Below, one piece after another: positions 1 to 64,000 of a stretch of DNA of 64,000 nt. Position 1 is the first letter of the stretch. Every line of letters begins with the position of its first letter. The notes beneath the pieces were generated by a model, which did not search any database, was not told where the DNA came from, and saw nothing but the letters and a program-made list of their open reading frames with translations. This DNA is from Rhizomicrobium sp. (GTDB lineage: Bacteria > Pseudomonadota > Alphaproteobacteria > Micropepsales > Micropepsaceae): assembly GCA_037200385.1 (NCBI GenBank), contig JBBCGL010000001.1:3487418-3551417 (forward strand), written 5' to 3'. The translations under genes were made by a program, and so were the position numbers.

Positions 1-1593
1 GAGGCGGGCGTCGAGCTGCCCAAATGGACGCCGGAAGAAGAGGCGCGCGAGGACAAGAAGAAATCGCTCTACGACGTGATCGACGCGGCCTGCGTCTTCT
101 TCGAGGACCAGTTGCGCGGCCCCGCCGGCGCCGAGGCGCGCGACTATCTGCGCGGCCGCGGTCTCAATGGCGACGTCGCGAAGAGATTCCGCCTCGGCTA
201 CGCCCCGAACGGCAGCAATGCGCTGATCGAGCATCTGAAGACGAAGAATATCACGGTGGACGACATGGTCGCCGCCGGCGTGGTGCGTCCGGCGGCGGAC
301 GGCCGCAGCCCGCGCGATTTCTTCTACGACCGGCTGATGTTCCCCATCGGCGACAGCCGCGGCCGCATCATCGCGTTCGGCGGCCGTGGCCTCAAACCCG
401 ACGCCAAGCCGAAATACATCAACACCGGCGAGACCTCGCTCTTCTCCAAGGGACAGGAGCTCTACAATTTCGCCGCCGCCCGCCCGGCCGCGATGAAGGC
501 GCAGAGCATCGTCGTCGCCGAAGGCTATATGGACGTCATCGCGCTGGTGCGCGCGGGGTTCGACCACGCCGTGGCACCGCTCGGCACCGCCCTGACCGAG
601 GATCAGCTCCATCTTCTCTGGCGCACCGCGCCGGAACCGATCCTGGCGTTCGACGGCGACGATGCCGGGCTGCGCGCCGCCCAGCGCGCCGCGCGGCTGG
701 CCCTGCCGCATCTGAAGGCCGGCTTTTCGCTGCGCTTCGCCTTCCTGCCGACCGGCGAGGATCCCGACAGTTTCCTGCGCAGCAACGGCCCCGCCGCGCT
801 GCGCAAGGTCCTCGACGAGGCGCTGCCGCTCTCCCAGGTGCTGTGGCGGGTGGAGACCGAGGGCAAGGACTTCTCCACCCCCGAACGCCGCGCCGGTCTG
901 GAACGCGCCTTGGGCGAGATCGTGGCGGCGATCGACGACGGCAAGATCGCCGACTATTACCGCCGTGACTTCGACCAGAAGGTGTTCGACGCCTTCAAGC
1001 GCCGCCCTGCGTCCCCCAAACGCGAATGGCAGCCGAACCCGCGCGGCGGCAAGCCTTGGCGCCCGGGCGACCGTCCGCGCCTGCCGTCCGGCCTCGGCGA
1101 GACGGTCTCGCCGGCGGTGAAGGCCAGCCTGCTGGCCCGGTCGGGCCGGTCCGGCGCCCGCCGCATGAAAGAGGCCGAGATCGCCCGCCTGATCCTAGCC
1201 CTACCCGATCTGGGGCAGCGGCACGGGGAATTGCTTGCCGAACTGCCCTTTTCCGACGCGCAACTTGACTCATTGCGGCAGGAGCTTCTAAACCTCGCCG
1301 CCTCCGGCTCCAGCCTTGAAAAACAGGGGTTTGAGAACCATCTGCATCGTCTGGGTCACTCCGATCTCGTCGCGCGCCTCAAGGGACGGGCAGGAACGGA
1401 ACCCGCGGACTTGACGGACGGCGATGCCGAGGACCTCGAAGCCCGCTTTCTCCAGGCAGCCAGCGATCTTCGCGAAATGGCCGAACACGCCCCGGAGCGT
1501 GCCCGCGCCATGGAGCGTTTCAAGACCGAGGGCACGGAGGAAAGCTGGAACGAGGCCGAAAGGCTGTTGGGCCGGCATGACGGCGGGTCCTGA
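1..1593 (+). CDS. dnaG: DNA primase DnaG, 5' end outside the window
   Basis: DNA primase makes the RNA primers for lagging-strand synthesis and is loaded by the replicative helicase. The reading frame is open from base 1, so the N-terminal zinc-binding domain and start codon lie outside the window; 530 codons are visible. The Toprim domain is clear: EGYMDV at about positions 520-537, then the acidic DGDDAG motif near 652-669. The C-terminal third is charged and divergent, as expected for the helicase-interaction domain. It is followed after 71 bp by rpoD, the usual dnaG-rpoD order of the macromolecular synthesis operon. Confidence 0.97.
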
Positions 1594-1664
1594 GGCGCGT
1601 GGCCTCAGCGAAAAAGGCGATTCACCGGCCTCTATATAGGGGCCCTTTTCTGACGGAATGCAGC

Positions 1665-4004
<2,340 letters not shown>

Positions 4005-4013
4005 CCCCATGGG

Positions 4014-4069
4014 CTCCTCTACCGCGTAGCGGGGGAGGGGGACCGCCGAAGGCGGTGGAGGGGGCGGTT
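4014..4069. repeat. GC-rich palindromic intergenic repeat
   Basis: Directly after rpoD there is a palindrome-rich block built from the core ACCGCCGAAGGCGGT and an adjacent CTACCGCGTAG. It can fold into stable hairpins and may also end rpoD transcription. No coding sense is visible. Blocks like this are common between genes of alphaproteobacteria. Confidence 0.6.
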
Positions 4070-4160
4070 GCGCGCTCCGCTCTCGGCGTTCTGACTTCGC
4101 CAATTCGGAAAGTCGGAATCACGAAGCGACTTTCGGGGGAATATTCTCTCAGCCACTCCC

Positions 4161-4200
4161 TGTCATCCCCGCGAATGCGGGGATCCAGGCGCTGCGATGA
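4161..4200. repeat. Half of a TGTCAT...ATGACA palindromic repeat
   Basis: TGTCATCCCCGCGAATGCGG followed by GGATCCAGG is one end of the intergenic repeat type found whole at 26051, 26934 and 53497. Only the left half is present. The sequence then switches to the lower-GC patch that carries the P63C gene, so the repeat may have been cut by insertion of that patch (inference). Confidence 0.5.
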
Positions 4201-4286
4201 GAACAGTTATAAGTAGCTATCGCGAGCTTCCTGTGTGTTTCGCGCCGGTTAATCGGTAGCAGTCGTTCGTTTCGATTCTCGAGACC

Positions 4287-5300
4287 CTACTCGTCCAGAA
4301 AGCTCAGTTGGCGTTCGCTCTGACCGAAGCGACGCACGAAGAGCTTCTTGAACTGCAACACGCTATCAGACACCTTAATAAGTGTGAGGATCTCGCCTAC
4401 TTGGCGCTTCAGCTTCTCGATGCCGTATCCCTCCTTCAGATGTTGATGAAACCGAGCTTTGCGATTGCCCTTTTTATCGATCTTGGGATTCAAACGGTCG
4501 AGTTCGTCTAATACCGCACCATTAGCGAGTGGCTGATAAACATAGGATCTTGTGAATTTTGCGAAGTGCTGCGGCCGATTCTGAATTACCGCACCCGATC
4601 CCGTGGTGGTGAGCCTCTTGCTGCCGTAGATGCGATTCAACTCGTCATAATATTCGTCAGGGAACTGCTTTTCCCACTCGCGGCGCTCTTCCTCGACATA
4701 TTGTTGAACGAGCACGCGCAATGCATCTGGCGAACGGACCTGTTGAAAGCCTGTCGCTTCGTCGATCAGCGCAGTCACACCCACCTTGGCAAACGCCGAC
4801 AACAAGATCTTCGCTTGAGCTGCCAGGCTGCTCTGTGTGGAGTGCAAAGCGCCTTCTTCGTCCGCTCTTATAATTGCGTTGCAGATTTCGACTAGAACCT
4901 CCGCGTCGTAACCGTGCGCGAGATCCTGCGTTAGCGGCTTAAAAACGATAGGGCCTTCGATTTTTTTGAGCAGCTTGGGCTTAATTTGGGATCCGAGGCC
5001 TTTACGCTGCACGGCGCGCAAAAATACGTTGCCGCCGGCGGACTTCATCCCCAGCGCCTTCGCCATACCGCGCTTGTGAAATACGCGACGACCGTCTTCC
5101 AGAACGTAGCAGTCAAGATCCAGGTCGCCGACGAGCATCTTTCCCTGATGTGTGGCCTTCGGCAGGTCGCCGCTAACGGCGAGAGCACGCGCTGTCGCCT
5201 GACGTGCCGTGCCACCCTTCGAGGCAATTTCGCGTTTTTTTTCGTCGCTAAGGCTAGCTGCGCGAGCCCTGCCGCCTTTGCTTTGTTTTGTTTCGAGCAT
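4287..5300 (-). CDS. P63C domain-containing protein, probably acquired
   Basis: 337 residues. The N-terminus carries a KGG-type motif (SKGGRARAASLSDEKKREIA, then SKGGTARQA) and the middle and C-terminal parts match what I know of P63C-domain proteins, for example QFPDEYYDELNRIYG near residues 217-231. P63C proteins occur sporadically in bacteria, prophages and plasmids; no biochemical function is established. Base composition is clearly lower in GC than neighbouring genes, with AT-rich flanks, which suggests horizontal transfer. The ATG at 5300 is preceded by GAGGACGG as a possible ribosome binding site, and a perfect palindrome lies 37-65 bp upstream. No integrase or phage structural gene is adjacent. 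Confidence 0.8.
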   Translation of the reverse strand: MLETKQSKGGRARAASLSDEKKREIASKGGTARQATARALAVSGDLPKATHQGKMLVGDLDLDCYVLEDGRRVFHKRGMAKALGMKSAGGNVFLRAVQRKGLGSQIKPKLLKKIEGPIVFKPLTQDLAHGYDAEVLVEICNAIIRADEEGALHSTQSSLAAQAKILLSAFAKVGVTALIDEATGFQQVRSPDALRVLVQQYVEEERREWEKQFPDEYYDELNRIYGSKRLTTTGSGAVIQNRPQHFAKFTRSYVYQPLANGAVLDELDRLNPKIDKKGNRKARFHQHLKEGYGIEKLKRQVGEILTLIKVSDSVLQFKKLFVRRFGQSERQLSFLDE

Positions 5301-5336
5301 TGTGATTCCGTCCTCGATCTGTCCATCATTACTTTA

Positions 5337-5365
5337 AACGTGCTTGCTAGATAAGCAAGCACGTT
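5337..5365. promoter_or_regulatory. Perfect 12-bp inverted repeat upstream of the P63C gene (candidate operator)
   Basis: AACGTGCTTGCT (5337-5348), a 5-nt spacer AGATA, and AGCAAGCACGTT (5354-5365) form an exact dyad. On the minus strand TTGCTT inside the dyad is followed 16 nt later by TAAAGT, a weak -35/-10 pair pointing into the P63C gene, so a bound repressor would block the promoter. No T-run follows on either strand, which argues against a terminator. The binding protein is unknown. Confidence 0.45.
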
Positions 5366-5542
5366 TTGCTATTTTCTGATTTAATTCCGCGAGGAAGATT
5401 AAATATACCTTTTAGAATAATGTGTTAGAATATTTCTCAACTTCGGGTTGGCTATCAGAGTGCCGCAGGTCGATTGGCAGTACATACAAATCCAAGCTCT
5501 CGACGACTTTTGAGCGAGTTCCAATTGCCGTAGTATTGCCTA

Positions 5543-5767
5543 ATGGCCAAGCTCCTCGACAAAGCCTTCGCCCCCGTGACCAAGCTCCCCTCCGATAGCC
5601 AACACGAAACCACGCGCGCCATGTTGAAGCTTCCGGCGGACTCCGAGCCGGAGCAGATCGATCCCGCGCATCTGCCGACAGTGCATGAAGGGCTGGCTCA
5701 GGCGAAGGCCGGACAATACGCCTCCGTCGCCGACGTCGAGGCCGCGTTCCGCCGCTTCAACTCGTGA
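5543..5767 (+). CDS. Small antitoxin-like protein
   Basis: 74 residues, acidic. The C-terminus (HEGLAQAKAGQYASVADVEAAFRRF) resembles the short tail of ParD/Phd-like antitoxins, where a phrase such as G-x-Y/F-x-S-x-x-x-V-E-A-A-F precedes the end. I know no exact family. Its stop codon overlaps a GTG that opens a short basic reading frame starting MKFRFT, which looks like the beginning of a RelE/ParE-type toxin but runs out after 36 codons. The gene may therefore be an orphan antitoxin. It could also be an unrelated small conserved protein. Confidence 0.55.
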   Translation: MAKLLDKAFAPVTKLPSDSQHETTRAMLKLPADSEPEQIDPAHLPTVHEGLAQAKAGQYASVADVEAAFRRFNS

Positions 5768-5874
5768 AGTTTCGCTTCACGCACCTTATGCATCTTCCCG
5801 CTCCGCATAAGCATCCACCAGCGCCCGGATCATCCTTTGATACGGCACGCGCTCCTTCTTCGCGGCGCGCTTGA
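5764..5874 (+). pseudogene. Possible truncated RelE/ParE-like toxin start
   Basis: A GTG overlapping the antitoxin-like stop codon (GTGA) opens a frame reading MKFRFTHLMHL. Start-stop overlap and a beginning of this type are typical of ParE/RelE toxins translated after their antitoxin. After about six codons the sequence loses any family resemblance and it stops at 5874, inside the antisense brnA gene. I read it as a residual toxin 5' end cut by the neighbouring module; a chance frame is a real alternative. Confidence 0.25.
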
Positions 5875-6022
5875 AGAAGTCCACGCTGCGCTGGCTGAGC
5901 GACAGCGTCACCTTCACATTCGCCTCGCGCAGCACCAGCTTCTCCGGCGGCGGGAGGAAATCCTTCAGCACCGGGCCGATCTTGCCGATTTCGCCCTTGG
6001 TGTATTTAACGGTCTTCTTCAT
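5786..6022 (-). CDS. brnA: BrnA-like (CopG/ribbon-helix-helix) antitoxin
   Basis: 78 residues. The C-terminal half, KVTLSLSQRSVDFFKRAAKK then VPYQRMIRALVDAYAER, has the beta-strand plus two helices of a ribbon-helix-helix DNA-binding domain, as in BrnA antitoxins. It follows the brnT-type reading frame and overlaps its 3' end by 17 bp, the standard brnT-brnA order in which BrnA neutralises the BrnT ribonuclease and represses the operon. The upstream toxin frame is broken, so this copy may survive as an orphan antitoxin/repressor. Confidence 0.75.
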   Translation of the reverse strand: MKKTVKYTKGEIGKIGPVLKDFLPPPEKLVLREANVKVTLSLSQRSVDFFKRAAKKERVPYQRMIRALVDAYAEREDA

Positions 6023-6283
6023 AGATCTTCCTGCCTTTGCGCCAATAGCCGGCGCCGATGATGCGGATGCGTTGCTCGCGCCAGGTGAAACGAACCGTCA
6101 TCACGCCGCCTTCCACGCTTCCAAAGCAGAAATAGCGCTGCTCTTCGCCGCTATGGCCGAGGTCGGGCACATCACGCGCCGCGAGTCGAGAAAGGCGCGC
6201 TGCGCCGGTTCGAACGACACACCGTGCTTGACCTGGTTGACGCGATCCTTGTCGTCATCCCATTCGAAGCTCGCGTCGGCCAT
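6006..6283 (-). pseudogene. brnT: brnT-family toxin gene interrupted by a 1-nt deletion
   Basis: BrnT is a RelE-fold ribonuclease toxin. The first frame reads FEWDDDKDRVNQVKHGVSFE through FLDSRRVM, classic BrnT sequence, then goes off-family and stops at 6101. Shifting by one base just after the codons for RRV restores the family: VPDLGHSGEEQRYFCFG, then TVRFTWREQRIRIIGAGYWR and KGRKIYEEDR, ending at the TAA at 6006-6008. The total of 278 nt is one short of a multiple of three, so a single missing base near 6192 explains everything. A sequencing error or a real inactivating deletion are both possible. Confidence 0.8.
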
Positions 6284-6430
6284 ACGGACAGACTACCATA
6301 TCAAAGTATGGCTGTCAGCCGGTCGCGCAGGCGACCGTCCTCGGGCGCGCACCTGCCGGCCCTTCTCTCCGGCGACGAGGCCCTGCCGTAGCCGCACCGT
6401 GGCGGGTGGCCTGCCGCGCTCCAGGCGTCC

Positions 6431-7084
6431 TCATCCCGCCTGCGCCAGCTTCGCGGCCAGCCGCAAATCCGCGACGAACTTGCCGTACTCAGCCGCCTTG
6501 CTCGCCGCGTCCGGAATCCGCAGCAGGTAGCTCGGATGCACCGTGATCATCCCGCGTGACCCCATCAGCTGCGTCTCGCGCCCGCGCATCTTGGTCACCG
6601 CCACCGCGTGGCCGCTCAGCGCCTGCGCCGCCGTGGCGCCCAGCGCGACGACGAAGTCCGGCGCCAGCGCCGCGAACTCGCGCTCCAGCCACCATTTGCA
6701 CGCCTGGATCTCGCCGGCGTTGGGCTTGGCGTGGATGCGCCGCTTGCCGCGCGGCTCGAACTTGAAATGCTTCACCGCATTGGTGACATAGACCTTGTCG
6801 CGGTCGATCCCCGCCTCCGCCAGCGCGCGGTCGAGCAGCTGGCCCGCCGGTCCCACGAACGGCTTGCCCGCCAGGTCTTCCTGGTCGCCGGGCTGCTCGC
6901 CCACCAGCACGATCCGCGCCTCCGCCGGCCCTTCGCCGAACACGGTCTGGGTGGCGTGGCGATAGAGGTCGCAGCGCGTGCAGGCCTTCGCCTCGCGCCG
7001 CAGTGTGCCGAGCGCCTGTTTCGGCACGTCCTCCGCCGGCGCAGCGAACAGGTCGGGCTCGTCCGTCTTGTGCCTGACTGTCAT
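6431..7084 (-). CDS. udgX: UdgX-type uracil-DNA glycosylase (family 4-like, covalent uracil binding)
   Basis: 217 residues. Four cysteines of a 4Fe-4S site are expected; CTRCDLY near residue 35 supplies two. Motif A reads GEQPGDQED near residue 63, and the C-terminal motif is HPSYLLR. The diagnostic feature is the loop KRRIH at about residues 114-118: in characterised UdgX the histidine of this loop attacks the deoxyribose and leaves the protein covalently cross-linked to the abasic DNA instead of releasing it. Ordinary family 4 UDGs lack this loop. The role is repair or tagging of uracil in DNA. The preceding spacer shows nothing recognisable. Confidence 0.88.
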   Translation of the reverse strand: MTVRHKTDEPDLFAAPAEDVPKQALGTLRREAKACTRCDLYRHATQTVFGEGPAEARIVLVGEQPGDQEDLAGKPFVGPAGQLLDRALAEAGIDRDKVYVTNAVKHFKFEPRGKRRIHAKPNAGEIQACKWWLEREFAALAPDFVVALGATAAQALSGHAVAVTKMRGRETQLMGSRGMITVHPSYLLRIPDAASKAAEYGKFVADLRLAAKLAQAG

Positions 7085-7121
7085 CGGTCAGAAAACGCGC
7101 GGCAGCCGATTTGGTGCGGCG

Positions 7122-7538
7122 CTACATCCCCGGCCAGACGCCGCGCATCACCATCCCGATCCCGATGAGCGAGGCGGTCCACAGCAGGGTCCGCAGGAAC
7201 GGCACGGCAAAGATATAGGCCGGCACATAGGCGACCCGGCTCCAGAAATAGAGCTGCGCCCCCAGCGCGCCCGTTGCGGTGTGCTTGCCCAGTGCATTGG
7301 CGAGCAGCACCGCGCCCAGGAAGAACACGAAGGTCTCGAGGAAATTGCGGAATGCCCGCTCGACCCGTCCGCCGACCCTGCCGAGCGGCGGCGTCGGCTC
7401 GTCGCGCGGCCCCGCGCCCCAGGGCAGGCCGCGCCCGCTCACGCTGAACAGCACGGCGAGGATCAGCTGGAGCAGGCCCAGCACGATGCTCAGCCACAAC
7501 ATCTCCATTTCGACCGAACCGAATGTCCCCGGAGTCAT
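7122..7538 (-). CDS. MAPEG family membrane protein
   Basis: 138 residues from the ATG at 7538; the frame is open further upstream but that part is basic and unlikely. About four hydrophobic segments, with the family pattern GPRDEPTPPLGRVGGRVERA then RNFLETFVFFLGAVLLA and later FWSRVAYVPAYIFAVPFLRT. MAPEG proteins include glutathione-dependent membrane enzymes; the substrate of this bacterial branch is unknown. A paralogue with the same plan lies at 10707-11156. Confidence 0.85.
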   Translation of the reverse strand: MTPGTFGSVEMEMLWLSIVLGLLQLILAVLFSVSGRGLPWGAGPRDEPTPPLGRVGGRVERAFRNFLETFVFFLGAVLLANALGKHTATGALGAQLYFWSRVAYVPAYIFAVPFLRTLLWTASLIGIGMVMRGVWPGM

Positions 7539-7643
7539 GCCCCGCCCTCCCGCTGCGTCGACGGCGGGGATGCTAGGCGCGAAGCGGGGCCGGCGCCACG
7601 GGCGGCTTATGCTGCGCCGCGGCAACCTCGCGGATACGACGGC

Positions 7644-7793
7644 TCAGTGCCAGTGCGTCACAAGGTAGAGCCCGACCCCGACAATGGCGACGAATACCGC
7701 GACCCAGACGAAGCCTGCCACGGTGCGTCCCAGCTCGCCCGAAAATCCGCCTTCGCTGTCATAGGGCTTCGGCGGCAGGTCATCTTCGTCCAT
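7644..7793 (-). CDS. 49-residue single-pass membrane protein
   Basis: Starts MDEDDLPPKPYDSEGGF, followed by GELGRTVAGFVW and a hydrophobic helix VAVFVAIVGVGLYLV, and ends THWH. The acidic, proline-bearing N-terminus followed by one membrane segment suggests a small inner-membrane protein. It starts 9 bp after the stop of the M15 peptidase gene on the same strand, so the two are probably cotranscribed. No function is known to me. Confidence 0.65.
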   Translation of the reverse strand: MDEDDLPPKPYDSEGGFSGELGRTVAGFVWVAVFVAIVGVGLYLVTHWH

Positions 7794-7802
7794 GCGGGGA
7801 TC

Positions 7803-8576
7803 CTATCGGAAAAGCTCGGGCCGGTATTCGAAATGCATCGTGTCGTAGTGTGACCAGCGCCCGCCCCAGATGAAGCCGTGACGCTCGAACACCCGCACGA
7901 TCGCGAGCGGGATGCGGTTGTGCCAGCCGGCAGGCGACCAGCGCCAGTAGTCCGACATCGTGCTGTCGATGTCGATGGCCGCGCCCCAGCCATGCATCGA
8001 GCGGGCGGTCGAGCCCGCGACGGCGCGGCAATTGTAGGTCCCGGAATCCGGGATCAGGTACCGGATGTCGGATTCGGGCAGGGCGTCCAGTTCCGTGCTC
8101 ACCGCCTCCAACGCCTTGTCCACGCCGTTCACCATGGTGATCCGGACCTGCCCGCCCCGGTGCCGGGGCAGCCAGGCGACCGGCCGCAGCCTGGGCGCAA
8201 CCTCGCCTTTGCGGCAATCGCCATACATCGCGTCGAACAGCGGCGCATAGCGCACCCGGCCTGGATCGACATCCGCCGGCGGCGCGGTCGCGGCGGCGCC
8301 CGCCGGATAGGCGGCATAGAACATGTCGTCGATGTCGGGCTGTTCGAGCAGGGCCGTGAAGTCCTTGTCCGCACGCCCGTCGGAGACCGCCAGCCGCCGC
8401 CCATCCTTCAGCCACAGCCAGGTTCCGTCATGCCGCACCAGGAACGCGGGATAGGCGGCGACCAGCCGGTCCAGCACCGTCGCCAGATCCGGCGGGGGTG
8501 CGCCATAGGTGCCGGCCGCCGCCACTGTCGGCACAGCCAGCAGGGCCAGGCTCAGCAATCCCGCAATCCGGCGCAT
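7803..8576 (-). CDS. M15-family peptidase (D-Ala-D-Ala carboxypeptidase-like), secreted
   Basis: 257 residues with a signal peptide (MRRIAGLLSLALLAVPTVAAAG). The metal-binding pattern of M15/VanY-type peptidases is at the C-terminal side: SMHGWGAAIDID (His and Asp ligands) and HYDTMHFEYRPELF (catalytic Asp and second His region). Family members trim peptidoglycan stem peptides in the periplasm. The N-terminal ~120 residues are not assigned to a domain. It heads a likely two-gene unit with the 49-residue membrane protein. Confidence 0.85.
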   Translation of the reverse strand: MRRIAGLLSLALLAVPTVAAAGTYGAPPPDLATVLDRLVAAYPAFLVRHDGTWLWLKDGRRLAVSDGRADKDFTALLEQPDIDDMFYAAYPAGAAATAPPADVDPGRVRYAPLFDAMYGDCRKGEVAPRLRPVAWLPRHRGGQVRITMVNGVDKALEAVSTELDALPESDIRYLIPDSGTYNCRAVAGSTARSMHGWGAAIDIDSTMSDYWRWSPAGWHNRIPLAIVRVFERHGFIWGGRWSHYDTMHFEYRPELFR

Positions 8577-8746
8577 CCGATCCCATCCCGATGGTGGCCT
8601 TCCGCTCTAACACCGGGGTGCAACCCCTGGCAAAGGCGGTGGCTGCGGCTGCATCCGTCCAAGACGTTAACGGCATCCAAACCGCGGCATGCGACGTTAG
8701 CCGGAATGGACCGACGGGCCCTGGCACGCCATATGGGGATTGAGCC

Positions 8747-9391
8747 ATGACCATCATCGCGAAAGCCGAGCGCATCTATTCCGAGGTCGAGCACCGGGCC
8801 GACGCGACCATCCACATCCTCGGCATCCTGTTCGCGATCAACGCCAGCCTGTGGCTGCTCTGGCACGTCACCGGCATGTCGGTCGGGATCAGCGTGCTGG
8901 TCTACTGCGCCGGCCTGCTGGCGATGATCTGCTTCTCCGCCGCCTACAATCTGGCGCCGCACGGCCCCTCGAAGCAGATCCTGCGCCGCCTCGACCATGC
9001 CGCCATCTTCATCATGATCGCGGCGACCTACACGCCCTTCGCGGTCAACCGGCTGGGGGCGCCCTATGGCAGCATCATCCTCGCCACGATCTGGCTCAGC
9101 GCCAGTGCCGGCGTCGCGCTCAAGGTGCTCTATCCCCGCCGCTTCGAATGGCTGAGCCTGGGCCTCTATCTCGCCATGGGCTGGCTGATCGTCACCGTGA
9201 TCCAGCCGCTGCACGCGGCGATGAGCGCCACCGATTTCTGGCTGCTGGTGGGCGGCGGCCTCGTCTACTCCGCCGGCGTCGCGTTCTACGTGATCGAGCG
9301 CATCCCGTATCACAAGGCGATCTGGCATGCCTTCGTGCTGGTCGCCGCGGTGCTGCACTTCTCCGCCATTGCCTTCGAATTCGCCAGTTAG
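8747..9391 (+). CDS. trhA: Hemolysin III / TrhA family membrane protein
   Basis: 214 residues with seven predicted membrane segments. Family motifs: EVEHRADATIHILGILFA at the start, RRLDHAAIFIMIAATYTPF in the middle and HKAIWHAFVLVAAVLHF near the end, with the conserved histidines and Asp of the PAQR/hemolysin III superfamily. Bacterial members are linked to membrane energetics and lipid homeostasis; a true haemolysin role is doubtful. It is divergent from the M15 gene across a 170-bp spacer and has no obvious operon partner. Confidence 0.9.
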   Translation: MTIIAKAERIYSEVEHRADATIHILGILFAINASLWLLWHVTGMSVGISVLVYCAGLLAMICFSAAYNLAPHGPSKQILRRLDHAAIFIMIAATYTPFAVNRLGAPYGSIILATIWLSASAGVALKVLYPRRFEWLSLGLYLAMGWLIVTVIQPLHAAMSATDFWLLVGGGLVYSAGVAFYVIERIPYHKAIWHAFVLVAAVLHFSAIAFEFAS

Positions 9392-9446
9392 ATTCGGCAA
9401 GCTTTCGTGAGTGGCGCCACGCCGCGCGATCGCCTAACCACGCACC

Positions 9447-10115
9447 ATGATTTGCGCGGTGATCTTCGATTGCGACGGCGTGCTGGTCGACAGCGAGATC
9501 ATCGCCCATGAGGTCGAGATCGCGGTCCTGGCCGAGATCGGCCTGACCTACGACCCGCACGACTTCATCATCCGCTTCATGGGCCGCAGCGACACGGCGT
9601 TTTTCGAGCTGCTCGAGGCCGACGGCCGCGCAAGGCTCGGCCGCTCGATCGTCGCGGAGATCCGCGGTCCGATCAAGGCGCGCTACGGCAAGGCGATCGC
9701 GGAACGATTGGCCGAGGTGCCGGGGGCGCGCGCCGCGATCCAGGCCCTGCGCCTGCCCAAGGCGGTTGCCAGCTCCAGCGCCGCGCAGGCGCTCGAAACC
9801 AAGCTCCGGAAGGTCGGCCATTGGGCGCATTTCGCGCCGCATGTCTATTCCGCCGAGCACGTGATCCATTCCAAGCCGGCGCCGGACCTGTTCCTGCTGG
9901 CGGCGCATTCGCTCGGCATCGCCCCGGCGCAGTGCCTGGTCATCGAGGACACGGTGAACGGCGTCACCGCCGCCCGCGCCGCCGGCATGCGTGTCTGGGG
10001 CTTCCGCGGCGGCGGCCACATGACCGACCGCCTCGCCGCCCATCTCACGCAGGCAGGCGCAGAGCGCATCGTGGCGGACTGGGCGGAAGCGCAGGCGCTG
10101 TTCGCGGCGCTGTAG
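9447..10115 (+). CDS. HAD-superfamily hydrolase, subfamily IA
   Basis: 222 residues. Motif [12 protein letters not shown] gives the nucleophile Asp8 and acid/base Asp10; motif II is ASSSA near residue 110; motif III is the Lys in SKPAPDLFL; motif IV is [18 protein letters not shown] helical cap lies between motifs I and II, as in phosphoglycolate- and sugar-phosphate phosphatases. The substrate cannot be told from sequence. It lies 55 bp after trhA and could be cotranscribed with it. Confidence 0.9.
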
Positions 10116-10119
10116 GCGC

Positions 10120-10710
10120 TCAGCTGTAGTTGAAGCTCACCGACACCCGCGGACCGCGCGCGGCATTCTGCGGCACGTCATGGCGCAGCCAGCTCTCCCA
10201 CAGGAGCAGCATGCCGGGCTTGGGCGCGATGGTGACGAACGGCTTGTCCCGCGCCCGTTCCTTTTTCCGCGGCGCCGCCATCATCAGGCCCAGTCGCGGG
10301 TCCTCGAAGCGGATCGCGCTCGCGCCATCCGGCAGCGCCACGTAATAGGTGCCACTGATCGCCGAATGCGGATGGATGTGTGCGCCATGCACGCCGCCCG
10401 GCGCCATGACGTTGATCCACAGGCTGTCCAGCGTCAGCGCGCTGCGCGCGAAGTGCAGGACGCGCGCGAAAGCCCGCACCTGCGCGTCGATCTGCCCCTG
10501 CAGCTCGGCGAACTCTGGCGCCCGCCGCGGCAGGTCGTCGAGCGAGGCATAGGAGGTGTAGCCGCGATAGCCATGTTCCTTGGCCCAGCGCCGCCCCGCG
10601 CGATCCTCGCGCGCGATGGCAAGGCACGCCTTCTCCAGCCCCGCCACCGGCCGAAGCCGTGCCTGGTGGATCTGTGTCGCGAAAAAGGAAAGCGTCCGCG
10701 CCAAGGTCAC
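10120..10710 (-). CDS. TIGR02466-type 2OG-Fe(II) oxygenase-like protein
   Basis: 196 residues. HGAHIHPHSAISGTYYV supplies candidate iron ligands, PKPGMLLLWESWLRHDVPQN the distal histidine, and RVSVSFNY the 2-oxoglutarate-binding end, matching the TIGR02466 group of putative 2OG-Fe(II) oxygenases. Substrate unknown. Its ATG overlaps the stop codon of the upstream MAPEG gene (ATGA), so translation is probably coupled. Confidence 0.8.
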   Translation of the reverse strand: MTLARTLSFFATQIHQARLRPVAGLEKACLAIAREDRAGRRWAKEHGYRGYTSYASLDDLPRRAPEFAELQGQIDAQVRAFARVLHFARSALTLDSLWINVMAPGGVHGAHIHPHSAISGTYYVALPDGASAIRFEDPRLGLMMAAPRKKERARDKPFVTIAPKPGMLLLWESWLRHDVPQNAARGPRVSVSFNYS

Positions 10711-11156
10711 AGCGCCGGGTAGAACAGCGCGACCAGCAACAGGATGATCGCCAGCGTCGCCACCAGCCAGACCAGCGTGCGCAGCGCCGGTACGCCGAAG
10801 CCGTAGAGCGGCAGATAGATCAGCCGCGCAACGACATAGATTTGCGCGCCCCAGACGGTCGCCCAGCTATGCCGGCCGTTCAGCGCGCACAGGATCACCG
10901 CCACCGCGAAGAACGGAAACGTTTCCATGAAATTGCGCGCGGCACGCTCCAGCCGCGCCGCGACCTTGCCGACGGGCGGCGCGGCCTCGTCGCGGGCGCC
11001 GACGTTCCATTTGAGGCCGCGCTGGCCGTTGCCGGCGCGCGCCGCGATCAGAAGCTGGAACAGGCCCAGCGCCGCGGCCAGCGCCAGCATCGTGAATTCC
11101 GGCGTCATCCCGCCGAGCGAAAAAGCATAGACCGGCAGATTGTGCGTGACAGACAT
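10707..11156 (-). CDS. MAPEG family membrane protein (second copy)
   Basis: 149 residues from the ATG at 11156, which has a GAGGGGG ribosome binding site; an internal ATG at 11108 would match the start of the paralogue at 7122-7538. Same architecture: GARDEAAPPVGKVAARLERA, RNFMETFPFFAVAVILC, VARLIYLPLYGFGVPALRT. The two are clearly paralogous in segment order and spacing. It is translationally coupled to the 2OG-oxygenase-like gene. Confidence 0.85.
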   Translation of the reverse strand: MSVTHNLPVYAFSLGGMTPEFTMLALAAALGLFQLLIAARAGNGQRGLKWNVGARDEAAPPVGKVAARLERAARNFMETFPFFAVAVILCALNGRHSWATVWGAQIYVVARLIYLPLYGFGVPALRTLVWLVATLAIILLLVALFYPAL

Positions 11157-11307
11157 GCGAGCCCCCTCGGTTGGGTGGACCCTATCGCGCCGCGCGGCGC
11201 CACTCCATGCCCGTCCCGGCCCGAAGTTCCCGGACGGCTGCGCGTAAAGTTAGTTTTTCGTTGACGTCCGCCATGCCAGGATACGCCGTCGTCGAAGGGA
11301 AAATCCG

Positions 11308-11538
11308 ATGCGCGCTCTGCTGCCGCTTGCCGCCGTGAGTCTGCTGGCCATGGCCCTGTCGGGCTGCGTCGTCGCCGAGGTCGCGGGGGCGGGCGTCGAC
11401 GTCGCGACCACGGTGGTCTCCACCACGGTCCATGTCACCTCCAGCGTCGTGCGCGGCGCCGCCGATACGGTGAGCGGCAGCGACGACGAGGATCGCGATT
11501 CCGACAAGGACCATCGCAAGAGCGACGACGACAAATAA
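11308..11538 (+). CDS. Small lipoprotein with acidic tail
   Basis: 76 residues. Signal peptide MRALLPLAAVSLLAMALSGC ends in a lipobox (LSGC) with the lipidated cysteine at residue 20. The mature part is a short Val/Thr-rich helix followed by a highly charged tail (SDDEDRDSDKDHRKSDDDK). No characterised family. Predicted outer- or inner-membrane-anchored periplasmic protein. Confidence 0.75.
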   Translation: MRALLPLAAVSLLAMALSGCVVAEVAGAGVDVATTVVSTTVHVTSSVVRGAADTVSGSDDEDRDSDKDHRKSDDDK

Positions 11539-11542
11539 TTCT

Positions 11543-11559
11543 CTGCCGCGCCGCGGCAG
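11543..11559. terminator. Hairpin between convergent genes
   Basis: CTGCCGC (11543-11549), a 3-nt loop and GCGGCAG (11553-11559) lie between the lipoprotein gene and the convergent gloB. There is no proper T-run on either side, so termination strength is uncertain. Confidence 0.4.
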
Positions 11560-11565
11560 GGAAAA

Positions 11566-12330
11566 TCAGAAATTGTCCTTGCGCTTGCGCATCTCGGCGA
11601 ACACCTCGACGTCGTCGACGTGGCTCAGCCCGAGCGTCCGGCGGATCTCCGCCGAGCCCGGCCGCAGGAACGGATTGGTCGCCTTCTCGAGCCCGATGCT
11701 CGACGGGATCGTCGCCTGCCCCTTGGCGCGCAACGCATCGACCTCGCGCGTCCGCTTCACCAGCGCCGCATTGCCCGGCTCCAGGGTCAGGGCGAAGCGC
11801 CCGTTGCTCTGGGTGTATTCGTGGCCGCAATAGACCCGGGTCGCGTCGGGCAGGGCCGCCAGCTTCGACAGGCTGGCCCACATCATCGCGGGCGTGCCCT
11901 CGAACAGCCGGCCGCAACCCATCGCGAACAGCGTGTCGCCGGTGAACACCGCGTCGTCGAACACGAACGCGATATGCGCCCGCGTATGCGCCGGGATCTC
12001 CAGCACCGGCACGGACCGCGCCCCGAAGCGCCACGGCGTCGCCGCGCTCACCCCTTCGTCGATGCCGGGGATGCGCTCGCGGTCCTTCTCCGGCCCCACG
12101 ACCTTGGCGCCGAATTGTTCCTTGAGCGGCAGGTTGCCGCCCGTGTGATCGAAGTGATGATGCGTGTTCAGGATATGCGTCAGCCGCCAGCCGCGCCGCG
12201 CCAGCGCCGTTTTCACCGGATCGGGCTCGGAGGGATCGACCACGGCGGTCAGTCCCGCCGCGGCGTCATGCACCAGATAGGCGTAATTGTCCGTCAGGCA
12301 GGGGACGATTTCGATGTCGAGCGCGCTCAT
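11566..12330 (-). CDS. gloB: Hydroxyacylglutathione hydrolase (glyoxalase II)
   Basis: 254 residues. Hydrolyses S-lactoylglutathione to D-lactate and glutathione, the second step of methylglyoxal detoxification. The metallo-beta-lactamase core is plain: THHHFDHTGG near residue 56, HTRAHIAFV near 114, DTLFAMGCGRLFEG for the bridging Asp, and YCGHEYTQSN in the C-terminal half, followed by the helical glyoxalase II tail. It is divergent from a methyltransferase gene across 64 bp. Confidence 0.96.
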   Translation of the reverse strand: MSALDIEIVPCLTDNYAYLVHDAAAGLTAVVDPSEPDPVKTALARRGWRLTHILNTHHHFDHTGGNLPLKEQFGAKVVGPEKDRERIPGIDEGVSAATPWRFGARSVPVLEIPAHTRAHIAFVFDDAVFTGDTLFAMGCGRLFEGTPAMMWASLSKLAALPDATRVYCGHEYTQSNGRFALTLEPGNAALVKRTREVDALRAKGQATIPSSIGLEKATNPFLRPGSAEIRRTLGLSHVDDVEVFAEMRKRKDNF

Positions 12331-12394
12331 CGGGTTAACCTATCAGCCGTCAACCGCGCGTTGAACCGGACGCGGCGTCGCGCTACGCAAGAGC

Positions 12395-13147
12395 ATGCAG
12401 CTCGACGCCGCCGATCTCGCGGATTTTTACGAGGCGCCCCTGGGCCTTTTGACGCGGCGCATCATCGCACGCCAGCTGCGCGCGCTGTGGCCCTCGACCA
12501 AAGGCGCCTGCCTGCTCGGCTATGGCTTCGCGGTTCCGTATTTGCGGCAATTCCAGGGCGAGGCGGAGCGCGTGGTGGCCTTGATGCCGGCGCAGCAGGG
12601 CGTCGTGGCCTGGCCCGCCGGGCGTTCGCTCACCGCGTTGTGCGACGAGACCGCGCTACCCTTCCCCGATGCCTTCTTCGACCGCATCCTGGTCGTCCAT
12701 GGGCTCGAGGGCGCCGATGCGACGCGGCCGCTGCTGCGGCAGCTTTGGCGCGTCCTGGCGCCGGAGGGCCGCCTGCTGCTCGTCGCGCCCAACCGCACCA
12801 GCCCGTGGACCCAGCTCGAACGCTCGCCCTTCGCGACCGGCCGCCCCTTCAGCCGCGGCGAGCTCGACCGTCTGTTGCGCAGTGCCCTGTTCGAGCCGCT
12901 GGCCTGGGACCGCGCGCTCTATGTGCCGCCCTTCCGCGGCCGCCGCCTGGTCCGCACCGGCGCCGGCTGGGATCGCCTCCTGGGTCGGCTGTTCCCGGCG
13001 CTCTCCGGCGTGCACCTGGTGGAAGCGGGCAAGACGCTGTACGGCGCGGCACCCATCCGCGTCGCGAAGACACAGCCGCAATGGGCGCCGGTGCGCGACG
13101 CGACGCTCAGCAAGTCGCCCAGCCGCGACGCCGAGCATCGCCGCTAG
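12395..13147 (+). CDS. Class I SAM-dependent methyltransferase-like protein
   Basis: 250 residues. The Rossmann core is recognisable at LLGYGFAVPYL (degenerate glycine motif I), an acidic residue missing at the usual end of strand 2 (VVALMPA), LPFPDAFFDRILVVHGLE (motif II) and LLRQLWRVLAPEGRLLLVAP (motif III). The SAM-binding loop is weak for the family. This gene commonly sits divergently next to gloB in alphaproteobacteria. Substrate unknown. Confidence 0.75.
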   Translation: MQLDAADLADFYEAPLGLLTRRIIARQLRALWPSTKGACLLGYGFAVPYLRQFQGEAERVVALMPAQQGVVAWPAGRSLTALCDETALPFPDAFFDRILVVHGLEGADATRPLLRQLWRVLAPEGRLLLVAPNRTSPWTQLERSPFATGRPFSRGELDRLLRSALFEPLAWDRALYVPPFRGRRLVRTGAGWDRLLGRLFPALSGVHLVEAGKTLYGAAPIRVAKTQPQWAPVRDATLSKSPSRDAEHRR

Positions 13148-13364
13148 TTTAAATCTGCAACAGTTCATGCCTCCCCCAGGGCCGCTGCACGCCTGTGCGG
13201 CAAACGCAATGCAGCCTTCTTCCTTGCCGCGGTGGGCCTTGCGCGGCTTCCGTCGCGCAATTGTTATGAAGCGCACGCCGCCGTGATCGCGCGCCCCTTT
13301 CAATCCACGGGCTTCTCCCCCAAATGCACCCTGCCGGTATCGCCGGTGCAAATAGGAGGATGTG

Positions 13365-13637
13365 ATGAGTTTCGTGAAATCTGCCGTCTCGGTCGCGGCG
13401 CTGTCGTTGATGCTGGGCGTCTCCGCTTCCGCACAGTCGGACGAGCCGGCGAGCGTGATCGGCTGCCTGCACATGCAGAAGAAGGTCAACGCCGCGCTCG
13501 ACGCGAATCCGTCGTCGCCGAATGCGTCCGCCGCGCGCGCGCAGGCGCAGGGCGCCCAGGGCTATTGCACGCATGGCCTCTACAAGACCGGCCTGACGAG
13601 CTACGCCAAGGCGCTCGAGATGCTCGCGTCGAACTAG
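13365..13637 (+). CDS. Small secreted hypothetical protein
   Basis: 90 residues from the ATG at 13365, preceded by a strong AGGAGG at 13354-13359; a GTG one codon earlier is less likely. Signal peptide MSFVKSAVSVAALSLMLGVSASAQ. The mature part has two cysteines (GCLHMQKKV and YCTHGLYKTG) that could form one disulfide, and an Ala/Gln-rich linker. Family unknown to me. It stands alone, closed by a strong hairpin. Confidence 0.7.
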   Translation: MSFVKSAVSVAALSLMLGVSASAQSDEPASVIGCLHMQKKVNAALDANPSSPNASAARAQAQGAQGYCTHGLYKTGLTSYAKALEMLASN

Positions 13638-13644
13638 AGATCTC

Positions 13645-13673
13645 GCGGCGGGCGGCTTCGGTCCGCCCGCCGC
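13645..13673. terminator. Bidirectional terminator-type hairpin
   Basis: A perfect 11-bp stem GCGGCGGGCGG (13645-13655) / CCGCCCGCCGC (13663-13673) with a CTTCGGT loop sits between the convergent small secreted protein gene and metW. TCTCTATTTT follows on the plus strand, a modest T-run. Confidence 0.65.
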
Positions 13674-13678
13674 CCTCT

Positions 13679-14287
13679 CTATTTTCCGCGCAGCAGGAAG
13701 ATCGCGCCGTCGGCCAGGATGTTCGGGCCCCAGGATTCCGCGCGCATCTCGCGCGTGCGGCCTTGTCCATCCAGCGCCAGCGCCCGCTCGATCACCGATT
13801 CCGTCTCGCGCGCCAGGGCGACGAAGTCCGCGATGGTGCACAGATGGATGTTGGGCGTGTCGTACCACTGGTAGTTCAGCGCCTGCGTCCGCGGCATGCG
13901 CCCGCGCAGCACCAGCGAGGTGCGCACCTTCCAATGGCCGAAATTCGGCAGCGAGATCACGGTCCGCCGCCCGATGCGCAGCAGATGGCCCAGCACGTCG
14001 CGCGGGCTGCGCGTCGCCTGGATGGTCTGGCTGAGGATCGCGACGTCGAACGCCGCGCTGGGATATTCGCCCAGGTCGGTGTCGGCGTCGCCCTGCATGA
14101 CGGGCAGCCCGCGCGCCACGCAGGCATTCACGTTCTGCTGCGACAGCTCGATCCCGCGTCCGTCGACTCGCTTCGTCGCGGCCAGGTGTTCGAGCAGCGC
14201 ACCGTCGCCGCAACCGACATCCAGCACCCGCGCGCCGTCCGGGATCATCTCCGCGATCGCCGCGAGGTCGGGGCGCAGCGCCGTCAT
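13679..14287 (-). CDS. metW: Methionine biosynthesis protein MetW
   Basis: 202 residues, SAM-methyltransferase fold: [15 protein letters not shown] (motif I), [32 protein letters not shown] and [12 protein letters not shown]. MetW works with MetX in the acylation of homoserine in many proteobacteria. Its start overlaps the metX stop by 4 bp (ATGA), the conserved metXW arrangement. Confidence 0.95.
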
Positions 14288-15444
14288 GCGCCCGCCGCGG
14301 CGGCGACGGAGTTGAGGAAGCCGCGCACCGTCGAATACATCTCCGGCTCGTCGAGCAGGAAGGCGTCGTGCCCGCGATCCGTCGCGATCTCGACGAAGCT
14401 CACGATCGCCGCGCTGGCGTTCAGGGCGTGCGCGACGTGCTTGTTCTCCGCCGTCGGGAACAGCCAGTCGCTGGTGAAGGCGACGATCAGGAAGCGCGCC
14501 TTGGCGCCGGCGAACGCCTGGGCCAGCACGCCGTCATGCTCCGCCGCGAGATCGAAATAGTCCATCGCGCGCGTGATGTAGAGATAGGAATTGGCGTCGA
14601 AGCGGTCGACGAAGCTCATGCCCTGGTGATGCAGATAGGATTCGATCTGGAAGTCCGGCCCGAAGCCGAACGAAATCTGCTCGCGCGCCTGCAGGTTGCG
14701 GCCGAATTTTCGCTGCAGCGCCGTCTCGGAGAGATAGGTGATATGTGCCGCCATGCGCGCCACGGCGAGGCCCTTCGAGGGCTGGGTGCCGTGCAGCTGG
14801 TAGGTCCCGCCCTTCCAGTCCGGATCGGCCATGATCGCCTGGCGCCCGACCTCGTGGAACGCGATGTTCTGCGCCGAGTGCCGCGCCGCGCACGCCATCG
14901 GCACGGCGGAGAGGATGCGGTCCGGAAAGGTCGCGGCCCATTGCAGCACCTGCATCCCGCCCATCGAGCCGCCGATCACGCTCAGCACCTTTTCGATGCC
15001 CAGCGCATCGAGCAGCATGGCCTGGGCCCGCACCATGTCGCGGATGGTGACCAGCGGGAAGTCGAGGCCATAGGGCCGCCCCGTCGCCGGGTTGGTCTCC
15101 GCCGGGCCGGTCGTGCCCATGCAGCCGCCCACGACATTGGCGCAGATCACGAAGAAGCGGTCGGTGTCGACCGGCCGGCCCGGCCCGACCATCGCGTCCC
15201 ACCAGCCCGGCTTGCCGGTCACCGGATTGGGCGACGCCACGAACTGGTCCAGGGTCAGCGCGTGGCAGATCAGCACGGCATTGCTGCGCGCCGCGTTCAG
15301 CGCGCCATAGGTCATGTAAGCCACGGTCAGCGGCGCGAGCGTCTTGCCGCAGTCCAGCACCAGCGGCGCGTCGAAGGTGATCGCATGGCCGATATCGGCG
15401 TCCGCCTGCGTCACCGGGCGCAGGAATTTGGGATTACCGGCCAT
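14284..15444 (-). CDS. metX: Homoserine O-acyltransferase MetX
   Basis: 386 residues from the ATG at 15444 ([11 protein letters not shown]); the frame is open further upstream but that part is not family-like. Alpha/beta-hydrolase fold: nucleophile elbow [13 protein letters not shown], catalytic Asp in [10 protein letters not shown], catalytic His in [10 protein letters not shown]. It activates homoserine for methionine synthesis; acetyl versus succinyl specificity is not settled by sequence alone. I looked for a SAM-II riboswitch in the 183 bp upstream and did not recognise one. Confidence 0.95.
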
Positions 15445-15627
15445 TCCGCGGCTTTCTTGCCTTTTGCAGCACTTGAGGGCGGTTTTGCTAAGGGCACAAG
15501 GCTGTAGTGTCAAACATGGGGGCCTCGGCGCTTTGATTTTGCCGCCTCCCGCCCTTATCAATACCGCCCCCTCGGCCGGGCCGGGGACTTAATCCTTGCT
15601 CCTCGAGAAGATTTCAGAAGTTCCGAT

Positions 15628-16443
15628 ATGCCGCCGCGCAAGACACCGCCCGCCGATCTTCCTGCCAGGCTCGATGCGCTGGACGACAAGCTGCACGAAT
15701 TGCTGATCAAGCGGGCGCAGATCGCGACCGCCATCTCGCCCGCCGAACAGGCGATCCGCCTGCGCCGCCTCGCCGCCCGCCATAAGGGCAACCTGCCGCT
15801 GGCCGCGCTGGTCCGCATCTGGCGGGAGATGATGGCCGCCGCGGCACCGGCCGGCCGCACCGTGCATGTCTATGCCGCCGATCGCGCCGGCCCGTTCCGC
15901 GATCTGGCGCGCGACCTGTTCGGCTCGCTGGTGGCGATGAAGGGGCATCTGTCCGCCACCGCCATCGTGCAGGAATGCGGCGGCGATCCGGCCGCTTTCG
16001 GCGTCGTGCCGCCGCCCGAAAGCGACGAGAGCACGCGCGCCTGGTGGGCCCAGCTCACGCCGTCCGGCCAGCCCGGCCCGCGCATCGTCGCGACCCTGCC
16101 GCTCACTGGCGCCGAGCAGCCCGCCGCCTATGTCATCGGCACGCTGGAGCCGCAGCCGAGCGGCGACGACACCACGCTGATCCTGCTGGAGGCCGGCGAC
16201 ACGCTCAGCCTCACCAAGCTGCAAAGCCTCCTGAAGCAGGGCGGGCTGGATTCGCGCCTGCTCGCGGTCAGCCGCGATTCGGCGAAAAGCCCGCTGCGGC
16301 ATCACCTGCTGGAGATCGCCGGCTTCGTGCCCGCGGACGACGCGCGCTTCGGCATGCTGACCGAGCAGGCCGGCGATGCCATCCAGCGGGTCGCCTGCGT
16401 CGGCTGCTACGCCAATCCCTTCCCTGGAAAATCCGTGTCATGA
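15628..16443 (+). CDS. Chorismate mutase domain protein with prephenate-dehydratase-like C-terminal region
   Basis: 271 residues. Residues ~10-70 form an AroQ-type helical domain ([20 protein letters not shown], then [20 protein letters not shown]), converting chorismate to prephenate. The usual catalytic lysine region between these helices is shortened ([10 protein letters not shown]), a trait I recall from the alphaproteobacterial branch. The remaining ~180 residues resemble a degenerate prephenate dehydratase/ACT layout. It overlaps hisC by 4 bp and starts the aromatic operon cm-hisC-tyrC. Confidence 0.82.
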
Positions 16444-17531
16444 GTCCCAAGCCCCGTCCCGGCATCCTCGACATCGCGCCCTATGTCGGCGGCCGCGGTC
16501 ATGTCGAAGGCGTCGCCAAGACGATCAAGCTGTCGTCCAACGAATCGGCGCTGGGCGCCAGCCCGCGCGCGATCGAGGCGTTCCAGGGCGCGGCAGGCGG
16601 TCTCGACGTCTACCCCGAAGGCAGCGCCCAGATCCTGCGCGACGCGCTCGCCAAGACATACGGGCTCGACGCCAGCCGCATCGTCTGCGGCAACGGTTCG
16701 GACGAGCTTCTCACCCTGCTGGCGGGCGCCTATCTCAACCCCGGCGACGAGGTGATGTTCACCGAGCATGGCTTCCTCGTCTACAAGATCGCCACCCTCG
16801 CCAACAGCGCGACGCCCGTCATCGTGCCGGAGAAGGACCTTCGCGCCGATGTCGACGCGATGCTCGCGGCGGTGACGCCGCGGACGCGGCTCGTCTATCT
16901 CGCCAATCCGAACAATCCCACCGGCTCCTATCTGCCGCATGACGAGGTCCGCCGCCTGCACGCCGGCCTGCCCAGGGACACGCTGCTGGTGATCGACGCA
17001 GCCTATGCCGAATATGTCCGGCGCAACGATTACGAGGCGGGCCTCGAGATGGTCTCGAGCTTCGACAACGTCGTGATGACCCGCACCTTCTCGAAGATCT
17101 ACGGCCTTGCGGGCCTGCGGGTCGGCTGGGCCTATTGCCCCGCCGCGATCGCCGACGTGCTCAACCGTATCCGCGGCCCGTTCAACGTCTCGGTCCCGGC
17201 GCAGCGCGCCGCCGCCGCCGCGCTCGCCGACCGGGCGCATGTCGAGGCCAGTTTCGCGCACAACGAAAAATGGCGCGACTGGCTCACCGCAGAGATCCGC
17301 AAGCTGGGCTTCCCGGTCGACGACAGCGTCGGCAATTTCGTGCTGATCCATTTCGGCAGGGAGAAGGGCCGCACCGCCAAGGACGCGGACCATTTCCTCT
17401 CGCAGCGCGGCCTGATCCTGCGCGGCGTGGGCAGTTACGGCCTGCCCGACTGCCTGCGCCTCACCGTCGGGACGGAGGCGGCCAACCGCGCCGTCGTCGC
17501 CGCCCTCGCCGATTTCGCGAAGGCCGGATGA
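16440..17531 (+). CDS. hisC: Histidinol-phosphate / aromatic aminotransferase HisC
   Basis: 363 residues, fold type I PLP enzyme: [31 protein letters not shown], and the PLP lysine in [18 protein letters not shown]. HisC makes histidinol phosphate; in this setting between chorismate mutase and TyrC it may also transaminate prephenate or 4-hydroxyphenylpyruvate (inference from context). ATG overlaps the upstream stop (ATGA), and its own stop overlaps tyrC in the same way. Confidence 0.95.
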
Positions 17532-18469
17532 GCAAGCCGGCCTTTGCCCGTGTCGCGCTTCTGGGCGTCGGCCTGATCGGCGCGTCGCTGGCGCATGCCA
17601 TGCGCCGCGCGAGCCTCGCTGGCCATGTCGTGGCGCATGACCGCAAGGAGGCGCTCAAGACCGCGCGGCGTCTCAAGCTCGCCGACAGCTATGCCGCGTC
17701 CGCCGCCGCCGCGGTCCGGGATGCGGACCTGGTGATCCTCGCGACGCCGGTGGGCGCCTTCGGCGCGCTCGCCAAGGCCATCGCGCCGCATCTCAAGCCC
17801 GGCGCGATCGTCAGCGATGTCGGGTCCGTGAAAGGCGCGGTGGTCGCCGATGTCGGCCCGTTCCTGCCCAAGGGCGTGCATTTCATCCCGGCGCATCCGA
17901 TCGCCGGCACCGAGCGTTCCGGCCCCGAAGCGGGCTTCGCGGAGCTGTTCGACGGCCGCTGGTGCATCCTCACCCCGCCCAAGGGCGCCGACAAGCGCGC
18001 GGTGAAGGCGCTGCGCGGCTTCTGGGAACGGCTCGGCAGCAAGGTCGAGACGATGGACGTCCGCCATCACGACCTCGTGCTCGCGGTCACCAGCCATGTA
18101 CCGCATCTCATCGCCTACAACATCGTCGGCACGGCCGACGACCTTCGGTCGGTCACCCAGGGCGAAGTGATCAAATACTCCGCCGGCGGCTTCCGCGACT
18201 TCACCCGCATCGCGGCCTCCGATCCCACGATGTGGCGCGACGTCTTCCTCAACAACAAGGAGGCGGTGCTCGAAGTCCTGGGCCGTTTCAGCGAGGATCT
18301 CAGTGCCTTGCAGCGGCAGATCCGCTGGGGCGACGGCGACGCGCTGTTCAAGCTCTTCACCCGCACCCGCGCCCTGCGCCGCGGCATCGTCGATGCCGGC
18401 CAGGACAGTGCCGCGGTGAATTTCGGCCGCAACGCGCCCGCGGCGGCGAAGAAGAAAACCAAGCGCTGA
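17528..18469 (+). CDS. tyrC: Prephenate/arogenate dehydrogenase TyrC
   Basis: 313 residues. NAD(P)-binding Rossmann motif [19 protein letters not shown] at the N-terminus, [23 protein letters not shown] with catalytic histidine, and [13 protein letters not shown] in the helical dimerisation domain. It carries out oxidative decarboxylation toward tyrosine. The C-terminal tail is basic (AAAKKKTKR). It ends the cm-hisC-tyrC operon and is followed by a repeat element at 18506. Confidence 0.94.
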
Positions 18470-18505
18470 ATTCCTGTCCGCCTCGCCGCGCTGGGAGGAT
18501 GGCTA

Positions 18506-18578
18506 GAGTCTGTTGATCAGATGGAGTCACCAAAAACTTGTCATGGTTGGGTTGCATCAACTTGAAAGCAACGGACTC
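18506..18578. mobile_element. MITE-like element, minimal 73-bp form, TA-flanked
   Basis: Starts GAGTCTGTTGATCAGATGG, contains CCAAAAACTTGTCATGG and TTGGGTTGCATCAACTTG, and ends CAACGGACTC. The ends are inverted repeats (GAGTCTGTTG versus GAGTCCGTTG). TA flanks both sides (18504-18505 and 18579-18580). The last base of the element plus TA forms the TAG stop codon of the minus-strand DUF2125 gene. Larger copies with the same arms lie at 45971-46108 and 53457-53654. Confidence 0.7.
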
Positions 18579-19603
18579 TAATACAGCGGCTCTTCCGTCG
18601 TCGCCGGCGTGTCTCCGACGCTCACCATGCCGCCGTGGAAGGCGACGACCGCGCCCAGCAGCCCGGCATCGTTGTTTCCCGCCTTCGCGGCGCGCGCGAG
18701 CAGCGCCGCCGCGATCCCGCTGTCGGCGCCGCCCTGCACACGATGTCTCTGCGCGGCGCCGAGCAATGTCTGGATTCCCGCCACCTTGAAATCGAGCAGG
18801 CCCTGCACCGCATGCGCCGCATCCAGCGACAGCGCGCCCTTGCCCACCGCGCTCAGCCGCGGCCAGGCGATCTCCAGGTCGCGCACGTCCAGCATGCCGT
18901 TCGCCGCGCGGAAGGTCTCGAACGTGCGCACCCAATCCGTGCGCCCCGCCCGCGGCCCGTCGAAGGCACGCGCCGGCGTCGCCGCCGCGTTCAGCTTGAC
19001 CTGCACGATGTCCGGCCCGAACAGCCCGGTCAGGGCCGGCGACAGATGCACCCCGTCCGCGATCGCGAAGACGTCCACCGTGCCGCCGTTCGGCGCCACC
19101 CGCAGATGCAGCTGCACCCGCGCCGCGCTCAGCGCCGGCGCGACGAAGCCGATGCCGTCGAGATCGAAGCGCGACAGGCCCTGCGCGCCCAGGATGGCGC
19201 TGGCATGCAGGGCGCCCGCCGCGAACGGCATCGCATGCGGCTTGCCCGCGAGGTCCGTCCAGGTGAGCGCCTGGTCGCCCGTCGCCTCGAAGATCATCTG
19301 CTCGCGGCCATAGGTCAGCGCGTGCAGCGCGAACTTCCCGGCCGTCCAGGACGCCGGCCCATGCGGCGTCTTCACCGTCACGCGCAACCCGTCGAACACC
19401 ACGTCGAGATTGAAGGGAAAGCCGCTGATGCTTTTCGAGCGGAAGGCCAGTGTCGCGCCCGGCACCGCCGCATGCCCGTTGAGCGCGTCCAGCCGGTCCG
19501 ACAGTGCATCGGCCTCGCGCCACCACACCACGCTGACGCCCAGCGCGAGCAGCAGGAACAGCGCCAGCGGCGCATAGAGGAAGAAGCGGCTGGAATATTT
19601 CAT
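18578..19603 (-). CDS. DUF2125 domain-containing protein
   Basis: 341 residues from the ATG at 19603. The N-terminus has a single membrane anchor (FFLYAPLALFLLLALGVSVVWW), then FRSKSISGFPFNLDVVFDGL, the hallmark opening of DUF2125 proteins, and a long beta-rich periplasmic region. Function unknown; the gene is often found beside tyrC in alphaproteobacteria. The stop codon TAG is completed by the repeat element at 18506-18578, so the true ancestral C-terminus may have been altered. Confidence 0.85.
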   Translation of the reverse strand: MKYSSRFFLYAPLALFLLLALGVSVVWWREADALSDRLDALNGHAAVPGATLAFRSKSISGFPFNLDVVFDGLRVTVKTPHGPASWTAGKFALHALTYGREQMIFEATGDQALTWTDLAGKPHAMPFAAGALHASAILGAQGLSRFDLDGIGFVAPALSAARVQLHLRVAPNGGTVDVFAIADGVHLSPALTGLFGPDIVQVKLNAAATPARAFDGPRAGRTDWVRTFETFRAANGMLDVRDLEIAWPRLSAVGKGALSLDAAHAVQGLLDFKVAGIQTLLGAAQRHRVQGGADSGIAAALLARAAKAGNNDAGLLGAVVAFHGGMVSVGDTPATTEEPLY

Positions 19604-19631
19604 GCTGCGGTCTGGTCTCGGTGCTCCGCAT

Positions 19632-19692
19632 CCTTCGACAAGCTCAGGATGAGGTTTTTTCGGCTGAATCCTCACCCTGAGCTTGTCGAAGG
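19632..19692. repeat. Inverted repeat hairpin
   Basis: CCTTCGACAAGCTCAGGATGAG and its near-exact reverse complement (CTCACCCTGAGCTTGTCGAAGG) are separated by about 18 bp. This palindromic unit is widespread between genes of alphaproteobacteria. Here it sits between the AlkX-type gene and the downstream DUF2125 gene, where it may reduce read-through. Confidence 0.7.
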
Positions 19693-19708
19693 GTGAGCGG
19701 GGCCGAAC

Positions 19709-20905
19709 CTAGCCGCTTTTCACCGCGCCGGGCGGGAACAGGATGTCGCGCACGCCGCCCAGCCGGGCCTGCCGCTCCAGCGCGCGCTCCAGCTTGGCCC
19801 GCCGCGCCGCGCTCAGCGACAGCCGCGGCTCCAGCCACAGCGCCTTGACCGCCAAGCGGTCCGCCGCCCGCTCCGCCTTCATGTCGATGCGCCCTACGAA
19901 CCGCGCGCCCTCCAGCAGCGGGAACACGTAATATCCATATGTCCGCTTCGGGCCGGGCACGAAGATCTCGATCGTATAGTCGAAGCCGAAGATGCGCTCG
20001 GCCCGCGCCCGGTCGCGCAGCACCGGATCGAAGGGCGACAGCACGCGCAGCCGCGAGGTCGGGACCGGCAGGCGCGCCGTCTCCGCCGCGATGTCGGGCC
20101 GCGCCACCGCCTGGAAGCCGCGCTTGCCGGGCGCGCCCTCCAGCGTCACGTCGATCAGCCGCCCGGCGCGCCGCTCGCCTTCGATCCATTTGGCCGCTTC
20201 CGGGATGGAGGCGTGGCCCCAGAAATCCGCGATCATCCGCGCCGTCCCCGCGCCCAGCCGGTCGAGCGCCGCATTGTGCGCCCAGTCCAGCGTCTGCAGC
20301 CGCGTCGGCCTGCCGTCGCGCAGGGATTTGGGGATCGCGCGCTCCGCCAGGTCGTAGACCTTCTCGAAGCCGTTGCGCTCCAGCACCGCGAGCTCGCCGA
20401 TGCGCCAGAGATATTCGAGCGCCGCCTTGGCCGGGCCCCAGCCCCACCACGGCCCGGTCCGTCCGCCCAGATGCGCGAAGTCGCGCGCCAGCGACGGGCC
20501 GTGCGCTTCGACATGGTCGCGCACGGTCTTCAGCACCCGGTCGTCGCCGAAGCGCTCGCGCCACGCCGCGACATTCGCCTTGGACTTCGCGAAGCGGTGA
20601 CGCCAATGCGGATAATGCTCGAGCGGGATCAGCGAGGAATCATGCGTCCAGTGCTCGAACAGCGCCGGCGTCCGGGCCTGCAGCCGCTCGAGATGGCGCG
20701 GCCGGTAGCCGCCATGCCGCGAATGGAGGATGTGGTGATGCGCCCGCTCGATGATCTTGATCGAGTCGAGCTGGACATAGCCGAGCTTGCGGATCAGCGG
20801 CGCGATCGCCGCGGCGCCGCCCGCCTGCCGCTCGCCGCTCAGGCCGTGCCTGGCGAGGATCAGGGCGCGGGCTTGCGCGTTGGAAATATGGAAGGGCGTG
20901 CTCAT
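19709..20905 (-). CDS. ycaQ: AlkX/YcaQ-type DNA glycosylase (winged-helix HTH_42 family)
   Basis: 398 residues from the ATG at 20905 (MSTPFHISNAQARALI); a GTG five codons upstream is possible. The catalytic Q-x-D motif of the YcaQ/AlkX branch is visible as GYVQLDSIKIIERAHH, whereas AlkZ proteins have Q-x-Q. Other family marks: LFEHWTHDSSLIPLEHYPHW, GPWWGWGPAKAALEYLW, LSPFDPVLRDRARAERIFGF and the C-terminal YYVFPLLEGARFVGRID. E. coli YcaQ unhooks interstrand crosslinks by excising alkylated bases. The gene starts 31 bp after the nrdJ stop on the same strand, so it is probably in the nrdJ transcript. Confidence 0.87.
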   Translation of the reverse strand: MSTPFHISNAQARALILARHGLSGERQAGGAAAIAPLIRKLGYVQLDSIKIIERAHHHILHSRHGGYRPRHLERLQARTPALFEHWTHDSSLIPLEHYPHWRHRFAKSKANVAAWRERFGDDRVLKTVRDHVEAHGPSLARDFAHLGGRTGPWWGWGPAKAALEYLWRIGELAVLERNGFEKVYDLAERAIPKSLRDGRPTRLQTLDWAHNAALDRLGAGTARMIADFWGHASIPEAAKWIEGERRAGRLIDVTLEGAPGKRGFQAVARPDIAAETARLPVPTSRLRVLSPFDPVLRDRARAERIFGFDYTIEIFVPGPKRTYGYYVFPLLEGARFVGRIDMKAERAADRLAVKALWLEPRLSLSAARRAKLERALERQARLGGVRDILFPPGAVKSG

Positions 20906-20936
20906 GGCGAAAGCGGCCACGTCATCGCATGAACGT

Positions 20937-23900
20937 CTACCCGCACCGCGAATAGCCGCAGGAGATGCAGGACTCGCAGCCTTCGAGCTTGACCAGGCTG
21001 GGCGAACCGCAGCGCGGACAGAAGCGCGCCGGTGCGCCCTCCGCCGCCACCGCGACGGCGCGGCGCTCGGGCGCGTCCAGCGGCGCGTCGCGAGACGCGA
21101 GGAAGCCCGTGTCGATCATATGCGTCTCGATCACCTCGCCGATCGCCGCCATCAGCGAGGGGACGTAGCGCGTCCCGCTCCACTGCCCGCCGCGCGGATC
21201 GAAGATCGCCTTCAGCTCCTCCACCACGAAGGAGACGTCGCCGCCGCGCCGGAACACCGCGGAGATCATCCGCGTCAGCGCCAGCGCCCAGGCATAGGCC
21301 TCCATGTTCTTGGAGTTGATGAAGACCTCGAAGGGCCGCCGCCGCCCGTCCTTCTCGATGTCGTTGATCGTGATGTAGAAGGCGTGGTCGCTGTCCAGCC
21401 ATTTGATCTTGTAGGTCTGGCCGATCAGCACGTCGGGCCGGTCGAGCGGCCGCGTCATGTAGACGACCCCGCCCGGCGAGACCTCGCGCGGCCGGGCTGC
21501 GGGCGCCGGCTCTCCGCGCGCATCGGCCGCCGGCGTCGTCTCGGCCTGCAGCACCGATCCCGTCACGTCGTTCGGCCGGTAGGTGGTGCAGCCCTTGCAG
21601 CCCATCTCATAGGCCTGCAGATAGACGTCCTTGAACGCCGCGAAGGAGATCTCCACCGGCACGTTGATGGTCTTGGAGATCGAGCTGTCGATGTGGCGCT
21701 GCGCCGCCGCCTGCACCGCGAGATGATCCTCGGGCGCCAGGGTCTGGGCCGTGACGAAATAGTCCGGCAGCGCCGCCTCTTCGCCGAACCGCGCGCGGAA
21801 GGCGCGATAGGCATAGTCCTCGACTGTCTCAGTCGTGCTCGACCCGTCGGGCTGCAGGACCTTGCGGGTATAGGTGTAGGCGAACACCGGCTCGACGCCG
21901 CTCGACACATTGCCGGCGAACAGCGAGATCGTGCCGGTCGGCGCGATGGAGGTGATGAGGCCGTTGCGGATCCCGTGTTTCGCGATCGCGGTCCGGATCT
22001 CCTGCGGCAGGCGCAGGGTGAAGGGCCGCGAGAGGAATTCATGCGCATCGAACAGCGGGAACGGGCCCTTCTCCGCCGCCAGTTCCGCCGAGGCGAGATA
22101 GGCCGCGTCGCTCAGCGCCGACAGCCAGGCATCGATCAGCGCCACGCTTTGCGGCGAGCCGTAGCGCGTGCGGCAGAAGATCAGCGCGTCGGCGAGCCCG
22201 GTGACGCCCAGCCCGATGCGCCGCTTGGCCTTGGCCTCGGCCTGCTGCTGCGGCAAGGGAAAGCGCGACACGTCGATGACGTCGTCGAGCAGCCGCACCG
22301 CGCTGCGCGTCAGCCGCGTCAATTCCGCGATGTCGAGATGCGCGTCCGCCTCGAACGGCCGCTTCACCAGCTTGGCGAGATTGATCGAGCCCAGCAGGCA
22401 CGCGCCGTAAGGCGGCAGCGGCTGCTCGCCGCAATTGTGCGCCCACAATCCGTTGGCGTCGAAAGCGTTGAGGCCGGGGATCGCCGCATCGAACACCTCC
22501 GCCTCGCCCGCCGGGCGCACCGATTCGACCGTGGCGCAGAACTGCTCGCGGTTGAGGGAGCGCCGGTAATTCTTCAGGGCCAGCGTGAGCCGCAACGTCT
22601 TGTCCGTATCGGAAAACCCGACGCGCTCGGCGAACACCGGCAGATTGTCACCGGAAACTACCAACTCGTGCTGCGCCGCGACGGCATAGGCCTTCGAACC
22701 GCCCTTGCCGTCCGGCAGAAGCCGCGTTCCCGTTGCGCGCCGGTCGCGATAGAGCGTGCTCGCGATGCCCAGCCGCAGCAGTATGCGCTGCACCGCTTCG
22801 AGCCGTGGCAGGTCGCTCTGGCTGAGTCTTACGCTCACGCCCTTGTCCTGCGCGACCTGGACGCTGCCATCGGCATCGAAGAAGCCGCGCAGGAACGCCG
22901 CCTGGAAGGCGCTCGAGCGCCGCTCGATCGCCGGCGAAATCGCCTGGTCGCCCGGCGTCATGCCATGTGCCAGCGCCAGCGCCGCGAGCGCGCCGGTCGC
23001 CATCCGGAATTCGCCCCGCCCCGGCACCTCCATCCAGCCGGCAAAGTCGCTGCGATGTGGCAGGCGCGACGCGGCATCGAAGGCCGCGTCCATCACGCCG
23101 CGCACACCGTCCGCCGGCGCCTCGCCATTGGCGGCCTGGGCGCGTGGCCAGACCGACAGCACCGCCTTGTCGTCCTTCAACGTTCCGTCGCCGACCAGGA
23201 GGCCGAGCAGATAGCCCTCGTCGCCGTCGCGTTGCGCAACGGCCGCGTCGCCCCAGCCGGCGATGGCGCGGTGATCGTGCAGCAGGACCTCGTCGCCCGG
23301 CCGCAGCGTGCCCGCTTCCGTCCAGGTCCAGTCGCTGCGCCAGTGGGTCCGCCGCGTCACCTTGCGCACGCGGTGATCGGCGGTCAGCCGCAGGGCGTGG
23401 CCCGCGCGCGTCCTGAGTTCGACGACCGGCTTCACGCCGCTGGAAAAGAATCCGCGCCCGTCGCTCGGCCAGCCGCGGCCCTCCGCCAGCGCCGTGAACG
23501 GCGTGCCGATCAATTCGTGCACCTGGCGCGGCCCGCCCGCCGTCGCGATCCAGGTCTCGGCCGTCACGCAGGGATTCGTCGCGCTGATCGTCTCGCAATA
23601 GCCGAGATTGTTCTCCTGGTTGATGCGGTCGATGAAGATCACGCCGGGCTCGGCGGTCTCGTAGGTGGCGCGCATGATGCGGTCCCACAGGTCGCGCGCC
23701 TTCACCGTGCGATGGACGACGCCGCCGAAGGTCAGCGCCCAGTCGCCGTCCGCCTTCACCGCGTCCATGAACGCGTCGCTCACCAGCACGGAGAGGTTGA
23801 AGTTCGACAGCCTTCCGCGTTCGCGCTTGGCGTCGATGAAGGTCTCGATGTCGGGATGGTCGATGGCGAGCGTCGCCATCATCGCGCCGCGCCGGCTGCC

Positions 23901-24365
23901 CGCGCTCATGATGGTGCGGCACATCGCGTCCCACACATCCATGAAGGAAACGGGGCCCGAGGCGTCGGCCGCCACGCCATGTACCGCCGCGCCCCTGGGC
24001 CGCAGCGTCGAGAAATCATAGCCGATGCCGCCGCCCTGCTGCAGCGTCAGCGCCGCTTCGCGGAGGGCGGAGAAGATGCCGTCCATCGAATCGTCGATGG
24101 TCCCCATCACGAAGCAGTTGAACAGGGTCACGCTGCGCGCCGTGCCCGCGCCGGCCAGGATGCGTCCGGCGGGGAGGAAACGGTGTCCGGCCAGCGCCTG
24201 GGCGAAATCCAGCGCCACGGTGCCGCGTTTCTCCGGCGCTTCGGCCTGGGCGGCGGCCAGCGCCACGCGCGCCCAGGTATCGGCCACCTCGCCGTCCACG
24301 GGCGTGCCGTCCGGCTGTTTCAGCCGGTATTTCATGTCCCAGATCTGGCGGGAAATATCGCTCAT
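20937..24365 (-). CDS. nrdJ: Adenosylcobalamin-dependent ribonucleoside-diphosphate reductase (class II) with intein
   Basis: Reduces ribonucleotides to deoxyribonucleotides using a coenzyme B12 radical. From the ATG at 24365 the precursor is 1142 residues; after removal of a 379-residue intein (C266-N644) the enzyme is ~763. Core motifs: [32 protein letters not shown], the finger-loop [18 protein letters not shown] split by the intein, [13 protein letters not shown], and a C-terminal cysteine cluster ([18 protein letters not shown]) for re-reduction. The cysteine directly after the intein should be the thiyl-radical residue. A GTG seven codons earlier is an alternative start. A LexA-type box lies 69 bp upstream and the AlkX gene follows. 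Confidence 0.96.
22434..23570 (-). mobile_element. Full-length LAGLIDADG intein inside nrdJ
   Basis: An in-frame insertion of 379 codons starting [13 protein letters not shown] and ending [10 protein letters not shown], followed by extein Cys. Splicing residues are all present: N-terminal Cys, block B TADHRV (T-x-x-H), penultimate His, terminal Asn, +1 Cys. Two dodecapeptide motifs of a homing endonuclease are intact: LLGLLVGDG (23184-23210) and LRGFFDADG (22866-22892), each with its acidic residue. The flanking extein SATNP / [10 protein letters not shown] is contiguous in intein-free RNRs. Splicing competence is expected but not shown. Confidence 0.94.
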
Positions 24366-24433
24366 GGCCTCGTCCGACGCGCCCACAAAGCGGGTGCATC
24401 AGGTAACGCTTGCGGAGGTTAAAGTCAAGTTTT

Positions 24434-24448
24434 GTTCCCCGAATGTTC
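24434..24448 (-). promoter_or_regulatory. LexA-type SOS box (GTTC-N7-GTTC) in the nrdJ promoter
   Basis: GTTCCCCGAATGTTC is an exact match to the direct-repeat LexA operator described for alphaproteobacteria (GTTC-N7-GTTC, equal to GAAC-N7-GAAC on the other strand). On the minus strand a TTGACT hexamer (24428-24423) follows 5 bp downstream, a good -35 for nrdJ, so LexA binding would block it. The site is 82 bp from the GTG of the divergent methyltransferase gene. Eight fixed bases would occur about twice by chance in 64 kb on two strands, so location is the main support. Confidence 0.6.
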
Positions 24449-24530
24449 CCGGGCACGGCCGCAAACGGCATGATCCGGACCATGGCATGATGCAGCCCGC
24501 GAATCGCCGCGCCGGACAGCAAGGCTGCAT

Positions 24531-26024
24531 GTGAACACGCTCTACTACGGCGACAATCTCGACGTCCTGCGGCGCCATGTGGCGGCGGACTCGGTCGACC
24601 TGATCTATCTCGACCCGCCCTTCCAGAGCGGCCGCGACTACAACATCCTGTTCGAGGAACAGGACGGCACCAAGGCCGCGGCGCAGATCCAGGCTTTCGA
24701 GGATTCCTGGGAGTGGGACCTGCGCGCCGCGGCCGCTTATGATGATGTGGTGCGCGCCGGCGGCGCCGTCGCCAACGCGCTGGAGGCATTCCGGCAATTG
24801 CTCGGCGGCACGCCGATGCTCGCCTATCTGTCGATGATGGCGCCGCGCCTGGTCGAGCTCAGGCGGGTGCTGCGGCCGACCGGCTCGATCTACCTGCATT
24901 GCGACGTCACGGCCAGCGCGCATCTGCGGCTGCTGATGGACGCGGTGTTCGGGCCGCGCAATTTCCGCAACGAGATCGTCTGGTACTACTACAACAAGAT
25001 GCATGACAGCCGGAAGCGCCTGTTCCCGCGCGCCACCGACACGCTGCTGTTCTATGTCAAGGACGTCCACGCGCCCTTCACCTATCGCCAACTCAAGGAG
25101 CAGCGCGAAAAGCCCGTCCGCCAGCTCGCGCGCAAGAAGCTGGGCGGCCGCATGGTCAACGCCAGGGACGAAGACGGCCATGTGATCTACCGCCTGAAGG
25201 AAGACCGCACGATCGACAATGTCTGGCGCATCCCCTGCATCCAGCCGGCCGACCGCACGCAGCGCATGGGCTATCCGACGCAAAAGCCCGAAGCCCTGCT
25301 GGCCCGCGTCGTCGAGGCGAGCAGCAATGCGGGCGACACGGTCCTCGATCCGTTCTGCGGCTGCGGCACCGCCATCGCGGTGGCGCAGCAGATGAACCGG
25401 CACTGGATCGGCATCGACGTCACCCATCTGGCGGTGGGCCTGATCAAGCATCGCCTGCTGCACGCCTTCGGGCTGCACGCGAAGAAGGACTACGCCGTCA
25501 TCGGCGAGCCGACCACGATCGACGGCGCCAAGCAGCTCGCCGAGGACGACCGGCACCAGTTCGAGCATTGGGCGCTCGGCCTCGTCGGCGCGCGCGCGTC
25601 CGCCAAGGGCAAGGGAGCGGATCGCGGGATCGACGGCCAGCTCTCCTTCCAGGAGGGCGGTACGGGCAGCGAACACAAGCGTGTCTTCATCTCCGTCAAG
25701 TCCGGCGGCGTGAAGGCCGGCGACATCCGCGACTTGCGCGGCGTGGTGGAGCGCGAGAACGCGGCGATGGGCTGGCTCATCACGCTGGAGGAGCCGTCCC
25801 GGCCCATGCGCGCCGAAGCGGCCGATGCGGGCTTCTACGTTTCGCCCTGGGGCCAGCACGGCCGTCTCCAGATCCTGACGGCCGAGGCGCTGCTGGACGG
25901 TGCGACCTTCAGCTGTCCGCCGATCCGTCCCAGCGGCACGACGTTCAAGCTCCCGCGCCGTGCAACCCGCGAAGCCGATCAGGGTGCGCTGTCGCTCGAA
26001 GGACCGGCGGCGGACGAGGAATAG
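24531..26024 (+). CDS. DNA methyltransferase fused to an Mrr-like restriction nuclease domain
   Basis: 497 residues, GTG start with AAGG six bases before. Residues ~1-310 are an amino-methyltransferase with motif IV first (LIYLDPPFQSGRDYN) and the SAM-binding motif later (VLDPFCGCGTAIAVA), the beta-type order. Residues ~345-440 look like a PD-(D/E)xK nuclease of the Mrr kind: FEHWALGLVGARA, GADRGIDG, VFISVKSGGVKAGDIRDLRG and GWLITLEEPSRPM. One polypeptide could therefore both modify and cut DNA. No specificity subunit or separate nuclease is nearby. The base and target site are unknown. Confidence 0.82.
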   Translation: MNTLYYGDNLDVLRRHVAADSVDLIYLDPPFQSGRDYNILFEEQDGTKAAAQIQAFEDSWEWDLRAAAAYDDVVRAGGAVANALEAFRQLLGGTPMLAYLSMMAPRLVELRRVLRPTGSIYLHCDVTASAHLRLLMDAVFGPRNFRNEIVWYYYNKMHDSRKRLFPRATDTLLFYVKDVHAPFTYRQLKEQREKPVRQLARKKLGGRMVNARDEDGHVIYRLKEDRTIDNVWRIPCIQPADRTQRMGYPTQKPEALLARVVEASSNAGDTVLDPFCGCGTAIAVAQQMNRHWIGIDVTHLAVGLIKHRLLHAFGLHAKKDYAVIGEPTTIDGAKQLAEDDRHQFEHWALGLVGARASAKGKGADRGIDGQLSFQEGGTGSEHKRVFISVKSGGVKAGDIRDLRGVVERENAAMGWLITLEEPSRPMRAEAADAGFYVSPWGQHGRLQILTAEALLDGATFSCPPIRPSGTTFKLPRRATREADQGALSLEGPAADEE

Positions 26025-26050
26025 GGTTCGGTTTCTCCGGAAGAGACTGC

Positions 26051-26125
26051 TGTCATGCCCGCGAAGGCGGGCATCCAGCCTAGTGTGCGAAAGCGGTCTG
26101 GATGCCCGCCTTCGCGGGCATGACA
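26051..26125. repeat. Palindromic repeat, TGTCAT...ATGACA type
   Basis: Begins TGTCATGCCCGCGAAGGCGG and ends CCGCCTTCGCGGGCATGACA, so the whole 75-bp block is an inverted repeat, with each arm also able to fold by itself. It sits between the methyltransferase and convergent plsC genes and may terminate both. Confidence 0.7.
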
Positions 26126-26152
26126 GATCGATCGAAACCAAAGCTGTCGCCT

Positions 26153-26890
26153 TCAACCGCTGTTGCGCCGCTCCAGCAGGTCGCGGCCTTCCGCCACCAG
26201 CTTCGCCGTCGTGTCCTCGATCGCGCTCTGCAGCCGCGTCATGAACTCGCGCCGCGGCAGGCCCGGCGGGATCGCCGGGAGGAATTCGAGCACGATCCTG
26301 CCGCGTTTCTTGAGAAAGCCGACCGGTCCCGTCCAGAACAGCCCGGAGTTCAGCGCCACCGGCACGCAAGGCACGTTCAGCTGCATGTAGAGCGCCGCCA
26401 CGCCGGGCTTGTAGTCGGGCGGCGCATCGGGCTTGACCCGCGTGCCCTCGGGAAAGATCGCGATGCTGCGGCCCTGCGCGAGCTGCGCCCGCGCCGCGGC
26501 GGCCATCGCGCGCAAGGCGTGCGCCCCGCCCTCGCGGTCGATCGCGATCATCCGCGCCTTGCGCAGATACCAGCCGTAGAACGGCACGTTCAGCAGGCTC
26601 TTCTTGAGCACGATCGAGGGATCCTGGAGCACATAGTAGATCGCCATGGTCTCCCACATGCTCATATGCTTGAGCGCGATCAGCACGCCGCGCGGCGGCA
26701 GCGGCCCGCGGACCTCGAAACTCAGCCCGGCGAAGACCCGAAGGCCCCAGAAGTTCAGTCCCACCCATTGGCGCGCCATCCACATGGTGACGCCGCGCGG
26801 CAGCAGCAGGGCGGGCAGGAACGTCACCGCCAGCACCGCCGTCACGAGGGAGAACCAGACGATGAAGATCGCGGAGCGAAGGATCGTCAT
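26153..26890 (-). CDS. plsC: 1-acyl-sn-glycerol-3-phosphate acyltransferase PlsC
   Basis: 245 residues, N-terminal membrane segment. Acylates lysophosphatidic acid to phosphatidic acid in phospholipid synthesis. Motifs: KHMSMWETMAI (the H-x4-D/E box, here with Glu), ARMIAIDREGG, IAIFPEGTRVKP and CVPVALNSGLFW. The Glu variant of the catalytic box is usual in alphaproteobacterial members. Confidence 0.93.
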   Translation of the reverse strand: MTILRSAIFIVWFSLVTAVLAVTFLPALLLPRGVTMWMARQWVGLNFWGLRVFAGLSFEVRGPLPPRGVLIALKHMSMWETMAIYYVLQDPSIVLKKSLLNVPFYGWYLRKARMIAIDREGGAHALRAMAAAARAQLAQGRSIAIFPEGTRVKPDAPPDYKPGVAALYMQLNVPCVPVALNSGLFWTGPVGFLKKRGRIVLEFLPAIPPGLPRREFMTRLQSAIEDTTAKLVAEGRDLLERRNSG

Positions 26891-26933
26891 GCGGGAGAAT
26901 CGCGCCTCGGGTTCGTAGACGACAAAAAATGCG

Positions 26934-27099
26934 TGTCATGGCCCGCGAATGCGGGCCACCCAGGTGAAACCCTGCGAAATCCGGCGACGTTCACGCAGAC
27001 CTCATAAACAAATTGCGTCCCGCAGAGCCCAACCGGGTGGTCCGCATTCGCGGGCCATGACAAGCCGTTATGAGGCGGACGCCAATTAAGTCCAGACAC
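26934..27099. repeat. Palindromic repeat adjoining the ydcF stop codon
   Basis: The inner part begins TGTCATGGCCCGCGAATGCG and ends CGCATTCGCGGGCCATGACA (27062). Beyond it, on the minus strand, GTGTCTGGACTTAATTG starts directly at the TAG stop of ydcF, resembling the end GGGTCTGGACAATTG of the element at 62639. No gene is visible in the block. Confidence 0.6.
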
Positions 27100-27695
27100 T
27101 AGGACGTCGCGGCAGACTTGCCGCCGTCGCTCTTGTGGTCAACGGCGGTCATCACGAAGCTCGCGACATATTTCAGGTACTCGTTGTGCAGCAGATGCAG
27201 CGTGCCGGGCCGGTACCACTGCGCCATGTCCACGCCTGCCGGCTCGACCGGATAGGCGATCAGCCGCACGCCCGGCATCAGCGAGCGGAACAGGCGCAGG
27301 CTGCGTGGCATGTGATAGCTCGCGGTCACCAGGATCAGGCTCTTGTAATGGTGCGCCGCGATCCATGCCGCGGCCTCCTCGGCATTGCCATAGGTGTCTT
27401 CCGCGGCATAGCCGATATCGGCGCAGCACGCGAAGCGCCGGCCGCCGTCGGAGCGCCGCTTGAGTTCGTCCTTGGTCGAGGCCTTGTTGACGCCCGAGAT
27501 CAGCAGGCGCTTGCCCGTCCCGCCCTCGAGCAGCGCCACCGCCGCATCCAGCCGCGCATCGCCGCCGGTCAACGCCACGATGGCGTCGGCCTTCAGGGCC
27601 TGCGTCGGCCGCGTCGGCAAGGTCCCGACGAACAGCGCGAAGCCCGCGACATAGAGCACGACGAGCGCCACGACGATCAGCAACACTTTCCGCAT
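27099..27695 (-). CDS. YdcF/DUF218 family protein, membrane anchored
   Basis: 198 residues with an N-terminal membrane anchor (VLLIVVALVVLYVAGFALFV). DUF218 marks: ADAIVALTGGDARLDAAVALL, KRLLISGVN, DTYGNAEEAAAWI and LVTASYHMPRSLRLF. Proteins of this fold act in envelope processes or bind nucleotides/polyisoprenoids; the exact role is unknown. A CC near residue 90 could be a disulfide. The stop codon TAG is the junction with the repeat at 26934-27099. Confidence 0.88.
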   Translation of the reverse strand: MRKVLLIVVALVVLYVAGFALFVGTLPTRPTQALKADAIVALTGGDARLDAAVALLEGGTGKRLLISGVNKASTKDELKRRSDGGRRFACCADIGYAAEDTYGNAEEAAAWIAAHHYKSLILVTASYHMPRSLRLFRSLMPGVRLIAYPVEPAGVDMAQWYRPGTLHLLHNEYLKYVASFVMTAVDHKSDGGKSAATS

Positions 27696-27766
27696 GCGCG
27701 CGATTCCAGCTCCTCGGGCTCAGGATAGCGTTAGCCGGGAATCCGGGCAAAAAGCGGGCGGTCGTC

Positions 27767-28657
27767 TCAATATATCTCCCGCACCGCCGCCAGAACCGAG
27801 AGCCGCGCCGTCGCCCAGGCGATCAGCGTCGCGATCGCCGGCACCGCGGCGAGCCAGGCGGCTTCGGTAAGTTTTAATGCGATCGGCGGCAGGAACGGCA
27901 CCGCCTCCAGTCCCGCGAACTCCAATCCGCCCGCGGCGAGGAACAGCGCGGCCGCGGCCAGCGCCCCCACCGCACTGGCGCCGAATGCGGCCAGCGCGTA
28001 ATGCCGTTCGAAGGCGCGGGAAATGAACCAGGCATGCGCGCCCATCTGGTGCAGCAGCGCGACCATGTCGTGCTGCGCCTCCAGCCCAGCGCGCGTCGCG
28101 AAGGCGACGATGGAGGCGGTGGCGATCGCGATCAGAAACAGGATGCCATAGGCGCTGAACACGATGGTGTCGGCGAGGCTCTTGAGCCGCGCGATCCAGT
28201 GCCCGTGATCGTCGAGCTGCGCGTCCGGCGCCACCGCCCTCAGCTGCGCGCCCAGCGCTGCGAGGTCGACCCGCGCGCCCGGCACGATGGTCGCGTCGAT
28301 CAGCCGGGGCAGCGGCAGTTCGGCGACCAGCGCGCCCTTGCCGAGCCAGGGCTCGACCAGGCTCTGCATCTCGTCCTCCGACAGCGGCGCGGCATGCGCG
28401 ATGCCGGGCGCGGCGCGCAGCACGGCGAGGGCGGCATCGGCCTCGCGCCCCATGGTGGCGTTCGCATCGCCCTGCGCCGGCACCAGGATCTGCACCGTCA
28501 GCCGGTCCGACAAGCCTTCGCGCCAGCCCGCCGAAGCGCGCTCCGCGACCAGCGAGGCGCCGAGCGCCAGGGCGGCGAGGAAGGCCATCACGCCGATCAC
28601 CACGTCCAGCGGCGCTGCGCCCTTCTCGCGCGGCAACAGGCGGCCCGACCGCGTCAT
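27767..28657 (-). CDS. ftsX: Cell division protein FtsX
   Basis: 296 residues. Membrane partner of FtsE that links the divisome to peptidoglycan hydrolase activation. Four membrane segments: one near residue 20-40, three in the C-terminal half, with an extracytoplasmic domain between the first two (TVQILVPAQGDANATMGREA onward). LEAQHDMVALLHQMGA matches the cytoplasmic loop typical of FtsX. Start overlaps the ftsE stop by 4 bp. Confidence 0.93.
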   Translation of the reverse strand: MTRSGRLLPREKGAAPLDVVIGVMAFLAALALGASLVAERASAGWREGLSDRLTVQILVPAQGDANATMGREADAALAVLRAAPGIAHAAPLSEDEMQSLVEPWLGKGALVAELPLPRLIDATIVPGARVDLAALGAQLRAVAPDAQLDDHGHWIARLKSLADTIVFSAYGILFLIAIATASIVAFATRAGLEAQHDMVALLHQMGAHAWFISRAFERHYALAAFGASAVGALAAAALFLAAGGLEFAGLEAVPFLPPIALKLTEAAWLAAVPAIATLIAWATARLSVLAAVREIY

Positions 28658-29319
28658 GTCCGCACCCCGCGCAGCTGCACCAGCCGTCCATCCACCAGCC
28701 GCATCTCATGCGCCTTGGTGCTCTCGATCAGGGCCCGGTCATGGGTCGCGATCAGCACCGTCGTGCCCAGCCGGTTGAGCTCGCCGAACAGGCGGATCAG
28801 CCGCGCTCCGATCTCGGGATCGACATTGCCGGTCGGCTCGTCGGCGATCAGCAGGTCCGGCCGCGCCACCACGGCACGCGCGATCGCGATGCGCTGCTGC
28901 TCGCCGCCCGACAGCGTCGCGGGCTTGGCCTGCATCCGGTCGCCCAGCCCGACCCAGGAGAGGAGCTCCTCGACGTCATGCTCATAGTCGTGCCGGCCCG
29001 CCAGGCGCAGCGGCAGGGCGACGTTGTCGAAGGCGGAGAGGTGCGACAGCAGGCGGAAGTCCTGGAACACCACGCCGATCCGCCGCCGCATGGCGGGAAA
29101 GTCGCGCCGCCGCGCGGTCGCCATGTCGTTGCCGAACAGGGTGATCAGCCCGCGCGAAGGCGGCTCGGCCAGATAGATGAGCTTGAGCAGCGTCGTCTTG
29201 CCCGCGCCGGACAACCCGGTCAGGAAGGTGAACGAGCCGGCTTCCAGCAGGAAGGTGACGTCGCGCAGCACTTCCGGCCCGGCGCCGTAGCGCATGCCGA
29301 CATTTTCGAAGCGAACCAT
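28654..29319 (-). CDS. ftsE: Cell division ATP-binding protein FtsE
   Basis: 221 residues, ABC ATPase. Walker A GLSGAGKTTLLKLIY, Q-loop VFQDFRLLSHLSAFDN, signature LSGGEQQRIAIARA, Walker B LLIADEPTGNVDPE, H-loop IATHDRAL. It starts the ftsEX operon; divergent from the DUF3426 gene across 140 bp. Confidence 0.96.
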   Translation of the reverse strand: MVRFENVGMRYGAGPEVLRDVTFLLEAGSFTFLTGLSGAGKTTLLKLIYLAEPPSRGLITLFGNDMATARRRDFPAMRRRIGVVFQDFRLLSHLSAFDNVALPLRLAGRHDYEHDVEELLSWVGLGDRMQAKPATLSGGEQQRIAIARAVVARPDLLIADEPTGNVDPEIGARLIRLFGELNRLGTTVLIATHDRALIESTKAHEMRLVDGRLVQLRGVRT

Positions 29320-29459
29320 GGGATTGGACCATAGAGTGCGATCATCCCGAGTGGAATCCGGCTGGGGCGCCGATTGCGTGACAAATCGAGGACGCCCGCG
29401 CGCCTTGCGAGGGCCGTGTCCTTAAAGGTATTTTTGCCTTAAGCGGAGACACTCCCCGG

Positions 29460-30206
29460 ATGATCCTGACCTGCCCACAATGCGAGACGCGCTACAACGC
29501 GGACGCGTCCAAGTTTCCGGCTGCCGGCCGCAGCGTACGCTGCGCCAGATGCGGCACGGTGTGGCATCAGATCGGTCCGGAACCCGAACCCGATCCGGAA
29601 GCCGAGATCTTCGTACAGGAGCCGGCGGCCCCGCCGCCGCCCGCGCCCGAGCCCGTCAGCATCGCGGCCCAGCCGCGCGTCGCCGCCTTTGCGCCCGCGC
29701 CCAGCGTTTCGGCTCCAGCCATCGCGGTGGAGGACGGACCGGCGCCTCGCGCGCCCCGCCGCTGGCTCAGCGGCGTCGCGCTGGCCGGCGGCTGGGTGCT
29801 GCTGGTCGGGCTCGTCGTGGTGATCGGCTGGGCCGCGGTCAGCTTCCGCGACAGCATCGCGACCTGGCTGCCGCAGACCTCGTCCTTCTATGCCGCAGCC
29901 GGCCTGCCGGTGAATGCCCGCGGCATCGACTTCACCGATGTCGGCCGCGCCATCGAGACCGAGGATGGCCAGCAGGTCCTCGCCGTCACCGGCAAGATCG
30001 TCAACCGCTCCAATCACGAGTTGACCGTGCCGCTGGTGCGGGTCGCGCTGTTCGATGCCGACCGGCACGAGCTCTATCACTGGACCTTCGTGCCCGGCGT
30101 CTCGACCCTGAAGCCCGGCCAGGTCGCCAAGTTCCGCACCCGCCTCTCGAGCCCGCCCGCCGGCACCCACGATCTCGAGATCCGCTTCGCGCAGGCGGGC
30201 GAATAG
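29460..30206 (+). CDS. MJ0042-type zinc-ribbon, DUF3426 membrane protein
   Basis: 248 residues. N-terminal zinc ribbon LTCPQCETRYNADASKFP then VRCARCGTVWHQ (four cysteines), a Pro/Ala-rich linker (residues 40-95), one membrane helix (GGWVLLVGLVVVIGWAAV) and a C-terminal beta-rich DUF3426 domain (VTGKIVNRSNHELTVPLVRV). Such genes neighbour ftsEX in many alphaproteobacteria. Function unknown. The TAG stop codon is the junction with a GAGTCTG-type repeat. Confidence 0.88.
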   Translation: MILTCPQCETRYNADASKFPAAGRSVRCARCGTVWHQIGPEPEPDPEAEIFVQEPAAPPPPAPEPVSIAAQPRVAAFAPAPSVSAPAIAVEDGPAPRAPRRWLSGVALAGGWVLLVGLVVVIGWAAVSFRDSIATWLPQTSSFYAAAGLPVNARGIDFTDVGRAIETEDGQQVLAVTGKIVNRSNHELTVPLVRVALFDADRHELYHWTFVPGVSTLKPGQVAKFRTRLSSPPAGTHDLEIRFAQAGE

Positions 30207-30369
30207 AGTCTGTCGTGATCCGTTTGAATCACGACTGTCATCCCGGCCAAGCGATGCGTCAGCATCGCGCTGGTCCATAGCGACAGCGTATGGACGGACC
30301 CATTGCGCAAGCGTCTCGATGGATTCCGGCTCTCCCCCCGGCTCAAGGCCGGGGTCGGCCGGGATGACA
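30206..30369. repeat. Mosaic palindromic repeat after the DUF3426 gene
   Basis: GAGTCTGTCGTGATCCGTTTG begins right at the TAG stop (TA at 30204-30205) and resembles the left arm of the element at 45971. An inner palindrome runs from TGTCATCCCGGCC (30236) to GGCCGGGATGACA (30369). A matching right arm of the outer element was not found, so the copy is partial. Nothing else is recognised up to 30460. Confidence 0.55.
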
Positions 30370-30460
30370 TTTCGCGCAAGACGGATCGCACCTTGTTCTA
30401 GATAAGGCGGCGCCCCGCGCCTCTCCTTTCCTCCCCCGTAACCACGGGGGAGGAAAACCC

Positions 30461-32830
30461 TCAAAACTCCTTCAGCAGCCGGTCGATGTAATCCAGCTCC
30501 TGTTGCGGCCGGCCGCGTTCGGCGGCGCGGCGGCGCAGCTCCATCAGGATGTCGCGCGCCCGCTGCAGCTGCGAGGCATCGGGCACTTTCACGCCCGTGC
30601 CCGCGCCGTGGCCGCTCTGCCGCCGCCCCAGCGGATCTTCGTTCTGACCGTTGTCCTGGTCCTGGCCCGATTGCTTCATCAGCTTGTTGGCGAGGTCGTT
30701 CGCCGCGCCGCGCATCGCGTCCAGCGCATTCTTCTGGTCGATGCTCGAGCCGTTATAGTCGCTGGAGCCGAGCTCCCGTCCCGATTGGCCCATTGAAGTG
30801 CCGGCGCGGCCCAGATCGCCGGGCGCCGGGATCTTCTGGTCGCCCATGCCCTTGAGGACCTGCCCGAGCTGCTTCTGGATGTCGCCCTGTTCCTGCTGCA
30901 GCGCCTTGGGATCGACGGGCTCGCCCTGGCGGCCCTTGAAGGTCTTGTCGAGCAGGCCGCGCTGCCGCCCCATCAATTCGCCCAGGCCCTTGATCGCGTC
31001 GCTCAGCGCCTTGTTTTGCGGGTTGCTGTCCGCGCTGCCGCCCGCGCCATTGCTCAGCCGCAGGTTCTCCAGAAGATTCTGCAGCAGCGCCAGCATCTGC
31101 TGTGCCTGGCCGCGTGCACCGCCCTGCGCCAGCTGCTGGATGGTCTTGAGCAGGGTCTGCAGGTCCTGCTCGCTCAGCATCTTGGTGCCGGGCGGCGGCG
31201 CGCCATTGTTCTCCTGCGGATTGGCGGCCAACGCCTGCATGTAGCGCTGCATCGCGTCCTGGTAGCGCTGCAGCAATTCGTCGATCACCTCCTGCGGCGC
31301 GCCCTGGGCGAGCGCCTGCGCCAGCATCGCCTGCAGCCGCCGCAATTCCTCGGCTGCCGACAGCAGGCCGCCGCGCTCCAGCCCCACCGCGGTCTCCCAC
31401 AGGAGCTGTTCGACATGCTCGATGTCCTCGACATGCGCCGCATCGGCCAGCGCCCAGCGCGCCGCGCGGATCGCGAGATAAGGTCCCGACTGGTTCTGAT
31501 AGAACACCTGCGGCGCGAGGGTCAGCGCGTCGAGCACCCGCACGATGTGCATCCGCTCGCCCGGCGTCGTGCTGGTCGCCAGCGCCTGCCGCTGCTCGAT
31601 CAGCGCCCGTGACAGGGAATTGGTGAACACCCGCGCCGGCAGGCGATAGGTCACCGGCATCGTCGTCGCGACCTGGCCCGCGCCGTCCACCGCCTGCAGC
31701 GCGATGTCGACGTCGAGCCCGGCATAGGGATGCGCCGTCAGGTCCTGGTACGACGTCTCGTTCACGATTTTCGCCGCCGTCGCCAGCGACAGGTCGACGA
31801 CCAGCGCCGCGCCGTGGCGCTGGTGCGGCGTGATGATCGCGCGAACCGCCGTCACGCCGTAATCGTCGATGGCCTTGTAGGACAGCTTGAGCGCCGCATG
31901 CTCGGTCTTGCCCGGCGCGCCGGCGAAGGCGATGGACGGCGGATGGTCCGGGATCGCCGTGATGCGCCAGTCGCCGATGGCGCGCCCCGCGCTGCGCACC
32001 CGCACCCGCGCATCGGCAATGATGCGATAATTCGCGGCATACTCGCCGCGCCCGCCGGTGAATCCGTCACCGCCGTCCGACGCGGAGTCGAGCGACAGGC
32101 CCGGCGCGTGTCCCGCACCATGGGCGCGCAAATTCAGCACCGACCCGGCCGGCACCGCCAGCGTCATGCCCGGCGTCAGATAGACCGGCGGCATTCCCGT
32201 ATAAGCCGGCGGATCGATCCAGGCGTCCAGTGTCGCGCGGCCCGCCGCGCTGTCGTCGTTGAGCCCGGCCCACAGCCGCCGCCCCGCATCGCCGCCCGCC
32301 AGCGCCAATCCACCGAGGAACAGCAGCACCACGACGAACCGCAGCGCGCGCGGATCGCGGCGCGCCAGTCCGGGATGCGGCCAGCCGACTTTGAGGTTTT
32401 TCACCCCGGCCAGCAGCCGGCGCAGGTGCAGTGCCCACAATTCCTCGGCCCAGGCGTCGCCTGTCCCGACCGCCATCCGGTCGCCCGCCTCGGAGATCGG
32501 CCGGTGGCTGAGGCCGCTGGTGATCTCGAGCCGCCGCGCCCCGTCGCTCCAGCCGGGCAGGCGCACGGCGCGGAATCCGAAATAGAGCGACAGGCCGATG
32601 CCGGTCAGCGCCGCGCTCAGGATCAGCGCGTGCAGGCTCCAGGGCAGGGGCGCGAACAGGTCGAACAGCGCCGCCGCCGCGAACAGTCCCGCGATGCCGC
32701 TCGCCGGCCACAATGCCGGCCAGACGCGTTCCCACGCCAGCGCGGCACGCGACCACGAGACCGCGTTCTCCGTCGCCTTGTCGGCTCTAGAGCCAGTCCG
32801 GAATTCGTTCGGATCCGAATAACGCGTCAT
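30461..32830 (-). CDS. TIGR02302 / DUF4175 family large membrane protein
   Basis: 789 residues. N-terminal domain with three membrane helices (two between residues 35 and 90, one near 160-180), a beta-rich middle (LDAWIDPPAYTGMPPVYLTP), and a long C-terminal helical, Gln-rich region with QLAQGGARGQAQQMLALLQN and repeated Gly/Gln stretches. This arrangement matches the alphaproteobacterial TIGR02302 family, of unknown function and probably envelope-associated. Its start lies inside the 3' end of lysA (44-bp overlap), so translation is likely coupled. Confidence 0.88.
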   Translation of the reverse strand: MTRYSDPNEFRTGSRADKATENAVSWSRAALAWERVWPALWPASGIAGLFAAAALFDLFAPLPWSLHALILSAALTGIGLSLYFGFRAVRLPGWSDGARRLEITSGLSHRPISEAGDRMAVGTGDAWAEELWALHLRRLLAGVKNLKVGWPHPGLARRDPRALRFVVVLLFLGGLALAGGDAGRRLWAGLNDDSAAGRATLDAWIDPPAYTGMPPVYLTPGMTLAVPAGSVLNLRAHGAGHAPGLSLDSASDGGDGFTGGRGEYAANYRIIADARVRVRSAGRAIGDWRITAIPDHPPSIAFAGAPGKTEHAALKLSYKAIDDYGVTAVRAIITPHQRHGAALVVDLSLATAAKIVNETSYQDLTAHPYAGLDVDIALQAVDGAGQVATTMPVTYRLPARVFTNSLSRALIEQRQALATSTTPGERMHIVRVLDALTLAPQVFYQNQSGPYLAIRAARWALADAAHVEDIEHVEQLLWETAVGLERGGLLSAAEELRRLQAMLAQALAQGAPQEVIDELLQRYQDAMQRYMQALAANPQENNGAPPPGTKMLSEQDLQTLLKTIQQLAQGGARGQAQQMLALLQNLLENLRLSNGAGGSADSNPQNKALSDAIKGLGELMGRQRGLLDKTFKGRQGEPVDPKALQQEQGDIQKQLGQVLKGMGDQKIPAPGDLGRAGTSMGQSGRELGSSDYNGSSIDQKNALDAMRGAANDLANKLMKQSGQDQDNGQNEDPLGRRQSGHGAGTGVKVPDASQLQRARDILMELRRRAAERGRPQQELDYIDRLLKEF

Positions 32831-34049
32831 CGTCCAGTCTTGGCCGCACCACGCTCCAGCGGGAGCCCTTCACGAGCACTTCGGGCGCGGGCGGACGCGC
32901 ATTGTAAGCCGAAGACATCACCGCGCCATAGGCGCCGGCCGTCAGGATCGCGATCAAATCGTCCTCGCCGAGTTCCGGCAGCTCGCGCTCGGCGGCAAAG
33001 ATGTCCGAGGTTTCGCACACCGGGCCGACGACGTCGTAGCGCTGCCGTGGCGTGTCCGGTCCCGCTTCGTTGACGCGCACGATCTCGTGATGGGACTCGT
33101 AGAGCGCCGGCCGGATCAGGTCGTTCATCCCCGCATCGACGATGGCGAAGGTCTTGGCCTCGCCTTTTTTGACGTAGAGCACCCGGCTCACCAGGATGCC
33201 GGCATTGGCCGCGATCAGCCGCCCCGGCTCGAGGATCAGCCGGCAGTCGAGAGCCTTGGTGATCCGGGTCGCCAGCGCGCCATAGGCCGACGGATCGGGC
33301 GGCGGCGCGTTGTCGGTGACATAAGGCACGCCCAGCCCGCCGCCGAGGTCGAGGCGCGCAATGTCGTGGCCATCGGCGCGCAGCACCTGCGCCAGCTCGA
33401 CGACCTTCTTGAAGGCGAGCTCGAACGGCTCCAGCGCGACGATCTGGCTGCCGATATGCACGTCGATCCCGACGACCCGGATGCCTTTCAGCGTCGCCGC
33501 CAGCGCATAGGCCGCGCGCGCCTGCGACCATGGGATGCCGAACTTGGTCTCCGAGGTGCCGGTCGTGATCTTGGCATGCGTCCGGGCGTCGACATCCGGA
33601 TTGACCCGGATGGCGATCGGCGCGGTGAGGCCCAGCGCGCCAGCGACCTCGCTCAGCGCCTTGAGCTCCGGTTCGCTCTCGACGTTGAACTGGTGGATGC
33701 CGGCCTCCAGGGCGAGCTTCATCTCGGCCCGTGTCTTGCCGACGCCGGAGAACACGATGCGTTCGCCCGGAATGCCCGCGCGCAACGCCTTCTTGAGTTC
33801 GCCACCCGACACGACGTCGGCGCCGGCGCCGAGCGCCGCCAGCGTCTTCAGCACCGCGACATTGCCCAGCGCCTTGACCGAGAACGCGACCAGCGCGTCC
33901 TTCGGGAGCGCCTGCGCGAAGACCCGGTAATGCCGCTCCAGCGTCGCGCTCGAATAGCAATAGAACGGCGTGCCCACCTCGGCCGCCAGCGCGTTCAGGT
34001 CGACGTCTTCGGCATGCAGCACGCCGTCGCGATAGCCGAAATAATTCAT
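32787..34049 (-). CDS. lysA: Diaminopimelate decarboxylase LysA
   Basis: 420 residues from the ATG at 34049 ([16 protein letters not shown]). Last step of lysine synthesis. PLP lysine in VAFSVKALGN, GADVVSGGELKKAL, HIGSQI, LDLGGGLGVPY, EPGRLIAANAG and the C-terminal GPVCETSDIF catalytic Cys region. Start overlaps the lptM stop (ATGA). Confidence 0.96.
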   Translation of the reverse strand: MNYFGYRDGVLHAEDVDLNALAAEVGTPFYCYSSATLERHYRVFAQALPKDALVAFSVKALGNVAVLKTLAALGAGADVVSGGELKKALRAGIPGERIVFSGVGKTRAEMKLALEAGIHQFNVESEPELKALSEVAGALGLTAPIAIRVNPDVDARTHAKITTGTSETKFGIPWSQARAAYALAATLKGIRVVGIDVHIGSQIVALEPFELAFKKVVELAQVLRADGHDIARLDLGGGLGVPYVTDNAPPPDPSAYGALATRITKALDCRLILEPGRLIAANAGILVSRVLYVKKGEAKTFAIVDAGMNDLIRPALYESHHEIVRVNEAGPDTPRQRYDVVGPVCETSDIFAAERELPELGEDDLIAILTAGAYGAVMSSAYNARPPAPEVLVKGSRWSVVRPRLDDDALFGSERIPDWL

Positions 34050-34225
34050 AGACCCTGCTGTTGCGGCGTCGGCGGCTTGGACGGGTCCTTCTCGCCCTTC
34101 GGGGTCGGCTTGCCGTCCGGCATGACGAGGTCGTTCTTCACGCCGCAACCCGCGACGCCGAGGGCGAGCGAAAATGCCAGCGCTGCAAGAAGCGCCTTCT
34201 TCCCGACGCCTGCTGTGAAGGTCAT
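34046..34225 (-). CDS. lptM: Small lipoprotein, LptM-like
   Basis: 59 residues. Signal peptide [20 protein letters not shown] with a lipobox (VAGC) and then [13 protein letters not shown] and a Lys/Pro-rich tail. The short lipoprotein with CG-x-K-x-x-L-x-x-P after the lipid cysteine is the pattern of LptM (YifL), which helps oxidative maturation of the LPS transport protein LptD in E. coli. It is linked by ATGA overlaps to both argH and lysA. Confidence 0.8.
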
Positions 34226-35604
34226 CTCAGCTTCTCCTTCCAGACGCGCAGTTGCTCGCGCACCCGGTCCGGCGCCGTGCCGCCATAGCTCATCCGCGCC
34301 TTGACCGAGGCTTCGAGCGACAGCACGGCGAACACCGCGTCGGTGATCCCCGGCTCGACCGCCTGCATCTCCGCCAGCGGCAATTTCTCGAGCGACAGGC
34401 CGAGCGCCTCGGCCCGCCGCACGATGGAGCCCGCGATGTGATGCGCGTCGCGGAACGGCTTCTTGAGCTCGCGCACGATCCAGTCGGCGAGATCGGTCGC
34501 CGTCGGATAGCCGGCCTCCGCCGCCGCGCGCATCGCCTCGGGCTTCACGCTCAGGTCGGCGATCATCGCCGCCATCGCCGCGATGCAGACCTCGATCGTG
34601 TCGGCGGCGTCGAACACCCGTTCCTTGTCTTCCTGCAGGTCGGTGCCATAGGCGAGGGCGAGCCCCTTCACCACAGTGGCCAGCGCCACGAAATCGCCCA
34701 GCACACGTCCGGTCTTGCCGCGCACCAGCTCGGCCGCGTCGGGATTGCGCTTCTGCGGCATGATGGAGGAGCCGGTGGTGAACGCGTCCGACAGCCGGAC
34801 GAAGCCGAAGGCCGGCGTCGACCACTGCACGATCTCGCCCGCCAGCCGCGACAGATGCGTCGCCGCGATGGTGGCGGCGCCGAGATATTCCAGCGCGAAG
34901 TCGCGCGCCGACACCGCGTCGAGCGAATTGCGCATCGGCCGCGCGAAGCCCAACGCCTTGGCCGTCACATCGCGGTCGATGGGATAGGGTGTCCCCGCCA
35001 GCGCCGCGGCGCCCAGCGGGCATTCGTTCAGGCGCTTGCTGCAATCGGCGAAGCGGCCGCGGTCGCGCCCGAACATCTCGACATAGGCCATGCAGTGATG
35101 CCCGAACGTCACCGGCTGGGCCGGCTGCATATGCGTGTAGCCCGGCATGATGGTGGCGTGGTTGGCTTCGGCCTGGACCAGCAGCGCACGCTGCAGCCCT
35201 GCGAGCGCCGCATCGGCGCGGGCGCAGGCGTCGCGTATCCAGAGGCGGAAATCGGTGACCACCTGGTCGTTGCGCGAGCGTGCCGTGTGCAGCCGGCCGG
35301 CCGCATCGCCGATCAGCTCCTTGAGCCGCGACTCGATGTTGAGGTGGATGTCCTCGAGCTGCCGGCTATAGGCGAAGGTCCCGTCCGCGATCTCCGCCTC
35401 GATGGTGTCGAGCCCTTTGAGGATCGCCTCGCAGTCGAACTGGGAAATGATCTGTTGCAGCGCCAGCATCCGGGCATGCGCCCGGCTTCCGGCGATGTCC
35501 TGCTGCGCCAGCCGTTTGTCGAAATCGATGGAGGGCGTTATGACCTCCATGATGGAAGCGGGACCGCCCTCGAACCGGCCGCCCCACATCTTGTTCGCAA
35601 CCAT
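34222..35604 (-). CDS. argH: Argininosuccinate lyase ArgH
   Basis: 460 residues from the ATG at 35604 ([15 protein letters not shown]). Cleaves argininosuccinate to arginine and fumarate. Signature [37 protein letters not shown], and [17 protein letters not shown]. It heads the operon argH-lptM-lysA-TIGR02302 and its start codon is only 9 bp from the start of divergent tlpA. Confidence 0.97.
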
Positions 35605-35613
35605 GAGACGCCC

Positions 35614-36195
35614 GTGACGCTTTCCCGTTGGCACTATATCGCAGCCGGCCTCGCCGTGGCGGCCTTGGCGATCGCAGGGGTTCTATATGGGATGTCGGCC
35701 AAGCCTGTCCACGCGGACGGTGCCGCCCCGCCCGCCACGCTGGCCCCTTTCGCCGCAGCCAAGGCGCCTGTGCCGGTGCCCCAGGTCGCCATCGGCGACG
35801 CGTCGGGCGCCAGATTGTCGCTGGCCGCGTTCAAGGGCCGTTATGTCCTGCTCAATCTCTGGGCGCCCTGGTGCGCACCTTGCGTGCGGGAGCTTCCGGC
35901 GCTCGCCAAGCTCAAGGTCGCCGCCGCGGGCCCGCGCCTCGCGGTGATCGCGGTCGATGTCGGCCGCGGCACGGCGGCCGATGCGCGCAGCTTCCTCGAC
36001 GACCACGACGCCAGGGCGCTCGACACCTATGTGGATTCGAACAGCGCGCTGCTGCGGGCCTTCGCGACCTATGGCCTGCCGCTGACCATCCTGATCGACC
36101 CCAAGGGACGCGAGATCGGCCGCGCCCTGGGGCCGGCGGCGTGGGATTCGCCGGAGGCGATTGCCTGGTTCAAGGGCTTGGCCGCAAAACCTTAA
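35614..36195 (+). CDS. tlpA: TlpA-type thiol:disulfide interchange protein
   Basis: 193 residues from a GTG at 35614 ([18 protein letters not shown]). N-terminal membrane anchor, then a thioredoxin fold with active site [17 protein letters not shown] and cis-proline region [18 protein letters not shown]. Periplasmic, membrane-tethered reductant, for example in cytochrome maturation. Divergent argH-tlpA pairing is common in alphaproteobacteria. The two starts are so close that the promoters must lie inside the opposing genes or overlap the starts. Confidence 0.92.
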
Positions 36196-36206
36196 AGCAC
36201 TCCGCT

Positions 36207-36382
36207 TGTCATCCCCGGCTGAGCATCGCGAAGCGATGCGAAGGGAAGGGGACCCAGGCGTCTACGTCTGGGAAGCGCTGAAAGATGCGCGCCGACACAA
36301 AACCGTGGGCACGAGAGCCAATCTAGCCACCTGGGTCCCCTTCCCTTCGCGATGCTGACGCATCGCTCAGCCGGGGATGACA
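36207..36382. repeat. Palindromic repeat, TGTCAT...ATGACA type
   Basis: Left arm TGTCATCCCCGGCTGAGCAT then GGGAAGGGGACCCAGG; right arm CCTGGGTCCCCTTCCC then CAGCCGGGGATGACA. The spacer holds about 60 bp of unrelated sequence. It lies between convergent tlpA and the oxidoreductase gene. A near-copy is at 39727-39861. Confidence 0.75.
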
Positions 36383-36395
36383 GTGGGTGTGCGCG

Positions 36396-37559
36396 TTACG
36401 TCCCACCCCGCGCCGCGTCATACGCCGTCCACATCGGCTCGCAATCGATCACCTGCCGCTCGGCCAGCGCCTTGTCGATCGCCATGACGGTGAGCCCCGC
36501 CTCCATCGACTCATACGGCGTCACCGGGAACGCCGCGCCGGTCTCCAGCGTCGCCAGGAGATCGCGCGCCATCGCCTGGTCGGCGCCGTTGTGGTTGTCG
36601 TCGGTGCGCTCGGCATAGTCGATGCGTTCCGGCTTGGCCTTGCTCATCGCGCGCCGCACCATCAGCTTGTTGCGCACCAGGTCGGCCAGCAGCGTGCCTT
36701 CGGTGCCCGCGATGTACCAGCGCCGCTCGCCCAGGCTCACATGGCTGTTGGAATGGAAGGAGAGCTGGAAGCCGCTGTCATATTCCACCAGCGCGGTCTG
36801 GTGATCGGTCACGTCCATGTCGGAATGGAACGCGTCGTTCGCCCCCGCCCAGCCCGCGTCGCGCATCGCGTAGGCGGGCGAGCCGTCGGAATAGGTCCGC
36901 TCGACGTTCTCCCGGCTGGAGTCGAAGATCCGCCTGCCGCCGAAGCTCGCGACACGGCCCGGCCGCGCCCGCGCCAGCCGCCCGAAGATATCGAAATCGT
37001 GGCATACCTTGTCGAGATAGAACGAACCGCCCCATTCCTGCTTGCGCCGCCAGTTGCGCGCGAGATAGCCGCCATGCTCCGGCGGCAGGTGTTCGGTCGC
37101 GTCCATCGAGACCAGCATCCCGAGCTCGCCGGCATCGACCCGCCTTATCGTCTCGCGCACGATCGGCATGGAGCGCATGACGAGCCCGATGAACAGCGGC
37201 GGCGTCTTCACGTCCGCCAGGTGCCGCGCCAGCGCGAAGGTCTCCGCCGCCGTGCGCACGATCGGCTTCTCGGCGAAGATCGGATAGCCGGCCTCGAACG
37301 CGGCCAGAAGATGCTCGTAATGCAGGTGGTTGGGCGAGCCGATCATGACGAGGTCGAACGGCCCGTCCTTCAGCAGCGCCGCGGCGCTGGCATAGGATTT
37401 CCCGGGCGGGATGTCCCGCTCCGCCAGGATGGGAAGCCCCACCGGCCGCGGATCGACATGGCCCGCGATGTCGAGCCTCCAGCCCACCTCCGCCATCGCT
37501 CCCAGCACATGCGCGATGCGCTGACCCAGCCCGATGACGCCGATACGGTATTTTTTCAT
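36396..37559 (-). CDS. Gfo/Idh/MocA family oxidoreductase
   Basis: 387 residues. NAD(P)-binding Rossmann domain at the N-terminus (YRIGVIGLGQRIAHVL), FDLVMIGSPNHLHYEHL, and FAEKPIVRTAAETFALA, where EKP is the family signature. The C-terminal alpha/beta domain contains GGSFYLDKVCHDFDIF with the likely catalytic Asp-His region. Probably acts on a sugar or inositol; no neighbouring sugar genes identify the substrate. Confidence 0.9.
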   Translation of the reverse strand: MKKYRIGVIGLGQRIAHVLGAMAEVGWRLDIAGHVDPRPVGLPILAERDIPPGKSYASAAALLKDGPFDLVMIGSPNHLHYEHLLAAFEAGYPIFAEKPIVRTAAETFALARHLADVKTPPLFIGLVMRSMPIVRETIRRVDAGELGMLVSMDATEHLPPEHGGYLARNWRRKQEWGGSFYLDKVCHDFDIFGRLARARPGRVASFGGRRIFDSSRENVERTYSDGSPAYAMRDAGWAGANDAFHSDMDVTDHQTALVEYDSGFQLSFHSNSHVSLGERRWYIAGTEGTLLADLVRNKLMVRRAMSKAKPERIDYAERTDDNHNGADQAMARDLLATLETGAAFPVTPYESMEAGLTVMAIDKALAERQVIDCEPMWTAYDAARGGT

Positions 37560-37729
37560 GTCCGCCAGGCCCGTTCGTCTTGCACAACCGTGACAGGAAA
37601 CCCGCCGCTGTCCAGGGTCATGACGCCCGGAAAAATTCGCAACCCAATTTTCCCTCCACGCAAAGAAACTGGGTCGCCCGCATGAAGCGGGCGATGACGA
37701 GGAGAGGGAGCATCTCTAAGCTTCCCCGC

Positions 37730-39262
37730 ATGACCGCGCTCTATACCGACCGCCTCAGCGTCAAGCCGGGCGAGACCTTTGCCCTTCACGCCAGCAGCGA
37801 TGCCGGCCCGTGTACGCTCGAGATCGCGCGCGTCGGTGCGGTGCGCGAGATTGTGCACACCACGACCCTCGACCCCGGCGCCCATCCCGCGCCGCCCGAT
37901 GCCGACGCCAAGGGTTGCGCCTGGCCGGTCGCCGACACCCTCACGGCCGGCGCCGATTGGCGCAGCGGCTATTACGACATCGTGCTGACCGACACGACGG
38001 GCGCCGAAGCGCATCACTTCGTCTGCGTCACCGCCGGCGCGACACGCGCCCGCATGGTGTTGGTCCTCGCCACCAACACGCTGCACGCCTACAATTACTG
38101 GGGCGGCGCCAGCGCCTATTGCGATGTCGAATCGCTGATGCGGCGCGAGAAGCCGCTGGCCGAAGCGATGGCCGGCGCCATCGGCGTGCTGTCGACGCAG
38201 CGGCCTTTCCCGCCGCTCCTGCTCGCTCCGCCGCCCGACATGCCGCGTCTCGTCAATCTGCGGCCGCGCGATTTCGCGGAGCGGAGCTGGGCCGGCGCCG
38301 ATCCCGGGTGGTCGCGCGCCCATGGCCAGTCGCCCTATGACGGCTCTGCCGGCTATCTCCACAAATGGGAGCATGCCTTCGTGCGCTGGGCCGAAGGCGA
38401 CGAGGGCCTGACGTTCGACTATCTCACCGATTACGACCTCGACCGCGATCCGGCAGCGCTGGACGGCTACGGCGTCGTGCTGCTGGTCGGCCATAGCGAG
38501 TACTGGTCCGGCCCGGAGCGCGATGCGCTCGAGGCCTTCGTCGACCGCGGCGGCCGTCTCGCGATCTTCTCCGGCAACACGGCCTTCTGGAAGGTGCGCT
38601 GGGAGGACGGCGGCAAGACGCTGGTCTGCCGCAAATGGAAGGGCGAGGACGAGGCCGTCGCCGACGCCGACAAGACCCATCTGTGGTCGCATCCGATGTT
38701 CGCGCGCCCCGAAGCCGCGATCACCGGCCTCAGCTTCCTCTATGGCGGCTATCACCGGCTCGGCCTGTGCGCCGCGCGCGGCGCCGGCGGCTACACGATC
38801 TATCGCGACAGGCATTGGGCGCTGGCGGGGACCGATCTCTATTACGGCGACGTGATCGGCGGCGCCGTGCCGCTGGTCGGCTATGAGAATGACGGCTGCC
38901 CCCTCCGTTTCGGCGCCGACGGCCTGCCCGCGCCCGACGGCGGCGTCGGCGTGCCGGCGGATCTGGAGATCATCGCCCTGGTGCCCGCGGCCTTCGCCGA
39001 GCCGCCGGACAATCCCTATCGCCCGCTGATCCCGCCCGAGCAGATGGCGGTCGTCGCCCGCGCCGCCTATGGCGACGACAGCCCCGCGACGATCGCGCGG
39101 GTGAGCCGCGGCCATGCCGTGATGGCCGCGTTCCGCCGCGGCAAGGGCGAGGTCTTCAATGCCGGCACCACCGAATGGGCCTATGGGCTGGCGGCACGCG
39201 ATCCGTTCGTGACGCGCATCACGCGCAATGTGCTAAAGCGCTTTCTCGACCGCGAGGACTGA
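37730..39262 (+). CDS. N,N-dimethylformamidase beta subunit-like protein
   Basis: 510 residues from the ATG at 37730 (MTALYTDRLSVKPGETFALH). The arrangement of an N-terminal beta-sandwich (YYDIVLTDTTGAEAHHFVCV) followed by VLATNTLHAYNYWGGASAY, DYDLDRDPAALDGYGVVLLV, GHSEYWSGPERDALEAFVDR and FNAGTTEWAYGLA matches the large-subunit family of DMF amidohydrolase. True DMFase also needs a small subunit, which I do not see, so the substrate may differ. It is 1 bp from the following GFA gene. Confidence 0.8.
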   Translation: MTALYTDRLSVKPGETFALHASSDAGPCTLEIARVGAVREIVHTTTLDPGAHPAPPDADAKGCAWPVADTLTAGADWRSGYYDIVLTDTTGAEAHHFVCVTAGATRARMVLVLATNTLHAYNYWGGASAYCDVESLMRREKPLAEAMAGAIGVLSTQRPFPPLLLAPPPDMPRLVNLRPRDFAERSWAGADPGWSRAHGQSPYDGSAGYLHKWEHAFVRWAEGDEGLTFDYLTDYDLDRDPAALDGYGVVLLVGHSEYWSGPERDALEAFVDRGGRLAIFSGNTAFWKVRWEDGGKTLVCRKWKGEDEAVADADKTHLWSHPMFARPEAAITGLSFLYGGYHRLGLCAARGAGGYTIYRDRHWALAGTDLYYGDVIGGAVPLVGYENDGCPLRFGADGLPAPDGGVGVPADLEIIALVPAAFAEPPDNPYRPLIPPEQMAVVARAAYGDDSPATIARVSRGHAVMAAFRRGKGEVFNAGTTEWAYGLAARDPFVTRITRNVLKRFLDRED

Positions 39263-39263
39263 C

Positions 39264-39710
39264 ATGAGCGATCCCATCGAAGGCGGCTGCCGCTGCGGCG
39301 CGATCCGCTACCGGCTTGCGCTGGACGCGCTGCCGAACGTCTATGCCTGCCACTGCCTCTATTGCCAGACCTGGTCGGGCAGCGCCTTCAGCGTCCAGTG
39401 CATCGTGCCGCAGGATGCGCTGACGGTGAAGGGCACGCCGCTGCTCTATACGCGCCTGTCGGATGACGGCCGGCGCACCTCGTACCAGTATGGCTGCGCC
39501 ACCTGTCTCACCCGGATCTACAACACCAACACCGGACGTCCCGGCATGGCGGTGATCCGCGCCGGCACGCTGGACCGCAGCGATGCGCTGGAGATCGTCG
39601 CGCATATCTGGACCAAGCGGAAACTCAAGGGCATCGACATCCCCGCCGGAGTCCCAAGCTGGCCCGAAGGCGCCCCGCCGGCGGAGTTCATGGCGGCGCT
39701 GGTGCGATGA
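39264..39710 (+). CDS. GFA family (glutathione-dependent formaldehyde-activating-like) protein
   Basis: 148 residues. Zinc-binding cysteine pattern GGCRCGAIRYRL, YACHCLYCQTWSGSAFS, and YGCATCLTRIY. The family name comes from GFA, but most members have no proven role in formaldehyde metabolism. It starts one base after the DMFase-like stop codon, so the two are likely cotranslated. Confidence 0.9.
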   Translation: MSDPIEGGCRCGAIRYRLALDALPNVYACHCLYCQTWSGSAFSVQCIVPQDALTVKGTPLLYTRLSDDGRRTSYQYGCATCLTRIYNTNTGRPGMAVIRAGTLDRSDALEIVAHIWTKRKLKGIDIPAGVPSWPEGAPPAEFMAALVR

Positions 39711-39726
39711 TGGCCGCACGCACCCC

Positions 39727-39861
39727 TGTCATCCCCGGCCGAACGCGAGCGATAGCGAGCGTGAGGGGAAGGGGACCCAGGTCGGAGATACCGTGACGGT
39801 GTTTCCCACCTGGGTCCCCTTCCCTTCGCGATGCTCGCGCATCGCTCAGCCGGGGATGACA
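39727..39861. repeat. Palindromic repeat, TGTCAT...ATGACA type
   Basis: Left arm TGTCATCCCCGGCCGAACGC, then GGGGAAGGGGACCCAGG; right arm CCTGGGTCCCCTTCCCTTCG, ending CAGCCGGGGATGACA. Same family as 36207-36382 with a different spacer. Lies between convergent genes. Confidence 0.75.
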
Positions 39862-39884
39862 AGTGGTGCTGGTAGTGCGCGCTC

Positions 39885-40760
39885 TTACCGCGTCGGAACC
39901 GGGTGGTCGCCGCGATAGTCGTAGAAGCCGCGGCCGGTCTTCTGGCCCAGCCAGCCGGCCTCGACGTACTTCACCAGCAGCGGGCAGGGGCGGTATTTCG
40001 AATCCGCCAGGCCCTCATACAGCACCTGCATGATCGACAGGCAGGTATCGAGCCCGATGAAATCGGCGAGCTGCAGCGGTCCCATCGGATGGTTGGCGCC
40101 CAGCCGCATCGAGGTGTCGATCGCCTCGACGTTCCCAACGCCCTCATAGAGCGTGTAGACCGCCTCGTTGATCATCGGCTGCAGGATGCGGTTGACGATG
40201 AAGGCCGGGAAGTCTTCGGCATAGGCCGCGGTCTTGCCGGTGCGTCTGACGATCTCCAGCGCCGCCTGGAATGTCGCGTCGTCCGTCGCGATGCCGCGGA
40301 TTACCTCCACGAGCTGCATCACCGGCACCGGATTCATGAAATGGATGCCGATGAAGCGCTCCGGCCGGTCGGTCGCCGTCGCAAGCCGCGTCACCGAGAT
40401 CGAGGAAGTGTTGGTCGCCAGCAGCGTCTTGTCGCTCAGCCGCGGCGTGAGCTCCTGGAAGATCTTCTTCTTGACCGCCTCGTCCTCGGTCGCCGCCTCG
40501 ATCACCAGGTCGCGGTCCTTGAGCTCGTCCAGCGCCGTCGTGGTGCGGATGCGGGCCAATGCCGGCTCGATCTGGTCGTCCTGGATCAGGCCGCGCGCCG
40601 CCTGGCGCCGCATGTTCTTGCCGATGCGCTCGATCGCCTTGGAGAGCTGCTCCTTGTTGACGTCGTCGAGCACCACGTCATAGCCCGCAAGGGCAAGCAC
40701 ATGCGCGATGCCGTTGCCCATCTGCCCCGCGCCGATTACGCCGATGCGTTCGATAGCCAT
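39885..40760 (-). CDS. hbd: 3-hydroxybutyryl-CoA dehydrogenase
   Basis: 291 residues. NAD-binding [48 protein letters not shown] with the catalytic His, and the C-terminal domain [19 protein letters not shown]. It oxidises or reduces 3-hydroxyacyl-CoA in butanoate/PHB-type metabolism. It follows etfB-etfA on the same strand, 18 bp after etfA. Confidence 0.95.
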
Positions 40761-40778
40761 GTGACTGGTCCTCCTCGG

Positions 40779-41720
40779 CTAGTAGCCGAGTTTGGTGAGC
40801 TCTTCTTCCATTTCCGGAACGGCCTTGAACAGGTCCGCCACAAGTCCGTAATCGGCCACCTGGAAGATCGGCGCCTCTTCGTCCTTGTTGATCGCGGCGA
40901 TGACCTTGGAATCCTTCATGCCCGCCAGATGCTGGATCGCGCCGGAGATGCCGACCGCGATGTAGAGATCGGGCGCCACCACCTTGCCGGTCTGGCCGAC
41001 CTGGTAGTCGTTGGGCACGAAGCCGGCATCGACCGCGGCGCGGCTCGCGCCCACGGCGGCGTGCAGCTTGTCGGCGATCTTGTCGAGCATGTGGAAGTTC
41101 TCGCCCGACTGCATGCCGCGGCCGCCCGAGATCACGATCTTGGCGGCGGTCAGCTCGGGCCGCTCGGATTTGGACAATTCCTCGCCGGCGAACTTGGACA
41201 GTCCCGGATCGGCCGCGGCGGCGATCTTCTCGATCGTGGCCGTGCCGCCTTCGCCCGCCGCCTTGAAGGTCGTGGTGCGCACGGTGATCACCTTCTTGCC
41301 GGCGCCCGCCTGCACGGTGGCGATGGCGTTGCCGGCATAGATCGGCCGCTCGAACGTGTCGGCGCTCACGACCTTGATGATCTCGCTGATCTGCGCGACG
41401 TCGAGCTTGGCGGCGACGCGCGGCATGTAGTTCTTGCCGTTGGTCGTCGCGGGCGCGAGGATCGCGTCATATTGGTCGGCGAGGGAGAGGATCAGCGTCT
41501 CCATCGTCTCGGCGACCATCTTGCCGTAGAGCGGATCGTCGGCCAGCAGCACCTTCTCGACGCCGGCGATCTTGGCGGCGGCGTCCGCCGCCGCGCCGGC
41601 ATCGGCGCCGGCCACCAGCACATGCACCGGGCCGCCGATCTGGGTCGCGGCGCTCACCGTCTTGGCGGTGGCTTCCTTCAGGGTCTTGTTGTCGTGTTCG
41701 GCGATGACGAGAGTTGCCAT
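40779..41720 (-). CDS. etfA: Electron transfer flavoprotein alpha subunit
   Basis: 313 residues from the ATG at 41720 ([18 protein letters not shown]). The C-terminal FAD domain is plain: [60 protein letters not shown]. It accepts electrons from acyl-CoA dehydrogenases and passes them to ETF-ubiquinone oxidoreductase. The gene starts 2 bp after etfB. Confidence 0.97.
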
Positions 41721-41722
41721 GA

Positions 41723-42472
41723 TCAGATCACTCCCGCTTCGTTCTTGAGCTTGTCGAGCAGCTCGGCAACCGTCTTCACCTTGATGCCGGCCTGGCGCTT
41801 GGGCGGCTCGGTCACTTTCAGCGTCTTCAGCTTGGGCGTGACGTCGACGCCGTAATCGGCCGGCGACTTCTCGTCGATCGGCTTCTTCTTCGCCTTCATG
41901 ATGTTGGGCAGCGAGGCATAGCGCGGCTCGTTGAGGCGCAGGTCGACGGTCATCACCGCCGGCAGCTTCACGTCCACGGTCTGGAGGCCGCCGTCGATCT
42001 CGCGCTCGATCTTGGCGTCGGCGTCGCCGAGCTCCAGCTTGTGCGCGAAGGTGCCCTGGGCCCAGCCCAGCAGCGCCGCCAGCATCTGGCCGGTCTGGTT
42101 GCTGTCGTCGTCGATCGCCTGCTTGCCGGTGATCACCAGCTTGGGCTGCTCGGCCTCGCAGATCGCCTTGAGGATCTTGGCGACCGCCAGCGGCTCGACC
42201 TCGGCATCGGTCTTCACCAGGATGCCGCGGTCGGCGCCCATGGCCAGCGCGGTGCGGATGGTCTCGGAGGCCTGCTGCGGCCCGATGGAGACGGCGATGA
42301 CCTCGGTGGCCTTGCCCTTTTCCTTCAAGCGCACGGCCTCTTCGACGCTGATCTCGTCGAACGGGTTCATGGACATCTTGACGTTGGCCAGGTCCACGCC
42401 GGTTTGATCGGCTTTCACGCGGACCTTGACGTTGTAATCGATCACCCGCTTGACGGGCACCAGTACCTTCAT
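41723..42472 (-). CDS. etfB: Electron transfer flavoprotein beta subunit
   Basis: 249 residues. [20 protein letters not shown] at the N-terminus, [50 protein letters not shown] and the conserved AMP-binding region. First gene of etfB-etfA-hbd; the 285 bp upstream hold the promoter region and the open upstream part of the divergent frame, nothing else I recognise. Confidence 0.97.
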
Positions 42473-42757
42473 GAGCTCGAAATTCCCTGAACGATGGCGG
42501 TTGGTTTAGCGCCGGCAGGCGATGCGCGCGCCGCGTTTCTTTTTGACCGCCCCCTCTTGTGCGGCGCAAAAACTAGGACTGCGTCCTGCCCCGTGTCAAC
42601 GAAGCGTCGTTCCGGTTTCCTTGGCGAAACAACCCCAATGAATCCCTGCTCTTTTTTGGTTGCATCGCAGCAAATGCCCATTCCCGCGTCATTCCGCCGC
42701 AATGGCAGGCAAAGCGCCGGCGTTTCCTGCGGGCCTGTCCTCGGCTCACATCGCGTC

Positions 42758-43204
42758 ATGACGTTTCCACCCGGGCGGCCGGCGCCGCGCACCGTCGTCA
42801 TTTGCGGAAGCATGGCACACCAGACCGCGATGCGCGGGCTCCGTGCGGCGCTGCGCGCGCACGGCATCAAGGCAGTCGCGCCGGCCGATGAGCGCAACCG
42901 CGGCATGGCCACGCTCGAGGCGCGCAGGCGGTTCAAGCGCCGCGTGTCGCGCGCCTATTTCCGCCGCATCCGCCGCGACGACGTCGTTGCCATCCTGGTC
43001 GCCAACCGGCCGAAGCGCGGGCGGAAGAACTACATCGGCCCCAACACCTTCGCGGAGATCGCGATCGCCTTCGATGCCCGCAAGGCGATCTACCTGCTGG
43101 CGGATGTCTATGCCCCCTTCGCCGACGAGCTTGCCGCCTGGGGCGCGATCGCACTGAAAGGCGATGTGGAACGCCTGGCGGACACGCTGCGCAAACCGAG
43201 ATAG
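42758..43204 (+). CDS. Nucleoside 2-deoxyribosyltransferase-like protein
   Basis: 148 residues from the ATG at 42758; the frame is open ~264 bp further up but that part is not protein-like. Pattern: RTVVICGSMAHQTAMRGLRA, a basic middle (ARRRFKRRVSRAYFRRIRRD), DVVAILVANRPKRGRKNYIG, GPNTFAEIAIAFDARKAIYL. The G-S-M opening and the N-T-x-x-E-I segment fit the nucleoside deoxyribosyltransferase-like Rossmann fold. No partner gene shows the substrate. Confidence 0.6.
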   Translation: MTFPPGRPAPRTVVICGSMAHQTAMRGLRAALRAHGIKAVAPADERNRGMATLEARRRFKRRVSRAYFRRIRRDDVVAILVANRPKRGRKNYIGPNTFAEIAIAFDARKAIYLLADVYAPFADELAAWGAIALKGDVERLADTLRKPR

Positions 43205-43258
43205 CGTCTGGCAGTCCCGCCTAAACGGGAACGACCGGCTGCGCCAACGCGCGGCACC

Positions 43259-43624
43259 TCACTTCAGCGTATCGAGATAGGCGACCACGTCGTCCGCCTG
43301 CGCCGGATTGGAGATCCCGCCGAACGCCATCTTGGTCCCCGGCACCAGCCGCGACGGACCGCCGATCCAGGCCTTGAGCTTGTCGTTGGTCCATTTGATG
43401 CCCGAGCCCTTGAGCGCACTCGAATAGGAATAGTCGGCCAGCGATGCGGCCTTGCGGCCCGCCACGCCGAACAGGTTCGGCCCCAGCCCGTTGCCGCCGC
43501 CCTTGGCCACGACATGACAGGCGGCGCAGCGGCTGAAGATCGCCTTGCCGTTATTGGCATCGGCGGCAAGCGCCGGGGTTGCGGCGACAAGCATCAGGGC
43601 TGCGGCGAAGAGTCCAAAGCGCAT
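43259..43624 (-). CDS. Class I cytochrome c, periplasmic
   Basis: 121 residues from the ATG at 43624, with GGGGA upstream as ribosome binding site. Signal peptide MRFGLFAAALMLVAATPALA, haem site SRCAACHVV, GLGPNLFGVAGRKAA, and axial Met in PGTKMAFGGI. A monohaem c2/c550-like electron carrier. Confidence 0.93.
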   Translation of the reverse strand: MRFGLFAAALMLVAATPALAADANNGKAIFSRCAACHVVAKGGGNGLGPNLFGVAGRKAASLADYSYSSALKGSGIKWTNDKLKAWIGGPSRLVPGTKMAFGGISNPAQADDVVAYLDTLK

Positions 43625-43693
43625 CGATATCCCCACGCGAATTTGTCCGCCGCGTATTTAGCGCAAAGCCGGCGGCGCGCGATAGGGTGGGCC

Positions 43694-44905
43694 ATGACCT
43701 CCCCAAAGCCCTCCCTCACCGGCGTGCGCCGCGTCGAGCTGATCGTCCTGCTCGGCGCGCTGACCGCCTTCGGCGCGCTCTCCATCGACATGTATCTGCC
43801 GGCGCTGCCCACCATCGCGCGCGAGTTCGGCGTGCCGATCGGCGCGGCCGAGCACACGCTGACCTCGTTCTTCCTCGGCTTCGCCGGCGGGCAGGCCCTG
43901 TTCGGGCCGCTGGCCGACCGTTTCGGCCGCAAGCCGCCGCTCTATGCCGGGCTGGCGCTCTATGCGGCCATGTGCCTGTTCTGCGCGCTCTCCACCAGCG
44001 TCGACATGCTGATGTTCGCGCGCGTCTTCCAGGCGGTCGGCGCCTGCGCCGGCGGCGTGATCGCGCGCGCCTGCGTGCGCGACATCTTCGGGCCGGAAGA
44101 GACGCCGCGCGTCTTCGCCTACATGATGCTGGTCTTGTCGGTCGCGCCGCTCGTCGCGCCGTTCCTCGGCGGCTACTTCCTGGTGTGGGCGAGCTGGCGC
44201 GCGATCTTCTGGTTCCAGTTCGCGGTCGGCAGCGTGGTCGCCATCGCCATCGCGATCCGCCTGCCCGAGACCCATGGCGGGGCGCACCGGCCGCTGCATC
44301 CGGCGATCCTGCTCGCCGACTACGCCCGCATCGCGCGCGACCGCGAATTCATCGCCTATGCGCTGTCGGGCGCGGTGAGCAACGCGTCGCTCTATGCCTA
44401 TCTCACCGGCGCGGCGCATGTCTTCATCGACATCTACCGCATTCCGCCCCAGCATTTCGGCTTCTTCTTCGCGACGAATGCGATCGGCCTCATCGGCACG
44501 GCGCAGATCGCGGCCCGCCTGGTGCGCGGAAGGCTGCCGGAGCTTGTGCTGCTGCGCGCCCAGGGCCTGCATCTGCTGGCGGGCGGCGTGCTCGTCGCCG
44601 TCGCGCTCAGCGGCCTCGGCGGGGTCTATGGGATCGGCGCGGCGCTCTTCCTGTTCATGTCGATGAACGGCGCCATCGGCCCGATGTCGACCGGCGCCGC
44701 GATGCGGCCCTATGGCGCCAATGCGGGGATGGCGAGCGCGCTGCTGGGCTCGCTGCAATTCGCTGCGGGGTTTGCGACGTCGCTCGTCATGGGCGCGTTC
44801 AACGCGGCGTCGCCGGTGCCGCTGGCGGCGGTCATGGCGGGGAGCGCCGGTGCCGGGCTCCTGCTGCACCTGGCGCTGCGGCCGCGCTCAGCGCCCCAGG
44901 CCTGA
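43694..44905 (+). CDS. Bcr/CflA-type MFS drug efflux transporter
   Basis: 403 residues from the ATG at 43694, twelve membrane segments. MFS motif A between TM2 and TM3 (GPLADRFGRKPPLYAGLALY), SIDMYLPALPTIAREFGVP in TM1 and ARACVRDIFGPEETPR after TM4, all as in Bcr/CflA drug:H+ antiporters. Substrate unknown. Its 3' end overlaps the convergent PH-domain gene by 18 bp. Confidence 0.92.
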   Translation: MTSPKPSLTGVRRVELIVLLGALTAFGALSIDMYLPALPTIAREFGVPIGAAEHTLTSFFLGFAGGQALFGPLADRFGRKPPLYAGLALYAAMCLFCALSTSVDMLMFARVFQAVGACAGGVIARACVRDIFGPEETPRVFAYMMLVLSVAPLVAPFLGGYFLVWASWRAIFWFQFAVGSVVAIAIAIRLPETHGGAHRPLHPAILLADYARIARDREFIAYALSGAVSNASLYAYLTGAAHVFIDIYRIPPQHFGFFFATNAIGLIGTAQIAARLVRGRLPELVLLRAQGLHLLAGGVLVAVALSGLGGVYGIGAALFLFMSMNGAIGPMSTGAAMRPYGANAGMASALLGSLQFAAGFATSLVMGAFNAASPVPLAAVMAGSAGAGLLLHLALRPRSAPQA

Positions 44906-45301
44906 TTTCGCGGTCTCGATCGCGGCGCGGAAGGCGAGCGGATCGGCGATGTCGGGCAGGTCGACATGGTCGACACCCGTGCCCTCGATCCGCAGGCTGC
45001 CATAGCCGAGGATCTGGCCCCAGAAATTCTGCGTCACCCGCACGCCCTCGATATTGGGCAGCGCGACCTCGAAGGTCTTGAGCGTGAACAGCCCCTTCTT
45101 CTCCACGAAGCGATGCGTGGTGACGCCGATCTCGGTGGTCCATTTGCGCACCATCATCGCCACGAAGATGTAGATTCCCAGGCCCAGGAACACCGACAGG
45201 AAGATCAGCGCGAGGATCGCCTTGAAGCTGTACCACCAGTGGAAATGCGCCCGCGCCACCAGTCTCTCGCCCTGGCCCAGGGATTGCTCGATGTACGACA
45301 T
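44888..45301 (-). CDS. Bacterial PH domain membrane protein
   Basis: 137 residues. Two membrane segments near residues 27-52 (FKAILALIFLSVFLGLGIYI), then a bacterial pleckstrin-homology-like domain: TTEIGVTTHRFVEKKGLFTL and LPNIEGVRVTQNFWGQILGY, GSLRIEGTGVDHVDLPDIAD. Function unknown; small proteins of this type sit at the inner membrane. Confidence 0.85.
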   Translation of the reverse strand: MSYIEQSLGQGERLVARAHFHWWYSFKAILALIFLSVFLGLGIYIFVAMMVRKWTTEIGVTTHRFVEKKGLFTLKTFEVALPNIEGVRVTQNFWGQILGYGSLRIEGTGVDHVDLPDIADPLAFRAAIETAKSGLGR

Positions 45302-45440
45302 GGGTCACTCCGCAAACGACGCGGAACTCTAGCCTGCAATGGCGCGGAAAGAACAATCCGTCGGCAGCCGCAACCGATATTTTTCGGTGTTCGGCCCGCG
45401 GACGGTAGATCGCGGCGCGGACGCCTCTATCATCGCCCGC

Positions 45441-45971
45441 ATGAGCGCCCGCATCGTCCTCGTTTCCGGTCCGCCGGCCTCCGGCAAGACCTCGCTGGCG
45501 CGGCCGCTGGCGGCGGCACTGGGCTTCGGCCTGATCGCGAAGGACGACATCAAGGAGCCTATTTTCGATGCGCTGGGCGGCGTGAAGGGCGATCTCGAAT
45601 TCTCGCACCGGATCGGTGCCGCGTCCTGGGAAGTACTGTGGTCGCTGGCGCGGCGCCAGCCGCACGCGGTGCTGGAAGCCAATTTCGATCCGGAAAGCGC
45701 CTATGAGCGCCGGCAGCTGCTGTCGCTCGATGCCCGGATCGTCGAAGTCTATTGCCGCTGCCCGCCGGAAGAGGTCGCGCGCCGCTATGCCGAGCGCGCC
45801 CGATCGCCCGTGCGCCATGACGCCCACGCCGCGCTGCCGGAGCTGTCCGTGGAGGAAATCGCCCGCCGCTTCGCCAGGCCCATCGGCATCGGTGCGGTGC
45901 TGGAAATCGATACGACGACGGACGTCGATCTCGTCGTAGTGGCGCGCAGGATCGAGACCCTGTGGGGCTAG
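45441..45971 (+). CDS. P-loop kinase-like protein (AAA_33 type)
   Basis: 176 residues from the ATG at 45441. Walker A LVSGPPASGKTSLARPLA, then AKDDIKEPIFDALGG, VLEANFDPESAYERRQLL, and CRCPPEEVARRYAERAR. This is the plan of small zeta-toxin/chloramphenicol phosphotransferase-like or polynucleotide kinase-like ATPases; the phosphate acceptor is unknown. Its TAG stop codon is the junction with the MITE-like element at 45971. Confidence 0.8.
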   Translation: MSARIVLVSGPPASGKTSLARPLAAALGFGLIAKDDIKEPIFDALGGVKGDLEFSHRIGAASWEVLWSLARRQPHAVLEANFDPESAYERRQLLSLDARIVEVYCRCPPEEVARRYAERARSPVRHDAHAALPELSVEEIARRFARPIGIGAVLEIDTTTDVDLVVVARRIETLWG

Positions 45972-46108
45972 AGTCTATTGTGATCGGAAGGAGTCATCCA
46001 AAAACTTGTCATGGCCCGCGCCCTTCGACGCCGCCTGCGGCGTCGCTCGGGATGACGTGCGGGCCATGACACCGGATTGGGTTGCATCAACTTGAAAACG
46101 ACGGACTC
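45971..46108. mobile_element. MITE-like element with inner palindrome (138 bp)
   Basis: Left arm GAGTCTATTGTGATCGGAAG, CCAAAAACTTGTCATGG; right arm TTGGGTTGCATCAACTTG to CGACGGACTC. Between the arms lies a second palindrome that runs TGTCATGGCCCGCG to TGCGGGCCATGACA. TA precedes it (45969-45970); TG follows. Compared with the 73-bp copy at 18506, the inner block is the only extra part. Confidence 0.7.
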
Positions 46109-46118
46109 TGGCCGCCGT

Positions 46119-48482
46119 TCAGCTCTCGTCGTGATCGGGCAGCAGCACTTCGCGCAGGCCCTTGTGGTTGGGCCGCGAGACCACGCCGTCATGCTCCATG
46201 CGCTCGATCAGGCTGGCCGCCTTGTTGTAGCCGATCTGCAGCCGGCGCTGCAGATAGCTGGTCGTCGCCTTGCGCTCGCGCGCCACGATGGCGAGCGCCT
46301 TGTCGTAGAGATCGTCGCCGCTCTCCGCATTGCCGCCGCCCGCGCCGCCGGCAAGGGCGTAAGGATCCTCGCCGTCTTCGTCCGGCTCTTCCGTCACCGC
46401 GTCGAGATACTCCGGCGTGCCCTGGGTCTTGAGGAAGCGCACGACGTCCTCGACCTCGTGGTCGGTCACGAACGGGCCGTGGATGCGTTTGATGCGGCCG
46501 CCCGCCATCATGTAGAGCATGTCGCCCTGGCCCAGCAGCTGCTCGGCGCCCTGCTCGCCCAGGATGGTGCGGCTGTCGATCTTGCTGGTCACCTGGAACG
46601 AGATGCGGGTCGGGAAGTTCGCCTTGATCGTGCCGGTGATCACGTCGACCGAAGGGCGCTGCGTCGCCGCGATCAGGTGGATGCCCGCGGCGCGCGCCAT
46701 CTGCGCCAGGCGCTGCACCGCGCCCTCGATCTCCTTGCCGCTGATCATCATCAGGTCGGCGACCTCGTCGACCACCACCACGATGAACGGCATCGGTTCG
46801 AGCTCGAGCGTCTCGTCCTCATAGACCGGCTTGCCGGTCTCGCGGTCGAAGCCGGTCTGCACCGTGCGTTTCAGGCTCTCGCCCTTCTCCTTGGCCTTGC
46901 GCACGCGGTCGTTGAACGCCTCGACGCCGCGCACGCCCAGCTTGGACATCTTGCGGTAGCGGTCTTCCATCTCGCGCACCGCCCATTTGAGCGCCACGAC
47001 CGCCTTCTTCGGGTCCGTCACGACCGGCGAGAGCAGGTGCGGGATTCCGTCGTACACGGACAGTTCCAGCATCTTGGGATCGATCATGATCAGGCGGCAT
47101 TGCTGCGGCGTCATCCGGTAGAGCAGCGACAGGATCATGGTGTTGAGGCCGACCGACTTGCCCGAGCCGGTGGTGCCCGCGACCAGCAGATGGGGCATCT
47201 TGGCGAGGTCGGCCATCACCGGCTCGCCGCCGATGGTCTTGCCCAGCGCCAGCGTCAGCGGCGCCCGCGCCTTGTCGTATTCCGCGCTCGCCAGCTGCTC
47301 GCGCAGATAGACGGTCTCGCGCGTCTGGTTCGGCAGCTCGATGCCGATCACGTTGCGGCCGGGGATCACCGCGATGCGCGCCGCCACCGCGCTCATCGAG
47401 CGCGCCACGTCGTCGGCCAGGCTGATGACGCGCGACGACTTCACGCCCGCCGCCGGCTCGAACTCGTAGAGCGTCACGACCGGGCCCGGCCGCACCGCCA
47501 TGATACGGCCCTTGACCCCGAAATCGGTCAGCACCGCCTCCAGCATGCGGGCATTCTCTTCCAGCGCCTCGTCGGACAGCGCGGTCGCGTCATGCACCAC
47601 GACGGGCTCCGCCAACAGGCTCAGGGCCGGCAGCTGGTATTCGCCCGAGACCAGGTCCAGTGCCGGCTGCTTGGCGCGCTTGATGTTGGTGGTCGCGGTC
47701 TTCTTGGCCTCTTCGCGCCGCACGCGGTTCTCGCGCCGCTCCGCCAGCCTTGTCGCCGCGATCGGCTCGGGCGCGACGTCCAGCGCATAGGCGTCTTCCT
47801 CCTGCGCCTCGTCGAGCTCGGGCTCCGATTCCTCTTCGTCATAGTCGTGTGCCTTGCGGAGGTTCGGCATCTTGAGATGCGCACCGATCCACACAAACGC
47901 GGCCGGCACGTTCGCCACGCTGCGCAGGATCGGCTGCAGCCGCAAGCCGGTCGCGAGGAAGGAGAGCGGCAGGCCCGCCAGCAGCAACAGCACCGGCATC
48001 GCGGCCGCGATCCAGCCTTGGTGAAACGCTGCGGCGGTCTTGACCGAAAGCGAGGCGGCCGCAAGCCCGATCACGCCGCCATTGCCCGCCGGCAGCGTCA
48101 GCAGGGCGGGAACCACGCCCAGCCCTGCCGCCAGCAGCAGCGTGCCCAGCGGCCAGGCGAAGGCGCGCCACATCGTGTGGCTCAGATGCAGTCCCATCAG
48201 GGCGCGCGCGCCCCACACCAGCGGCGGGCCGAGCGCCGCGACGGCGGCGATGCCGAAGGCCTGCAGCAGCATGTCCGCCGCCATCGCGCCCGGCCCGCCC
48301 AGCAGGTTGGCCGCGCTGTTGCCGGTCGCGTTGTTCCAACTCGGATCGCTGGCGTCGTGGCTCAGCAGCGCGATCAGCGCGGCGGCCGCGCCGAGGAACA
48401 GCAGCGCGCCCGCGCCGCGCATGATGAGGATGGAGAGCAGCCGCGCCACCGAGCGCCGCGCATCGGCCAGTGCGTCCGCCAT
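46119..48482 (-). CDS. ftsK: DNA translocase FtsK
   Basis: 787 residues from the ATG at 48482 ([16 protein letters not shown]); the frame is open 66 bp further. N-terminal domain with about four membrane helices, an acidic linker, then the motor: Walker [19 protein letters not shown], Walker [45 protein letters not shown], and the C-terminal gamma winged helix ([20 protein letters not shown]). Moves chromosomal DNA at the septum. Behind an aminotransferase gene on the same strand. Confidence 0.97.
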
Positions 48483-48624
48483 CGCCGCGCCTTTCGAGCG
48501 CGGCTGATATACGCCGCCTGCCATGATCCGACGCGTCGCCTGGCCCATGCCCGCTCCAACAGGTCAGCGCTCCGGCGGTGCGGCCGGATCGCGCGACCAT
48601 TAATGAGTCAGACCACGCTCCAAT

Positions 48625-49824
48625 TCAATCGGAGCGGAGCGTCGTCTGCGCCATCCTTTCGAGTGCAGCCATAATGGTTGACAGGTCGTTAACGAGCGCC
48701 ACCCGGATATAGGAAAAGCCGGGATTGCTGTGGCTTTCGCCCGGCACGGTCTCGCGCCCCATATAGGCGCCGGGCAGCGTCCGCACCCCCGCCTCGCGCC
48801 ATAGCCGCAGCGCGGTCTCCTCGCCATTGCCGACATCGAGCCAGAGGAAGAAGCCCGCCTCCGGCACGCGGAAGCCCGCGCGATTGCCCAGCATGCGCTG
48901 CGCGGCGCGGAATTTCTGCTGATAGCCCGCGCGATTGGCCATCACATGGCCTTCGTCGCGCCACGCCGCGGCCGACGCCGCGAGGATCGGCAGCGCGACC
49001 TGCGGCCCGGCATAATTGCGGAACTGGCGGAAGCGCTCGATCATTGCCGTATCGCCCGCGACGATGCCGGACCGCAGGCCCGGCAGGCCCGAACGCTTCG
49101 ACAGCGAATGGAAGGTCAGCAGCCTTTCATAAGGCGCGCCGCGCATCGGCAGCGCGCTCTTGGGCTCATGCTGGAGATAGATGTCGGCATAGCACTCGTC
49201 GGCAAACACCGCGAAATCATACTGGTCCGCGAGCGCGAACAGCGTTCGCCAATACTGTTCGGAAGCGCAGGCGCCCTCCGGATTGGACGGCGAGCAGATA
49301 TAGACCGCCGCGGTGCGCTCCAGCAGCGCCTTGGGCAGCGCCGCGTAGTCGGGCAGGAAGCCGGTCGCGGCCGTCGCCGGCACGAACACCGGCTCGCCGC
49401 CCGCGCTCAGCGCCGCCGCGGCATAGCATTGATAGAACGGGTTGGGGATCAGCACCGCCGGCCGCTGCCCCGCCTTCTTCTCCGGCATCACCGTGAACAG
49501 GGCGAGGAACAGCCCCTCGCGCGTGCCGTTGAGCGGCAGCAGGTTCGCCTCCGGATCGATCGAGCCCTCCGCCAGCCTGAAGCGCCGCGTCAGCCAGGCG
49601 CCTGCCGCCATGCGCCAGTCCTTCGAGCCGTTGATCGGCGGATAGGAGCCGAACTGCGCCGCATGCCGCGTCAGCTCCTCGGCGACGAAGGGCGGCACTG
49701 TGCCATGGGGATCGCCGATCGCCAGGCTGATCGGGTCCAGCCCCGGCGGATGCGGATCGAGCAGCGCCGCGAGCTTGACGAAGGCGGAGGGCGGAAGTTC
49801 GGAGAGGCGGCCGGGAAAGAGCAT
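48625..49824 (-). CDS. PLP-dependent aminotransferase, class I/II (DapC-like)
   Basis: 399 residues. ISLAIGDPHGTVPPF, YPPINGSKDWRMAAGAWL, VYICSPSNPEGACASEQYW, FADECYADIYLQ and the PLP lysine in FHSLSKRSGLPGLRSGI, with RVALVNDLSTI at the end. A gene of this kind precedes ftsK in several alphaproteobacteria and is often annotated as N-succinyldiaminopimelate aminotransferase; that would fit with lysA and asd in this window, but the assignment is inferred. Confidence 0.88.
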   Translation of the reverse strand: MLFPGRLSELPPSAFVKLAALLDPHPPGLDPISLAIGDPHGTVPPFVAEELTRHAAQFGSYPPINGSKDWRMAAGAWLTRRFRLAEGSIDPEANLLPLNGTREGLFLALFTVMPEKKAGQRPAVLIPNPFYQCYAAAALSAGGEPVFVPATAATGFLPDYAALPKALLERTAAVYICSPSNPEGACASEQYWRTLFALADQYDFAVFADECYADIYLQHEPKSALPMRGAPYERLLTFHSLSKRSGLPGLRSGIVAGDTAMIERFRQFRNYAGPQVALPILAASAAAWRDEGHVMANRAGYQQKFRAAQRMLGNRAGFRVPEAGFFLWLDVGNGEETALRLWREAGVRTLPGAYMGRETVPGESHSNPGFSYIRVALVNDLSTIMAALERMAQTTLRSD

Positions 49825-49884
49825 GGCGCATTGTTAGCATCGCGCGCCGTCGTTTTCCTCCCTGTTGTTACGAAGGGGGTCGAT

Positions 49885-49937
49885 CCACCTCCCCCAAAGG
49901 GGGAGGTCGACACGCGAAGCGTGTCGGGTGGGGGTGC
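49885..49937. repeat. GC-rich palindromic intergenic repeat
   Basis: CACCTCCCCCAAAGGGGGAGGT followed by CGACACGCGAAGCGTGTCG, two adjacent perfect hairpins, then GGGTGGGGGTG. A common intergenic palindrome type. Lies between the aminotransferase start and the amtB terminator. Confidence 0.65.
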
Positions 49938-49970
49938 TGCGGGCTCGCCCACCCGAACAGCGCCGCCCCC

Positions 49971-50001
49971 AAACAAAAAGGGCGCCGGTTTCCCGGCGCC
50001 C
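49971..50001 (-). terminator. Rho-independent terminator of amtB
   Basis: On the minus strand GGGCGCCGGG-AAA-CCGGCGCCC is followed by TTTTTGTTT. A nearly perfect stem with a T-run 31-60 bp past the amtB stop is a textbook intrinsic terminator. Confidence 0.85.
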
Positions 50002-50031
50002 CAGTTGAGGAGGAAGACGTCACACGGGGGA

Positions 50032-51363
50032 TCAGCCGTGCACGGTTTCTCCATGGAGGTTGATGTCGAGACCTTCGACCTCGACCTCGGCGGAGACGCG
50101 CAGGCCCACGATCATGTCGATCACCTTCAGGATGATGAAGGTCACGATCGCGCAGTAGAGGAACGTCGCGGCGACGTCCTCGAACTGCAGCCAGAGCTGG
50201 CCGATATTGCCGTCGATCAGCCAGCCCTTGCCGGCCGGGTTGATCGCGTTGGAGGCGAACACTCCGGTGAGCATGGCGCCGAGCGCGCCGCCCACGCCGT
50301 GCACGCCCCAGGCGTCGAGGCTGTCGTCATAGCCGAACAGCTTCTTCACCCAGACGGCCGAGATGTAGCAGACCACGCCGGCCGCGAGGCCGATGATGAG
50401 CGCGCCCACCGGATCGACGAAGCCCGAAGCCGGGGTGATCGCCACGAGACCGGCAACCGCGCCGGAGATCATGCCGAGTACCGAAGGCTTACGCGCGATG
50501 ATCCATTCGGCGAACATCCAGGCCAGCGAGGCCGCCGCGGTGGCGATCTGCGTCGCCGCCGCCGCCATGCCGGCATTGACGTTGGCCGTGACCGCCGAAC
50601 CGGCGTTGAAGCCGAACCAGCCGACCCACAGCAGCGAGGCGCCGATGACGCTGAGCACGAGATTGTGCGGCGCCATGTTCTCGCTGCCCAGGCCGATGCG
50701 CTTGCCCAGGACGAGGCAGGTGACGAGCGCCGCGGTGCCGGCGTTCAGGTGAACGACGGTGCCGCCCGCATAGTCGAGCGCACCGGCGCTGCCCAGCCAG
50801 CCGCCGCCCCACACCCAATGGGCGATCGGGCAATAGACCAGCAGCAGCCACAGCGACATGAACCACATGAAAGCCGAGAACTTCATGCGGTCCGCCAGCG
50901 CGCCGGCGATCAGGGCCGGCGTGATGATCGCGAAGGTCATCTGGAAGAACATGTAGACCGACTCGGGGATCGTGCCCGCGAGCGGGTTCACCGCATTCAG
51001 CGTCATCGGATGCAGGAAGGCATAGGTGAAGCTGCCGATATACTTGTTCAGCGTCGGATCGGGATTGGGCGTGAAGGCGATGGAATAGCCGATCACCATC
51101 CACAGCACGGTGATGATGCAGGTCGCGCCGAAGCTTTGCGCCAGCGTCGCCAGTACGTTCTTCTTGCGCACCATGCCGCCATAGAACAGCGCCAGGCCCG
51201 GTATCGTCATCATCAGCACCAGTGCCGACGACGTCAGCATCCAGGCGGTATCGCCCGAATCGATCTTCGGCGGCGCGGCCAAGGCCGGTGCCACCGTCAG
51301 CGCCAACGCGCCAAGCCCGGCACCGACGCCAAGCCCCATTCGCTTCAACTTCGCAAAACTCAT
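50032..51363 (-). CDS. amtB: Ammonium transporter AmtB
   Basis: 443 residues with a cleavable-type N-terminus (ALALTVAPALAAPPKIDSGD) and eleven membrane segments. Family marks: GLALFYGGMVRKKNVL, FQMTFAIITPALIAGALADR, DYAGGTVVHLNAGTAALV, FNAGSAVTANVNAGMAA and DDSLDAWGVHGVGGALGAML. Imports ammonium and is blocked by the GlnK protein encoded just upstream. Confidence 0.96.
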   Translation of the reverse strand: MSFAKLKRMGLGVGAGLGALALTVAPALAAPPKIDSGDTAWMLTSSALVLMMTIPGLALFYGGMVRKKNVLATLAQSFGATCIITVLWMVIGYSIAFTPNPDPTLNKYIGSFTYAFLHPMTLNAVNPLAGTIPESVYMFFQMTFAIITPALIAGALADRMKFSAFMWFMSLWLLLVYCPIAHWVWGGGWLGSAGALDYAGGTVVHLNAGTAALVTCLVLGKRIGLGSENMAPHNLVLSVIGASLLWVGWFGFNAGSAVTANVNAGMAAAATQIATAAASLAWMFAEWIIARKPSVLGMISGAVAGLVAITPASGFVDPVGALIIGLAAGVVCYISAVWVKKLFGYDDSLDAWGVHGVGGALGAMLTGVFASNAINPAGKGWLIDGNIGQLWLQFEDVAATFLYCAIVTFIILKVIDMIVGLRVSAEVEVEGLDINLHGETVHG

Positions 51364-51433
51364 TTCAAGCTCCCCTTGATGGATCCCAAACTCGTTGATG
51401 GCCGCGCCGCGCGTGGCCGTATGGCTGCGCCCC

Positions 51434-51957
<524 letters not shown>

Positions 51958-52149
51958 ATGAAATTCCGTCGATTAAATTATGTGCACATCTTGAAGTCCG
52001 CCGAAGGAAGGACCAAATTCCTGTACGGCCGGATTCTGCGGGAAGGCGGCAGCGCATGGTTTGCGGCCAGCCGAAATGGCGCGAAATCGGTGTATTCCCA
52101 AAGACATGCAGCGGAATTTCCGGAATTGAATTCAAATTTTGAAACTTAA
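51958..52149 (+). CDS. Doubtful small hypothetical protein
   Basis: 63 codons starting MKFRRLNYVHILKS. Third-position GC is near 50%, far below neighbouring genes, there is no clear ribosome binding site, and I recognise no family. It may be a chance frame in an AT-rich intergenic stretch or a short acquired gene. Confidence 0.2.
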   Translation: MKFRRLNYVHILKSAEGRTKFLYGRILREGGSAWFAASRNGAKSVYSQRHAAEFPELNSNFET

Positions 52150-52233
52150 GGGAGGGGGACCGGAATCTCGGGTTCAATTGGGCAGGACAATTTCCGCGGC
52201 GCTTTTCCGCCGCGCCCGTCCTAGGCTCGGGCC

Positions 52234-53457
52234 ATGAAACGCTGTGATGTGATCATCGGCGGCGGCGGCATGGTCGGGCTCCCGCTCGCCATCGCCCTCG
52301 CCAAGGGCGGCCTCGATGTGGTGGTGGCCGACCCCGTGCCCCAGGCCGCGGCGCTGGAGGCAAAGTTCGACGGCCGCGTCAGCGCCCTCAGCTATGCCAC
52401 GGTCCGCATGTTCGCGGCGCTGGGCATCTGGGAGCATCTGGCGCCCGACGCCCAGCCGATCAACGACATCCTTGTCACCGACGCCCGGCTGAATGGCGAA
52501 GCCTCGCCCTTCTCGCTGCATTTCGATGCCGCCGAGATCGGCACTGCCTCGCTCGGCCATATCGTGGAGAACCGCCACACCCGCGCCGGCCTCTATGCCG
52601 TCGCTGCGACCTTGCCCAATCTGCGCCTTGTCGCGCCGGCCGCGCTCACCGATCTGCAGCCGGATGCCCACGCCATCCGTGCCACGCTCGCCAATGGCGA
52701 AAGCATCGAGGCGGCGCTGGCCGTCGCCGCCGACGGCCGCGATTCGCCCATGCGCGAGCTGATGGGACTGCCGGTGATCGCCTGGTCCTATGCGCAGTCG
52801 GGCATCGTCGCGACCGTCGCGCATGAGAAGCCGCATGACGGCGTCGCTTACGAGCATTTCCTGCCGTCGGGCCCGTTCGCGATCCTGCCGATGACCGGCA
52901 ACCGGTCTTCGCTGGTGTGGACGGAACGGGAATCGCTTGCGCCGCAGATGATGGCGCTCGATGCGGAAGGCTTCGACGCCGAGATCGCGCGGCGCTTCGG
53001 CGATCACCTGGGCGCGACCAAGGCCGCCGGACCGCGCTGGTCCTATCCGCTTCGATTCCATCTGGCCCGCGGCTTCGTGAAGCCGCGTTTCGCGCTGGCC
53101 GGCGATGCGGCGCATGGCATCCATCCGATCGCGGGACAGGGTCTCAATCTCGGCCTGAAGGATGCCGCCGCATTGGCCGAGATCGTGCTCGACGCAGCCC
53201 GGCTGGGCCGCGACATCGGCGCGCTCGACGTGCTGCAGAAATACGAGCGCTGGCGCCGCTTCGACGCCTTCGCGCTTTCGGTCGCCACCGACGGCCTGAA
53301 TCGCCTGTTCTCGAACGATCTGGCGCCGGTCCGCGCCTTGCGCGACTTGGGCATGGGGCTCGTCGATGCGATCGGCCCGGCCCGCCGCTTCTTCATGCGC
53401 CACGCCGGCGGCGATGTCGGCAAGCTGCCGCGATTGCTGAAGGGCGAGGCGGCGTAA
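52234..53457 (+). CDS. ubiH: UbiH/COQ6-family FAD-dependent hydroxylase
   Basis: 407 residues. FAD-binding VIIGGGGMVGLPLAIALAKG at the N-terminus, AVAADGRDSPMRELMGL with the DG motif, and FALAGDAAHGIHPIAGQGLN with the GD motif that binds the FAD ribityl. Hydroxylates the ring in ubiquinone synthesis; the exact position (UbiH, UbiF, UbiI or UbiL) is not resolved. Its TAA stop overlaps the start of the repeat element at 53457. Confidence 0.9.
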   Translation: MKRCDVIIGGGGMVGLPLAIALAKGGLDVVVADPVPQAAALEAKFDGRVSALSYATVRMFAALGIWEHLAPDAQPINDILVTDARLNGEASPFSLHFDAAEIGTASLGHIVENRHTRAGLYAVAATLPNLRLVAPAALTDLQPDAHAIRATLANGESIEAALAVAADGRDSPMRELMGLPVIAWSYAQSGIVATVAHEKPHDGVAYEHFLPSGPFAILPMTGNRSSLVWTERESLAPQMMALDAEGFDAEIARRFGDHLGATKAAGPRWSYPLRFHLARGFVKPRFALAGDAAHGIHPIAGQGLNLGLKDAAALAEIVLDAARLGRDIGALDVLQKYERWRRFDAFALSVATDGLNRLFSNDLAPVRALRDLGMGLVDAIGPARRFFMRHAGGDVGKLPRLLKGEAA

Positions 53458-53654
53458 AGTCCGTTGTTTTCAAGTTGATGCAACCCAATCCGGTGTCATG
53501 GCCCGCGAATGCGGGCCACCCAGTTTGGCTCTGCACGACATCAACGGTAAACAGCCACTCCTACTTCAACGGCAGGAGCAGACGTCACCCGGGTGGCCCG
53601 CATTCGCGGGCCATGACAGGTTTTTGGCTGACTCCTTCTGATTGCAACAGACTC
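53457..53654. mobile_element. MITE-like element, reversed copy with large inner palindrome (198 bp)
   Basis: Reversed relative to 18506: begins AAGTCCGTTGTTTTCAAG, TTGATGCAACCCAA, and ends CTGATTGCAACAGACTC; TA flanks both ends (53455-53456 and 53655-53656). Inside, TGTCATGGCCCGCGAATGCG pairs with CGCATTCGCGGGCCATGACA. TA plus the first base of the element forms the TAA stop of ubiH. Confidence 0.7.
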
Positions 53655-53672
53655 TAGACCGGCTGTGCCGCT

Positions 53673-54065
53673 TCAGTTCAGCTTGTCCTTGCGCCGCTCC
53701 GCCAGCGCCACGGGCAGGTCGGCGTAATAGCCGCGCGCGATGGCGCGGATCTTCTCGGCACGGGCGCGCTCCGCCGCGTCGCGACTTGCGAAACGCTCGC
53801 CTTCGAACAGGAAGCGCGTCACGGGCGTCCCCAGCCGCTCATCGGTCTCGACGATCTCGCCGACCGCCTCGACCTGTTCTTCGGCGACGCGCAGCGTGTG
53901 GCGGAAATGGGCGACCGGGTCGCTGCGGTCGCGCTGCTCGTCGGCGATGCGCTGCGCATTGGCGGCATCGAAGCGCCGCAGCCGCGCCAGGATGCGGTGC
54001 CGGAAGCCATAAACCAGCAGCACGGCGAAGATCGCGAGGGCCGTTGTGAGGAGTTGTCTCAGCAT
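53673..54065 (-). CDS. Membrane-anchored hypothetical protein
   Basis: 130 residues. N-terminal membrane segment (LLTTALAIFAVLLVYGF), then a charged helical region (RLRRFDAANAQRIADEQRDR) probably coiled, and RFASRDAAERARAEKIRAIA at the end. It starts 9 bp after the zapE stop. No family known to me. Confidence 0.7.
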   Translation of the reverse strand: MLRQLLTTALAIFAVLLVYGFRHRILARLRRFDAANAQRIADEQRDRSDPVAHFRHTLRVAEEQVEAVGEIVETDERLGTPVTRFLFEGERFASRDAAERARAEKIRAIARGYYADLPVALAERRKDKLN

Positions 54066-54074
54066 CGTCGCCGC

Positions 54075-55166
54075 TTATACCATCTCGCGGACGCCGTGGC
54101 CGCGCCGCAGATAGTCGTCGCTCTGCATCTCATGCAGGCGCGACACGGTGCGGCGGAAGGCCTCGGCGCCATCGCCGGCCGCATAGAGCTCCTCGGGCGC
54201 CGCCGCGGCCGAACAGATCAGCTTGACGCTCTGGTCGTACAGCGTGTCGACCAGCAGCACGAACCGCCGCGCCTCGTTGCGCTGATCGGCGGTCAGGCGC
54301 GGGATGTGGTCGATCAGCACTGTGTGGAAGGTGTGCGCCACCGCCAGATAGTCCGCCGCCGCCAGCGGCTGGGCGCACAGATCGCCGAATGCGAAGCGCG
54401 CCACGCCGCGCGCCGCCCGCGGCACCCGCACGCTGCGGCCGAGGACTGTCAGATTCATCGGCGCGCCGCCGGCCTGGCCGGTCAGCTTGCGCCAGGCCGT
54501 GTCCATCGCGGCGTCGGCCGCCGGTCCCAGCGGCTGCAGATAGACCGGCAAGCCCGAGATCCGGTGCAGCCGGTAATCGACGTCGCCATCCAGCGCGACG
54601 ACGTCCAGCCGCGCCTGGAACGCGGCGATGAAGGGCAGGAAGAGCTGGCGGTTGAGGCCGCCCTCATACAAGCGCTCGGGCGGCGTGTTGGAGGTCGCGA
54701 CGATCACCACGCCCAGCGCGAACAGCTGCTCGAACAGCCGGCCCAGGATCATCGCATCGGCGACGTCGGTGACCTGGAACTCGTCGAAGCACAGCAGCGT
54801 CGCGCGCGCCGCGATCGCCCGCGCCACCGGCGGGATCGGGTCGGCGGCGCCGGCGCGCTGCCGCTCGGCATGGATCTGCGCATGGGTGTCGACCATGAAC
54901 TCGTTGAAGTGCACCCGGACCTTGCGCGCCACGGCGGCGTGCTCGAAGAACAGGTCCATCAGCATCGACTTGCCGCGCCCGACATCGCCCCACAGATAGG
55001 CGCCGCGGGGCGGCGTCCGCGTCCCGAAGAACAGCCGCCGTCCCGGCCGGTAGGATTTCAGCGCCTTGGCCAGCACGGACAGTTTCGCCGCGGCGCGTTC
55101 CTGTGCCGCATCGGCCTTCAATTCGCCCTTCGACACGGCGGCGCGGTAACGCTCGAGCAAGCTCAT
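54075..55166 (-). CDS. zapE: Cell division protein ZapE (AFG1-like ATPase)
   Basis: 363 residues. Walker A GAYLWGDVGRGKSMLMDLFF, HFNEFMVDTHAQIH, Walker B LLCFDEFQVTDVADAMIL, sensor VIVATSNTPPERLYEGGLNR, and FGDLCAQPLAAADYLAVA. ZapE interacts with the Z-ring in E. coli; eukaryotic AFG1 is a mitochondrial ATPase. ATG overlaps the stop of the upstream mesaconyl-CoA hydratase gene. Confidence 0.95.
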   Translation of the reverse strand: MSLLERYRAAVSKGELKADAAQERAAAKLSVLAKALKSYRPGRRLFFGTRTPPRGAYLWGDVGRGKSMLMDLFFEHAAVARKVRVHFNEFMVDTHAQIHAERQRAGAADPIPPVARAIAARATLLCFDEFQVTDVADAMILGRLFEQLFALGVVIVATSNTPPERLYEGGLNRQLFLPFIAAFQARLDVVALDGDVDYRLHRISGLPVYLQPLGPAADAAMDTAWRKLTGQAGGAPMNLTVLGRSVRVPRAARGVARFAFGDLCAQPLAAADYLAVAHTFHTVLIDHIPRLTADQRNEARRFVLLVDTLYDQSVKLICSAAAAPEELYAAGDGAEAFRRTVSRLHEMQSDDYLRRGHGVREMV

Positions 55167-56215
55167 CCGCGCGGCAACACGGCCCAGTAGTCGAAATCGA
55201 GGATGACGTTCTCGGGATAGGCGCCGGCCGCGTCCTTGTCGGGAAAGCCGGCGCAAGGCAGGTCCTTGGTCGCCACCAGCCGCAGGCGCAGCACGCCCGC
55301 ATCCTTGCGATGGCCGAGCGGCTGCTTGTCCAGCACCTCGCTCCACGCGAACACGGTGCCGCCGGCGAACAGCGGATTGACATGCCGCCCGCCATTGATC
55401 CCGGCGATGGTGAAGGCGTTGCCCAGGCCGTTGAACGAGATCGCCCGCGCCAGGCTGATGACGTGCCCGCCATAGATCAGGCGCCGGCCGAAGCGGCCCT
55501 GCGCCTCGGCGAACTGGTTGAAGTGCACCCGCGCGGTGTTCTGGTAGAGCCGCGTCGCCATCATGTGCTCGGCTTCCTCGACCGTGATGCCGTCGGCATG
55601 GTCGATCTTCTCGCCGACCGCATAATCGTCCCACAGATGCCGGGAACCCGATTGCGTGGTCTCGAACAGGGTGTCGAATTTCAGCGCCGCCGGCACATGC
55701 AGATCGGCCACCGCGACCGCACCGGCCAGCTTGGGCACCACGGCCGGCGCCACCGCCGCGTCCGGATCGCGCTTGCGCACCATCACCCAGCGGACATAGC
55801 TGAGGACCTGCTCGTCCTTCTCGTTCATCCCATGGGTCCGGACATAGACGACGCCGGTGTGGCGATTGGAATTCTCCTTGAGGCCGATGACCTCGGAATG
55901 CGCCGTCAGCGTCTCGCCGGGATAGACCGGCCGCAGGAAGCGCCCCTCGGCGTAACCGAGATTGGCGACGGCATTCAGGGAGATGTCCGGCACCGTCTTG
56001 CCGAACACGGTGTGGAACACCAGAAGGTCGTCCAGCGGGCTGCGCGGCAGGCCGCAGAACTGCGCGAAGCTGTCGGATGATTGCAGCGCGAAGCGCGAGC
56101 CGTAGAGCGCCTGGTACAGCGCCGCATCGCCACGGCTCAAGGTCCGCGGCGTGGCATGCGCGATCTTCTGCCCGACCTGGAAGTCTTCGAAATAGTTTCC
56201 CGGATTGGTTTTCAC
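55163..56215 (-). CDS. MaoC-type dehydratase, mesaconyl-CoA hydratase-like
   Basis: 350 residues from the GTG at 56215 (V/M-KTNPGNYFEDFQVGQKI). Two hot-dog MaoC halves; NYFEDFQVGQKIAHATPRTL opens the first, WDDYAVGEKIDHADGITVEE the second, with YQNTARVHFNQ and LIYGGHVISLARA as active-site regions. The length and paired layout fit mesaconyl-CoA hydratase (beta-methylmalyl-CoA dehydratase) of the ethylmalonyl-CoA pathway, supported by the adjacent CoA lyase gene one base upstream. Confidence 0.85.
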   Translation of the reverse strand: MKTNPGNYFEDFQVGQKIAHATPRTLSRGDAALYQALYGSRFALQSSDSFAQFCGLPRSPLDDLLVFHTVFGKTVPDISLNAVANLGYAEGRFLRPVYPGETLTAHSEVIGLKENSNRHTGVVYVRTHGMNEKDEQVLSYVRWVMVRKRDPDAAVAPAVVPKLAGAVAVADLHVPAALKFDTLFETTQSGSRHLWDDYAVGEKIDHADGITVEEAEHMMATRLYQNTARVHFNQFAEAQGRFGRRLIYGGHVISLARAISFNGLGNAFTIAGINGGRHVNPLFAGGTVFAWSEVLDKQPLGHRKDAGVLRLRLVATKDLPCAGFPDKDAAGAYPENVILDFDYWAVLPRG

Positions 56216-56216
56216 G

Positions 56217-57086
56217 TCACGCACTTTCCAGCGCCGCGATCGCGTCCGCCATCGCGACCGTGCCGCGCGCGATCTCGGCATGCAGCAGCTCGACCATCCG
56301 GCCGTCAAGCTTGATCGCGCCCTTGCCGCGGTTCTCCGGCAGATCGAACGCCGCGATGATCTTGCGTGCCGCTTCGACCTCTTCGGCCGCAGGGGCGAAC
56401 ACCGCGTTGCACGGCTCGACCTGGGTCGGATGGATCAGCGTCTTGCCGTCGAAGCCGAAGGCGCGCGCCTGTTCGCAGGCGGCTTTGAAGCCGTCGGCGT
56501 TCTGGATGTCGTTGTAGACGCCGTCGATCACGGCCAGCCCGTTGGCCCGCGCCGCGAGCACCGACAGGCCGAGCGCGGCACTGAGGTTCAGCCGGTCCGG
56601 CGTATGGATGCCGCGGATTTCCTTGATCAGGTCGTTGGTCCCCATCACGAAGCAGGCGAGCCGCCCGCCGCCCGCCGCGATGGCGGCGACGTTCAGGATC
56701 GCCACCGGCGTCTCGATCATCGCCCAGACCGCGATCGCCTTGTCCGCCGCCATCAGCTTGCCGTCGATGGCATGCAGGTCGGCGGCGCTCGATACCTTGG
56801 GCACCAGGATGGCGTCGGGCTTCGCCGCCGCGGCCGCGGCGAGGTCCGCCTCGCCCCAAGGCGTGCCCAGGCCGTTCACCCGGATGACGATCTCGCGCTT
56901 GCCGAAGCCGCCCGCCTTGACCGCGGCGCAGACCTGCTGCCGCGCGACGTCCTTGGCGTCCGGCGCGACCGCGTCTTCGAGGTCGAGGATCAGGGCATCG
57001 GCGGGCAGGCTGCGCGCCTTCTCCAAAGCGCGGGCGTTCGAGCCCGGCATGTACAGCACCGAGCGGCGCGGCCGTATCGTCGTCAT
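56217..57086 (-). CDS. HpcH/HpaI (CitE-like) CoA-ester lyase, malyl-CoA lyase or thioesterase
   Basis: 289 residues. PRRSVLYMPGSNARALEKAR, DALILDLEDAVAPDAK with the metal-binding acid, VRVNGLGTPW, ILVPKVSSA, AMIETPVAIL, FVMGTNDLIKEI and KTLIHPTQVEPCN. The family covers malyl-/beta-methylmalyl-CoA lyases, citramalyl-CoA lyases and the malyl-CoA thioesterase; pairing with the mesaconyl-CoA hydratase-like gene favours the C4/C5 malyl-CoA group. Confidence 0.88.
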   Translation of the reverse strand: MTTIRPRRSVLYMPGSNARALEKARSLPADALILDLEDAVAPDAKDVARQQVCAAVKAGGFGKREIVIRVNGLGTPWGEADLAAAAAAKPDAILVPKVSSAADLHAIDGKLMAADKAIAVWAMIETPVAILNVAAIAAGGGRLACFVMGTNDLIKEIRGIHTPDRLNLSAALGLSVLAARANGLAVIDGVYNDIQNADGFKAACEQARAFGFDGKTLIHPTQVEPCNAVFAPAAEEVEAARKIIAAFDLPENRGKGAIKLDGRMVELLHAEIARGTVAMADAIAALESA

Positions 57087-57144
57087 GGCATTCCCTTGGT
57101 TGTTGGCTGGGCGGACAGTAGCGCCGGAGCGCCCGGCGCCAAAG

Positions 57145-57648
57145 TCAGCCCTTGGCGTGGCGGGCCCGAACCGCTGCGACGTAAGATTGCACGTCCGGGC
57201 GGTCGCGGAATCGCTTGGCCCAGCGCGCCATCACCTTGGCCATGCGCTCGGGCGCGATCCCGAGCTGGGCGTGCGCCACGCCGCCGTTCACGCTCTCATG
57301 ATATTCCGCGATCAGCCCATCCTTCAGGACGAAGCGGCTGATCCCGTCGATCGCCACCTCGCGCCCCAGATAGTCCGGCACTTTGGAGATGAAGGTCGAG
57401 AGCGAATGGGCATAGCCGAGTTCGCCGCTCACCACCGGTTCGTAGAACGTCCAGTCATATTCGGCGGCGTCGCGGTGGAAGAGGGTCTCCAGCATGTCGG
57501 CGATGCTGTCGCGCCCGGCATGCGGGCCGTAGATATAGTCGTAATAGACGCCGTCGGGGGTGAAGCAGGCCGCTAGCGCCTTGCCGTCGCCGGCCGTCGC
57601 GGCCGCGGCGAAGCGCGCGACCAGCGCGGCGAAATCGGCCGGCGTCAC
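57145..57648 (-). CDS. NTF2/SnoaL-like domain protein
   Basis: 167 residues. MTPADFAALVARFAAAATAG, ACFTPDGVYYDYIYGPHAGR, DSIADMLETLF, then beta strands with SRFVLKDGLIAEYHES. This is the polyketide-cyclase/NTF2 fold, used for small-molecule enzymes or binding. Its ATG overlaps the DUF1330 stop (ATGA). Confidence 0.8.
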   Translation of the reverse strand: MTPADFAALVARFAAAATAGDGKALAACFTPDGVYYDYIYGPHAGRDSIADMLETLFHRDAAEYDWTFYEPVVSGELGYAHSLSTFISKVPDYLGREVAIDGISRFVLKDGLIAEYHESVNGGVAHAQLGIAPERMAKVMARWAKRFRDRPDVQSYVAAVRARHAKG

Positions 57649-57935
57649 GCGACGCCTTCCACGACGATGATCTCGGCCTCGGCGGCGCCATCGCGGAAAG
57701 CCTTGGCGCGCTGGTATTCCACCGAGTTGTAGCAGGCCACGGCCTGCTCGAGGCTCTCGAATTCCGTCACCACGTTGCGGGCCCGCGCCTTGCCCTCCAG
57801 CACCTGGACGCGCCCGCCGCGGGCGAGGAATTTCGCACCGTATTTTGCGAAGGCCTCTGCGGTGCCGTCGACATATTTCTTGTAGGCGTCCGGATCCGTC
57901 ACATCGACGCGGGCGATCCAGTACCCCTTCGGCAT
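57645..57935 (-). CDS. DUF1330 family protein
   Basis: 96 residues. MPKGYWIARVDVTDPDAYKK, YVDGTAEAFAKYGAKFLARG, VLEGKARARNVVTEFES, a ferredoxin-like small domain. Function unknown. Its ATG shares one base with the asd stop (TGATG), forming asd-DUF1330-SnoaL. Confidence 0.85.
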   Translation of the reverse strand: MPKGYWIARVDVTDPDAYKKYVDGTAEAFAKYGAKFLARGGRVQVLEGKARARNVVTEFESLEQAVACYNSVEYQRAKAFRDGAAEAEIIVVEGVA

Positions 57936-58954
57936 CACGCGGCCCTCAGCAGCTTGCGGTTGATCAGGCTCTCGGCGATCTGCACCGCGTTGAGCGCCGC
58001 GCCCTTGCGCAGGTTGTCCGCCACGATCCACAGCGACAGGCCGTGCTCGACGGTCGGGTCCTTGCGGATGCGGCTGACATAGGTCGCGTCCTCGCCGGCG
58101 GTCTCGATCGGCGTGACATAGCCGCCGTCCTCGCGCTTGTCGACGACCAGGATGCCCGGCGCGGCACGCAGGATCTGGCGCGCCTTGTCGGCGGTGATCG
58201 CCGTCTCGAACTCGATGGTGACGGCTTCGGAATGGCCGATGAACACCGGCACGCGGACGCAGGTCGCGGTGAGCTGGATGTCGGGATCGAGGATCTTCTG
58301 GGTCTCGACCATCATCTTCCACTCTTCCTTGGTCAGGCCGGAATCCAGGAAGTCGTCGATATGCGGGATGACGTTATAGGCGATCTGCTTGGTGAAGTGC
58401 TCGACCTCGACCGGATCGGCGACGAACACCGCACGGGTCTGGCGGAACAGCTCGTCCATCGCGTCCTTGCCGGCGCCGGAGACGGATTGATAGGTCGAGA
58501 CAACGACGCGCTTGATCTTCGCCGCGTCGTGCAGGGGCTTGAGCACGACCACGAGCTGGATGGTCGAACAGTTCGGGTTGGCGACGATGCCCTTCTTGAT
58601 CCCGCTCAGCGCGTCGGCGTTCACCTCGGGCACCACCAGCGGCACGTCGCGGTCCATCCGCCAGGCGCTCGAATTGTCGATCACGATGGCGCCCTGGGCC
58701 GCGATCTTCGGCGCCCAGGTCTTCGAGACCGCGCTGCCCGCGCTCATCAGGACGATGTCGGTGCCCTTGAAGTCGTAATAGTCGAGCGCCTTGACCTTCA
58801 GCGTCCGGTCGCCGAACGACACTTCGGTGCCGACCGAGCTGGTCGAGGCCAGCGCCACGACGTCGCTCGCCGGAAAGACGCGCTCGTCGAGGACATTGAG
58901 CATCTCGCGACCGACATTGCCCGTCGCACCGACCACAGCCACTTTGTAAGACAT
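57935..58954 (-). CDS. asd: Aspartate-semialdehyde dehydrogenase
   Basis: 339 residues from the ATG at 58954. Reduces aspartyl phosphate on the way to lysine, methionine and threonine. VAVVGATGNVGREMLNVL binds NADP, GIVANPNCSTIQLVVVLKPL holds the catalytic Cys, and VPVFIGHSEAVTIEFE the catalytic His. It supplies the same pathways as metX, lysA and the DapC-like gene in this window. Confidence 0.96.
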   Translation of the reverse strand: MSYKVAVVGATGNVGREMLNVLDERVFPASDVVALASTSSVGTEVSFGDRTLKVKALDYYDFKGTDIVLMSAGSAVSKTWAPKIAAQGAIVIDNSSAWRMDRDVPLVVPEVNADALSGIKKGIVANPNCSTIQLVVVLKPLHDAAKIKRVVVSTYQSVSGAGKDAMDELFRQTRAVFVADPVEVEHFTKQIAYNVIPHIDDFLDSGLTKEEWKMMVETQKILDPDIQLTATCVRVPVFIGHSEAVTIEFETAITADKARQILRAAPGILVVDKREDGGYVTPIETAGEDATYVSRIRKDPTVEHGLSLWIVADNLRKGAALNAVQIAESLINRKLLRAA

Positions 58955-59012
58955 CAGGGATTTCCGCCGCAAAACCGGCGTCCCCATACGCCAATCGGCC
59001 GGGCGAGGAAAG

Positions 59013-59342
59013 CTACCAGCTCAGCTTGAGCTTTATGCCGCCGCCATCGACCATGCCGTCCAGCATGGTCTTGTTGGAGGGCGCGCCTTCCACGCGGAAG
59101 CGGAACAGCTCGGCGCTGCCGTTCACCAGGCCCAGCCGGGTGGCGATGATTTCGCCGATCGGCCGCTCGGTCGGTGCGAGGTTGTTCTGCCGGTTGACCC
59201 AGGGCTGCGCGATCATTGGGGATTCATAGCCGTCGTAACGCTGCGGCCTGTCGTCCGGCATGATCAGATGCATCGCCGCTGCCGGCCCCGCCGCCGTGCA
59301 GGCTGCGATCAGGCCCGGCAATAGGATCGAAACAAACCGCAT
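59013..59342 (-). CDS. Exported hypothetical protein
   Basis: 109 residues. Signal sequence MRFVSILLPGLIAACTAAGP; the IAAC stretch could be a lipobox or simply part of a Sec signal. The mature part contains DDRPQRYDGYESPM, NNLAPTERPIGEIIATRLGL and ends GGGIKLKLSW. No known family; possibly envelope-associated. Confidence 0.7.
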   Translation of the reverse strand: MRFVSILLPGLIAACTAAGPAAAMHLIMPDDRPQRYDGYESPMIAQPWVNRQNNLAPTERPIGEIIATRLGLVNGSAELFRFRVEGAPSNKTMLDGMVDGGGIKLKLSW

Positions 59343-59428
59343 CGCACGTCGCCCTGTAGCGCTTCGTCGTGTCGACCATTAACGCGCGGGTCGAATGCTT
59401 GGTTGCGATTTGTCAAGTGGGTGGCGGC

Positions 59429-60643
59429 TCAAATGATATGCTCGCCGCGCAATTTTTCGATATCGGCTGGCGACAGGCCCAGCACGCCGCTCAAGATCTC
59501 GTCCGTGTGCTCGCCCAGGAGCGGCGGCGCATTGCGATATTCGGGCGGAGTGGCCGACAGTCGCAGCGGGCTGGCGACAAGCGGCATCGGACCGGTGGCG
59601 TGGCGCATGGTGACGATCAATTGCCGCGCAACGGCTTGCGGATCGGCGAACACCTGGTCGACGCGATGGATCGGGCCGCAAGGCACGTTCGCCGTTTCGA
59701 GGTCCGCGATCCATTGCGCGGTGGTGCGCGTCGCGAAGACGGGCTTCAGCAGATCGATCAACGCCTCCCGGTTCGCGACGCGTTCGGCATTGGCCGCATA
59801 GCGCGGGTCGCGCGCGACGTCGCCGATTCCCGCCGCGGCGGCGAAGCGGCGGAACTGCTGGTCGTTCGAGGTTGCGAGGATCAGGTGCCCGTTGGCCGTC
59901 GCGAACACTTGGTACGGCACGATATTGGGATGGGCATTGCCGAGGCGCTCGGGAACCATGCCGCCGGAGAGATAATTGGTCGCCTGGTTGGCGAGCGCCG
60001 CCGCCTGGGAATCGAACAGCGCCATGTCGATCGACTGGCCTTCGCCGGTCCGCGCCTGGTGGATCACCGCCGCCAGGATCGCGATGGCGGAATAGAGCCC
60101 GGTGACCAGGTCGCTGACCGCGACGCCGACCTTCATCGGCTCGGCGCCGGGCTCGCCGTCCTTCTGCCCGGTGATGCTCATCAGCCCGCCCATGCCCTGG
60201 ATGACATAGTCGTAGCCGGCCTTGTCCTTGTAGGGCCCGTCATGCCCGAAGCCGGTCAGCGAGCAATAGATCAGCGCGGGATTCTCGGCCTTCAGGCTCT
60301 CGTAGTCGAGCCCATACCGCGCCAGCGCGCCGGTCTTGAAGTTCTCGACGACGATATGGGCCCGCCGCGCCAGCCGCCGGATCAGGGCCTGGCCGTCCGG
60401 CTTGGCGATGTCGACCGTGACCGACTTCTTGTTGCGGTTGGCGGTCAGGAAATAGGTCGCGTCGCCCCGCGATCCGTCGGGATTGGTCAGGAAGGGCGGT
60501 CCGAAACGCCGGGTCTCGTCGCCTTCGCCCGGCTTCTCGATCTTGATGACCTCGGCGCCCAGATCCCCGAGGATCTGGGTCGCCCAAGGTGCCGCCAATA
60601 CGCGTGAAAGGTCGAGGACCCGAAGATGCGAAAGGGCCCCCAT
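59429..60643 (-). CDS. Class III CoA-transferase (CaiB/BaiF family)
   Basis: 404 residues. LSHLRVLDLSRVLAAPWATQ, LGDLGAEVIKIEKPGEGDET, GYDYVIQGMGGLMSITG, and the catalytic Asp in VGVAVSDLVTGLYSAIAIL. Family members move CoA between organic acids, for example succinyl-CoA to glutarate, citramalate, or mesaconyl C1/C4. Given the malyl/mesaconyl-CoA genes 3 kb away, a dicarboxylate substrate is plausible but unproven. Confidence 0.9.
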   Translation of the reverse strand: MGALSHLRVLDLSRVLAAPWATQILGDLGAEVIKIEKPGEGDETRRFGPPFLTNPDGSRGDATYFLTANRNKKSVTVDIAKPDGQALIRRLARRAHIVVENFKTGALARYGLDYESLKAENPALIYCSLTGFGHDGPYKDKAGYDYVIQGMGGLMSITGQKDGEPGAEPMKVGVAVSDLVTGLYSAIAILAAVIHQARTGEGQSIDMALFDSQAAALANQATNYLSGGMVPERLGNAHPNIVPYQVFATANGHLILATSNDQQFRRFAAAAGIGDVARDPRYAANAERVANREALIDLLKPVFATRTTAQWIADLETANVPCGPIHRVDQVFADPQAVARQLIVTMRHATGPMPLVASPLRLSATPPEYRNAPPLLGEHTDEILSGVLGLSPADIEKLRGEHII

Positions 60644-60651
60644 GTCCTTCC

Positions 60652-61080
60652 TTAGCGCGGATCGATGACGGCGCGACGGTTCTGCGGTTCGCGGACATGG
60701 TCCGGCGTCTTCACCAGAAGATCGTCCGAACCCGCTGTCTCGACGGTGGCCGGATCCAGGCCGCGGCGGACGAGCTCATCCTTCACCGCCTCGGCGCGCC
60801 GCAGCGACAGCTCCTTGCAGTGATGCTCGGCGGTGTCGCAATAGCCCGTCACCACCGCATGATGCGGCACGTGATGACCTTGCGAGACGAAGTTCGCCAC
60901 CTGGTCGGCGGCCGCGCTGGTGAGATTGGCCTTCTGATAATCGAAGAACACCGTGACCGACTGATAATGCACGACCGGCGGTGGAGGCGGAGGAGGGGGT
61001 GGCGGCGGCGGCGGATGATGCGTGGTGCACGCGCTCAAGGCTGTCGCGAAGGCAATGGCAGCAAATGTTTTGGTCTTCAT
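60652..61080 (-). CDS. Small OmpA-domain lipoprotein with polyproline linker
   Basis: 142 residues. Signal peptide with lipobox ALSAC, HH then 13 consecutive prolines, then an OmpA-like peptidoglycan-binding domain (TVFFDYQKANLTSAAADQV) ending LVKTPDHVREPQNRRAVID. The loop normally containing T-D-x-x-G is replaced by YCDTAEHHCKE with two Cys. The C-terminus matches that of the larger OmpA protein at the window end. Confidence 0.85.
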   Translation of the reverse strand: MKTKTFAAIAFATALSACTTHHPPPPPPPPPPPPPVVHYQSVTVFFDYQKANLTSAAADQVANFVSQGHHVPHHAVVTGYCDTAEHHCKELSLRRAEAVKDELVRRGLDPATVETAGSDDLLVKTPDHVREPQNRRAVIDPR

Positions 61081-61478
61081 GAGGTTTCTCCCACCGTTAT
61101 GTAAGCCCCGGCGAAACCCTAGGACCTGTACCGAATTGTGACAATCCTCCGACGCAGCATGGTTAACCGCCTCATATCTCGCTGCGGACCGCCTATAGCT
61201 CGGAACAGAAGCTCAGATCCGGTGCCTTCTTCGGGTCGCTCATGTCCGACCTGCCGCCCGTGTCCATCTTGTTGCCGATGATGCGCTCCACCGTCTTCAT
61301 GCGGCTGAAGCGCCGGAGATGGAAGCGGTATTCCAGGTCGACAGGCTTCTCGGCTCGCGCATAGAGATCGCAATGCGTTTCCGCGTCGCGGCTTGGCCAT
61401 CGGAACCTTAACTATGGCGTGCAAGACGCATTAGCGGTGCCGAAAACCCGATGCTATGGTGCCCGCCGCAGCCAGACA
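61081..61478. other. 398-bp region between divergent genes, mostly noncoding
   Basis: No promoter is obvious. The stretch 61193-61420 on the minus strand reads protein-like in one frame (see the next entry) but lacks a good start codon. Confidence 0.4.
61193..61300 (-). CDS. Possible small protein or gene remnant
   Basis: From the ATG at 61300: MKTVERIIGNKMDTGGRSDM, then SDPKKAPDLSFCSEL, 35 residues. The frame is open upstream to a TAG near 61430 and reads plausibly (CDLYARAEKPVDLEYRFHLR) but has no usual start codon there. It may be a truncated gene or a short ORF with an odd start. No family recognised. Confidence 0.28.
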   Translation of the reverse strand: MKTVERIIGNKMDTGGRSDMSDPKKAPDLSFCSEL

Positions 61479-62498
61479 ATGAGCACGAAAAACATGGGAA
61501 ACGCATGGAAGGCGGGCGTTTGCGTATCCGCCATCGCCGTCCTTCTGGCCGGGCAGGCTGAGGCCGCCCGCCGTCCGGTGCTGAAATGCGCCCAGCCCGC
61601 CGAGGTTGCGGCCATCCAGACCACCGTGATCGATCAGCAGCTGGTCGATGCGGCGCTGACCTGCGGCGACGCGACCCGCAACGGCTTCAATGCCTATCGC
61701 ACCGCCTTTGCCGCGGAACTGCGCGGCAGCGACAGGGCCCTGCTCACGATGTTCAAGCGCGTCTATGGCGGCACCAAGGGCGATGCGGCGTACAATCTGT
61801 TCAAGACCGACATGGCGTCCAAGGCCGAGCTCCGCCGGGTCAAGGACGCGCGGGCCTTCTGCCAGTCGGCCGATCTCGTCCTGGCCGCGGCCAATGGTAC
61901 GGAGAAGCCGAGCCTGAAGGATTTCGTCTCCGGCGTGCCGGTGGCGGAGTCCGAGACTCCGGTGAACAGCTGCTCGGTCAAGGTCGACGTCAACTTCAAG
62001 GGCGTGCAGGCCGCGCCCGTGGTCATGCCGAAGCCGCGGCCGCCGCAGCCCGACGATCCGCCGGAGGTCGTCGCCGCGGTCGCGCCGCCGGCTCCCGCCG
62101 GCATCAAGGTCGGCAGCCTGACCTGCAATGTCTCCAGCGGGTTCGGATTGATCTTCGGCTCCTCCAAGGAGCTCAAATGCACCTATGCGCCCAATAGCGG
62201 CAGCGGCGAGCACTACACGGGCACCTTCTCCAAGTACGGAGTCGATATCGGATACGCCGATTCGGCCGTGCTGGTATGGGGCGTGGTCGCGCCGACCTCC
62301 GACGTCCGGGCCGGCTCGCTGGAAGGGGACTACGCCGGCGCCACGGCGGGCGCGACGGTGGTCGTGGGCCTCGGGGCCAATGTCCTGATCGGCGGCCTCG
62401 ACAAGTCGATCGCGCTGCAGCCGGTCAGCGTCCAGGGCAACACCGGCCTCAACATCGCCGCCGGCATCGGCGTGATCACGCTGAAATACCAGCCTTGA
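61479..62498 (+). CDS. Exported protein with C-terminal DUF992 domain
   Basis: 339 residues from the ATG at 61479. Signal peptide (GVCVSAIAVLLAGQAEAA). The N-terminal ~165 residues have four cysteines (LKCAQPAEVAAIQTT, LTCGDATRNGFNAYRTAFAA, ARAFCQSADLV, NSCSVKVDVNF) and no known domain; a Pro-rich linker (MPKPRPPQPDDPPEV) leads to DUF992: VGSLTCNVSSGFGLIFGSSK, ELKCTYAPNSGSGEHYTGTF, GATVVVGLGANVLIGG. DUF992 alone is common in alphaproteobacteria; this fusion is larger than usual. Confidence 0.8.
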   Translation: MSTKNMGNAWKAGVCVSAIAVLLAGQAEAARRPVLKCAQPAEVAAIQTTVIDQQLVDAALTCGDATRNGFNAYRTAFAAELRGSDRALLTMFKRVYGGTKGDAAYNLFKTDMASKAELRRVKDARAFCQSADLVLAAANGTEKPSLKDFVSGVPVAESETPVNSCSVKVDVNFKGVQAAPVVMPKPRPPQPDDPPEVVAAVAPPAPAGIKVGSLTCNVSSGFGLIFGSSKELKCTYAPNSGSGEHYTGTFSKYGVDIGYADSAVLVWGVVAPTSDVRAGSLEGDYAGATAGATVVVGLGANVLIGGLDKSIALQPVSVQGNTGLNIAAGIGVITLKYQP

Positions 62499-62638
62499 AG
62501 GCGGCCACCACCCTGCCGGAGCGCTGCGCACGCCGCGCTCCGGCAGGCATGGCGGTTTGTATCCGGACGGCTCCAATGCGGTTCGCGCCTCCGTCGGATT
62601 GACGGAACGCCACACGACGCCGATCTGCGCCGGCCCTA

Positions 62639-62818
62639 GGGTCTGGACAATTGCATTGCAAGAAAGGTCGTCATGGGCGGGTTTAACCGCCCATCCATCC
62701 GGCGCGGGTCTACGTGCCGAAAAGACTCTTGTGCGCCGGCAGACGCGGGCGCGATGGATGGACGCCTCAAGGGCGCCCATGACGGTAGGGGAGCAAGGCT
62801 CCAATTGAGGACAGACCC
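62639..62818. repeat. Palindromic element with GGGTCTG ends
   Basis: Starts GGGTCTGGACAATTG and ends CAATTGAGGACAGACCC. TA precedes (62637-62638). Inside are GTCATGGGCGGGTTTAACCG and GGCGCCCATGAC, again a GTCAT/ATGAC pair. Probably a relative of the GAGTCTG elements. The right flank is GA rather than TA. Confidence 0.55.
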
Positions 62819-62857
62819 GAGAGCGGTTTCGGTTTGAGAAACCTCGCCCCCAACCCG

Positions 62858-62931
62858 TGTCGCCCGCCTCATGCGGGCGACCCCAGTTTGTCTTGGCGCA
62901 ACCGATCGCCCGGACAAGCCGGGCGATGACG
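62858..62931. repeat. Palindromic intergenic repeat
   Basis: TGTCGCCCGCCTCATGCGGG and CCCGGACAAGCCGGGCGATGAC are two short hairpins in tandem, a variant of the TGTCAT...ATGACA type. Confidence 0.5.
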
Positions 62932-62967
62932 GGTTTCGTGAATCCATTCGAGACAAAGCCGGCTCCA

Positions 62968-62997
62968 AACAAAAAGGGCGGACCGTGAGGCCCGCCC
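62968..62997 (-). terminator. Rho-independent terminator of the OmpA-family gene
   Basis: Minus strand GGGCGGGCC-TCAC-GGTCCGCCC followed by TTTTTGTTT, 29-58 bp past the OmpA stop codon. A clear intrinsic terminator with the same T-tract as the amtB one. Confidence 0.85.
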
Positions 62998-63025
62998 TTT
63001 CCGTATGCTTGAAGCGAGGTGCTGC

Positions 63026-64000
63026 TTAGCCGCCGAGGTCGATGACCGCGCGGCGGTTCTGCGGCTCGCGGACGCCCGGACCGGTCGGGACCAGCGGGTC
63101 GTGGAACGACTTGCCGACGATGTCGATGCCACCGCCGTCCAGACCTTCGCGGACCATCTCGTCCTTGACCGACTGGGCGCGACGGATCGACAGCGCCTGG
63201 TTGTAGCTGTCCGAGCCGACCGTGTCGGTATGGCCGGTGACCAGCACCTTCACGAAGCCGTTCGCCTTGGCGGTGCGAACCGCTTCGGCAACCACTTCCT
63301 GCGCCTTGTCGGTCAGGTTCGACTTGTCGAAGTCGAAGAAGACGATGAACGTCTTCACCGGCGGGGGCGGCGGCGGCGGGGGAGGCGGCGGGGGCGGCGG
63401 CGGCGGGGGAGGCGGCGGCGGAGCAGCTTCCTCCATGTACCAGCGGATGCCGATCATCGCGACATGCTCTTGCGCCTGCGAGATGTGGATCGGCTCGATC
63501 GCCGCGAAGTCCGACACGTAGTTGTGGTCGACTTCCGCCGAACGATAGCGGTAGTCGGCGAACAGCTCGACCGTCGGGTCGATCTCATAGTTCAGGCCGA
63601 GGATGCCCTGCCACATGAACTCGGTGTGCTGGCCGCGGAGGACCTTGAGGGGCCCGAAGAGCGAGTCCTTGACCGACAGGTCGAGCGCGCCGGCGCCGAT
63701 GCCGCCGCCGAACGACAGGCTCCAGCGATCGCCGAGATTCCAGTCATAGATGAAGTTGACCAGCGCGGATTTGAGCGCGTTCTGGCCGCTGAGCGTACCA
63801 ACGAAGGGAGGATTGTCCTTATGCTGGTCGTGCGAGTCGTAACCGACTTCGAATTCCAGGCGCAGATTGCTGGCCCACTTGTAACCGAACGAGCCGGTCA
63901 CCAAAGCCGTATCGGCCTGGCCGAGATCGGCATGAACGGAGCCCGGCGGCGCGGTGACAGCGGAGATCGGCTCCATATGGTCGTAACCGACACCGAGGCC
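63026..64000 (-). CDS. OmpA-family outer membrane protein, 5' end outside the window
   Basis: At least 324 residues; the frame is open to the window edge (GLGVGYDHMEP). The N-terminal part is an eight-strand-type beta barrel (GSFGYKWASNLRLEFEVGYD, NFIYDWNLGDRWSLSFGGGI), then 21 prolines, then the OmpA peptidoglycan-binding domain (KTFIVFFDFDKSNLTDKAQE, VTGHTDTVGSDSYNQALSIR) ending GVREPQNRRAVIDLGG. Tethers the outer membrane to peptidoglycan. The polyproline tract is a 27-nt tandem duplication. Confidence 0.95.
   Translation of the reverse strand, partial: GLGVGYDHMEPISAVTAPPGSVHADLGQADTALVTGSFGYKWASNLRLEFEVGYDSHDQHKDNPPFVGTLSGQNALKSALVNFIYDWNLGDRWSLSFGGGIGAGALDLSVKDSLFGPLKVLRGQHTEFMWQGILGLNYEIDPTVELFADYRYRSAEVDHNYVSDFAAIEPIHISQAQEHVAMIGIRWYMEEAAPPPPPPPPPPPPPPPPPPPPPVKTFIVFFDFDKSNLTDKAQEVVAEAVRTAKANGFVKVLVTGHTDTVGSDSYNQALSIRRAQSVKDEMVREGLDGGGIDIVGKSFHDPLVPTGPGVREPQNRRAVIDLGG

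Follow-up and report, generated by a model that had tools for sequence, protein, structure and literature searches.

What does it mean for a gene of a class II ribonucleotide reductase (RNR) to be interrupted directly before the codon of its predicted radical cysteine? The question is raised by nrdJ in the window, a 64,000-nucleotide stretch of Rhizomicrobium sp. DNA (GCA_037200385.1, contig JBBCGL010000001.1), for which a sequence-only reading had proposed an intein whose splicing could switch dNTP supply. Very probably the insert, which interrupts the finger loop of the class II RNR NrdJ, is a class 1 intein of the ordinary kind; its LAGLIDADG homing endonuclease is intact, and it is predicted to splice. 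The anatomy of the insert, its site, the empty alleles, the alleles in which a broken endonuclease is accompanied by kept splicing residues and the spread across NrdJ subfamilies are all read directly in the DNA and are taken up below.

The host genome comprises 5.0 Mb on one contig, and the nrdJ precursor is encoded on its minus strand by a single uninterrupted frame, without stop or frameshift, that runs from an ATG at 24365 (picked by comparison with the empty allele of genome G028) to the stop at 20937. The TIGR02504 and PF02867 models delimit the N-extein (23571..24365, minus strand), which has 265 residues including the start Met and ends in SATNP, and NrdJ models likewise delimit the C-extein (20937..22433, minus strand; 498 residues plus stop). 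Between them, at 22434..23570 (minus strand), lie the 379 in-frame codons of the intein (C1 to N379; assigned by motifs, Pfam and predicted fold), flanked by SATNP and [10 protein letters not shown] and splitting NP from CGE, an exact match to what had been described, save that the strand was not named there. The computed masses of 40.8 kDa for the intein and 82.8 kDa for spliced NrdJ (763 aa) agree with the earlier estimates of about 41 and 83 kDa, and the precursor comes to 123.6 kDa. TIGR02504 (NrdJ, NCBIfam) scores 556 bits against a cut-off of 400, PF02867 (RNR barrel, Pfam) spans the insert as one stretch with an E of 1.4e-122, and LAGLIDADG_3 (PF14528, Pfam) matches with an E of 6e-25; because of these two Pfam scores a chance origin of the insert is excluded. 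The Intein_splicing match (Pfam, E 1.8e-5) falls below the model's curated cut-off, as does that of TIGR01445 (NCBIfam). The predicted intein fold matches PI-PfuI over residues 1-379, including the Hint splicing fold, and the I-DmoI fold is found over residues 111-333.

All splicing residues and two intact LAGLIDADG motifs had been claimed for the insert, and all are present on the minus strand: the N-terminal nucleophile Cys1 (23568..23570), block B TADH with T63 and H66 (23373..23384), the C-terminal cleavage residues H378-N379 (22434..22439) and the +1 Cys (22431..22433), along with motif 1, [11 protein letters not shown] (residues 119-129, 23184..23216), and motif 2, LRGFFDADG (residues 227-235, 22866..22892). 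The Asp of each LAGLIDADG motif (D128 and D234) is the presumed catalytic residue, as in other LAGLIDADG enzymes. We compared 36 intein rows (35 distinct, the intein of L063 in genome G210 being identical to that of L007 and left out of the trees) after dropping L018, whose contig is frameshifted, L041, which has a run of N, L073, which lacks its start, and the weak hits L074 and L075. T63 and H66 are invariant in all 36 rows, free of motif selection. C1, H378 and N379 are invariant as well, but these rows, like the genus exteins, were cut by the NP-C and HN-C motifs, so that those letters are fixed by construction; C1, HN and C+1 also occur in 15/15 further loci of the same intein that were cut by BLAST, and the number of full-length, unbroken intein loci failing the NP|C and HN|C motifs is zero. 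As read from its sequence, the insert is a complete class 1 intein with a LAGLIDADG homing endonuclease, for which both splicing and cutting are predicted.

To place the insertion relative to the active site, we used a PDB alignment, in which N-P-C-G-E of the empty G028 allele (L030) falls on N320, P321, C322, G323 and E324 of Thermotoga maritima NrdJ (1xje/1xjk), with C333 eleven residues past C322 (positions counted from the printed alignment). According to PMC9531940, it is on the finger-loop cysteine that the thiyl forms in every RNR characterised biochemically. From the alignment to C322 and this finger-loop role it follows that one residue, the +1 Cys, serves as splicing nucleophile and is predicted to carry the radical, as had been supposed, and since the insert breaks the finger loop it is reasonable to expect an inactive precursor. 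The notion that the insertion lies in the most conserved part of NrdJ held only partly, the 10-residue segment at the insertion point taking rank 188 among 752 in conservation and the 24-base segment rank 259 among 2262.

After translation, Cys1 would form a thioester with Pro-1, which the +1 Cys would attack to give a branched intermediate; N379 would then cyclise with help of H378, and the freed ends would join by an ordinary NP-CGE peptide bond, restoring the finger loop and the radical cysteine. The endonuclease would cut those nrdJ alleles that lack the intein, at the conserved codons for NP/CGE, whereupon repair would copy the intein gene into the cut allele. We infer splicing, precursor inactivity and endonuclease cutting from the genes. 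Each of the 17 N-junctions in the phylum loci L129-L145 has a native Pro at -1, as does each of the 13 readable N-junctions of viral contigs. Advice on the design of intein fusions (PMC8189919) is to keep prolines away from the junction; Pro at -1 may thus be unfavourable to splicing, and the rate cannot be foretold. The class II inteins found here all follow a native Pro, and if they splice well the family would be a source of Pro-tolerant inteins.

Could the intein serve as a post-translational switch, in which a redox or other signal holds back splicing, and with it the radical cysteine, to tune dNTP supply? Such a role, raised by the sequence-only reading, would be favoured by an insert that sits between catalytic finger-loop residues and by a +1 Cys common to splicing and the active site, and there are precedents in that some inteins splice in response to redox state (PMC4031507) and that the Aquifex R2 intein raises the iron loading of its enzyme (PMC8772380). 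However, the genome encodes a second, long, uninterrupted class II NrdJ with NPCSE, so that the supply of dNTPs does not have to await splicing, and a long NrdJ match to PF02867 is present in 11/11 genus carriers, some with frames cut by contig ends. Moreover, 39/50 congeneric alleles were read without the intein, and the only intein cysteines are Cys1 and Cys345, the latter position being Cys in 3/36 rows, so that the intein offers no conserved internal disulfide partner. Extein Cys-9 offers no distinction either, as it occurs in 47/49 genus exteins and hence in most empty alleles too, and according to PMC4031507 conditional splicing of physiological relevance was not known in 2014. No Rfam element, riboswitch or other, reached the gathering score in the window, and a search with the NrdR-box consensus found no such pattern. 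Nothing found in the sequence points to regulation and a regulatory delay is not supported, which leaves the proposed switch very unlikely.

Equally improbable in our estimate is a broader proposal, in which the radical-cysteine codon would be a homing hot spot of class Ia, Ib and II RNRs in bacteria and phages, the use of one thiol for splicing and radical chemistry would make activation thiol-sensitive, and some lineages would keep a redox-gated step. Insertion before the radical cysteine is, as far as sequences tell, not new, and the proposed search for the same insertion point elsewhere was borne out in phages, viral contigs and congeners. In Bacillus phage SPbeta (NC_001884) the BnrdE intein, whose annotation reads 'encodes putative intein', likewise lies before the corresponding finger-loop cysteine (SNL|CVTGE...TGN|CSE); it is of the LAGLIDADG type like the window's and homologous to it (84/342 residues identical, 25%; E 1e-24 when the two sequences are compared directly), but its extein is of class Ib, residue -1 is Leu, the penultimate residue is Gly where the window's is His, and the host is a phage. 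Similarly, the class Ia RNR intein of Proteus phage vB_PMC-PL1 (PP502408) precedes the corresponding cysteine (NL|CVAPE...GN|CVE), but it interrupts a class Ia NrdA, has a penultimate Gly, and its 33% identity covers query residues 226-379 only. An intein also occupies the corresponding place on a Miltoncostaea plasmid, in a gene that lies between nrdI and nrdF. Judged by junction motifs, 13/16 viral contigs start an intein before the same cysteine, their host proteins being called RNRs from the flanking motifs; the 11 with a whole-intein match (three with the same flanks) all have an NP|C start and end in HN|C (10) or SN|C (one), and the partial matches show an NP|C start (L126, L127) or an HN|C end (L124, L125, L128). 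These contigs (L113-L128, two of them >290 kb) are possible vehicles for the intein family.

Two loci of the phylum sample, L144 (G490) and L145 (G820), hold a different intein, 29% identical, exactly at NP|CGE of NrdJ, which ends in Gln (TGQ|CGEQ) and whose C-terminus resembles the SPbeta type by eye. Known RNR inteins also include the archaeal RIR1 inteins of Pyrococcus (NCBIfam PRK08332; PI-PfuI, 1dq3), PRK08332 being longer at 1684 positions. The Mth RIR1 intein, an RNR intein like the window's but archaeal, presumably also stands after Pro and before CGE. It is in use in commercial vectors (PMC7765530). According to PMC4465626, a NrdJa intein with LAGLIDADG_3 (aa 321-690) was reported in 2015 in the class II RNR of Azotobacter chroococcum NCIMB 8003, is absent from the A. 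vinelandii ortholog and may also occur in Rhodanobacter and in a few other gamma- and betaproteobacterial hosts; being roughly 370 residues long and lodged in a class II enzyme, it resembles the window intein, the host being a gammaproteobacterium, and the site is likely to be identical. An RNR intein was described in Methylococcus in 2004 (PMC517821), and that of Aquifex R2 lies between catalytic residues of the RNR (PMC8772380). Our literature search, covering mostly open-access papers, found none that names NP|CGE as an insertion site in NrdJ, a result that does not prove there are none, and none within that scope that joins intein, NrdJ and alphaproteobacteria. The window intein is therefore one more RNR intein of known class at a site already known; across class I, class II and phage RNRs, inteins at the radical-cysteine site sit where imprecise loss would destroy function.

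To follow the fate of the endonuclease, we inspected the motif acids. D128 is kept in 34/36 rows, being lost in G020 and G023, and Asp or Glu stands at 234 in 33/36, being lost in the congeners G005, G020 and G024; G023 lacks the motif 1 acid only. The four damaged-motif inteins (L026 in G024, L027 in G020, L029 in G005 and L023 in G023) lie at the same site and keep all splicing residues. G005, G020 and G024 group together in both trees, that of the inteins and that of the exteins, and their extein clade contains no empty allele. Separate acquisition of their inteins, suggested by identities of 44-47%, was rejected, all 11 genus inteins falling on one side of a 100/99 split of the intein tree. 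The endonuclease region is under purifying selection by pN/pS, an indirect sign that the enzyme may cut the empty allele. In the broken trio, pN/pS is 0.40-0.55 in the endonuclease region vs about 0.22 in the splicing region, whereas in G000/G029 the two intein regions are alike (0.26 and 0.27). The endonuclease/splicing ratio is 1.8-2.4 in the broken trio vs about 1.0 to 1.7 in eight pairs keeping the acid at 234 (for example 1.5 for G007/G010 and 1.7 for L066/L070), with several pairs near saturation, so that relaxed constraint is a tendency and not a clean mark of broken endonucleases. In the homing cycle as set out in a review (PMC7765530), a dead endonuclease is tolerated and a dead splicing domain is not, and the loss of motif 2 with retention of the splicing residues in three congeners fits this cycle.

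The same alleles bear on the possibility that the interrupted gene is dead or does not splice, NrdJ being dispensable given the second NrdJ and the insert merely blocking it. The backup exists and Pro-1 is not favoured at the junction, but the carrier exteins are under purifying selection (pN/pS 0.24 for G000/G029), alleles with a ruined endonuclease still retain their splicing residues, and the window frame has neither stop nor frameshift; we regard a dead allele as extremely unlikely.

Having read 50 congeneric NrdJ alleles (69 genus genomes in all, with L041 set aside for its N run at the insertion site), we found the intein in 11 and its absence, exactly at the junctions, in 39. Among the 60 genus genomes searched, empty alleles typically appear as two matches to the precursor, the first running up to residue 265 and the second beginning at 644, which are the two edges of the intein. 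Beyond the genus the intein is sporadic: it occurs in 11/96 genomes of the family, all within the genus, some intein match was found in 17/385 genomes of a class sample (two weak, one partial) and in 20/398 of a phylum sample (two at 29% identity), three genomes being common to the two samples. On an extein tree of 72 rows (of 75, with L015, L036 and L063 left out; quick method, no bootstrap), intein presence changes at least 10 times, and four carriers have an empty sister (G029/G028, G034/G080, G010/G026 and G007/G019). The 39 exact empty alleles and these four pairs thus identify a mobile intein and not a domain; that the 379 residues are a permanent domain, for which nothing beyond the in-frame insertion speaks, is next to impossible and is ruled out by the empty congeners, the intein motifs and fold, and the sporadic spread. 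Intact-endonuclease, ruined-endonuclease and empty alleles hence coexist in one genus, some in sister species, so that a single background would serve to test both the homing cycle and what it costs to have a splicing step in an active site.

A comparison of intein and extein phylogeny, as had been suggested, indicates movement between NrdJ subfamilies and shows no incongruence within the genus. In gammaproteobacterial hosts (L009, L012-L016) the NrdJ exteins are 47-48% identical to the window's and the inteins 57-61%, and in Thioalkalivibrio divergence at four-fold sites is lower for the intein than for the extein (0.05 vs 0.17 for L014/L016, and 0.12 vs 0.30); from these values it follows, at the level of sequence, that the intein moved between NrdJ subfamilies. 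Inteins of alphaproteobacterial hosts outside the genus, at 55-62% identity to the window's, are no closer than the gammaproteobacterial ones, their exteins being 66-70% identical. For G000/G029 the intein diverges more than the extein at four-fold sites (0.44 > 0.24), which may reflect a bias of rate or codon use instead of age and was not used as proof. AU tests on the 11 congeneric carriers (LG+G4, 11 taxa, two exteins partial) did not reject the extein topology with the intein alignment (p 0.24), and the reverse test, intein topology on extein data, gave p 0.0455; incongruence was therefore discarded as proof of recent homing within the genus. Since the two trees are compatible on the intein data, descent with repeated loss may be as good an account of the patchiness in the window's genus as recent homing. 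L017, a contig from a Geoglobus (Archaea) bin, bears a 45% identical intein at the same site of a NrdJ 38.5% identical to the window's; the host may truly be archaeal, or the contig may be mis-binned.

Other genes around nrdJ and among the RNRs gave further observations. An orphan NrdB (PF00268, E 5e-66; L005, L077) lies at G000:C1:4229388-4230179, and PF02867 showed no class I large subunit (NrdA) in its vicinity or in the rest of the genome; G010 and G053 are examples of congeners in which a large-subunit match adjoins NrdB. A link between intein carriage and absence of NrdB (counted as PF00268 over its cut-off) was considered and rejected, NrdB being present in 3/11 carriers vs 30/58 others (Fisher p 0.19). 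Divergent from nrdJ, at 24531-26024 of the window (plus strand), an N6/N4 DNA methylase is fused to an Mrr-like/NA-iREase1 nuclease domain, perhaps forming a one-piece restriction-modification protein. Directly downstream of nrdJ, at 19709-20920 (minus strand), lies a gene for an AlkZ-like DNA glycosylase, and by eye nrdJ of the sister species G028 is followed by a similar frame as well.
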